Under the pieces are notes generated by a model. It saw only the letters and a list, made by a program, of their open reading frames with translations, was not told where the DNA came from and did no database searches. Shown here piece by piece: positions 1-35,813 of a DNA stretch of 35,813 nucleotides. The stretch is from Akkermansia muciniphila (lineage in GTDB: Bacteria; Verrucomicrobiota; Verrucomicrobiia; Chthoniobacterales; Chthoniobacteraceae): NCBI GenBank assembly GCA_945874745.1, contig CAMCIN010000006.1:1-35813 (forward strand), written 5' to 3'. The position numbers and the translations under genes were made by a program. Numbering within the stretch: the first letter of the stretch is position 1; each line of letters starts with the position of its first letter.

Positions 1-1
1 G

Positions 2-133
2 CCTGAAAAGGCGGTGTTTGGCGTGCCTCTGAAAGTCGACACCGTGAAGGAAGTCATTATCGGCAACCCGGCGGCCACGGAACTGGCGCGACGGAAGGAC
101 CGGGCGCCCTTCACCGTGCCTGAGCTCGTCTAG
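2..133 (+). CDS. C-terminal fragment of a truncated protein, possibly Gfo/Idh/MocA oxidoreductase
   Basis: The window opens inside an open frame that runs 43 codons to a TAG stop. The peptide ends with a stretch reading VIIGNPAATELARRKDRAPF, then a short tail. Similar endings, with a residue-numbering-like NPxA motif followed by a basic segment and RAPW/RAPF, are found at the C-termini of Gfo/Idh/MocA-type oxidoreductases common in Verrucomicrobiota and Planctomycetota. That family assignment is only a resemblance over a short tail. The catalytic and cofactor-binding parts lie outside the window, so no function can be fixed. Confidence 0.5.
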   Translation, partial: PEKAVFGVPLKVDTVKEVIIGNPAATELARRKDRAPFTVPELV

Positions 134-202
134 GGCGTGTTGACGGTCAAACGAACCTCAATTCAGGAAGGGAAAGCCACAAGCATCTAATAAAAAGGAG
201 TA

Positions 203-268
203 TTTGCAGATTCCGCGGATTTTACGGATGGGGGAAAACAGGAACCGCCATCTGTGAAGCTCTGTTTC
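203..268 (-). repeat. Dispersed intergenic repeat, copy A
   Basis: Read on the minus strand, this segment contains TTCACAGATG (258 to 249), a CCCATC block and GTAAAATCCGCGGA (225 to 212). The same blocks occur in the same order on the plus strand at 12363-12418. Copy A spans 47 bases between the outer blocks and copy B spans 56, so an indel of about 9 bases separates them. Motifs of the form CAGAT/GGAT recur about every 10 bases. This resembles the short (A)CAGATTNNCACGGATT-like intergenic repeats seen in several bacterial genomes. No coding potential is seen. Confidence 0.6.
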
Positions 269-270
269 AT

Positions 271-288
271 CTGGGGAGTACTCCCCAG
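271..288. repeat. Perfect 18-bp palindrome
   Basis: CTGGGGAGTACTCCCCAG reads identically on both strands. It sits in the 238-base gap between the truncated first gene and the small secreted protein, right beside repeat copy A. It could be a protein-binding site or part of the repeat element. There is no T-tract, so it is not a typical intrinsic terminator. Confidence 0.6.
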
Positions 289-371
289 ACCACGAGTATC
301 CGACGGGGAGGTACGTTGGTAAACCCGTCCTAGGCGTACTCCGTCAAACTGCGGGCTTCGGAGCGACCCTG

Positions 372-803
372 CTAGCGCCGGACCATGCAGTCGCGCGTGT
401 ACACTTGGAGGGAGAGCGTCGACTGCGAGTAGAGCGCGCCGAGTTCCGAATCCTTGGTGATCCACACTTCGTCCCCGTCAGGCAGGGCGCTGCTGTAGCG
501 CCACTGGTGGCCCTGGCTGTTTGCGATCAGGAAGCTGTCAATCTCCTCCTTACTGATTGGCATGGCCAGGGTTGGTCGCTCGGGATCCGTCTTTTGCAGC
601 CAGATGCTCTCCGCCTTGCCCCCCGAAAAGGTGACGTAGATTTTCAGCTGCCCCTTGATGAAAAGGGTGCCCTTCTCCAAAAACTTCACCGGCTTGCCGT
701 ACCGGACGATGCACTGCTTCTCCGTCTCGCCGATGCGGGCAACGCCGCTGGAAGCGGTCACGGTGAGGAACACGAGTGCGAGGAAGGCGCTGAGATTGTG
801 CAT
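372..803 (-). CDS. Small secreted protein of unknown function
   Basis: 143 residues. The N-terminus is a signal peptide: a short polar start, a hydrophobic core (LSAFLALVFLTVTA) and a likely cleavage near residues 18-22. The mature part begins with a GETEKQC-RYGKP segment, a pattern I associate with small exported proteins of Verrucomicrobiota with no known role. Two cysteines, near the start of the mature part and near the C-terminus, could form a disulfide. The composition is that of a soluble mixed alpha/beta domain. It is the last gene of the left-hand minus-strand run, but a gap of about 190 bases separates it from the PilT gene, so it probably has its own promoter. Function unknown; a plus-strand frame overlapping it is a shadow. 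Confidence 0.75.
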   Translation of the reverse strand: MHNLSAFLALVFLTVTASSGVARIGETEKQCIVRYGKPVKFLEKGTLFIKGQLKIYVTFSGGKAESIWLQKTDPERPTLAMPISKEEIDSFLIANSQGHQWRYSSALPDGDEVWITKDSELGALYSQSTLSLQVYTRDCMVRR

Positions 804-993
804 CTACGTAAATGTGTCGTCTGAAACTGCGGCCGTCATTAGCAAAAAATGGGTTTTTTTGAATGATTGGCGTTTCTGTAATAGGGCGCCGGCAGCGGGG
901 GTCTTGCTTTGCAGGCAGTCAGAGCACTTACCGCGAGGTGCTTGCGCGACTCACATGCGCGGGGTTTTTGCCAGGCCCGGCCGGCCGCCTTAA

Positions 994-3186
994 CTATTGA
1001 GCCGGTGTTCGTGCCGGAGGTTCTGGCGGGAGGCTTGACGTAGATCGCATATACCGGAGGGCTTCCTCCCGCGTTACCTCGCCCGCCAACACCAGCGCCT
1101 CAAGGGAATGGTCCATGGTCACCATTCCGTCGCGACCGCCGATCTCCATGGCGCTCAGGAGTTGGTGGGTCTTGCCTTCCCTGATGACCGCCCGGACGGC
1201 GGCGGTCGCCATCAAGATCTCAAAGGCGGCAACCCGGCCGTGCCCTTGCTTTCCAACGAGGAGCCTTTGGGAAACCACCGCCAGAAGGGAGGCCGCCAGC
1301 TGGGTACGGACCTGTTCCTGCTGGTGGGCGGGGAACACGTCGATGATCCGGTCGACTGCCTGAGGCGCGTCATTGGTGTGAAGCGTGGCAAGGACCAGGT
1401 GGCCCGTTTCGGCTGCGGTGAGCGCGGCCTGAATGGTCTCCAGATCACGCATTTCGCCCACCAGCACCACGTCCGGATCCTGCCTGAGGATATGTTTGAG
1501 CGCGGCGGCAAAGCTTTTGGTGTCCGCGCCGACCTCCCGCTGTTCAATGTGGGCCAGTCGGTTGTGGTGGATGAACTCGATGGGGTCTTCCACCGTGATG
1601 ATGCGGCAACTGCGGGAGGAGTTGAGAACGTCGACGAGCGTGGCCAGCGTAGTGCTTTTTCCGCTGCCCGTCGGGCCGGTGACCAGGACCAGGCCTTGTT
1701 GTTGCTCGGCAAGTCGGAGGACCGCCTCGGGCAGGCCCAGGCTCTCTCGCGCAGGGACTGCACTGGGAATGAGGCGCATGGCCACTGCAATGGTCCCCTT
1801 CTGGTAGTGGGCGTTGACGCGGAAGCGCACGTCGCCGGTCAGGGACACGGCAAAATCCAGTTCCTTTTCGAGTTCAAACTGCTCCCGCTGTGCGTGGCTT
1901 AAGAGCGTGAAAAGCAGTGTCCGCACGTCCCCGGCCGTGAGCGGACTGGCCTCCAGCGGGCTGAGTTTGCCTTGGATCCGGAAGACTGGCGACGCGCCGA
2001 CGGTGAGGTGGATGTCGCTTGCGCCGTGCCTGGTGGCGGAGTGGAGTAGAGAGCGCATCTCGAGTCCGCCGACAGTCGGAAGGGAGTCGGCCTCGGTCAG
2101 GAAGGTGGACGAACCCCGCTCCATGCCCTGAGCGTGCATTCGGAAATCCTCCGGGTTTGGAGCATGGGCGATTCCGGTTTCGAGGCTGATTTGGCCCTTC
2201 TTAAACAGCAGGAAAAGGGCCTGGTTGAAGGAACACATCGCCTCGTTGGAGCGCATCAGATCGTGGATCTCGTTCTGGCGGCCTTCGCGCAGGAGGCGTT
2301 GGACTGCGGGCGTGTTGGAGAGCAGTTCGACCGCGGCCACACGGCCGGGACGCTGGGCGTGGGGGACCAGACGCTGGGCGACGACTCCCCGCAGGCAGAC
2401 CGCAAGATCCTCGGCGGCCGCCTGCCGCAGTTGCTCCGGAAACAGCCCCAGAAAGCGGTTGATGGCCTGGATCGCGTCGGTGGTGTGGAGGCTGGTCAGC
2501 ACCAGATGCCCGGTCAGGGCCGCCGAGAGGGCGACCGCCGCGGTCTCCGCGTCGCGCATTTCGCCGATGAGAATCACGTCCGGGCTTTCGCGGAGCACGT
2601 TGCGCAGCGCCGAGGGGAAGTCCCGCGTGTCGCTGCCGACCTCCCGTTGGGTCAGGCGGGAGCGGATGTCCTCGTGCACAAACTCCACCGGATCCTCGAT
2701 CGTGACGATGTGCCGGGTAAAGTGGGTGTTGAGGTGGTGGATCATCGCGGCGAGCGTCGTGGACTTGCCGGATCCAGTGGCCCCTGTCACTAAAACCAAC
2801 CCGTTACGCAGCTCTGAAAGCGCCTGGACCTCGATGGGCAGGCCCAGTTCCTCAAAGCCCACCGCCCCCGGAGGCACCCTTCTGACCACAATCCCCGTGA
2901 GTCCGCGCTGGAGGTGAATGTTCAGCCTGAAGCGGCCCACATTCTCCAGACTCAGCCCCACGTTCATTTCTCCGGAGCGGTCGAACGCCTCGCGCTGGGC
3001 TGGCCGGAGCGTTGCCTCCAGAGCAGCCTCCAGCATTTCTCTCGAGGCGATCGTATCGTCCGCAGGCCGGAGCGCCCCGTCGATCCGGTACGCAGGGTTC
3101 TTGCCCTCGGTCACAAACAGGTCGGACGCTCCGCGCTGCGTCATGCCGATGAGCAACTGCTCAAACTGGGCGAAGTCGGGATTCAT
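994..3186 (-). CDS. pilT: Tandem PilT-PilT fusion, twitching-motility/pilus-retraction ATPase
   Basis: 730 residues, about twice the usual PilT length. Residues 1-345 form one PilT-type unit and about 375-715 a second. Each has its own Walker A (GATGSGKS at 135-142; GPTGSGKS at 504-511), catalytic-Glu segment (TIEDPVEF; TVEDPIEF), Walker B with Asp box (DVILIGEMRD; DVVLVGEMRD) and His box (SLHTTDA; TLHTNDA). Both also carry the PilT-type C-terminal IREGK-like signature (LLREGRQNEI; VIREGKTHQL). PilT normally forms a hexamer that depolymerises type IV pilins at the inner membrane. A fused pair would assemble as three chains. The two halves have diverged, so a PilU-PilT-like division of labour is plausible but inferred. 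The gene lies 42 bases after a PQQ-like propeller gene. No pilin or PilB gene is in the window. No Shine-Dalgarno is seen upstream of the ATG. Confidence 0.93.
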   Translation of the reverse strand: MNPDFAQFEQLLIGMTQRGASDLFVTEGKNPAYRIDGALRPADDTIASREMLEAALEATLRPAQREAFDRSGEMNVGLSLENVGRFRLNIHLQRGLTGIVVRRVPPGAVGFEELGLPIEVQALSELRNGLVLVTGATGSGKSTTLAAMIHHLNTHFTRHIVTIEDPVEFVHEDIRSRLTQREVGSDTRDFPSALRNVLRESPDVILIGEMRDAETAAVALSAALTGHLVLTSLHTTDAIQAINRFLGLFPEQLRQAAAEDLAVCLRGVVAQRLVPHAQRPGRVAAVELLSNTPAVQRLLREGRQNEIHDLMRSNEAMCSFNQALFLLFKKGQISLETGIAHAPNPEDFRMHAQGMERGSSTFLTEADSLPTVGGLEMRSLLHSATRHGASDIHLTVGASPVFRIQGKLSPLEASPLTAGDVRTLLFTLLSHAQREQFELEKELDFAVSLTGDVRFRVNAHYQKGTIAVAMRLIPSAVPARESLGLPEAVLRLAEQQQGLVLVTGPTGSGKSTTLATLVDVLNSSRSCRIITVEDPIEFIHHNRLAHIEQREVGADTKSFAAALKHILRQDPDVVLVGEMRDLETIQAALTAAETGHLVLATLHTNDAPQAVDRIIDVFPAHQQEQVRTQLAASLLAVVSQRLLVGKQGHGRVAAFEILMATAAVRAVIREGKTHQLLSAMEIGGRDGMVTMDHSLEALVLAGEVTREEALRYMRSTSSLPPEPPARTPAQ

Positions 3187-3228
3187 CGGCTGAGGGAAAA
3201 CGTGTGCCGGACGGAAACGGAGGGGGGC

Positions 3229-4482
3229 TCAGGGCACCAACTTAAAGAGGTGGGTCTCGCCCCGGATGAACAGCGCGCCTTCTGCGGGAGCGGCGGAGGC
3301 TAGCGTGCGCTCTCCCAGATCGTTGGTGGCCAGTAGTTCAAATTTTGGGGCAGCCTTTACCACACTCGTTACGCCCGCTTCGTTGAGGAAATACACGCGC
3401 TCTCTCGCCGCAACCGGCGAGGCCGAAAAGTTGCCTGCCAGCCGTTCGCTCCAGTGGACCTCGCCCGTGAGCGCGTCCACGCAGGAGGCAATGCCCGCGT
3501 CCGACACGCAGAAGAGGTTGGCTCCCACCACCACCACCGAGGGGGTGTGCGGGGCTCCTTTTTTGAGGGTCCAGGCGACGGCGGTGGCCGAGGCGTCCCC
3601 GGCCGCGCCCTCGGGCCGGATCGCGTAGAGCGCCGCGGAGTCGAACCCGGAGCTCAAATACAAAAGCCCGTGCGCGTACACCGGCCGCGGCACCACGGAG
3701 TAGCCCTCGCCGTAGGCGACTTTCCACAACTCGGCCCCGTCCGCCGGATTGTAGGCGGCGACAAAGCCGCTGTAGGGGCTGATGACCTGCTGGACGCCAC
3801 CCACTTGGATTGCTGCGGGCGTCGAAAAGGAAAACTGTTTCTTGGCCGCGGTGTTGCGCGCCTTCTGCCAGCGCACCTCCCCGGTCCGGGCATCCAGCGC
3901 CGCGATGAAGGGATCCTTTTGGCCGTCGGCACCGAAAATCAGCGAGTCGCCAAGAAGGAGCGGAGAGCCGCCCGTCCCGTGGACGGGTTTGTATTTGAGG
4001 GAGGTCTGGCGCCACAGGACCGTTCCCTGCAAGTCCAGCGCCGCAGTGCCCATGTGTCCGAAATGCACGTAGACCTTGCCACCGGCAACAATCGGAGTTG
4101 GGCTTGCCGCCGTGTTTTTGCGGTGCATCGCCGAGGCGTCGCCGGGTTCGGGCCGGAAAACCTCCTTGTCCCAGAGGAGCGCTCCGGTGGACTGCTCTAG
4201 GCAGAGGGCGTGGAGTCCCACCTCGCCTGCGGCGTCGCCCACCGCCGAGGTCAGGTAAATTTTCCCTTCCGAGAGCACAGGAGAAGACCAGCCCTTGCCG
4301 GGAATCTCCACGCTCCAGGCTACCCCCTTGGTGGGACTCCACTCGAGTGGCAGGTTTTTCGCCGGGGAAACGCCGTTGGCATCGGGCCCGCGAAACTGTG
4401 GCCAGTCGAGGGCTGCGTCTGCACACAGCGGGCTGAAGAGAAGGGAGGCGGCCAGGAGCCGGGAGGGATGGGGGCGGTCCAT
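3229..4482 (-). CDS. Secreted PQQ-like beta-propeller protein
   Basis: 417 residues with a signal peptide (hydrophobic LLAASLLFSPLCADA, cleavage near residue 23). The mature protein opens with DWPQFRGPDANGVSP, the standard start of the PQQ-like repeat proteins abundant in Planctomycetota and Verrucomicrobiota. It continues with repeated blades of the type ALDxxTGEVxWxK (for example ALDARTGEVRWQK and CVDALTGEVHWSE). The fold is that of BamB and quinoprotein dehydrogenases, but no calcium/PQQ active-site set could be assigned, so catalysis is not claimed. A periplasmic or surface location is likely. It is 42 bases downstream of the FAD-dependent oxidoreductase gene and 42 bases upstream of the PilT fusion, so the three may be co-transcribed. 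Confidence 0.88.
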   Translation of the reverse strand: MDRPHPSRLLAASLLFSPLCADAALDWPQFRGPDANGVSPAKNLPLEWSPTKGVAWSVEIPGKGWSSPVLSEGKIYLTSAVGDAAGEVGLHALCLEQSTGALLWDKEVFRPEPGDASAMHRKNTAASPTPIVAGGKVYVHFGHMGTAALDLQGTVLWRQTSLKYKPVHGTGGSPLLLGDSLIFGADGQKDPFIAALDARTGEVRWQKARNTAAKKQFSFSTPAAIQVGGVQQVISPYSGFVAAYNPADGAELWKVAYGEGYSVVPRPVYAHGLLYLSSGFDSAALYAIRPEGAAGDASATAVAWTLKKGAPHTPSVVVVGANLFCVSDAGIASCVDALTGEVHWSERLAGNFSASPVAARERVYFLNEAGVTSVVKAAPKFELLATNDLGERTLASAAPAEGALFIRGETHLFKLVP

Positions 4483-4524
4483 GCGGGAAGCTTGGTTGCT
4501 ACGGGCGAGGTGTCCAGCAGGGAG

Positions 4525-5760
4525 TTAGGCAAGGGAGGCGGCGAGCCGCTCCCCGGTGGCGCGGCCCGTGGCGAGCGCGCAGTTGAAGGAGGGGTAGCCC
4601 ACGTGGTCGCCGCAGATCCAGACTCCCTTGGGTGGCGGTCTCCGCGGTATTGTCGCAAAGGGCGGCAGCGCGTGCGCGATCTCGTAGGTGCGCAGCGGCC
4701 GCCACTCCTGCGCCGCCGGCCCAAACCATTCCTTCAGTTCCGCGCACACCCTTTTTTCAAAGGCCGCCGGTTCCAGCCCGTGCGCGCCATGCGAACTGAC
4801 CGAAACCAGCGTTCGGCCCGGCGGCGCGTAGTCGGGTGCGATGTCCGAGGGGAAGCACACGTTGTGCACCAGGCTTGCCGGGGTGGAGTTGAGGCGGAGG
4901 TAGCCGTCCCCTTTTCCAGGCGAAACGGGGGCGTCAAAATAAAGGCAGGTGGTCCGCTGCCAGGCCACGGGCGCCGCGGACTCCGGAAGGAGCGCGTCGA
5001 GCACGTGCCCTTCGACGGCCAGCACCACAGCGGAGCCCTCGAGCGCCTCGCCGTTTTGTAGGCGGACGCCCCCCGGTTCCACACTGCGCACGGGCGCGTG
5101 GAGCCGGACACAGTCTCCGGGCAGGCCGGCCGCCAGCTGTGCGGGCAGGGCCTGCATCCCGAGGGAGGGAAGCAGCGCCCGGCCCAGCACAAACTGCTGG
5201 AACACAAAACGGAAAAACCGGCTGTCCGCCGAAAGGCTGCGGTCCAGAAATACCCCGCCAAAGAACGGGATAAAGAAGCGCTCAATGACCCGCTCGCTCC
5301 AGCCCCCGGCGCGCAGGTATGCGAGGGTCGAGCTCCCCTGGCCTTGGAGCAACGCATCGGCGCTCCGGGGCAGCAGCTCCAGCACGAGTCCGGCGAGGCG
5401 CAGTTTGTCCGCGAAGGAGCCTATGGGCGAAAACAACGCTCCGGGCAGCGCGAGCGGATTCCGGAGTGGATCCGGCAGGAGGGTCTGGGTGCCGTCGGGC
5501 AGACGGAGCACCGCTCCCGAGCGGAAGGCGCGCGGCCGGAGGGTCTCAAGGCGGACCTGCCGGCGCACCTCGGGGTAGGCGCTCAGCAGCACCTGGAAGC
5601 CGCGGTCCAACCGGAAACCGTCGGGGGTCAGGTCGGTGCGGATGCGCCCGCCGACGGCGTCGGCCGCCTCTAGGAGGAGGAACGGCTTACCGGCGCGGTG
5701 AAGGGCGGAGGCGCAGGCGAGGCCGGCCATTCCCGCCCCGACGATGAGGACGGGAGGCAT
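4525..5760 (-). CDS. FAD-dependent amine-oxidase-type oxidoreductase (protoporphyrinogen-oxidase-like)
   Basis: 411 residues from the ATG at 5760; a frame open upstream to 5850 adds a Pro/Arg-rich stretch that does not look like protein. The first 41 residues contain the FAD dinucleotide fold VLIVGAGMAGLACASAL and the matching EAADAVGGRIRT segment. The C-terminus has the second FAD contact, GDHVGYPSFNCALATGRATGE. This architecture matches the NAD(P)/FAD-dependent amine oxidase family, which includes protoporphyrinogen oxidases and carotenoid desaturases. A substrate cannot be read from the sequence. It lacks a signal peptide and is probably cytoplasmic. It heads the minus-strand run and is divergent from the ABC-F gene across 123 bases. 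Confidence 0.88.
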   Translation of the reverse strand: MPPVLIVGAGMAGLACASALHRAGKPFLLLEAADAVGGRIRTDLTPDGFRLDRGFQVLLSAYPEVRRQVRLETLRPRAFRSGAVLRLPDGTQTLLPDPLRNPLALPGALFSPIGSFADKLRLAGLVLELLPRSADALLQGQGSSTLAYLRAGGWSERVIERFFIPFFGGVFLDRSLSADSRFFRFVFQQFVLGRALLPSLGMQALPAQLAAGLPGDCVRLHAPVRSVEPGGVRLQNGEALEGSAVVLAVEGHVLDALLPESAAPVAWQRTTCLYFDAPVSPGKGDGYLRLNSTPASLVHNVCFPSDIAPDYAPPGRTLVSVSSHGAHGLEPAAFEKRVCAELKEWFGPAAQEWRPLRTYEIAHALPPFATIPRRPPPKGVWICGDHVGYPSFNCALATGRATGERLAASLA

Positions 5761-5836
5761 ACGCCCTTTGTTGTGCGCGGGGGCGCGGCCGGGTGCAAGG
5801 CTGGGTGGGGGAAGCGCGAGATGTTTGCGGCATCTC

Positions 5837-5865
5837 TTGAAACCGGACACAAAGAGCGGGATAGT
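5837..5865 (+). promoter_or_regulatory. Candidate sigma-70 promoter of the ABC-F gene
   Basis: TTGAAA (5837-5842) matches the -35 consensus in 5 of 6 positions. It is followed by a 17-base spacer and GATAGT (5860-5865), 4 of 6 to the -10 consensus. The expected transcription start is about 10-13 bases before the ATG at 5884, which would leave a very short leader with no Shine-Dalgarno. Confidence 0.45.
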
Positions 5866-5883
5866 GAGACTCGCTCATTCGCC

Positions 5884-7491
5884 ATGCTTACCATCCGCAA
5901 TCTGAAAAAGTCCCACGGGGGAAACACGCTGTTTGAAAACGCCTCCATGCAGGTCAATTACGGAGAGCGGGTGGCCCTGGTGGGCCCTAACGGAGCGGGT
6001 AAGAGCACCATTTTCTCCATTATCCTGCGCCACGACGAGCCGGACCAGGGAACCGTGGACCGGGACGAGTGGACCATGGTCGGCTTCCTGCCACAGGAGG
6101 CTGAGGCTGTGGGCGACGAGACGGTGCTCGACATCGCCACGGGCCGGGCGACCGAAGTTCCCGCCCTGGAAAAGAAACTGCGCGAACTCGAGCAGTCCGG
6201 CACCGTCGACGGGCCGGACTACATGGAGGCCCACGCCAAGCACGAGGCCCTGACCAACCCCAAGGTGGATGCCAAGGCTAAGCGAATGCTCGCAGGCCTT
6301 GGCTACAAGGACGGCGACTGGGACCGCCCGGCCCGCACCATGAGCGGCGGCTGGGTCATGCGCGCCCACCTCGCGCGCTTGCTGGTGATGGAGCCCGACC
6401 TGCTCATGCTCGACGAGCCCACCAACCACCTCGATCTCGTCTCGTTGATCTGGCTCCAAAGCTACCTCAAATCCTATTCGGGTGCCGTGCTGCTCATCTC
6501 CCATGACCGCCAGTTCATGGACGAGATTGTGGAAACGGTGTTCGAGATTTCCGAAAAGAAACTCTTCGAATGGAAGGGCAATTACTCCGCCTACCTCGAG
6601 TTGCGCGAGGCCGCGTACGAGCGTCAGCAGGCCGCCTACAAAAACCAGCAGAAGGAGATTTCCGATCTGCGGGAGTTTTACGACCGCTTTCGGCAGGTGG
6701 CCTCAAAGGCCTCCCAGGCCATGTCCAAGCTCAAGCAGATCGAGCGCATGGACCTCGTGGAAAAGCCCGTCCAGCCCAAAAAGCCCTTCCGGTTCAACAT
6801 TCCGCAGCCGCTGCGTAGCGGGGCGAAGGTGGTTGGCCTAGACAAGATTCACATGGCCTATGGGGAAAATCCTGTTTACCGCGGACTGAGCCTCGATGTG
6901 GAGCGGGACGAGCGGACCGTGCTCGTGGGCCCCAACGGCGCGGGCAAGAGCACGCTGCTCAAAATTCTCGCCGGGGTCGTCGACTTCCAAAAGGGGGAGC
7001 GCAAATTGGGGCTCAACGTCAAAATCGGCTACTTCAGCCAGCACCGCGCCGCGACTCTGGACGCCGAGAAAACCATCCTCCAGGAGGTGATGGACGCCGC
7101 CCCCACGCTCGCAGAAAACGAGGCCCGCGGGATCCTGGGAAGCTTCCTGTTCCGGAAGGACGACATTTACAAAAAGACGGCCGTTCTGAGCGGCGGGGAA
7201 AAGACGCGGCTCAACCTGATCAAGTTCCTGGTGGATCCGCCGAACTTCTTGCTCATGGACGAACCCACGACGCACCTGGACATCCACACCGTCGAGTCGC
7301 TGCTGCTGGCCCTGGAGCACTACGAGGGGACGCTCGTGTTCATCTCGCATGACGTCCACTTCATCCGCAAGCTCGCTACCAAGGTGTTGCACGTCAACAA
7401 CGGCACCGTAACGGCCTACCCAGGGGGTTACGACTATTTCCTCGAGAAGACGGGCGGCTTTGGCAATGAGCGCGCCGCGCTCACCGCCTAG
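5884..7491 (+). CDS. ABC-F family ATPase, YheS-like
   Basis: 535 residues starting at MLTIRNLKKS; the frame is open further upstream, but that part overlaps the promoter region and does not look like protein. Two ABC cassettes are present. The first has Walker A GPNGAGKS (34-41), signature MSGGW and Walker B LLMLDEPTNHLDL. The second has GPNGAGKS, signature LSGGEK and FLLMDEPTTHLDI. There are no membrane segments. The linker between the cassettes, with YDRFRQVASKASQAMSKL and an IERMDLVEKP block, closely resembles that of E. coli YheS, so this is a YheS-type ABC-F protein rather than EttA or Uup. Members bind the ribosome and act in translation or resolve stalled ribosomes. The precise role of YheS-like proteins is not settled. 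Confidence 0.93.
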   Translation: MLTIRNLKKSHGGNTLFENASMQVNYGERVALVGPNGAGKSTIFSIILRHDEPDQGTVDRDEWTMVGFLPQEAEAVGDETVLDIATGRATEVPALEKKLRELEQSGTVDGPDYMEAHAKHEALTNPKVDAKAKRMLAGLGYKDGDWDRPARTMSGGWVMRAHLARLLVMEPDLLMLDEPTNHLDLVSLIWLQSYLKSYSGAVLLISHDRQFMDEIVETVFEISEKKLFEWKGNYSAYLELREAAYERQQAAYKNQQKEISDLREFYDRFRQVASKASQAMSKLKQIERMDLVEKPVQPKKPFRFNIPQPLRSGAKVVGLDKIHMAYGENPVYRGLSLDVERDERTVLVGPNGAGKSTLLKILAGVVDFQKGERKLGLNVKIGYFSQHRAATLDAEKTILQEVMDAAPTLAENEARGILGSFLFRKDDIYKKTAVLSGGEKTRLNLIKFLVDPPNFLLMDEPTTHLDIHTVESLLLALEHYEGTLVFISHDVHFIRKLATKVLHVNNGTVTAYPGGYDYFLEKTGGFGNERAALTA

Positions 7492-7504
7492 GCCGGCAGC
7501 GGCG

Positions 7505-7530
7505 GCCGCGGTCTAGGCGAAGACCGCGGC
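7505..7530. terminator. GC-rich hairpin between convergent genes
   Basis: GCCGCGGTCT (7505-7514) and AGACCGCGGC (7521-7530) form a perfect 10-bp stem around a 6-base loop. It lies between the ABC-F stop (7491) and overlaps the LysR stop codon (7513-7515). It has no T-tract on either side, so it may act as a bidirectional stop or as an mRNA 3'-end protector rather than a classic intrinsic terminator. Confidence 0.5.
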
Positions 7531-8439
7531 TCGAAACGCGGCGCCAATTTCGGTCTCCACCCAGCCCTTGCGCCGCACGTAGAAAAGCGGCTCCTTGCCG
7601 AGCAGCCGGCTTAGGTCCCGAAGCCGCGTGCGCCTCCCGGGCAGCGGCGCCTCGCCTCCCAAGCGCAGCAGTGCGGGCGCCACCGGGCTGATGGCGATGC
7701 CCAACCCGGCATCCACGTATTCTAAAAGGCTCGCCGGAAAGCTGCACTCCAGCGCGATTTGAAGCTGCCCCCACACCCCGGCCTCCCGCAGTAGCCTCTC
7801 CAACCTCGGCCGGCAGTTGGTTGCCGTGTCCGGCAGCAGCACCGGAAACCGCACCAGATCTTCCAGTGCGGGCTCGGGCATCTCCAAAAGCGGATGTCCC
7901 TCCGGGGCAACCAGACAGAAGGGGTGCTCCCGCAGCGGCAGGTAGTCGAGCCCCTCCTTTTCAGGCCACTCGGAAAACCGCGCCGCCACCGCCACGTCCA
8001 CCTCCCCCGCTTCAAGCAGGTCCAGTGCCGCGGGGGAGTTGCGGTCACGGAAGGTCAGTTTGGCCTCCGGAAACAATGTGCGCACCCCCGCTACCGCAGA
8101 GCGCAGTTCGTGGGACAGACAGGCCGGTGTGGTCGCGATGGAAAGCATTGCCGGCATTGAAGCGCCCCGGAAGGCCGTCTTGATGGAGTCAAACCCCTCC
8201 ACCAGCGGGGCGGCCATGCGGGCGAGTCGGCTCCCTTCCGCCGTGACACGCACCTGCTTTCCAAACGGCTCCACCAGCACGCAGCCAAACTCCTCCTCCA
8301 GCGCACGCACCTGCTGCCAGACGGACGCCCGTGTCAGCCGCAGGGCCCTGGCCGCCTGCGAAAAGCTGCCGTACTGCACCACAGCCAGCAGACCCCGGAA
8401 CTGCTGGAGGCGGAGTTCTTTGAAGTAATGGCGGGACAT
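7513..8439 (-). CDS. LysR-family transcriptional regulator
   Basis: 308 residues, the standard LysR length. Residues about 8-66 form the winged helix-turn-helix, with FRGLLAVVQYGSFSQAARAL, then a typical recognition helix and EEEFGCVLVEP. The remainder is the periplasmic-binding-protein-like effector domain, split into two lobes (from about residue 95). The inducer is unknown. The gene is divergent from the azurin-domain gene at 8547, across 107 bases that hold a perfect inverted repeat. The usual LysR logic suggests it controls that neighbour and itself. It converges with the ABC-F gene, with stops 22 bases apart. Confidence 0.92.
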   Translation of the reverse strand: MSRHYFKELRLQQFRGLLAVVQYGSFSQAARALRLTRASVWQQVRALEEEFGCVLVEPFGKQVRVTAEGSRLARMAAPLVEGFDSIKTAFRGASMPAMLSIATTPACLSHELRSAVAGVRTLFPEAKLTFRDRNSPAALDLLEAGEVDVAVAARFSEWPEKEGLDYLPLREHPFCLVAPEGHPLLEMPEPALEDLVRFPVLLPDTATNCRPRLERLLREAGVWGQLQIALECSFPASLLEYVDAGLGIAISPVAPALLRLGGEAPLPGRRTRLRDLSRLLGKEPLFYVRRKGWVETEIGAAFRAAVFA

Positions 8440-8477
8440 GGCGACGGGAGGCGGTGTTTGCAGCAGCCAAACAAAGG

Positions 8478-8495
8478 TTTGGAAAACATTCCAAA
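8478..8495. promoter_or_regulatory. Candidate LysR operator (inverted repeat)
   Basis: TTTGGAA-AACA-TTCCAAA is a perfect 7-bp inverted repeat with a 4-base spacer. It lies in the intergenic region between the divergent LysR gene (start 8439) and the copper-protein gene (start 8547). Its dyad symmetry and position are as expected for a LysR-type binding site. The assignment is an inference. Confidence 0.55.
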
Positions 8496-8546
8496 AGATA
8501 AACGTTCCTACAGCCTATTACTTAGCGCAACCCACTGCGTTCCCCT

Positions 8547-9827
8547 ATGAACCTCTCCCTATCTTCCCGCAGACTCGCGCTGCTCGCCTGCCTTCCCGCC
8601 CTCGTCCAGCCCGCCCTTGCACAGAAGCCGGACAAGGCGGAGCCCCTCAAGGTCAGCATCAAGGTCATCCCCGGAGCCATCCGTTTTGAGACCACCCGGT
8701 TTGACGTCACCGCGGGCGCCCGGGTCACCCTGACGCTTTCAAACGACTGCGTCATGCCGCACAACCTGGTGCTCCTCAAGCCGGACGCCGAGCCGGCCTT
8801 GGTCGCCGCCGTCAACACCATGGGGCTCGAGGGCATGGACAAGCACTTCGTGCCCGACGTCCCAGGGATCGTCGCCGCCACCAAGCTGCTGCAGCCCTTC
8901 AGCAAGGAGAACATCTCCTTCACCGCCCCGGAGGCCGAGGGCGACTATCCGTACGTCTGCACCTTTCCCGGCCACTGGTTTACCATGCGCGGGGTCATGC
9001 GCGTGCGTGCGGCGGGCGTCGCGCTGGCGGCGCCTGTCAAAAGCGGGGGCGGCGTCGAACAGGTGCCCGACGCGCTCAAAAACTCCGGCATGACGCACAA
9101 GCCTCTGGGCACGCCGGAAAAGCCCTTTGTGATGCGCACCTTTGCGCCGGACCCCGGACTCGATCCTGCCGTCTTCGCCCATCATGGGGTTGGCAAGGAC
9201 GGGGTGAAGTATGATCCCGCGACGCGGTTGGATGTGATCGGGAAGGTCACCGACCCGGCCACGGGCGTGGTCAAGGAGGGGCCGGTGGTGGTCAAGGCGG
9301 AGAAGGGGGTCGCGGGCGCGATTGCCGTAAACCACGGCCTTGAATTTTCTTACGTCTGGGACTCCACCGAATGCCGCCTGTTGTACGTGTGGCGCGGCGG
9401 CTTTCTGGACATGGACACCTACTGGGGCAAGGAGCCCGGAAGCGGCCGCCCCAAGATGTACATCCCCCGGCTCATGGGACACCTGGTGTACAGGGCCTCA
9501 GGCCCCATGCCGCTGGAGGGGGAGTTCAAAGGCGCCCCCGTTTTCCTCGGGTACAAGATGGAGAAAGGCGTTCCAGAATTCCGCTACCGGGTGGGGACAA
9601 AGACGTACAGGGAAAAGGTGCTTCCGGCGGGCGCGGAGGGTTTTGAATTGCGGATCACGCCGGAGCAGCCCGAGCGGCCAAAGGCCTGGGTGGTGTCTCC
9701 GGAAGATACTGCGGTCACCTCGGTACGGGGGGAGGGAGACGCATTTGTCGTCTCGGTCAAGGACAGGCCGGAACCGCCCCAGCCCGCCCCAAAACCCGCA
9801 GACGAGGCCAAAACAAAGAAGCCCTAA
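8547..9827 (+). CDS. Exported azurin-like copper domain fused to a second uncharacterised domain
   Basis: 426 residues with a signal peptide (cleavage near AQA/AQ at residue 25). Residues about 35-155 form a type I copper (cupredoxin) domain. The ligand set is complete: His72 in MPHNL, then Cys138, His143 and Met147 in VCTFPGHWFTM, with the azurin spacing C-x4-H-x3-M. A single-electron carrier or copper-binding role in the periplasm is therefore likely. The C-terminal 260 residues contain a segment around YVWRGGFLDMDTYWG. I associate this with a domain (possibly DUF6797-like) that accompanies dehydrogenases in PVC bacteria; that match is tentative. The last 20 residues are Pro/Lys-rich. The next gene, a sorbosone-dehydrogenase-like propeller, begins 13 bases later. 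Together they suggest a copper-linked oxidation or electron-transfer pair. Confidence 0.85.
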   Translation: MNLSLSSRRLALLACLPALVQPALAQKPDKAEPLKVSIKVIPGAIRFETTRFDVTAGARVTLTLSNDCVMPHNLVLLKPDAEPALVAAVNTMGLEGMDKHFVPDVPGIVAATKLLQPFSKENISFTAPEAEGDYPYVCTFPGHWFTMRGVMRVRAAGVALAAPVKSGGGVEQVPDALKNSGMTHKPLGTPEKPFVMRTFAPDPGLDPAVFAHHGVGKDGVKYDPATRLDVIGKVTDPATGVVKEGPVVVKAEKGVAGAIAVNHGLEFSYVWDSTECRLLYVWRGGFLDMDTYWGKEPGSGRPKMYIPRLMGHLVYRASGPMPLEGEFKGAPVFLGYKMEKGVPEFRYRVGTKTYREKVLPAGAEGFELRITPEQPERPKAWVVSPEDTAVTSVRGEGDAFVVSVKDRPEPPQPAPKPADEAKTKKP

Positions 9828-9840
9828 CCTCCTTCCGTTC

Positions 9841-11385
9841 ATGTTCTCCCAACCTTTTCTTTTTGTGAAAACCTCAAACGCCCTCCGTCATCCCTTGTGC
9901 GCTGCGCTGGCTTTGGCCGCGGCTCTGCCTCCGGCTCAGGCGCAGACCGGTGCCGCCCCCCAGAAGCCGTCCTACCAGGTCGAGGAGATTCCCGTGCCCA
10001 AGGGGGTCGCTCCGGAGATCGGCGGCCTGGGCTTCACTCCATCGGGCAAACTGGTGGTGCTCACCCGGCGTTCGGGAATTCTTACTGCTCTGCCCACTCC
10101 GGATGCCACCCACATGCAGTGGACCCGGTTCAGCGACCAGTCGTTGCACAACGCCAACGGGCTGTTTGTCATTTCGGACCGGGAGATGCTGGTCAGCCAG
10201 ATGCCCGAGCTGACCCGGGTGCTCGACAACGACGGGGACGGCATTGCTGATGAGTACCGTACCGAGGCCTCCTTCAACCTGAGCGGCGCCTACCACGAAG
10301 TCACCGCGGGGCCCGTTCCCGACGGTAAGGACGGCTTCTTTATCGCGCTCAACACCGCCTCCCATTCGGGCTTCACCTTTGAACACACCCGTGGCCTGTT
10401 TTCCGAGGTGAGCCGGCGCGGGCGCAACTTCGCCTCGGTGCAGCACCGCGGTTGGGTGATGCACTGGGATCCGAAAACGGGACTCACCCCCTGGGCCAAG
10501 GGCTTCCGCTCGCCCAACGGCATCCAAACCGGCCCGGACGGCTCGGTGTGGGTCACCGACAACCAGGGCGACTTCCGCACCACAAATCCCCTCTACCACG
10601 TGGAACAGGGCCTCTTCTACGGCCACCCCTCCTCGCTGGTCTGGGATCCCGCATACGTCAAAGCCGACCCGAAGCGGGATCCGCTCAAGCAGCCGATGGC
10701 TGAACTGGACGCGATGCGGGCCCCCGCGGCCGTGCTGTTTCCGTACGGCTTTTCCCGTTCTCCGGCCGAGCCCCTTTTTGACACAACCAACGGAAAGTTC
10801 GGTCCCTTCAAGGGGCAGATGCTCGTCGCGGACGCTGCGGCGCCGCGGATCATCCGGGTCATGCTCGAAAAGGTCGACGGGGTGATGCAGGGCGCTTGCG
10901 TGGATTTTTACTCCCACAACGGCCTGCGCAACGGTTCGAACCGGATGGTGTTTTCTCCGGAGGGCACGGAGCTTTACGTGGGCCAGACGATGCGCGAATG
11001 GGCCGGCGCCATGGAGGGGCTTCAGCGCATCAAGTTCAACGGCGGCAGCATCTTTGAAATTCTATCAATGCACCTGACCAGAGACGGCTTCGAGCTGGAA
11101 TTCACGCAGCCCGTGGATGCCGGGGTCGGGGAAAAGCCGGAGGCTTTCGCCACGGAATCGTACTGGTACGAATACTCCTCCAACTACGGCGGCCCTGAGT
11201 CGCAGAGCGAAAAGGTGCGCGTCTCCTCGGTGCAGTGGAGCGCCGACCGCCGAAAGGTGCGCCTTGTTTATCCCAAGCTGCAGGCCCAAAAAGTCATACG
11301 CCTCAACCTGACCGGGTTCACCTCGGGCGCCCAGCCCCTCGGCCACGCCATGGTCGCCTACACGATCAACCGGTTGGCAAACTAG
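9841..11385 (+). CDS. Secreted sorbosone-dehydrogenase-like beta-propeller
   Basis: 514 residues from the ATG at 9841, chosen because it gives a signal peptide (hydrophobic ALALAAALPPAQAQ, cleavage near residue 36) and follows the previous stop by 13 bases. The frame is open further upstream, but that part is a shadow of the copper-protein gene. The fold is a six-bladed propeller of the glucose/sorbosone dehydrogenase or PVC 'membrane-bound dehydrogenase' kind. Visible signatures are GGLGFTPSGKLVV, the calcium-site-like LDNDGDGIADEY, and SPNGIQTGPDGSVWVTDNQG. It may oxidise a sugar or aldehyde in the periplasm; the substrate and the use of PQQ are not proven. Likely co-transcribed with its neighbours on both sides. 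Confidence 0.82.
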   Translation: MFSQPFLFVKTSNALRHPLCAALALAAALPPAQAQTGAAPQKPSYQVEEIPVPKGVAPEIGGLGFTPSGKLVVLTRRSGILTALPTPDATHMQWTRFSDQSLHNANGLFVISDREMLVSQMPELTRVLDNDGDGIADEYRTEASFNLSGAYHEVTAGPVPDGKDGFFIALNTASHSGFTFEHTRGLFSEVSRRGRNFASVQHRGWVMHWDPKTGLTPWAKGFRSPNGIQTGPDGSVWVTDNQGDFRTTNPLYHVEQGLFYGHPSSLVWDPAYVKADPKRDPLKQPMAELDAMRAPAAVLFPYGFSRSPAEPLFDTTNGKFGPFKGQMLVADAAAPRIIRVMLEKVDGVMQGACVDFYSHNGLRNGSNRMVFSPEGTELYVGQTMREWAGAMEGLQRIKFNGGSIFEILSMHLTRDGFELEFTQPVDAGVGEKPEAFATESYWYEYSSNYGGPESQSEKVRVSSVQWSADRRKVRLVYPKLQAQKVIRLNLTGFTSGAQPLGHAMVAYTINRLAN

Positions 11386-11458
11386 GTGGTCCTTTCCCGT
11401 ACCCGCTCCTCAACTTAGCCTCTGAAGGGGGAGTCCTCCCAAACCGCACCCACCCAAG

Positions 11459-12289
11459 ATGAAATTCGCTATTTGCAACGAAACCTTCCCTGACTGGTCC
11501 TTTGAAAAAGCCTGCCACTTCGCCCGCGAGTGCGGCTACACAGGGCTTGAGGTCGCTCCCTTTACCCTCGCAAAGTACGCCACGGAGGTCGGTTCCGCCC
11601 GCCGGGCAGAGCTGCGCAAAACCGCCACAGAAGCGGGCTTGGAGATCATCGGACTCCACTGGCTGCTCGCCCAGACGGAGGGGTTTTATCTCACAACCCC
11701 CGACCCGGCCGTCCGCGCTGCGACGGCTGAATATCTGTGCGAATTGGTGCGATTGTGCGCCGATCTGGGGGGGCACGTGATGGTGCTGGGCTCTCCCAAG
11801 CAGCGTAACCTGCTTCCCGGCGTTTCGCACGAGGAGGGGATGCGCCTCGCAGCCGACACCCTGCAGCGTGTTGTCCCCGAGTTGGAGCGGCACGGCGTCA
11901 CCCTGGCCATCGAGCCGCTCGGGCCGGAGGAGGGCGACTTCCTGCGCACTGCCGACCTCGGCGTTGAGTTGATGCGGATGGTGGACTCCCCGAACTGCAG
12001 GCTCCATTTGGACGTCAAGGCAATGTCGACGGAGCCGACGCCCATTGTCGAAATCCTGCGAAAGCACCAAGCCAGCATCGCGCATTTTCACGCCAACGAT
12101 CCGAACCGCCGGGGCCCTGGAATGGGCGAGGTGGACTTCAGCCCCATCTTTGAAACGCTGCGGGAGATCCGGTACAACGGTTGGGTCTCGGTTGAGGTGT
12201 TCGATTACACGCCTGGCCCGGAGCGCCTCGCGCTCGAGAGCATCCGCTACATGCGTGAGACCCTCGAAAAGATCGGGGCCAAGGCATAG
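11459..12289 (+). CDS. Sugar phosphate isomerase/epimerase (xylose isomerase-like TIM barrel)
   Basis: 276 residues, the normal size for the AP-endonuclease-2/xylose-isomerase-like family. It begins MKFAICNETFPDW, typical of the first barrel strand. The metal ligands are visible in order: the Glu in AIEPLGPEEGDF, the Asp in LHLDVKAMS, the His in HFHANDPN with GEVDF following, and the Glu in VSVEVFDY. Members isomerise or epimerise keto-sugars with a divalent cation in the cytoplasm. The substrate is unknown. It starts 73 bases after the dehydrogenase-like gene, so it may handle the product of that secreted system; this is an inference. Confidence 0.88.
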   Translation: MKFAICNETFPDWSFEKACHFARECGYTGLEVAPFTLAKYATEVGSARRAELRKTATEAGLEIIGLHWLLAQTEGFYLTTPDPAVRAATAEYLCELVRLCADLGGHVMVLGSPKQRNLLPGVSHEEGMRLAADTLQRVVPELERHGVTLAIEPLGPEEGDFLRTADLGVELMRMVDSPNCRLHLDVKAMSTEPTPIVEILRKHQASIAHFHANDPNRRGPGMGEVDFSPIFETLREIRYNGWVSVEVFDYTPGPERLALESIRYMRETLEKIGAKA

Positions 12290-12344
12290 GAAGTGGTCAT
12301 GACTGGAAAACTTCCCTGGAACCTCCAGTGGAACAGAAGGTTAT

Positions 12345-12422
12345 ACGCACATAGCGCAGATGTTCACAGATGCTCCTGCTGGTGTCCGCCCATCTTTTGA
12401 ATCTGTAAAATCTGCGGATAAA
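12345..12422 (+). repeat. Dispersed intergenic repeat, copy B
   Basis: It contains TTCACAGATG (12363-12372), CCCATC and GTAAAATCTGCGGA (12405-12418), the same block order as copy A at 203-268 but in the opposite orientation. It fills most of the 164-base gap between the isomerase gene and the convergent PQQ-like gene. No coding potential is seen. Confidence 0.6.
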
Positions 12423-12453
12423 ACCCGGCGGCGGGGGCCTCAGTGCGTCAGTC

Positions 12454-14124
12454 TCATTGGCCGATACAGACGACTTCCTTCATGCTGCGGTGGTAAAGGC
12501 GGCCGTTGGCGTGGGAAAGGGAATTGAGGCTCCAGGTCTCGCCGGGCGTTCCGAGGTCGTTGACGGAGAGCAGCGCCTTTTCGTCCAGGACCTCCGCGTT
12601 CGCATTGAGGGTGTAAGTAATCCCCAGCATTGTCGTGAAATACACGTTGCCGCCGACCGCCGTCGGAGTCCCGAGATAGCCCCACCACCAGCCGTCCCCC
12701 TGGGAGCGCTTGTCGCTCGCAATATCAATGCCCTTGGAGTTCACCGTGGAGGACTTCTGCGGTGCGCCCCAGATCAGGCGGTCGGGCTTCCCTGCTTCCC
12801 GGTCTACGGAGACCGGTAGTTCAAGGTATTCCACCTTCCCGCTTTCCAGATGAACGCGGCCCACACAGTAGGGGGGGCCGAGGTGCTTGCCCGCTTCTGT
12901 GTAACACAGGAACCAGTGCCAGTCGCCCAGCAGAATGTTGCAGTGCTGCGCCGGAAAAACCTTCAGCGCAGGGGTTTGCTTTGAAAGGTCCGTGTCCGCG
13001 AGCAGTTCGTACCTGCCGGTGGCTGGCAGAAAGCGGCGCCAGTCCACCTTTGCCGTGAGCGACTGGGTGCGCAAAAGCGCCCCGGAGGCGGTGTCGAGAA
13101 CGAGTTGCTCGGAGTTGTCGCTGTTGACCCAGAGTGCGTATTTGGCGCTCCAGTGCTGTGCGTAGGCGGCCTTGCCCTTGCCGGGTTCATGCCGCCACAG
13201 CGTGCGTCCCTCGCGTCCGGAGGCCAGACTGGTGAGGCTCAGGCCGACGGGAAGTTCGGGCACGCCGTGGTAGGCGCCGCGGCCTTGGAGGAGCGCGGGC
13301 GAGCCGTCTGCGAGCCTGCCGAACACCGGCGTGTTGTAGTGGGTGAGCGCATCGTCGGAGACCCACAGGGTGCGGCCGGTCCGCTTGTCGATGGCGCGGA
13401 TGTAGTTCCAAGGATCGTTGGGCTCCCGCTTGGGATCGTCCAGGTCCCGCGGCTCCATGTTGAGCAGGGCGTCGCCTACAAGCATCGGCTCAAACTGCTT
13501 GTTGAAGGGGCGCCCGCCGGTCGGCTTCCATTCGCGCAGCCACTTGCGCTTGCCCTTAAAGTCGTAGCAGGCGACTGAGCCGCAGGCGTTGAAGAACCAG
13601 ACATGTTCGCCGTCAGTCAGCGGTGAGGGGGAGGTGGCGTCGCTGAAAAAATAGGCGGGGACGCTCGTTTCCTGCCCGGGGAGAATGTCGCTCCAAAGGA
13701 TTTTGCCTTCGCGGGAATCCAGGCAGTGTACGACCACGTCCTTACCCGCCGGTCTTTTTCCTTCCTCAGGTTTGAGTGTGGTCAGAAAAAGGTGTCCGTC
13801 CCAGACAGCGATTCCTCCCTGTCCTCCTTCGGGAAGCGTGGTCTTCCAAACTACGCCCTCACCGCGGGCCACACTCCAGCGCACGGGTGCACCCGCAGCC
13901 TCGACCGACCAGGTGCCGCGGGGACCGGCCGGCTGTGGCCAGTTTCGGTCCCACTCGGGGGCCGCGGCATGTGCGGTGCCGGAGCCAAGCAGGACGGTGA
14001 GGCAGGAAAAGAAAACGGCTAGGGGGACGCGGGGGAGGTTCACCCGAGGATCAACCCACGGTTGGCGGCAACATTCACGCACAAATAATCCGGTGCAACG
14101 CGCCAGCCGGGGTCGGGGCGCCAT
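12454..14124 (-). CDS. Secreted PQQ-like beta-propeller protein
   Basis: 556 residues from the ATG at 14124. The signal peptide core (LAVFFSCLTVLLGSGTAHA) starts only near residue 33, so a GTG at 14043 (residue 28) is a good alternative start; no Shine-Dalgarno decides between them. The mature protein opens with WDRNWPQPAGPRGTWS, the divergent version of the PQQ-like WPQxRGPxxxG opening. Blades such as VHCLDSREGKILWSD and RAIDKRTGRTLWVSDD follow. It is a periplasmic beta-propeller of the BamB/quinoprotein fold, and no catalytic set is recognised. It starts 24 bases after the stop of the ThuA-domain gene, so the two are likely one operon. It is distinct from the other propeller at 3229-4482. 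Confidence 0.85.
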   Translation of the reverse strand: MAPRPRLARCTGLFVRECCRQPWVDPRVNLPRVPLAVFFSCLTVLLGSGTAHAAAPEWDRNWPQPAGPRGTWSVEAAGAPVRWSVARGEGVVWKTTLPEGGQGGIAVWDGHLFLTTLKPEEGKRPAGKDVVVHCLDSREGKILWSDILPGQETSVPAYFFSDATSPSPLTDGEHVWFFNACGSVACYDFKGKRKWLREWKPTGGRPFNKQFEPMLVGDALLNMEPRDLDDPKREPNDPWNYIRAIDKRTGRTLWVSDDALTHYNTPVFGRLADGSPALLQGRGAYHGVPELPVGLSLTSLASGREGRTLWRHEPGKGKAAYAQHWSAKYALWVNSDNSEQLVLDTASGALLRTQSLTAKVDWRRFLPATGRYELLADTDLSKQTPALKVFPAQHCNILLGDWHWFLCYTEAGKHLGPPYCVGRVHLESGKVEYLELPVSVDREAGKPDRLIWGAPQKSSTVNSKGIDIASDKRSQGDGWWWGYLGTPTAVGGNVYFTTMLGITYTLNANAEVLDEKALLSVNDLGTPGETWSLNSLSHANGRLYHRSMKEVVCIGQ

Positions 14125-14148
14125 CCGCCCCAGCCGGTGCGTTCCGGG

Positions 14149-15186
14149 CTATTGTTTTGGCACCGGCGCGGGGTGGGGTTCGCCGGGCATGGCTTTTCCC
14201 AGTTCCAGATCCGAGATCTTCATGCCCTTGCGGTACCCTTTGAAGCCGTAGAAGCCGGGCTTGTACTCGTCGACAAAGTCCACCGGGGCCTTGGCGGGCA
14301 CATCCAGTCCGAGGCCCCAATAGACGCCGTTGACCACGAGCCGCCGCAGGCCCTCGTTTTCAAACTCGTTGGCCGCCCCCATCGTTGTGCAGAACACGCG
14401 GTTGGTCTTGCCTGATTCGTTGGTGTGCAGCCGGGTCCAGGCGACGGGCATCATCGGTGTATTGACGTCCTGTTCGACTTTGTCGGTGGAGCGTTTCTTG
14501 GCATAAGCGGCCGGCGCGGAGTCCGGCGTCATGCCCGCAAGGACCCGGCCGCGCAGCAGGATGGTGGCGTCGGCAGGAGGGTAGGCCTCGTACACGTCGC
14601 TGGTGCCGAACACATTGGCGACTCCGTGTAGAAGGGGAGAGCCTTCCGCCTCCGGTTCCGTGATGGCGAGAGTCGCTTCTGACTTGTGGCGGCCCCAGTG
14701 GCTCACCCACTTTTCCCCCAGCACGCGTTTGCCGAAGTCGGCAAGCCGGTTGCCGTTGAAGGCGTGGGTGGAGGTGCGCAGGCCCACGATCGGCTTGCCG
14801 GCCAGATAGGCTTTTTCAAAGGTCGCGAGCGCCTCCTCGGGCCAGTTGCGGAAGCGGAGCGAAAGGAGCAGCAGGTCGGCCGAGTTTATGGGTTCGGCGT
14901 CGGAAAGGGACTTCCCCGCGTCCGGATTGATGGTGCCGTCCTCGTCGGTCGAGAAGAGCACGGTGCATTTGAAGCCGTGGCGCTGGCTGAGGATCTTGGC
15001 GAGCATCGGAAGGGCCTCTTCCGAACGGTACTCTTCATCGCCGGCGAGCAGCACCACGTGCTTGCCCTGGCCGGGGCCGCCGGGACGGGCTTCAAAGACG
15101 AGGGAACGTTCGGCGGCAAGCAGCGGGGAGGACAGGAGGCCCAGGGCACTGAGGCAGGCGGCGAGAAGGGAGGGAGCAGGTTTCAT
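14149..15186 (-). CDS. Secreted ThuA-domain protein
   Basis: 345 residues from the ATG at 15186, which directly precedes a signal peptide (LLAACLSALGLLSSPLLAAE). Ten in-frame codons further upstream are not needed. The mature protein has KHVVLLAGDEEYRSEEALPML near its start and SADLLLLSLRFRNWPEEAL later, the layout of ThuA-like proteins with a glutamine-amidotransferase-like fold. The ThuA family is linked to trehalose/sugar use, and secreted ThuA proteins are very common in PVC bacteria. The reaction is not established. It is upstream of the second PQQ-like gene and divergent from gap across 283 bases. Confidence 0.85.
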   Translation of the reverse strand: MKPAPSLLAACLSALGLLSSPLLAAERSLVFEARPGGPGQGKHVVLLAGDEEYRSEEALPMLAKILSQRHGFKCTVLFSTDEDGTINPDAGKSLSDAEPINSADLLLLSLRFRNWPEEALATFEKAYLAGKPIVGLRTSTHAFNGNRLADFGKRVLGEKWVSHWGRHKSEATLAITEPEAEGSPLLHGVANVFGTSDVYEAYPPADATILLRGRVLAGMTPDSAPAAYAKKRSTDKVEQDVNTPMMPVAWTRLHTNESGKTNRVFCTTMGAANEFENEGLRRLVVNGVYWGLGLDVPAKAPVDFVDEYKPGFYGFKGYRKGMKISDLELGKAMPGEPHPAPVPKQ

Positions 15187-16513
<1,327 letters not shown>

Positions 16514-16530
16514 TCCCTCCTTTGGTTCTT

Positions 16531-16562
16531 CGGCTGCGTTCCCCTTTCGGGGGGCGCGGCCG
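16531..16562 (+). other. Strong hairpin in the gap-pgk junction
   Basis: Left arm 16531-16544 and right arm 16549-16562 pair over 14 base pairs (11 Watson-Crick, 3 G-U) around a TTTC loop. No U-tract follows, so read-through into pgk is expected. It could protect the gap mRNA 3' end after processing, or tune gap against pgk expression. Confidence 0.6.
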
Positions 16563-16599
16563 TGCCCGTTGTTCCAGCCCGAATTTTCTTTTTCTTACT

Positions 16600-17811
16600 A
16601 TGTCCAAACTTTCCGTCCGCGACCTTTCCCTCAGTGGTAAACGCGTCCTGCTGCGAGTCGATTTCAACGTCCCGACCGAGGTGCGCGAAGGCGTCACCCA
16701 CATCACCGACGACACCCGGATCCAGGAGAGCCTGCCCACGCTCCAGCATCTGCGGGCGGCCGGTGCAAAGGTGATCGTCATGGCCCACTTTGGCCGCCCC
16801 AAGGGCGAGGTGAATCCGAAGTACACGTTGCATCCCGTGGCGCAGCATCTTTCCCACCTGCTCGGCGCGGCAGTGGGTTTCTCTCCGGAGAGCACAGGCG
16901 CTGTACCGGCAAAGATGATTTCCGAGATGCACAACGGGGATGTGCTGCTTTTGGAGAATATGCGCTTTCACGCTGGGGAAGAGGGTAACGACGCGGCATT
17001 TGCCAAGGAACTCGCCGCCCTCGGTGACGTGTACGTCAACGACGCGTTCGGCGCGGCGCACCGCGCGCACGCTTCCACCGCGGGCATCGCAGCCTTCGTG
17101 CCGCAGGCGGCGATGGGCCTGCTCATGGAAAAGGAACTGCAGTACCTCCACGGAGAACTGCGTGAACCGGCCCGGCCCTTCGTGGTGATCCTGGGCGGTT
17201 CGAAGGTCTCCGACAAAATCGGGGTGATCAAGGCCCTCATGGAGAAGGCCAATACTTTCCTGATCGGCGGCGCCATGGCGTACACCTTCTTCCGTGCCCT
17301 GGGCATCCCCACTGGCAAGAGCCGGGTGGAGGCCGACAAGGTGGACCTCGCCAAGGAGATCCTCGCCCTCGCTGAAGCCAAGGGCGTGCGCTTTCTGCTG
17401 CCGGTCGACAACCTGGAAACCCAGGAGATCAGCGCCACTGCTCAACCCCGGCCCACCGGACTGGTTTCCCCCGAAAAGGGAATCAGCGAAGACTGGGAAG
17501 CCGTCGACATCGGGCCGGAGACGATCGCGCGCTACCGCGCGGAGATCGCCGGTGCGAAGACGGTTTTGTGGAACGGTCCGGTCGGCATTTTCGAACTGGA
17601 GCCGTTTGCAAACGGGACCAAGGCGATTGCCGCAGCGCTCGCCGACTCGGACGCGGTGACCATCATCGGCGGCGGCGATTCGGTGACGGCGGTCAAGCAG
17701 TTCGGTTACGGCGACAAGGTGTCGTTCTGCTCGACCGGCGGCGGCGCCTCGTTGGAGCTGCTTGAAGGCAAGGTGCTCCCCGGAGTGGCGGCCTTGTCCG
17801 AAAAAATCTAG
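16600..17811 (+). CDS. pgk: Phosphoglycerate kinase
   Basis: 403 residues from the ATG at 16600; the frame is open further upstream into gap, but the family starts at MSKLSVRDLSLSGKRVLLR. It transfers the acyl phosphate of 1,3-bisphosphoglycerate to ADP. Visible motifs are RVDFNVP, the substrate-binding histidine region AHFGRPKGE, the nucleotide-site GGSKVSDKI, WNGPVGIFE, and the glycine-rich GGGDSVTAV and STGGGASLE at the C-terminus. Middle gene of the glycolytic operon, 86 bases after gap. Confidence 0.98.
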   Translation: MSKLSVRDLSLSGKRVLLRVDFNVPTEVREGVTHITDDTRIQESLPTLQHLRAAGAKVIVMAHFGRPKGEVNPKYTLHPVAQHLSHLLGAAVGFSPESTGAVPAKMISEMHNGDVLLLENMRFHAGEEGNDAAFAKELAALGDVYVNDAFGAAHRAHASTAGIAAFVPQAAMGLLMEKELQYLHGELREPARPFVVILGGSKVSDKIGVIKALMEKANTFLIGGAMAYTFFRALGIPTGKSRVEADKVDLAKEILALAEAKGVRFLLPVDNLETQEISATAQPRPTGLVSPEKGISEDWEAVDIGPETIARYRAEIAGAKTVLWNGPVGIFELEPFANGTKAIAAALADSDAVTIIGGGDSVTAVKQFGYGDKVSFCSTGGGASLELLEGKVLPGVAALSEKI

Positions 17812-17830
17812 TCAAACTCAATCTGGAACG

Positions 17831-17858
17831 GCTCGCTCCGGCAAAAGCCGGGGCGGGT
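17831..17858 (+). other. Strong hairpin in the pgk-tpiA junction
   Basis: CGCTCCGGC (17834-17842) pairs with GCCGGGGCG (17847-17855) around an AAAA loop, with three further wobble or Watson-Crick pairs extending it outward. There is no U-tract. It matches in kind the hairpin at the gap-pgk junction. Confidence 0.55.
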
Positions 17859-17880
17859 CTTCCTGAAAAACACCCACCCC

Positions 17881-18642
17881 ATGCGTAAGAAGATCATTGC
17901 AGCAAACTGGAAGATGAACATGACGGTGAGCGAGGCGGAGGCGTTCCTCTCCACGTTCCTGCATGAACTCGGCAGCGAAAGCAGCGTGGAAGTGGTGATC
18001 GTTCCGCCCTTTACCGCGCTGGCCAAGGTTTCCGAAATCCTGGGGCGCGGACAGCAGGCAAAGCTTGGCGCGCAGAACATGTCCGCCGAAAAGAGCGGCG
18101 CCTACACCGGCGAAATCAGCGCGCAGATGCTGCGCGAGTTGTACGTGCGCTATGTGGTGATCGGCCACAGCGAGCGGCGGACGCTTTTCGGAGAAACCGA
18201 TGAAACCGTCAACCGGAAGGTGCGTGCCGCCATTGACGCCGCGCTCAAACCAATCGTGTGCATAGGGGAGACTTTGGAGCAGCGGGACGCGGACCAGGTT
18301 GAGTCGGTCTTGCACCGCCAGATCGAGGCCGGTCTGCAAGGACTCACCGCGCGCGAGCTGGGGGACACGGTCATCGCTTATGAACCGGTCTGGGCGATTG
18401 GCACCGGTCGCACCGCCACGCCGGAACAGGCGCAGGCGGCGCACGCTTTCATCCGCAAAACGCTTGGCGAACTGTGGGACACCGCCACAGCGGAAAAGGT
18501 GCGCATCCAGTACGGCGGCAGTGTGAAGCCGCAGAACGCAGCGGAATTGATGCATGCCCCCGATATCGACGGCGCCCTGGTGGGCGGCGCGAGTTTGGAG
18601 CCGCGCGGGTTTGCGGACATCGTTAAGGCCGCCAGGGTTTAG
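17881..18642 (+). CDS. tpiA: Triosephosphate isomerase
   Basis: 253 residues, a normal length. It interconverts dihydroxyacetone phosphate and glyceraldehyde 3-phosphate. The catalytic residues are visible: Lys11 in AANWKMN, the His in VIGHSERR, and the Glu in AYEPVWAIGTG just before the flexible loop 6. The phosphate-binding IQYGGSVKPQNA and GALVGGASL segments are intact. Last gene of the gap-pgk-tpiA operon; it converges with the methyltransferase gene with 38 bases between stops. No clear terminator is seen there. Confidence 0.98.
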   Translation: MRKKIIAANWKMNMTVSEAEAFLSTFLHELGSESSVEVVIVPPFTALAKVSEILGRGQQAKLGAQNMSAEKSGAYTGEISAQMLRELYVRYVVIGHSERRTLFGETDETVNRKVRAAIDAALKPIVCIGETLEQRDADQVESVLHRQIEAGLQGLTARELGDTVIAYEPVWAIGTGRTATPEQAQAAHAFIRKTLGELWDTATAEKVRIQYGGSVKPQNAAELMHAPDIDGALVGGASLEPRGFADIVKAARV

Positions 18643-18680
18643 GGCCGTTCACAACAGCCCAGTGGTGCGGGTCACTCGCG

Positions 18681-19682
18681 CTATGGGTTGCGTTCCCAAA
18701 AAACGCCCCCGCTGTAGCCCTGTATGGGCGCGCCAGCCGTCGCGAGGCTGACGCGTTGTTCCCCCCAGCTGCAGTATTCGGGGTCGAGCTCGATCCCGAG
18801 AAAGCTGCGCCCCAGCTTTTTGGCGACTACCGCGGTGGTCCCGCTCCCAAGAAACGGATCAAACACCATGTCGCCCGCCCGACTGCTGGCGAGCAGCAGC
18901 TTGGCCAGAAGCTTTTCAGGCTTTTGGGTCGGGTGGTCCGTGTTTTCTGCCATAGACCAGAAAGGGACGGTCAGGTCGGTCCACACGTTGGAGGGGTGAG
19001 TGAGCCGGAATTTGCCGGTACCGTCTTCGCTCCAGTCTTTTGGGCAGCCCCCCGCCCGGTAGGGGGCGCGGACCTTCTTTCGGAGCTTCACTGCGTTGAC
19101 GTCGAAATGAAACCGGCTGCCATGGGTACAGAACCAGATGTCCTCGGCCACGGATTTCCAGTTTGCAGAGGCGCCACGGCCCTTTTCGCGGGCCCAGGTC
19201 ACCCGGTTGCGCAGCTGGAAGTGTTGTTTCAAAAGCGGCGCAATGAGCAGGGAGGTCTGCCAGTCTGAGCAGACGTAGATGCTGGCGGTGGGCTTGAGGG
19301 TCGGTTTGAGCAGGGCCAGCAGGGAGGCAAACCATTCTGAGTACTCGGCGCCGGTACGCTCCCGGAAGACATTGCCGTTGTAGTTTTTGGTCAGATTATA
19401 GGGAGGGTCGAGGATCAGAAGATCCACAAACTGGGCGGGAAGCCGAGGCAGCACGGCGAAGGTGTCTGCGCAGAGGATCCGATTGTGGAGCTGCGCCTCC
19501 AAAAAGGGGATGTCGGTTTGCCAGTCCGGGCAGGCAAAGTGTGCTGCTTCCGTGGCGCACCGGCGCAGGGTCCGGTTTCTGGGCGACCGGAGTTTGGCGA
19601 AAGGGGGGGCGCCTTGGGTGTCGACCACTTTGGAGCAGGAAACGCGCAGCGTCGGCGCGGAGTGTGGATCATCCGATATCAC
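18681..19682 (-). CDS. Solitary DNA methyltransferase, beta class (N6-adenine or N4-cytosine)
   Basis: 333 residues from a GTG at 19682; the first 55 residues are poorly ordered, and an internal start is possible. The catalytic motif IV is LDPPYNL (DPPY at 92-95), and the AdoMet-binding motif FDPFLGSGTT (274-283) comes after it. That order (IV before I) defines the beta class, which includes CcrM and M.HinfI-type enzymes. DPPY most often methylates adenine N6, but N4-cytosine is not excluded. The motif NTDHPTQKP before motif I is typical. No restriction endonuclease gene is adjacent, so it looks like an orphan methylase with a regulatory or epigenetic role. The recognition site cannot be deduced. 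It neighbours a broken transposase gene. Confidence 0.9.
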   Translation of the reverse strand: MISDDPHSAPTLRVSCSKVVDTQGAPPFAKLRSPRNRTLRRCATEAAHFACPDWQTDIPFLEAQLHNRILCADTFAVLPRLPAQFVDLLILDPPYNLTKNYNGNVFRERTGAEYSEWFASLLALLKPTLKPTASIYVCSDWQTSLLIAPLLKQHFQLRNRVTWAREKGRGASANWKSVAEDIWFCTHGSRFHFDVNAVKLRKKVRAPYRAGGCPKDWSEDGTGKFRLTHPSNVWTDLTVPFWSMAENTDHPTQKPEKLLAKLLLASSRAGDMVFDPFLGSGTTAVVAKKLGRSFLGIELDPEYCSWGEQRVSLATAGAPIQGYSGGVFWERNP

Positions 19683-19886
19683 ACCAGTGATTCGGATTTC
19701 GCAGAGGAGGGCCGGCTTCTATTTGGCCCCATGATCTGCATTGATAAGGAGGAGCGGCAGAATCTCTAATGGGAACTCCTTCTTTGCGAGGTAGTTTCCA
19801 AGGGCGGGTCCGCCGTTCAATACGTGCCGGTTTCTGACAGCAGTGCAGCGTCAAAAGCGATTTCGAGAGTGAGAAAGGATCACGAG

Positions 19887-20333
19887 ATGCCATCGACCCA
19901 TACTTCTCTTTTTTATCATTTTGTGTTCAGCACGAAAAATAGGATGCCGTGGATTTCAGCGCCGTATCAGGAGAGGTTGCACGGGTAATTGGACGGGGTT
20001 GTCCGCGGGGCCGCTGGGATTCCCTACGCGGTGGGCGGGGTGGAAGACCATGTGCATGTATTGGCTCAGTTGTCGGCGACGTGTCGGATTTGCGATTTGA
20101 TTCGAGATTTGAAGAGCGAATCCTCCTTATGGATGCATCGGGTGATGCGGCATCCTAATTTCGCTTGGCAGGAGGGGTACGGGGCCTTTTCGGTGAGTGC
20201 GCCGGCGGTGGATGAGGTGAAGGGGTACATTCGAAACCAGCGAGCGCATCACGCTAAACGGGGGTTTGAGGTAGACTATCTGGAGATGTTAGGAGCTGGC
20301 CGGGTTCAATTTAACAAAGAACACCTGTGGTGA
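19887..20333 (+). pseudogene. IS200/REP-associated Y1 transposase, broken by a nonsense codon
   Basis: The reading frame starts at ATG 19887 (MPSTHTSLFYHFVFSTKNR) and would give 148 residues, but codon 34 (19986-19988) is TAA. The frame continues without shift: DGVVRGAAGIPYAVGG, then the HUH-type metal motif EDHVHVL, and the catalytic-Tyr region KGYIRNQRAHH. The family has a Tyr at the place of the stop (LHGYL-type sequence), so a single base change TAT/TAC to TAA explains it. A TTG at 19989 could restart translation, but the N-terminal strand would be lost. Related enzymes move IS200/IS605 elements or REP palindromes by single-strand transposition. Probably inactive. Confidence 0.85.
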
Positions 20334-20560
20334 CGGTCCCCGCGCGGAGGGATGGGGGATGAGGGCTACTAGCTGTTATGCTGGGCCCGGAGGGCCCTGC
20401 GATAATTAGCCGGTTGGCAAGCGAGCCCCGCGAGCGCCGCCACCGGTCCACCAAACGAGCGCCATCCGCCCCGGCAGGGGCGCAAGACCGGTTCCCAGTT
20501 GAGGCGTCAGGTTCGGGCGTCTCCAGGGCCGGGGCTCTCTCCGGGGGGGAGCTGGCGCAC
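20334..20560. other. Intergenic region with GC-rich hairpins
   Basis: 227 bases without a gene. Two short perfect inverted repeats are visible: GGGCCC-GGA-GGGCCC at 20383-20397 and CGCCCC-GGCA-GGGGCG at 20467-20482. They lie next to a REP-associated-type transposase and downstream of the nitric oxide synthase stop, so they may be REP-like palindromes or transcription-end hairpins. Neither has a T-tract. Confidence 0.4.
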
Positions 20561-21778
20561 TCAGCAGTAGGCGGAAGGCTGGTAGCGGAAATTGGGGGAG
20601 TATTCGGTCGGATCGTATGAGCGGGCCCAGACTGCGGTGGCCGCCCCCGAAATCGGCGGCACCAGCCAGTCCCAGCGGCCTGTAACAGGCCGACCGGCGG
20701 AGCGCTCGTCCTCTTCAAAGCGCACGTGGGCCTGGGCCACGGTGTGGTGGTCCGCCATGCGCACGCCGGCCGTCTGGTACGAATGGAGCACCGCGCGGTT
20801 CAACTCGACCAGGGCGCGGTCCCGCCAGAGGGACGACTCGCGGTTGGAGAAAATCCCGAGCCGTTGCGCAATCTCGGGCAGCATGTCGTAGCGGCTGATG
20901 TCCGCCAGATTGCGCGCCCCGATCTCGGTGCCCATGTACCAGCCGTTGAACGGAGCCGCCGGATATTGGATTCCCCCGATTTCGAGCAGCATGTTTGAGA
21001 CGATTGGCACGGCATACCACCGGAGGCCAAGCTCCTTGAACCAGTCCCACTCTGGGTGCACGAGGGGAACCTCCAGCACGCAGCCGCGCGGAATTTCGAA
21101 AAGCCGCGCTTTCTGTCGGAGGCCGGAAAGCAAGAGGGGCAGCACGTCAAAGCGTCCCTTTTCCGCCGGGGGTTTCCACCCGAGGGCGAGGCATTTCTCC
21201 GTGAAGGCCGCCTCCGCCGGGTCCCCGAGAACGGCCCCGTCAGCAGCCCGGTAGCCGGCGTAGCGGAGCAGTTGGTAGTTCCAGATTCTCAGTGTGTTTT
21301 TGGAGCGGGGGCGGGCGGGGGCGAATACGGTCACCAGCGGCCGCACCGCCCCCGCGTTAGTCGCGGCGTCCACGTGCGCAACGCATTGGGATGCGGCGTC
21401 TTCGAGGGAGCGGAGCCCGCGTGCGTCGCGCACCTCCAGTTGCTTCCAGAAAAAACGCCCAATGCAGCGCACGCTGTGCCGCCACGCAAAGCGGCAACCC
21501 CAAAGCAGCTCCTCCGGTGAATGCTCGTAGAAACCGTGCCGCTCAATCTCACGCCGGACCTCTTCCCGTCGAGTCTGGGTCACAGGCGGGCCGCCCGGCT
21601 CAATTTCCAGGAGGTCCAAAAAGGCGCCGGCCTTGTCCGTGAGCGAGAGGCGCCGCGCCGGCTTGAGGCGCTGGTACACCGCCGCCGCAGCCAGTGGCGT
21701 CGGGCCCTGCGGGCTCCCTGCGGTTTGCGGGCAAAAGGACATCAATCGGAGCAGTCTTCTAGGGCTGAAAATCGGCAC
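20561..21778 (-). CDS. nos: Bacterial nitric oxide synthase, oxygenase domain only
   Basis: 405 residues from a GTG at 21778, chosen because GGGAGGAG precedes it by about 10 bases. It makes NO and citrulline from arginine with haem and a reduced pterin. Motifs in order: the haem-thiolate region AWRHSVRCIGRFFW (axial Cys105, Trp111); IWNYQLLRYAGY; LEIGGI with Ile268, where bacterial enzymes have Ile and mammalian ones Val (slow NO release); the arginine-binding NGWYMGTEIGARN (Glu285); ALVELNRAVLHSY; DHHT; and the pterin-site WDWLVPPIS (Trp371) with SYDP near the end. All match Bacillus NOS over the full length. A His replaces the usual Asn in AWRN. No reductase domain, calmodulin site or N-terminal zinc hook is present, so electrons must come from separate flavoproteins. 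Its 5' end overlaps the SDR gene by 20 bases. The NOS call is firm; the physiological role is unknown. Confidence 0.96.
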   Translation of the reverse strand: MPIFSPRRLLRLMSFCPQTAGSPQGPTPLAAAAVYQRLKPARRLSLTDKAGAFLDLLEIEPGGPPVTQTRREEVRREIERHGFYEHSPEELLWGCRFAWRHSVRCIGRFFWKQLEVRDARGLRSLEDAASQCVAHVDAATNAGAVRPLVTVFAPARPRSKNTLRIWNYQLLRYAGYRAADGAVLGDPAEAAFTEKCLALGWKPPAEKGRFDVLPLLLSGLRQKARLFEIPRGCVLEVPLVHPEWDWFKELGLRWYAVPIVSNMLLEIGGIQYPAAPFNGWYMGTEIGARNLADISRYDMLPEIAQRLGIFSNRESSLWRDRALVELNRAVLHSYQTAGVRMADHHTVAQAHVRFEEDERSAGRPVTGRWDWLVPPISGAATAVWARSYDPTEYSPNFRYQPSAYC

Positions 21779-22607
21779 TCAACGCCGTCTCCTCCCAGAG
21801 CCTCAATTCCGCTTCGCGTTGGGCCAGCGTGCGGCGGCTCTTCTCGAGCGCGTATTTCCCGAGCACCAAGCGCTGGGGCGGCTTCTCGGCGTCGACCGCC
21901 TGCAAAATGGCCTGCGCGGCCCGCGCCGGATCGCCCGGTTGTTTGCCGTCGATGGTCCCCAAAAACTTCCCGAACTTGCCCGAGCTGCCCTCGTACTCGG
22001 CTAGGCCTGACGGCGTGCGCTCGAGTCCGCGTGAAATGAAGTCGGTCCGAAAGGGGCCGGGCTGCACCAAGGTAACTTTCAGGCCGAAGGCGCGCCCTTC
22101 CAGCGCCAGCGATTCGCTCACTCCCTCAAGGGCGCACTTGGCGGCACCATAAATCCCGAAGCCGGCGTAGTTGGCGATGGCTGCGGCGGCGCTGATGTTG
22201 AGGACGTGCCCGCTTTTTGCCGCCCGGAAGTGGGGCAGCGCGGCCCGGATCAGCGCGAGCGGACCGAAGAAGTTGACTGCGAAGTTGCGCTGGATCTGTT
22301 CGGGGGTGGACTCCTCCACGGCCCCGACGAGCCCGTACCCGGCGTTGTTAGCGAGCACGTCGAGCCGTCCAAACACGCGTACCGCCTCCTCCACCACAGC
22401 GCCGCACTGGGCAGTGTCGGTGACGTCGAGCTCCGCCAGATGGACGGTACCCGGCCAGCGCGTGGCCAACTCGAGCAGGGGCGCGGTGTTTCGCGCAGTG
22501 GCGACCACCCGGTCTCCCCGTTCCAAAGCGGCCTCAGCCAAGGCGCGGCCAAATCCGCTCGAGCAACCGGTAATCAGCCAAACTTTTTCAGTCATGCCCG
22601 CATTCAT
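21759..22607 (-). CDS. Short-chain dehydrogenase/reductase (SDR), coupled to nos
   Basis: 282 residues from 22607; an ATG at 22595 (MTEKVWLITG) is an equally good start. It is a classical SDR: the cofactor motif TGCSSGFG near the N-terminus, NNAG, the Ser of the active site region (ISAAAAIANYAGF) and the catalytic YGAAK, followed by VQPGPFRTDF. It uses NAD(P)(H); the substrate is unknown. The gene ends inside the nos gene (20-base overlap), which predicts translational coupling. Sepiapterin reductase, which makes the NOS cofactor tetrahydrobiopterin, is also an SDR, but the sequence resembles general SDRs and does not show sepiapterin-reductase-specific features that I can confirm. Confidence 0.92.
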   Translation of the reverse strand: MNAGMTEKVWLITGCSSGFGRALAEAALERGDRVVATARNTAPLLELATRWPGTVHLAELDVTDTAQCGAVVEEAVRVFGRLDVLANNAGYGLVGAVEESTPEQIQRNFAVNFFGPLALIRAALPHFRAAKSGHVLNISAAAAIANYAGFGIYGAAKCALEGVSESLALEGRAFGLKVTLVQPGPFRTDFISRGLERTPSGLAEYEGSSGKFGKFLGTIDGKQPGDPARAAQAILQAVDAEKPPQRLVLGKYALEKSRRTLAQREAELRLWEETALSADFQP

Positions 22608-22711
22608 AGCGTGCCTGCCGACTTTGGCACGGCGGAAATCGGCCTTCGGCCGGCCTCCGGGCGTTCGACTCGCCGTTGTTTCCCGGCCCGGGGCCGCACG
22701 TCGCAGGCAAC

Positions 22712-25603
22712 CTACTTGCGCGCCTCAGGGACGACCTTGAGCCGCACAGCCTCTTTGCCCCGCTCCACGGATACGTCCACGGTCTGGCCGATTTTGACCG
22801 CATCCAACGCGAAGGTGTAGTCGTAGATGTTGGTGATTTTTTGCCCGCCAAACTCAACGATCACATCCCCGCCCTGAAGGCCGCCTTTTTCCGCCGGACT
22901 GCCGGCGCGCACGCCGCTGAGCTTCACTCCCTTGACCTCGGTGGCGTAGTCGGGAATTGAGCCGATATAGGCGCGCAGCGTTTCGCGCGACCCGGACTCC
23001 TGCTGCTGCGAGCGTTCCACCCGCGCAAAGTCGGGGCGCTCGGGTGCCGTGGCCAGATCCTGAATCAGGGCCGCCGCAAACCGGCTGATCCTTTCCAGCC
23101 CTGGGTAGTCCAGTTTTTCGGGCGTGTCCGTGGGACGGTGGTAGTCGTCGTGCGAGCCGGTGAAGAAACTGAGCACTGGGATGCGCTTGGGATAAAAGCT
23201 GGTCGTGTCGGTGGGCAGGTAGGGATCGTCCTGCAGAACCAGGTTGAAGCCGGCGGCGACGTTGCGCTTCTCAATCAGCGGACGCCAGGCCTTCGAGGAG
23301 GCCACCCCCTGCAGGTTCAGGCGGTTTTCACGCAACCGGCCCACCATGTCGAAGTTCACGTACGCCGCGATCTTGCCGATCTCAACGGGAGGCTTTTCGG
23401 CAAAGGAGGCCGACCCGATCAGCCCGATCTCCTCGCCCGACCAAAACCCCAGAAGTATCCCGCGCTTGAAGCGTTCCGGGTGCGCTTTGCGCTCCTGTGC
23501 GAGTGCCGCGGCGACCTCGAGCAGCAGGGCGCAGCCCGAGGCATTGTCATCGGCGCCGGCGTGGATGCCCTTTTCCTCCCCGGAACGCGCGAGGGAATTT
23601 GACTCAACCCCGCGGCCCAGATGGTCGTAGTGGGCGCCGGCGAGAATCCATTCGCCCGTGGACCCGGGCCCGGGCGGGATGGCCGCCACCACGTTGCGGT
23701 CGGTGCCCTTGCGATGGACGACGCCCGCCTCGAGGCGGACCTTTGCTCCCGGCAGCACGAAGCCTCCCGGGGCGTGCGGGTTTTCCTGGTCAAGTTCGGC
23801 TTGCGCCTGCTTAAGCGTTTTGCCCGCTGCGGCCAGCAGTGCATCGGCCACCTCCATACTCACCGAGTGCGCGAGAATCCCCGATCCGCCCAGCGCGTTA
23901 TCGGAAGAAAGCCCCACCAGTTCGCCCGGTTGTGGGGAGGCCGGCCCGGCCACCACAAGGACGGCCTTCGCCCCGCGCTCGCGTGCCAGCATCGCCTTGT
24001 ACCGCAGGCCCGCATAGCGATTGAGCTGGGCGCGCCTGGGCGCCTCCACCCCCTCGGGCACGTAACGCAAAAGCAGCACCACCTTGTCCTTCACCTCCAG
24101 CCCATCGTACGAGTTGTAGCGCAGCGTCTTGCTGCCCTCCGGCACTGACAAACCGTACCCGGCAAAGACCACCTCGGCCTCCGCCGTGCCGGAGTCGCTG
24201 AAGGGCAGCGGCCGGAAATCCTTCTGCAGCGCGAAGGTGTTTGCCTTGCCTCCGCTTTCCACCGCCAGTGCGTTGTGGCCCTCCAGCAGTTCCACCCCCG
24301 CGGGAAACTCAAACTCCTGGGCGAAGTCCTTGCCGATCGGCTCCAGCGCGTTCGCCTTGGCATACGCGCCGATCCAGTCCGCGGTCGCCTGCGCTCCCGG
24401 GGTGCCGGTGCGGCGTCCCTCGCGGGCGGGAGCCGCCAGCCACTCGACCTGCGCCTGCAAATCCGCCGCGCGAATCTCCGGCGAAAAATCGCTCCGGGCG
24501 GCGGTCTGGACGCGCGCCGGGCTCTTGGCCACCGCCTCGAGTGCCGCGGCGTGGTCCCAGTCGGCAAGGTGGAGCTGGGACTTCCCGCCCGCCCCGCGGT
24601 TGGTAGTCCAGCACAGCTTTGCGCCGTCCGGGGAAAACACCGGCAGCCCGTCAAAGCCCGGGGTCCAGGTCACGCGGACCGGTTCGTGCAGTCCGTCGGT
24701 GTCCGCCAGGAAGAGCTCGAAGTTGTCGAAGCCCAGCTTGTTGGCGGTGAAGATGAGATACTTTCCGGAGGGATGAAAGTACGGGGCCCAGGACATGCAC
24801 CCGAAGTCGGTGACGCGACGCACATCCGTGCCGTCCACGCGGCAGGTGTACACGTCGGCGTTCATTCCGCCCGTGTCGAAGCGGCGCCAGACGATCCGCT
24901 GGCCGTCCGGCGAGAAGAAAGGGCCGCCGTCATAGCCCGGGGCGCGGGTGATTTGGCGGACGTTTGAGCCGTCCGCATCCATGACATACAGGTCGGCGAA
25001 ATAGGCGGGATCCTTGTCGAAGCGGGCGCGGTCCTCGGGGGAGAGTTTTTCCAGGGGATAGGCCCCGCGGGTCGAGGCAAGGACGATGTGTTTGCCGTCG
25101 GGGGAGAAGGAGGCCTCGGCGTCGTAGCCCGGGGAGTGGGTGAGCTGCCGGATCGCGGAGCCGTCGGCGTTGGCGGAGAAGATCTCGTATTCGGGATCGT
25201 AGTCCCAGGAATAGCGGCGGGTTTTTCCCGAGGCGCGGAACTCGAGTTCTGCGGTCATCTTGGCCTGGGCCTGGGGATCGACGTGGGTTGAGGAGAAGAG
25301 GAGCCGGTTTTGAGCCGGTTGGAAAAAAGCGCAGGTGGTTTTGCCTGCACCCGTGGAAAGCCGGCTGACATCGCCCGAGAGCAGGTCGAGCGTGTAGATC
25401 TGGTAGAACGGGTTGCCGGGCTCGCGCTCGCTTTGGAACACGAGCGCCTTGCCGTCGCTGCGGAAGTAACCTTCACCGCTGCGGGCGCCCTCGAGGATGA
25501 GCTGGCGGGTGTTTTGCAGGAAGGCAGACTCCTCGGCGGCGGGGAGCGGCGCGGGAAGAAAAAGTGCGGCGAGGAGTGCGGCGAGGGTGGAGGGGTTGCG
25601 CAT
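22712..25603 (-). CDS. Secreted TolB-propeller / M28 zinc aminopeptidase / PDZ protein
   Basis: 963 residues from the ATG at 25603, which precedes a signal peptide (LAALLAALFLPAPLPAAEE). The frame stays open 314 codons further upstream, but that part is an out-of-frame reading of the next gene. Residues about 35-345 are TolB/WD40-like PD40 blades (NADGSAIRQLTHSPGYDAEASFSPDG and similar). About 375-870 is an M28-family peptidase with an inserted domain. The two-zinc ligands are visible: AGAHYDHLG, the bridging Asp in ADDNASG, the WSGEE pair, NFDMVGR and SHDDYHRPTDT. About 875-960 is a PDZ domain (GVRAGSPAEKGGLQGGDVI). It should cleave N-terminal residues from peptides in the periplasm or outside. 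It lies 56 bases from the WD40-like gene. Confidence 0.92.
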   Translation of the reverse strand: MRNPSTLAALLAALFLPAPLPAAEESAFLQNTRQLILEGARSGEGYFRSDGKALVFQSEREPGNPFYQIYTLDLLSGDVSRLSTGAGKTTCAFFQPAQNRLLFSSTHVDPQAQAKMTAELEFRASGKTRRYSWDYDPEYEIFSANADGSAIRQLTHSPGYDAEASFSPDGKHIVLASTRGAYPLEKLSPEDRARFDKDPAYFADLYVMDADGSNVRQITRAPGYDGGPFFSPDGQRIVWRRFDTGGMNADVYTCRVDGTDVRRVTDFGCMSWAPYFHPSGKYLIFTANKLGFDNFELFLADTDGLHEPVRVTWTPGFDGLPVFSPDGAKLCWTTNRGAGGKSQLHLADWDHAAALEAVAKSPARVQTAARSDFSPEIRAADLQAQVEWLAAPAREGRRTGTPGAQATADWIGAYAKANALEPIGKDFAQEFEFPAGVELLEGHNALAVESGGKANTFALQKDFRPLPFSDSGTAEAEVVFAGYGLSVPEGSKTLRYNSYDGLEVKDKVVLLLRYVPEGVEAPRRAQLNRYAGLRYKAMLARERGAKAVLVVAGPASPQPGELVGLSSDNALGGSGILAHSVSMEVADALLAAAGKTLKQAQAELDQENPHAPGGFVLPGAKVRLEAGVVHRKGTDRNVVAAIPPGPGSTGEWILAGAHYDHLGRGVESNSLARSGEEKGIHAGADDNASGCALLLEVAAALAQERKAHPERFKRGILLGFWSGEEIGLIGSASFAEKPPVEIGKIAAYVNFDMVGRLRENRLNLQGVASSKAWRPLIEKRNVAAGFNLVLQDDPYLPTDTTSFYPKRIPVLSFFTGSHDDYHRPTDTPEKLDYPGLERISRFAAALIQDLATAPERPDFARVERSQQQESGSRETLRAYIGSIPDYATEVKGVKLSGVRAGSPAEKGGLQGGDVIVEFGGQKITNIYDYTFALDAVKIGQTVDVSVERGKEAVRLKVVPEARK

Positions 25604-25659
25604 AGTCAGATCGTTAACACGCCCGTTGAATTGGGCAAGCGGCAGGCGAGGAAAGCCGG

Positions 25660-26721
25660 TCAGGCCAGCGTGTAGGTTTGGAGGACGCCCCATTCCGGCC
25701 ACTTGTCCAACTTGCGCTGGGGCTGGCCGCCGGCGCCGGAAAGCACCAAGGTGAGGCCGTCGGCGCTGAAACGGGAATGGGTCAGCCGCTTTTTGGTATC
25801 GAGCGAATGCACGAGGGAGCCGTCGGCGGCGGAGAACAGGGCGGCGTTCCAGGTGCCCTGCGCCTGGCGGCCCGCCATCAGGAAGTGGCCGCCGTCTGGG
25901 GTCCAGCACACGCTTTCCATGAGGCCCGAGCCGTGCTGGCCGTCCTTGATCTGGTCCAGCCGCTCGGCGCTGCGCCAGTTCCAGCGCTGCCACGTCATCT
26001 TGCCGTTTCCGGCCATCGGATCCGCCATGGGGCCCATGCCGCAGCAAAGCAATGCGGCGCCGTCCGGTGAGAAGGCGAGGCCATAGATACCTCCGCAGTA
26101 GTGGTGTGTTTTGGTTGTGCCCCAGGAGGTGAAGTCCTGAGAAGTCCACAGGCTTACGGGCGCTGGGGCGCGGGTAAGCAGGCTCCAGACGCGGACTTCG
26201 CCCAGCATGTTGGCCGCGGCCAGGTGAGTGCCGTCGGGGGAGATGGCGCAACTGAGCACGGGCGGGGTGTGTTCGAAGGAGGCTACGCACTCGCCGGTGC
26301 GGGTGTCGAACACCTTGACGGTGGGGTCCGCCGCCGGGGCCGGTTCGTACTTCCAGCCGCCGGGGAGGTACTGGCCGGTGGTGGTGGCAAGTAGGGAGCC
26401 GTCGGGGGAGAGTGCGATCTGCCAGCTCCAGAATTGGTGTGCCTGGAGGCGGCGCCAGCAGCGCCCGGTTTCGACGTCGTGCCACAGGAGAAAGCCGTCG
26501 TAACCGGCTGAAATCAATGTGCGTCCACCGGGGAGCAGGGCGCACCCGCTCGCGTAGGAGTGGTGGGTGCCCTCGAAGGTGGAAGTCTTGCCGGAGCCGA
26601 GCTCCACCCGGTAGATGCGCCCGTCGACGCAGGCCGCAAAGGCGGAGGCGGCGTCGGGCGTGATGGCGAGACCGAGCACGCCGGTGGGTAGCTTTCGGTC
26701 GGCGGCGAGGGTGAGCTTCAT
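25660..26721 (-). CDS. WD40-like beta-propeller protein
   Basis: 353 residues from the ATG at 26721 (MKLTLAADRK); the frame is open upstream but overlaps the DUF1501 gene. There is no signal peptide. Repeated blades such as LGLAITPDAASAFAACVDG, SWQIALSPDGSLLATT and LSCAISPDGTHLAAANMLG are typical WD40-type strands with SPDG turns, and about seven can be counted. It is probably a cytoplasmic scaffold or sensor-like propeller without its own catalysis. WD40 proteins accompany DUF1501/DUF1553 pairs in many PVC genomes. It starts 5 bases after the DUF1501 stop, so the two are co-translated. Confidence 0.85.
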   Translation of the reverse strand: MKLTLAADRKLPTGVLGLAITPDAASAFAACVDGRIYRVELGSGKTSTFEGTHHSYASGCALLPGGRTLISAGYDGFLLWHDVETGRCWRRLQAHQFWSWQIALSPDGSLLATTTGQYLPGGWKYEPAPAADPTVKVFDTRTGECVASFEHTPPVLSCAISPDGTHLAAANMLGEVRVWSLLTRAPAPVSLWTSQDFTSWGTTKTHHYCGGIYGLAFSPDGAALLCCGMGPMADPMAGNGKMTWQRWNWRSAERLDQIKDGQHGSGLMESVCWTPDGGHFLMAGRQAQGTWNAALFSAADGSLVHSLDTKKRLTHSRFSADGLTLVLSGAGGQPQRKLDKWPEWGVLQTYTLA

Positions 26722-26726
26722 GGGCT

Positions 26727-28055
26727 TCAGGCGAGAAGTTCGCGGATCGGGGCGGCCTTGTTTTCCACGCGGTGGAAGGTGGGCATCCCGGGCAGGTCGT
26801 ATTCGCCGTAGGGGTCGAGGCCCAGGGCGGTGAAGATGGTGGCGAAGAGGTTCTGTTCGGAAAAGGGTTTCCCGAGGACGTCCACGCCGTCGGGGTCGGT
26901 GGCGCCGACGACCACCCCGCGTTTGAGTCCGCACCCGGTCATCATCATGCTCCACGCGTTGGGATAATGGTCGCGGCCGCGGGCGGGGTTGAGCCAGGGG
27001 GTACGGCCAAATTCGCCCATGGCGATGACAAGGGTCGAGTCGAGCAAGCCCCGCTGTTCCAGATCGGTGACCAGGTGATAGAGAACGCGGTCCAACTCGG
27101 GCACGAGCATCTGGTGGATCTCGTGCTGGAAGACGTGGTTGTCCCAGTTCATGCCGTTCGAGACCATGACAAAAGGGGCGCCCTTCTCCACCAGGTTGCG
27201 GGCCATGAGCGAATGCTGGGCAAAGCTTCCAGGGCCGTAGCGCTCCCTGTCCGCTTTGGGAAGCTTGTTGAGATCGAACAGGTCGGCGCTTGCCGCGAGG
27301 CCGCGCATGCGTTCAAAGGCCGCGTTCTGGCTTCGCGCAACCGTGCCGCCCCGATCGCGCTCGTACTTTGCCGTGAGGAACTTCCGCAGGAGCTCGCGCG
27401 CCTCCCTGTCCTGCGCGGGGATCGCTTCCTCCACGGCGTTCTTAAACTGCGTGTACTCGCCACCCAGCCTCACGGGGGCGTGCTCGGCCCCCAACCAGCC
27501 CGCCCAGTTGCCTGCCTTGAAGGTTTCGAACTCGTTTCCGCCCGGAATCGGATCGAGCAGGATGAAGTTGGGGATGCGGGCGTCCAACTGTCCGAGCGCT
27601 AGTGAAAGCGAGGAGCCGAGCGTGGGGCGGGTGAAGCCGGCCCGGTCCGGGTTGCCGCGCTGGAGGAGCGAGATGGCCTGAAGGTGCTCCGACTGCGCGG
27701 TCTTCATGCAGCGCACCACGTTGAGCTTGTCGGCGATGCTGGCGCACCTAGGCATCAGCGACGAGAAGTGCACACCCGGGACCTTGGTCGGAATGCTGCC
27801 AAAGGGACCGCTGCTGGGGCGGCCCGGCTTGGGGTCCCAGGTTTCAAACTGGCTGGGCGCGCCGCACAGCCACAAAAGGATGCAGTGTTTCTGTGCCCTT
27901 TTGGTTTCGGCGGCAAAAACCGGGTGGTGAAAAAGACCGCTAAAGCTCGTGGCGCTCGCCAGCGCTCCGCCGGTGAGGCCCTTGAGAAAGAGGCGCCGGT
28001 GGAGGTGGTGTTCGTCGGTGCGGCACTGCCCAGGAGGAGGAGGGGAGGAATCCAT
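26727..28055 (-). CDS. DUF1501 protein with Tat signal
   Basis: 442 residues. The N-terminus has a twin-arginine signal (HRRLFLKGLTGGALASA), so it is exported folded. The mature part has the DUF1501 hallmarks: LWLCGAPSQFETWDPKPG, FPSLMPRCA-like segment, and late in the chain TLVIAMGEFGRTPWLNPARGRDHYP. This resembles alkaline-phosphatase/sulfatase-fold metal sites (GEFGRTP and GRDHYP). The family has no proven activity. DUF1501 genes in PVC bacteria almost always pair with a DUF1549/DUF1553 cytochrome gene, as here: that gene ends 3 bases upstream. Confidence 0.93.
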   Translation of the reverse strand: MDSSPPPPGQCRTDEHHLHRRLFLKGLTGGALASATSFSGLFHHPVFAAETKRAQKHCILLWLCGAPSQFETWDPKPGRPSSGPFGSIPTKVPGVHFSSLMPRCASIADKLNVVRCMKTAQSEHLQAISLLQRGNPDRAGFTRPTLGSSLSLALGQLDARIPNFILLDPIPGGNEFETFKAGNWAGWLGAEHAPVRLGGEYTQFKNAVEEAIPAQDREARELLRKFLTAKYERDRGGTVARSQNAAFERMRGLAASADLFDLNKLPKADRERYGPGSFAQHSLMARNLVEKGAPFVMVSNGMNWDNHVFQHEIHQMLVPELDRVLYHLVTDLEQRGLLDSTLVIAMGEFGRTPWLNPARGRDHYPNAWSMMMTGCGLKRGVVVGATDPDGVDVLGKPFSEQNLFATIFTALGLDPYGEYDLPGMPTFHRVENKAAPIRELLA

Positions 28056-28058
28056 TGG

Positions 28059-29936
28059 CTAGGGCATGGTAAGAAATTCAGCGCTGGTCAACAGCGCCCA
28101 GAGCAGGTCGCGCACGCCCCCGGCCGGGTCGGTCTTCCTGGCTTCGAGAAAGGCTTGCAAACGCGCGGTTTCCTCCGCGTCGGGTTCCCGGGAATACACT
28201 GCGGCGAAGGCCCCTCTCAGGCGGGCGCTGGTGTCCGGAAGCGCCGCAAGCCGCTCCGTAGTGTTTCCGGGGCTGGACTGGAGGAAGCCAGCCAGCGCCG
28301 GGGAGGAGTTGAGAAACTGGGCCTGCTGGAACGAGGCGCTGTACTCGTAGGGCAGGAGGTCGGGGATGGCTGCGACGGCCGCCTTGCGGAGCGCTTCGGA
28401 GTCCGCGGAAAGACCAGCCGCCACCCGCCAGGAACGGGCGAGTTGTTCGGCGGAAAGCGGCCGTTCCAAGGCGCCGGCAAACGCCTCCGGCGGGTGGGCG
28501 GAGGCTCCCAGTGCGTAGGCGTGGGAAAGCACGATGCCGCGGACGAGGCGGCGCGCGTCGTGGTTGCTGGCAGAAAAATCGCGGGCCAGCCAGTCGAGCA
28601 GTTCCGGTTGGGCGGGGGCGTTGCGCTCGTTCATTTGGTCCGCCGGATGGACGATCCCGCGGCCGAAAAAAACCGACCACATGCGGTTGACGAAGGCGCG
28701 GGCGAGCAGCGGGTTCTCGTGCGTGGCAAGTTCCGCAAAAGCCTCGCGCCTAGAGTATTTGGGCACCCTGACCTTCGCCTTTGGATCGAGGTATTGTTCA
28801 TCGGAATCCTCCTGCTTTTGATCGCCGGCCGGCCACGTCTCCGAAAGCGTGCGGCCGGTCAGGAGGGTCACGAGGGCGGGCTGGGATTCCTTTTTGAGGT
28901 TGGTGAAATTTACAAAACCCCCGGTGGCCGACTCTGCCACGCCGTTGGAGCCCTCCACGTTTTTGCCCCGGTTGAAGGCCGTGACCAGACCCCAGTAGTG
29001 CGCCTGCTTGATCTCGCGGGCCAGCGGATGGTCGTGGCACTGGGCACAGTCGATCTTCGTCCCGTAGACCACCGGGGCGACGGCTTCCGCGATCACTTGG
29101 TGGTCGTTTTTGCGCTCGTAAAGAAACCACGTGGAGCCCTTGTCCTCAGGCTTGTCAGCGCGCGCCGTCAGAAAGGCCCGGACGGTCTCGTTCCAGGGGC
29201 GGTTGGTGCGGAACGCGGTTTCAAGAAAGGCCCACCAGCCGTTTTGCTTGCGGCGGTCCTCGGAGTTGCCCCGCTTTGTGCGGCCCAGGAGAAAAACGTC
29301 CCACAACTCCCGCATGTGCAAGGGGTACTCGGCGGAGGCAAGCAGGCTGTCCACGAGTGCCGCGCGTCGGGACTCCGGCGGCGCCTTCAAAAAGGCTTCC
29401 AGCTCCTGCTCCGAGGGAATGCGCCCCACAAGGTCCAGATGAAGTCGGCGGCACCAGAGGGCCTCGGTGGTGGGGGGCGCCGGAGTGAACGCCCCGCGGC
29501 TCCAGCTTTGCGCGAGCAGCGAGTCAATGGCCTGCTCGACGGAGGCGAAGTGTTTCTGTGCGCCGGCCGCTTCTGTCTGGCGGGCCGGAGCGGCGGCGAG
29601 TGCGGTAATCCACTGGCTGATAGCTTCGCGGTCCGCGTCAGAGAGCTGCTTTTTGGGCGGCATGTGGGGGTCGGCCCCGGCTGCGAGTTGCGTGAAAAGG
29701 ATGCTTTCGGCCGGTTTGCCGGGGAGGACTGCGGGGCCGGATTCGCCGCCCTTGAGCACGGCCTGGAGCGTGTCGAGTTCGAGGCCTGCCTTTTGCTCAA
29801 TGGGCCCGTGGCACTTGACGCACTGGAGGTCAAAAAGGGGCTGGATCTTGCGCGCCCACAGGACGGAGGAATCCGCGCCGACGGAGGCCTGCGGCCCGAG
29901 CAAAAGAAGAAGTGGCAGGAGGCGGGAGTGGTACAT
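28059..29936 (-). CDS. Planctomycete-type cytochrome C / DUF1549 / DUF1553 protein
   Basis: 625 residues with a signal peptide (LLPLLLLLGPQASVGA). The N-terminal PSCyt1-type domain has a c-type haem site CVKCH (Cys39, Cys42, His43) followed by LELDTLQAVLKGG, then a MPPKKQLSD segment. The DUF1549 domain spans about residues 150-350 and contains a second CxxCH (CAQCHDHP), which is usual in this family. DUF1553 fills about 390-620 (NPLLARAFVNRMWSVFFGRGI). Such proteins are exported and linked to polysaccharide catabolism in marine and soil PVC bacteria, but the reaction is unknown. Paired with the DUF1501 gene. Confidence 0.93.
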   Translation of the reverse strand: MYHSRLLPLLLLLGPQASVGADSSVLWARKIQPLFDLQCVKCHGPIEQKAGLELDTLQAVLKGGESGPAVLPGKPAESILFTQLAAGADPHMPPKKQLSDADREAISQWITALAAAPARQTEAAGAQKHFASVEQAIDSLLAQSWSRGAFTPAPPTTEALWCRRLHLDLVGRIPSEQELEAFLKAPPESRRAALVDSLLASAEYPLHMRELWDVFLLGRTKRGNSEDRRKQNGWWAFLETAFRTNRPWNETVRAFLTARADKPEDKGSTWFLYERKNDHQVIAEAVAPVVYGTKIDCAQCHDHPLAREIKQAHYWGLVTAFNRGKNVEGSNGVAESATGGFVNFTNLKKESQPALVTLLTGRTLSETWPAGDQKQEDSDEQYLDPKAKVRVPKYSRREAFAELATHENPLLARAFVNRMWSVFFGRGIVHPADQMNERNAPAQPELLDWLARDFSASNHDARRLVRGIVLSHAYALGASAHPPEAFAGALERPLSAEQLARSWRVAAGLSADSEALRKAAVAAIPDLLPYEYSASFQQAQFLNSSPALAGFLQSSPGNTTERLAALPDTSARLRGAFAAVYSREPDAEETARLQAFLEARKTDPAGGVRDLLWALLTSAEFLTMP

Positions 29937-30027
29937 CTGCGTGCTCTGAGCTAACTTTCAGAGCCTAGCACCATCCTTCAGACGGCCAATCATTAGCTGC
30001 GGCGTCACCCCGGTCCGCCCTCCTTCT

Positions 30028-31179
30028 CTATCCGAGCTGGGGCAGTTCCCAAAGCGCTCTGACCAGAGCCATGGCGCGCTGACTTGGCAGAACACCCGGC
30101 TCCATCTGGTTCATGACATAGGCGAAACCCAGTCCGCGCTCCGGGTCGGCGAATGCCACGCTGCCGCCCGCTCCGGGATGGCCGAACGCCGAGCGGCCCG
30201 GGCCGAAGATGTGGCGCTTCTTGGTGCCGTCCGCGGAAATCGGGTCGCGCATGAAGCCGCAGCTGAAGGAGGTCTCCATCTGCAAGACGAGGTCGGGTCC
30301 CTGGACACTCCCGGTTTGGATGCAGTTCAGTGTGGACGCCTCAAAGAAGCGGCGTCCTTCCCACGCGCCGCCGCAGGCGAGCATGGCGTAAAACTTTGCC
30401 AGTGCGGAGGCTGTGCCAATCCCCCCAAACCCGGGATAGCAGGCGGTGCGCGCCTCAGGGGTGTTCATCGCCGCGGCGGAGTGCAGACCCTTTGGGGAGG
30501 CAAAGGAGCGGGAGGTGAGGGAACCCGGGGTCATGAACGCGGCGAGGAAGGGATCGCCTTTGGGCAGCATGGCACGAGGGGAAAAGACGGGGGCCACCCG
30601 GGACAGAAGATGGGGGGGCAGGCCGATCCAAAAATCCAAGCCCAACGGCTCGGCAAACACCCTGCGCCAGTAGGCACCAAGGGATTCCCCTGCACCCAGC
30701 AGGCGGAGCAGTTCGTCCAACAGAAAGCCAAAGGTCCGGGGATGGTACCCATGGGACGTACCCGGTTCCCATGCAGGAGCTTGGCTGGCGAGCGCGGCGG
30801 CGACGGCATCGCGGTCCTCGACCGGTGGGGCGCCGTCCAGGGCGCACAGACCGGCCTGGTGCTGGAGGAGCATGCGCAGGGTGACAGCGGCCTTCCCCGC
30901 CGCAGCAAAGGCGGGCCAGATTTTGGCCACCGGAGTGTGAAGCGGCAACTGCGCAGCCTCCAGGGCGTGAAGCAGGCAAGCGGCTGCAGGGCCCTTGGTG
31001 GCGGACCACACCAGGACGGGAGTGTCGGGTTGCCAAGCCAGTGAACGTTCCGCGTCTTGAAAACCTCCTCCCAAGCGCACCGGAGGGTGGCCCTGCCTCC
31101 AGAGGGCCACCGACGCCCCCAATTCGCCGAGGCTCAAAAGGTTGTCTTCAAAAGCTAGTGAAAGTGCCTCAAGATTCAT
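30028..31179 (-). CDS. Serine hydrolase, class C beta-lactamase fold (EstB-like esterase)
   Basis: 383 residues without a signal peptide. The SxxK nucleophile motif is SATK (Ser59, Lys62). The second motif is Tyr-based (GYHPRTFG), the variant seen in family VIII esterases rather than the YxN of beta-lactamases. The third is HPG in FGHPGAGGSVAF. EPLGLDFWIGLP is a typical conserved block. It is likely a cytoplasmic esterase or amidase; substrate unknown. It heads the long minus-strand directon, 91 bases upstream of the DUF1553 gene, and is divergent from rpmB across 144 bases. Confidence 0.9.
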   Translation of the reverse strand: MNLEALSLAFEDNLLSLGELGASVALWRQGHPPVRLGGGFQDAERSLAWQPDTPVLVWSATKGPAAACLLHALEAAQLPLHTPVAKIWPAFAAAGKAAVTLRMLLQHQAGLCALDGAPPVEDRDAVAAALASQAPAWEPGTSHGYHPRTFGFLLDELLRLLGAGESLGAYWRRVFAEPLGLDFWIGLPPHLLSRVAPVFSPRAMLPKGDPFLAAFMTPGSLTSRSFASPKGLHSAAAMNTPEARTACYPGFGGIGTASALAKFYAMLACGGAWEGRRFFEASTLNCIQTGSVQGPDLVLQMETSFSCGFMRDPISADGTKKRHIFGPGRSAFGHPGAGGSVAFADPERGLGFAYVMNQMEPGVLPSQRAMALVRALWELPQLG

Positions 31180-31310
31180 GTGGAGAGCCGAATGAAAGCA
31201 GGAGAAGGGGCGTTTCAGTGTGAGAAAAGTGCGGGAAGATGAGGTTGTGTGCGGAAATCACTTGACCCTCTTGGACTGGTGCAGCATCGTCCCGCCCCGA
31301 TTTGTTCCAG

Positions 31311-31316
31311 AAGGAG
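31311..31316 (+). promoter_or_regulatory. Shine-Dalgarno of rpmB
   Basis: AAGGAG lies 7 bases before the ATG at 31324. It is one of only two clear ribosome-binding sites found among the starts inspected in this window, and it fixes the rpmB start although the frame is open upstream. Confidence 0.75.
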
Positions 31317-31323
31317 TTTCACT

Positions 31324-31587
31324 ATGAGCCGAGTTTGCAGCATCACTAAAGCCAAGCCCACACAGGGCTCCATTATCCACCGTCGCGGTCTGGCCAAGAA
31401 AAAAGGCGGGATCGGGCAGCACGTCACCAAGGTGGTGGCCCGCACCTTCTATCCAAATCTGCAGCAGAAGCGGATTTGGGTGGCTGAAGAAAATCGTTTT
31501 GTGACGGTCAAGCTCACTGCGCGTGCGCTGAAGACCATCAACAAGAACGGCGCATTCGCGACTCTGAAGAAGGCAGGGATTCTCTAG
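31324..31587 (+). CDS. rpmB: 50S ribosomal protein bL28
   Basis: 87 residues, slightly longer than the usual 60-80. It begins MSRVCSITKAKPTQGSIIHR, then a basic GLAKKKGGIGQHVTKV segment, followed by the conserved FYPNLQQKRIWV and the C-terminal VTVKLTARALKTINKNG core of bL28. It binds near the exit-site region of the large subunit. The ATG is preceded by AAGGAG. A possible -35 (TTGACC, 31262-31267) lies upstream, but its -10 is poor. Confidence 0.97.
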   Translation: MSRVCSITKAKPTQGSIIHRRGLAKKKGGIGQHVTKVVARTFYPNLQQKRIWVAEENRFVTVKLTARALKTINKNGAFATLKKAGIL

Positions 31588-31734
31588 TTTCTACCGCTGG
31601 GATCTTCGCGCCTTCTTCGCTTCCGAGCGGACCGTTGGCCGCGCTTGCAGCTCCAGCGAAGTTCGTAAAGTGCCTTAGAAGGCTTTTTCCAAAACAAAAT
31701 TAATCAGTTCAACACAGTTTTCTCTTAAAACATT

Positions 31735-31938
31735 ATGTCATACAGCGTTCAAAGCAAAAAGTCCGGTAAGACCTATTTCCTGCACGGCCGTCGCCAGAAG
31801 CTTAAGGGTGGTCAGGAAGTCACACTCTACTTCTTCGCTGGCGAAGCAAAGGAAGGCGCCTTGGACGCGCTTCCCGCCGGGTACGAGGTTTCCGAGAACG
31901 CCAGCACAGGCCTCCCGCTCCTCAAGAAAATTAGATAG
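31735..31938 (+). CDS. Small protein of unknown function, 67 residues
   Basis: It begins MSYSVQSKKSGKTYFLHGR and continues with a basic KLKGGQEVTLYFFAG, GALDALPAGYEVSEN and a C-terminal TGLPLLKKIR. The alternation of strands and turns suggests a compact beta fold with no membrane segment. I recall small bacterial proteins with the same SGKTYYLH, LPAGYEV and TGLPLLKK pattern, so it is probably a conserved family, but I know no function. It stands alone: 147 AT-richer bases separate it from rpmB, and a strong terminator follows 62 bases after the stop. Its AT-rich upstream region suggests its own promoter. No Shine-Dalgarno is seen. Confidence 0.82.
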   Translation: MSYSVQSKKSGKTYFLHGRRQKLKGGQEVTLYFFAGEAKEGALDALPAGYEVSENASTGLPLLKKIR

Positions 31939-31999
31939 TCTGCAAGACTGAAAGTTCGCCTGACCTAGTCTCGCCTGCTGGCGGACTGTCAGGCCAAGC

Positions 32000-32032
32000 A
32001 AAGCGGCACCGTTTCGGCGGTGCCGCTTTTTT
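32000..32032 (+). terminator. Strong intrinsic terminator
   Basis: AAGCGGCACCG (32001-32011) pairs perfectly with CGGTGCCGCTT (32018-32028) around a 6-base loop and runs into TTTTTT (32027-32032). It ends transcription after the 67-residue gene and insulates the flagellin gene. This is the best rho-independent terminator in the window. Confidence 0.93.
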
Positions 32033-32132
32033 GCGGGTAGGGCTACGGGCGGCATCGAAGCCTGTCTGCTTGCTTAGGGTTCTGAATGTGCTTGACTCAG
32101 AGAAACGCTGGTTAGAACGTGGGAATATCCCT

Positions 32133-33110
32133 ATGAACATCAACCTGAACAACCAGTACGCGGTATTGCGCTCCAGTGCGTACGACATTAATCAAGTTGC
32201 CAAGACCCAGAGCAAGCTCATCACCCAGATCGCAGCCGGTTCTCAAACGGTGGACCCCACTTCCGCTGGCGTTCAAGCAGGGTCCGTACTGAAGCTGCGG
32301 AACTCAGGATTGCGGTTGCGCTCGATTGAAACAGGGGTGGTTAATGCGATGTCCTTTCTGGAAACACGGGCTGGAGTTTTTCGGCAGATGGCCGAGGTCG
32401 TGGGCCGCATGAGCCAGCTTGGGTCTCAGATGGTCGATCCCTCGAAGAATGCCGAGGATGTGCAGAACTACTTTGAGGAGTTTTCCAAATTACAGGATGA
32501 GCTCTCTTCCTACCGGACGGCTCAGTTCAACGGGAAGAATTTGATGAACTACCTTAGCGAGGGGACCCAAGGCTCGGGAACAGCCACTGAGATGCTTCCT
32601 GTGGCGTTGAGTCAGGAGGCGGACAAGACTTTGAACATCACGCAGAGCGATGTTAGAACACCAGGAGGTCCGTTCAATGATTTGCTCGGTGAGATCACCA
32701 CGGACACAACGCCCAACAGGGACCCAGTCGCGGACTACACTAGGTCACAACTTGTTGACGAGACGCTGTGGGGCCAGAAAGGCTTTGATAATTTTATGCA
32801 GGACATCTCTCGGCGCATGGCAGTGAATCAGACCGAGCAGTCGCAGCTCAGGCTGAACCTGGACAGAATCCGGGAGCGCATGCTAGGCACCGACGCTGCG
32901 ACCAGCCGTGTTGCGGATGTAGATGTGGCGCAGGAGCTTACGGTCCTCGCGCGGACAGACATGCAGTTCCGAGGGGCGATCGCCACCAAAACCCAATCGA
33001 ATGTACTGGCCGATTCGGCGTTACAAATCCTCTCAAACCAGGACTTCTCGAGTCCTCTGATCCAGGAAGCGAGGCTGGCTACCGCTTCGACCCGCTCTCT
33101 GATTGGATAG
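32133..33110 (+). CDS. fliC: Flagellin or flagellin-like filament protein
   Basis: 325 residues from the ATG at 32133. The N-terminal D0/D1 helices are recognisable (LRSSAYDINQVAKTQSKLI, then SIETGVVNAMSFLETRAGVF, the usual 'DGISLLQTAEGAL' position). The C-terminal helices include DAATSRVADVDVAQELTVLA and SNVLADSALQIL. The variable middle is short (about residues 145-210). The FlgL hook-junction protein has related ends, so that remains an alternative, but the C-terminal pattern fits flagellin better. It would be exported by the flagellar type III system without a cleaved signal. No sigma-28 or sigma-54 promoter is evident upstream. No chaperone, cap or hook gene is nearby. Confidence 0.85.
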   Translation: MNINLNNQYAVLRSSAYDINQVAKTQSKLITQIAAGSQTVDPTSAGVQAGSVLKLRNSGLRLRSIETGVVNAMSFLETRAGVFRQMAEVVGRMSQLGSQMVDPSKNAEDVQNYFEEFSKLQDELSSYRTAQFNGKNLMNYLSEGTQGSGTATEMLPVALSQEADKTLNITQSDVRTPGGPFNDLLGEITTDTTPNRDPVADYTRSQLVDETLWGQKGFDNFMQDISRRMAVNQTEQSQLRLNLDRIRERMLGTDAATSRVADVDVAQELTVLARTDMQFRGAIATKTQSNVLADSALQILSNQDFSSPLIQEARLATASTRSLIG

Positions 33111-33308
33111 CCGTCCGCTTCTCATCCTGGGGAGGGCAAGCCTGATGCGCCAATTTGCCGTGAATCGCTTCGCCTGACCCCTAGGTGCAGCGGAACCCAG
33201 TAACAAAACTTATGAGGTACGGCGGAGTCATGATAAAAGATTGTCTCCTCTAGAGTGTCTGTTAGATAGTCAGGCGAGTCTGGGCTTACACCGTACTCAA
33301 AACCAAAC

Positions 33309-34160
33309 ATGAGTCTCTCAAGAATCAACGCAACCTCGGGAACCATGGCGGCGGCTGCAGCATTGGCTCAGTCCCAAGCCCTTCAGTACGCGAATCGTTT
33401 TGCGGAACTGCACAACGCAATCGATGCCGGTGACCTGGGCGCCGCGCGGAAGGCGCTCTCTGATTTTAATAGGGATTCCGCCGTGGCGACAGCCAATGGC
33501 TTCGACCCAGTCAACCAGACTTCTTCCCTGCGCAGGGAGTTTTCCACCATCCGGAAAGCACTGCTCAAGGGGGACATCAAGACGGCCCAAACCGCCCTCT
33601 CGACACTCAAAAAGGAACTCGGTGTTGCAGCGCCTGAGCCTGCGGAAAAGACGCTCCCGGCCGGCCCGGTGAGCCCTGCGGCGGCGCTTCAGATGGAGAA
33701 CTTGTCCTCTTTGAGGAACCGCCCGGGTGCCGGTGGCCGGGATTCTGCTTTGGTTTCCTCTAAAATTTCCAAGGCCCCCGGGGTTGGCAGCGATCCGTCC
33801 CGCGACATCCGTTCGCTGCGGGGAACTGTCCAGGCCGAGGATCAGCAGAAGACGGGAAGCACCGCGATCAAGATCCAGCCCGCCCTGACTTCCTTCACCC
33901 AAGGCCCGCAGGTGTTTCCTACTTCGGGCGCGGCTGCAGCGAAGCTTTCCGTCCCTCTAGTCAAAACCTCCACCCAGGCAGTTTTGCAGGGGCTTGCCGC
34001 AACCCAGCCGAACGCCCAGGTGCTTGATCTGGGGGGCACCTCGTTTGCCCCCACTCCTGAGATGATGCTCGGGAGCAGGGGGATGTCCATTCCCGCCGGA
34101 GCGGAGCTTCAGTTTGCCAACAATCCGATTCTTTTGCAGACAGTGGCATTCCGCCGCTGA
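33309..34160 (+). CDS. Protein with two 25-residue helical repeats, next to flagellin; function unknown
   Basis: 283 residues with no signal peptide or membrane segment. Residues 31-55 and 78-103 repeat the pattern F-x-x-(L/I)-x-x-A-(I/L)-x-x-GD(L/I)-x-x-A-x-x-ALS, for example AIDAGDLGAARKALSDF and ALLKGDIKTAQTALSTL. This reads as two helix-turn-helix units. The rest is Pro/Ala/Ser-rich and probably disordered up to residue 190. The last 80 residues (from about LSVPLVKTSTQAVLQGLA) look ordered. It lies 198 bases after the flagellin gene, in the same direction. A link with the flagellum is suggested only by position. A terminator-like hairpin follows at 34274. Confidence 0.75.
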   Translation: MSLSRINATSGTMAAAAALAQSQALQYANRFAELHNAIDAGDLGAARKALSDFNRDSAVATANGFDPVNQTSSLRREFSTIRKALLKGDIKTAQTALSTLKKELGVAAPEPAEKTLPAGPVSPAAALQMENLSSLRNRPGAGGRDSALVSSKISKAPGVGSDPSRDIRSLRGTVQAEDQQKTGSTAIKIQPALTSFTQGPQVFPTSGAAAAKLSVPLVKTSTQAVLQGLAATQPNAQVLDLGGTSFAPTPEMMLGSRGMSIPAGAELQFANNPILLQTVAFRR

Positions 34161-34273
34161 CCGGCGAGAGATAGAATAGGGGAGATTCTAGGGGAGGCAG
34201 TGTACGCTGTGCAAACGCGCAGCGAAACACACGGTTCACTGCCCGGCTGGAGCCGGAAGGTAAAATGCCGAGT

Positions 34274-34305
34274 GAGGCACGCAGTAAGCTGGGTGCTCAT
34301 TTTTT
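34274..34305 (+). terminator. Probable intrinsic terminator
   Basis: The arms GAGGCAC (34274-34280) and GTGCTC (34293-34298) pair with one bulged G, and an inner CAG-TAAG-CTG stem continues the hairpin. ATTTTTT follows. It probably ends the transcript of the 283-residue gene. A second hairpin, CCGGCT-GG-AGCCGG at 34243-34256, lies just upstream and has no U-tract. Confidence 0.6.
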
Positions 34306-34346
34306 GTCGTCTAATAGAGCAACCTTATCCCTAGTTGTTAGTTAGT

Positions 34347-35732
34347 ATGAGACCCCCCTTTGTTCTCGGTGCTTCACTGGCTGCCGGCTTTTGTGCCGGT
34401 TTGCTTGTGCAGAGGGGCGCTCTTTCGCCCTCAGGGGCTTCCCTCGAAAGCGCGGTGGCCCCAGCGCAGCCTGCGCTGGCCGGCCTTCGTGCTACGGGTG
34501 CCGCAGATACTGACCCCGCTCCAGTACTGAGCGTGTCTGAAGGGGAAACCTTTAGCGCCCTTCCCAAGGAGCGCCAGACGGATGCGCTGGCACGTCTGAG
34601 CGCAAAGCTGCTCAAGGGAGGCGGGACGGGAGACATGCTGCTGCTTGCCAAGTTGGTCGGGGGCCTGGGTTTTGAGCAGGCGGCGACGATCTTGGAGCAG
34701 CTGCCCAAGGAGGCGGGTGCCAAGCCGGACCCCTCCGACGGAGCCAGAAGCGCTCTGGTCGAGCGGTTGGCGGCACTCGATCCCAACCGGGTCCTTGAGA
34801 TGGGACGGACCACTGAAGACCCCACACTTGCCCAGGCGGCGGTGGTGGCGCTGGCCCACAAAAGCGGCGCAGAGGCCATCCGCGCGCTCGCCCAACTGCC
34901 AGACAAGTTTCAGGCGAGCGTCGCCGCGGCGATGCGAGGGAGTTTCAACGACGGCCTCGCCAAGGCGTCAGGAAGCCTGGCCACCATGGCGGCGGCGCTG
35001 AAGGAAAATCCGCAGTTGCTGGGCCCCAAATCCCCCAGCGAGGGAGTGGTGCGCCGGTTCCTCGGGCAGGTGGCCTCGCAGGCCGCCGCCACCGATCCTG
35101 AGGCCACAATGGCGGAAGTGCGCAGGATGGCGGCCGGACTGGTTCAGCCCAAGCCTGGGGAGGATCCGAAGGTTGCGGAGAGCGCGCTAGTAGCCCGCAT
35201 TGGCTCCCAAATGACGCGGGCGATGCGCGCGGACGCTCCGGGATCCGAGCGTGTGGTTTTCGACTTGCTCGCCGACACCGAAAAAAACGAAGTGCAGGTG
35301 TCCCTCGAGGCTGCCGCCAGGTTTAGGAGTGGCGGGGTGGAAGATGCAATCCGGTTCGCGGAAAAACAAGGAAAGGAACAGTTTACGAAAAACGCAGCAG
35401 GTGGAGTGTGGTGGTCGCTGGCCCAACAGAACCGCTCCTCGGCGATGCAGTGGATTGAGACCCTTCCCCAAGGGGCTGTTCGGGATGGCGCGTTGAGTTC
35501 TCTCAGCCAGGAGGCGGCCTTTCGTACAAGAAGTTGGGGAGACAGCGGGGAAACGATCCGCGCCGGTGCCGAACTCCTTTCGCGCACCTCCAGGCTCGAC
35601 TACTACGCTTTGCTCGCCGGGCAAAGCCGCGGCGCAGGGGTTTCCCGGAGCGAGTTTATTGCGGGCCTCCCGCTGCCAGAGGCCGACAAGTCCGAGCTCC
35701 GCCGCAGGCTGGCTCCGATTCGCGCCAAATAG
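34347..35732 (+). CDS. Membrane-anchored helical-repeat-like protein of unknown function
   Basis: 461 residues from the ATG at 34347; four upstream in-frame codons begin with TTG and are not needed. An N-terminal hydrophobic stretch (FVLGASLAAGFCAGLLV) is a signal anchor or signal peptide. The rest is almost all helical and rich in Ala/Leu, with pairs such as GDMLLLAKLVGGLGFEQAATILEQLP and SGAEAIRALAQLP that recall HEAT/TPR-type solenoids. Such proteins are frequent in Verrucomicrobiota and uncharacterised. No catalytic motif is seen. The next gene starts 21 bases after its stop, so the two are probably one operon. Confidence 0.82.
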   Translation: MRPPFVLGASLAAGFCAGLLVQRGALSPSGASLESAVAPAQPALAGLRATGAADTDPAPVLSVSEGETFSALPKERQTDALARLSAKLLKGGGTGDMLLLAKLVGGLGFEQAATILEQLPKEAGAKPDPSDGARSALVERLAALDPNRVLEMGRTTEDPTLAQAAVVALAHKSGAEAIRALAQLPDKFQASVAAAMRGSFNDGLAKASGSLATMAAALKENPQLLGPKSPSEGVVRRFLGQVASQAAATDPEATMAEVRRMAAGLVQPKPGEDPKVAESALVARIGSQMTRAMRADAPGSERVVFDLLADTEKNEVQVSLEAAARFRSGGVEDAIRFAEKQGKEQFTKNAAGGVWWSLAQQNRSSAMQWIETLPQGAVRDGALSSLSQEAAFRTRSWGDSGETIRAGAELLSRTSRLDYYALLAGQSRGAGVSRSEFIAGLPLPEADKSELRRRLAPIRAK

Positions 35733-35753
35733 CGCCTACGCCGTTTTCTGCCC

Positions 35754-35813
35754 ATGTCTCCACGTCTTTTACTCCTGCTTAGTGCCGCCTCAACGGCGCT
35801 CGGGTTTCAGCTT
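35754..35813 (+). CDS. Start of an exported protein, cut by the window end
   Basis: The first 20 codons from the ATG at 35754 read as a signal peptide (MSPRLLLLLSAASTALGFQL). The gene begins 21 bases after the previous stop and continues out of the window. Nothing can be said about its function. Confidence 0.6.
   Translation, partial: MSPRLLLLLSAASTALGFQL

What the first reader, a model, noticed from the sequence alone, without database searches (positions are those of the whole stretch)
20561..21778. Full-length bacterial nitric oxide synthase oxygenase in a Verrucomicrobiota-like genome
All main NOS signatures are present: the haem Cys in RCIGR, the substrate Glu in NGWYMGTEIGARN, the pterin Trp in WLVPPIS, and the bacterial-type Ile gate. 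Known bacterial NOS come chiefly from Bacillales, Deinococcus, actinobacteria and a few others. I am not aware of a characterised one from this phylum. The AWRH substitution for AWRN just before the haem Cys is unusual among the forms I know. There is no attached reductase, so the electron donor is unknown.
Basis: partly seen in the sequence, partly recalled or inferred. Interest (0 to 1): 0.85.

Follow-up and report, generated by a model that had tools for sequence, protein, structure and literature searches.

The report
Ordinary oxygenase-only NOS from Verrucomicrobiota
A freshwater-type Verrucomicrobiota genome carries a genuine, intact nitric oxide synthase gene just downstream of a short-chain dehydrogenase gene; it is an ordinary new member of a known enzyme family already reported from this phylum, though its nitric-oxide exit gate is valine, as in animals, and not the isoleucine described as universal in bacteria.

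Summary
The gene is real. It lies on the minus strand and most likely starts at the ATG at 21742 (393 aa; end 20561), 16 nt after the stop of a same-strand SDR gene. It matches PF02898 with 478 bits and has the haem Cys, substrate Glu, pterin Trp and a confident NOS fold (pLDDT 90, Z 47 to animal NOS haem domains).

Three interpretive claims change. (1) NOS in Verrucomicrobiota is not new: it was reported in freshwater MAGs in 2017 (PMC5673642), and I find it in 18 of 388 sampled phylum genomes. (2) AWRH is not unprecedented: the crystallised Geobacillus NOS (2flq) has the same His. (3) The gate is Val, not Ile. V260 aligns with gsNOS I223, 25 residues before the substrate Glu. This contradicts a published statement that all bacterial NOSs have Ile; 30 of 104 aligned NOS here have Val.

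Eight of 12 genus genomes carry NOS, always directly after the same SDR; one lacks it from an otherwise intact locus. The SDR also occurs in NOS-less genera, so a dedicated partnership is unproven. No reductase is attached or adjacent. The genus has FolE2 but no FolE. The best reading is a stand-alone, THF-dependent NO synthase fed by general reductases.

The parts
   Evidence: PF02898 478 bits; shared M-x-x-C-P start in siblings; AF2 model pLDDT 90.1, Z 47 to NOS haem domains
   Evidence: aligned with the haem Cys of 2flq and 1m7v; Cys in 104 of 104 aligned NOS
21476..21478 (-). His101 codon (H89 from the ATG) in AWRH
   Evidence: His in 7 of 7 genus NOS and in gsNOS 2flq, Asn in 95 of 105
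20999..21001 (-). NO-release gate residue Val260 codon (V248 from the ATG); aligns with gsNOS I223, bsNOS I218
   Evidence: 25 residues before the substrate Glu, as in 2flq and 1m7v
20924..20926 (-). substrate Glu codon (E285; E273 from the ATG)
   Evidence: Glu in 104 of 104 aligned NOS
20666..20668 (-). pterin-stacking Trp codon (W371; W359 from the ATG)
   Evidence: Trp in 103 of 103 aligned NOS with a letter there
21743..21758 (-). 16-nt junction between the SDR stop (TAG 21761-21759) and the NOS ATG
   Evidence: no promoter-like or terminator-like site in it
21759..22607 (-). classical SDR oxidoreductase (PRK06180 subfamily) directly upstream, same strand; family-wide gene to which NOS is linked in 8 of 12 genus genomes

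Best explanation
It is a stand-alone (oxygenase-only) bacterial NO synthase. As a haem-thiolate homodimer it should oxidise L-arginine through N-hydroxy-arginine to citrulline and NO, using tetrahydrofolate as the pterin (the genus has FolE2 but no FolE) and electrons from general cellular reductases, not a dedicated one. A candidate donor is the genus's FAD/NAD-binding, FNR-like protein (G000:C81) working with ferredoxin. The gate residue is Val, so NO release should be faster than in Ile-gated bacterial enzymes such as gsNOS. The gene belongs to the chromosome of a Chthoniobacteraceae-like genus, sits directly after an SDR gene and is probably co-transcribed with it; it has been lost in some species. 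Shown by computation: the family, the catalytic residues, the gate residue, the conserved SDR-NOS order, a clean NOS-less site and the cofactor-pathway genes. Inferred: catalysis, dimer, THF use, electron donor, release rate, co-transcription and any physiological role (probably stress protection or signalling, as for other bacterial NOS).
For: PF02898 at 478 bits over 357 of 362 positions. Up to 395 bits to solved bacterial NOS (2flq, 1m7v) with all catalytic residues aligned. AF2 model pLDDT 90.1, pTM 0.88, Z about 47 over 366 residues to eNOS and nNOS haem domains. One copy in the genome; 7 of 12 genus genomes by profile, plus an eighth, G002, whose NOS N-terminus follows the SDR and is cut by the contig end. 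In all 8 the same SDR is immediately upstream. G003 has the same flanks as G001 and G007 but no NOS. The NOS codon-position GC (0.68/0.51/0.80) equals its neighbours'. FolE2 in 11 of 12 and FolE in 0 of 12 genus genomes. FAD_binding_1 in 10 of 12; Flavodoxin_1 in only 3. A review states that most bacterial NOS lack a reductase, use general cellular reductases and probably THF (PMC3701330).
Against: No activity, dimer, cofactor or expression data. The SDR exists in NOS-less genera, so linkage may reflect shared descent rather than function. The electron donor is a guess from gene content in incomplete MAGs. Absence of FolE and of flavodoxins is by the PF01227 and PF00258 profiles only.
Confidence: 0.9

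Rival explanations
1. SDR and NOS form a dedicated two-gene system: the SDR serves NOS, for example by regenerating a reduced pterin (as sepiapterin or dihydropteridine reductases, also SDRs, do) or by acting on a compound that NOS-derived NO modifies.
For: Directly adjacent on the same strand in all 8 carriers, with 28-92 nt between the match ends or a 16-nt junction, although most other neighbours differ between carriers. On a Nostoc plasmid an NOS also lies between two SDR-family genes, and in Rhizobium an SDR lies two genes away.
Against: The SDR is present without NOS in G003, G005, G008 and G009 and in other genera of the family at 57-64% identity. NCBIfam puts it in PRK06180, with no pterin-reductase model among the 25 best. 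No such SDR lies next to NOS in the Bacillota, actinobacterial or other verrucomicrobial loci examined. The two Nostoc SDRs are each about 355 aa and were not shown to be orthologues.
Confidence: 0.1
2. The gene was recently acquired by this genus from another phylum.
For: NOS is patchy: 8 of 12 in the genus, none found in the family's other genera searched, 18 of 388 in the phylum. The genus clade has a long stem (0.78) and does not join other verrucomicrobial NOS with support.
Against: Holding the 22 verrucomicrobial NOS together gave a better likelihood and is not rejected (p-AU 0.73). Members of the genus clade are 63-72% identical to each other apart from one close pair, so presence in the genus is old. 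Composition equals the neighbours'.
Confidence: 0.15
3. The contig or gene is contamination in the MAG.
For: The assembly is a 382-contig draft.
Against: The NOS and its SDR recur in 8 genomes of the genus with varied flanks, composition matches the neighbours, and the flanking gene in the closest sibling is 95% identical.
Confidence: 0.01

Closest known systems
Geobacillus stearothermophilus NOS (gsNOS, PDB 2flq)
   Same: Oxygenase-only; same haem Cys, Glu and Trp; same AWRH motif; 54% identity
   Different: Gate is Ile223 in gsNOS, Val260 here; residue 134 is His in gsNOS, Tyr168 here; different tree clade; an SDR lies upstream here
Bacillus subtilis NOS (bsNOS, PDB 1m7v)
   Same: Oxygenase-only fold and active site; 48% identity
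   Different: Asn instead of His in AWRN/H; Ile gate
Verrucomicrobial NOS reported in freshwater MAGs (Opitutae-Tous-C4FEB, PMC5673642)
   Same: NOS gene in the same phylum, similar habitat type
   Different: The passage read gives only presence and the absence of adjacent toxin genes, no sequence analysis; orthology with this gene was not tested
Sorangium cellulosum scNOS and Synechococcus syNOS
   Same: Same oxygenase domain family
   Different: Those carry attached reductase modules; this protein has none

Membership tests
NOS oxygenase (PF02898) | whole-domain profile match above the curated cut-off | tested here: met
   478.2 bits against a cut-off of 22.7, positions 5-361 of 362
NOS oxygenase (PF02898) | proximal haem Cys with the preceding Trp | tested here: met
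   C105 and W99 align with those of 2flq and 1m7v
NOS oxygenase (PF02898) | substrate-binding Glu in the GTEIG motif | tested here: met
   E285
NOS oxygenase (PF02898) | pterin-stacking Trp | tested here: met
   W371
NOS oxygenase (PF02898) | NOS haem-domain fold | tested here: met
   AF2 pLDDT 90.1; Z 47.4, rmsd 1.7, 367 aligned to 3nli_A
NOS oxygenase (PF02898) | homodimer, haem and pterin binding, NO plus citrulline from L-Arg | not testable with these tools
   needs purified protein
Bacterial Ile-gated NOS subtype | Ile at the NO-release gate (bsNOS 218, gsNOS 223) | tested here: not met
   V260 here and Val in all 7 genus NOS
Reductase-fused NOS (scNOS, syNOS or animal type) | attached reductase module | tested here: not met
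   393-405 aa, only PF02898 found; no reductase in the adjacent genes
Pterin-reducing SDR (for the upstream gene) | match to a sepiapterin, dihydropteridine or pteridine reductase family | tested here: inconclusive
   best NCBIfam model is PRK06180 (oxidoreductase); 218 models matched and only 25 were shown; best solved relative is 3m1a, a putative dehydrogenase

The most novel reading that the evidence does not exclude
A Val-gated, fast-releasing bacterial NOS lineage confined to one freshwater verrucomicrobial genus, working as a pair with the upstream SDR as its dedicated cofactor or product enzyme.
Probability: 0.07. Interest if true: 0.5.

Novelty: new member of a known kind. Interest (0 to 1): 0.25.

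Why it matters
It places a complete, long-resident NO synthase in a genus of uncultured Verrucomicrobiota, with a defined locus and natural NOS-less relatives for comparison. The Val gate in this clade, and in about a quarter to a third of the bacterial NOS sampled here, corrects the published statement that all bacterial NOS have Ile (PMC6104048) and gives natural variants for testing how the gate sets NO-release rate. Otherwise it adds one more oxygenase-only NOS to a well-known family.

Tried and rejected
Recent cross-phylum transfer: the quick tree put the genus clade away from other verrucomicrobial NOS, but the AU test did not reject (and the likelihood favoured) one verrucomicrobial clade, so I make no transfer claim. 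The second AU test, of the genus with G040 and G056, did not finish.

A dedicated SDR-NOS pair: weakened by SDR orthologues in NOS-less genera.

An adjacent reductase in other verrucomicrobial NOS loci: the nearest genes share no common family between loci.

An MscS-NOS fusion in a Bacteroidota genome (L170): rejected, because the two halves are joined across a run of X, that is unresolved bases.

NOS remnants beside the SDR in the non-carriers G003, G005, G008 and G009: none adjacent at E 10; G002 proved to be a carrier cut by its contig end.

RNA families in the window: none. Sigma-70 promoter or terminator at the junction: none.

Full report
WHAT IS THERE. The finding's coordinates hold an open frame on the minus strand; read on the plus strand they contain stops. 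The frame matches the NOS oxygenase family PF02898 at 478 bits, E 1.9e-143, over positions 5-361 of 362. The GTG lies inside the upstream gene. The ATG at 21742 (M13) is the likelier start, because siblings share an M-x-x-C-P beginning at the equivalent place. The protein is then 393 aa, starting 16 nt after the stop of the upstream SDR gene. An AlphaFold model (pLDDT 90.1, pTM 0.88; the one segment under 50 is residues 1-13) matches animal NOS haem domains at Z about 47.

First, AWRH: the crystallised Geobacillus enzyme (2flq) reads AWRHSNRCIGR. Among 105 aligned NOS, 95 have Asn and 8 His, namely the 7 of this genus and gsNOS. So His is a genus-clade trait also reached in gsNOS, and is compatible with a folded, haem-bound enzyme. 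Second, the gate: gsNOS I223 and bsNOS I218, each 25 residues before the substrate Glu, align with V260 (VPIVSN), not with the Ile before it. All 7 genus NOS have Val. Val is what animal NOS have; [quoted passage not shown] In the alignment the gate is Ile in 69, Val in 30 and Leu in 5; a motif-based count over a wider set gives 78, 35 and 2, with 7 rows not parsed. The sample is biased towards relatives of the query, so these are not frequencies for all bacteria. A second gate position known to me from gsNOS work (His134; own knowledge, not looked up) is Tyr168 here, Tyr in 5 and His in 2 of the genus.

IS IT NEW TO THE PHYLUM? No. PMC5673642 (2017) reports an NOS gene in Opitutae-Tous-C4FEB and says it was common to other reconstructed MAGs. 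A profile search finds NOS in 18 of 388 phylum genomes, 16 of 199 genera, against 12 of 395 in the phylum of a Bacteroidota genome and 3 of 398 in that of a Pseudomonadota genome. I found no paper that characterises a verrucomicrobial NOS, within an open-access library.

GENUS AND LOCUS. NOS is found by profile in 7 of 12 genus genomes and in none of the 24 genomes of other genera of the family searched. An eighth, G002, has the NOS N-terminus (MDSCPVNVSETAAK...FFRLLESEPNG) directly after its SDR, cut by the contig end. In all 8 carriers the same SDR is immediately upstream on the same strand; other neighbours are shared only by some of them. In G001 and G007 the order is unknown gene (c2) - SDR - NOS - pyridoxal-dependent decarboxylase - hydroxyacid dehydrogenase. 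G003 has the same order without NOS and without a detectable remnant. Three sibling contigs can be matched by length and number to public records: G010 to CANJYI010000338.1 (Chthoniobacteraceae), G007 to QQND01000005.1 (Verrucomicrobia Chth-196), and G006 to CAMDSZ010000205.1, titled Akkermansia muciniphila and probably mislabelled.

IS THE SDR A PARTNER? Possibly co-transcribed, but not shown to be functionally coupled. The SDR is a classical SDR (PRK06180 subfamily), present in all 12 genus genomes and in several NOS-less genera of the family at 57-64% identity. It is therefore older than, or independent of, the NOS link.

COFACTOR AND ELECTRONS. No genus genome has FolE (PF01227, 0 of 12) but 11 of 12 have FolE2 (PF02649), so a folate route exists and THF is the likely pterin (PMC3701330 says most bacteria probably use THF). 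No reductase is fused or adjacent. An FNR-like FAD/NAD protein occurs in 10 of 12 genomes, in G000 at C81, with or without NOS. Flavodoxin_1 was found in only 3. This fits the published view that bacterial NOS use general reductases (Gusarov 2008, cited in PMC3701330). The choice of donor is inference.

ORIGIN. The genus NOS form one clade (100/100, stem 0.78) whose deeper place is unresolved. A single verrucomicrobial clade is not rejected (p-AU 0.73, and a better likelihood than the free search). With members 63-72% identical to each other apart from one close pair, the gene is old in the genus; the clean absence in G003 next to carriers with the same flanks is best read as loss. The SDR tree is too weakly resolved to prove this. 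Contamination is excluded by syntenic siblings and matching codon-position GC.

VERDICT. A real, complete, ordinary oxygenase-only NOS; a new member of a known kind. The modest new points are the Val gate and the stable SDR-NOS locus with a natural NOS-less site.

Noticed in passing
L092:1-8557, with L094, L095 and L128 (G001, G011, G007, G003): A carotenoid-type cluster (two crtI-family desaturases, aldehyde dehydrogenase, acyltransferase, CruG-like glycosyltransferase) lies just upstream of the unknown gene c2, the SDR and, in the three carriers, NOS. It is absent beside NOS in the window.
   Followed up: partly
L132 (G213, Verrucomicrobiota); also L031 and L086: NOS fused behind two cNMP-binding domains, a BFD-like 2Fe-2S domain and an FAD/NAD reductase module, resembling the described Sorangium NOS; in L132 the NOS part is cut by the contig end.
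   Followed up: partly
L167 (G695, phylum of a Bacteroidota genome): Globin - NOS - flavodoxin - FAD-binding protein, the domain order described for the cyanobacterial syNOS.
   Followed up: no
L178 (Nostoc plasmid pC052_E) and L180 (Rhizobium rhizoryzae plasmid): NOS genes on plasmids with SDR-family genes nearby: SDR-NOS-SDR in Nostoc, SDR-CoF synthetase-NOS in Rhizobium. Not tested for kinship with the window's SDR.
   Followed up: no
window 19989-20333 (+): Y1_Tnp (IS200-like) transposase fragment just downstream of the NOS 3' end, on the opposite strand.
   Followed up: no
window 26727-29936 (-): DUF1501 gene next to a PSCyt1/PSCyt2/PSD1 planctomycete-type cytochrome gene.
   Followed up: no
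G000-G011 genomes: FolE (PF01227) not found in any of 12 genus genomes, FolE2 (PF02649) in 11 of 12.
   Followed up: partly
L012 (CAMDSZ010000205.1): Record titled Akkermansia muciniphila matches contig C205 of G006, a genus relative of the window, by number and length; the species label is probably wrong.
   Followed up: partly
L098 (G256, same class): A verrucomicrobial NOS that falls on a long branch away from the others, near Bacillota or a Rhizobium plasmid NOS depending on the tree.
   Followed up: no
L170:139-2529 (+): Apparent MscS-NOS fusion joined through a run of unresolved bases; treat as an assembly or masking gap.
   Followed up: yes
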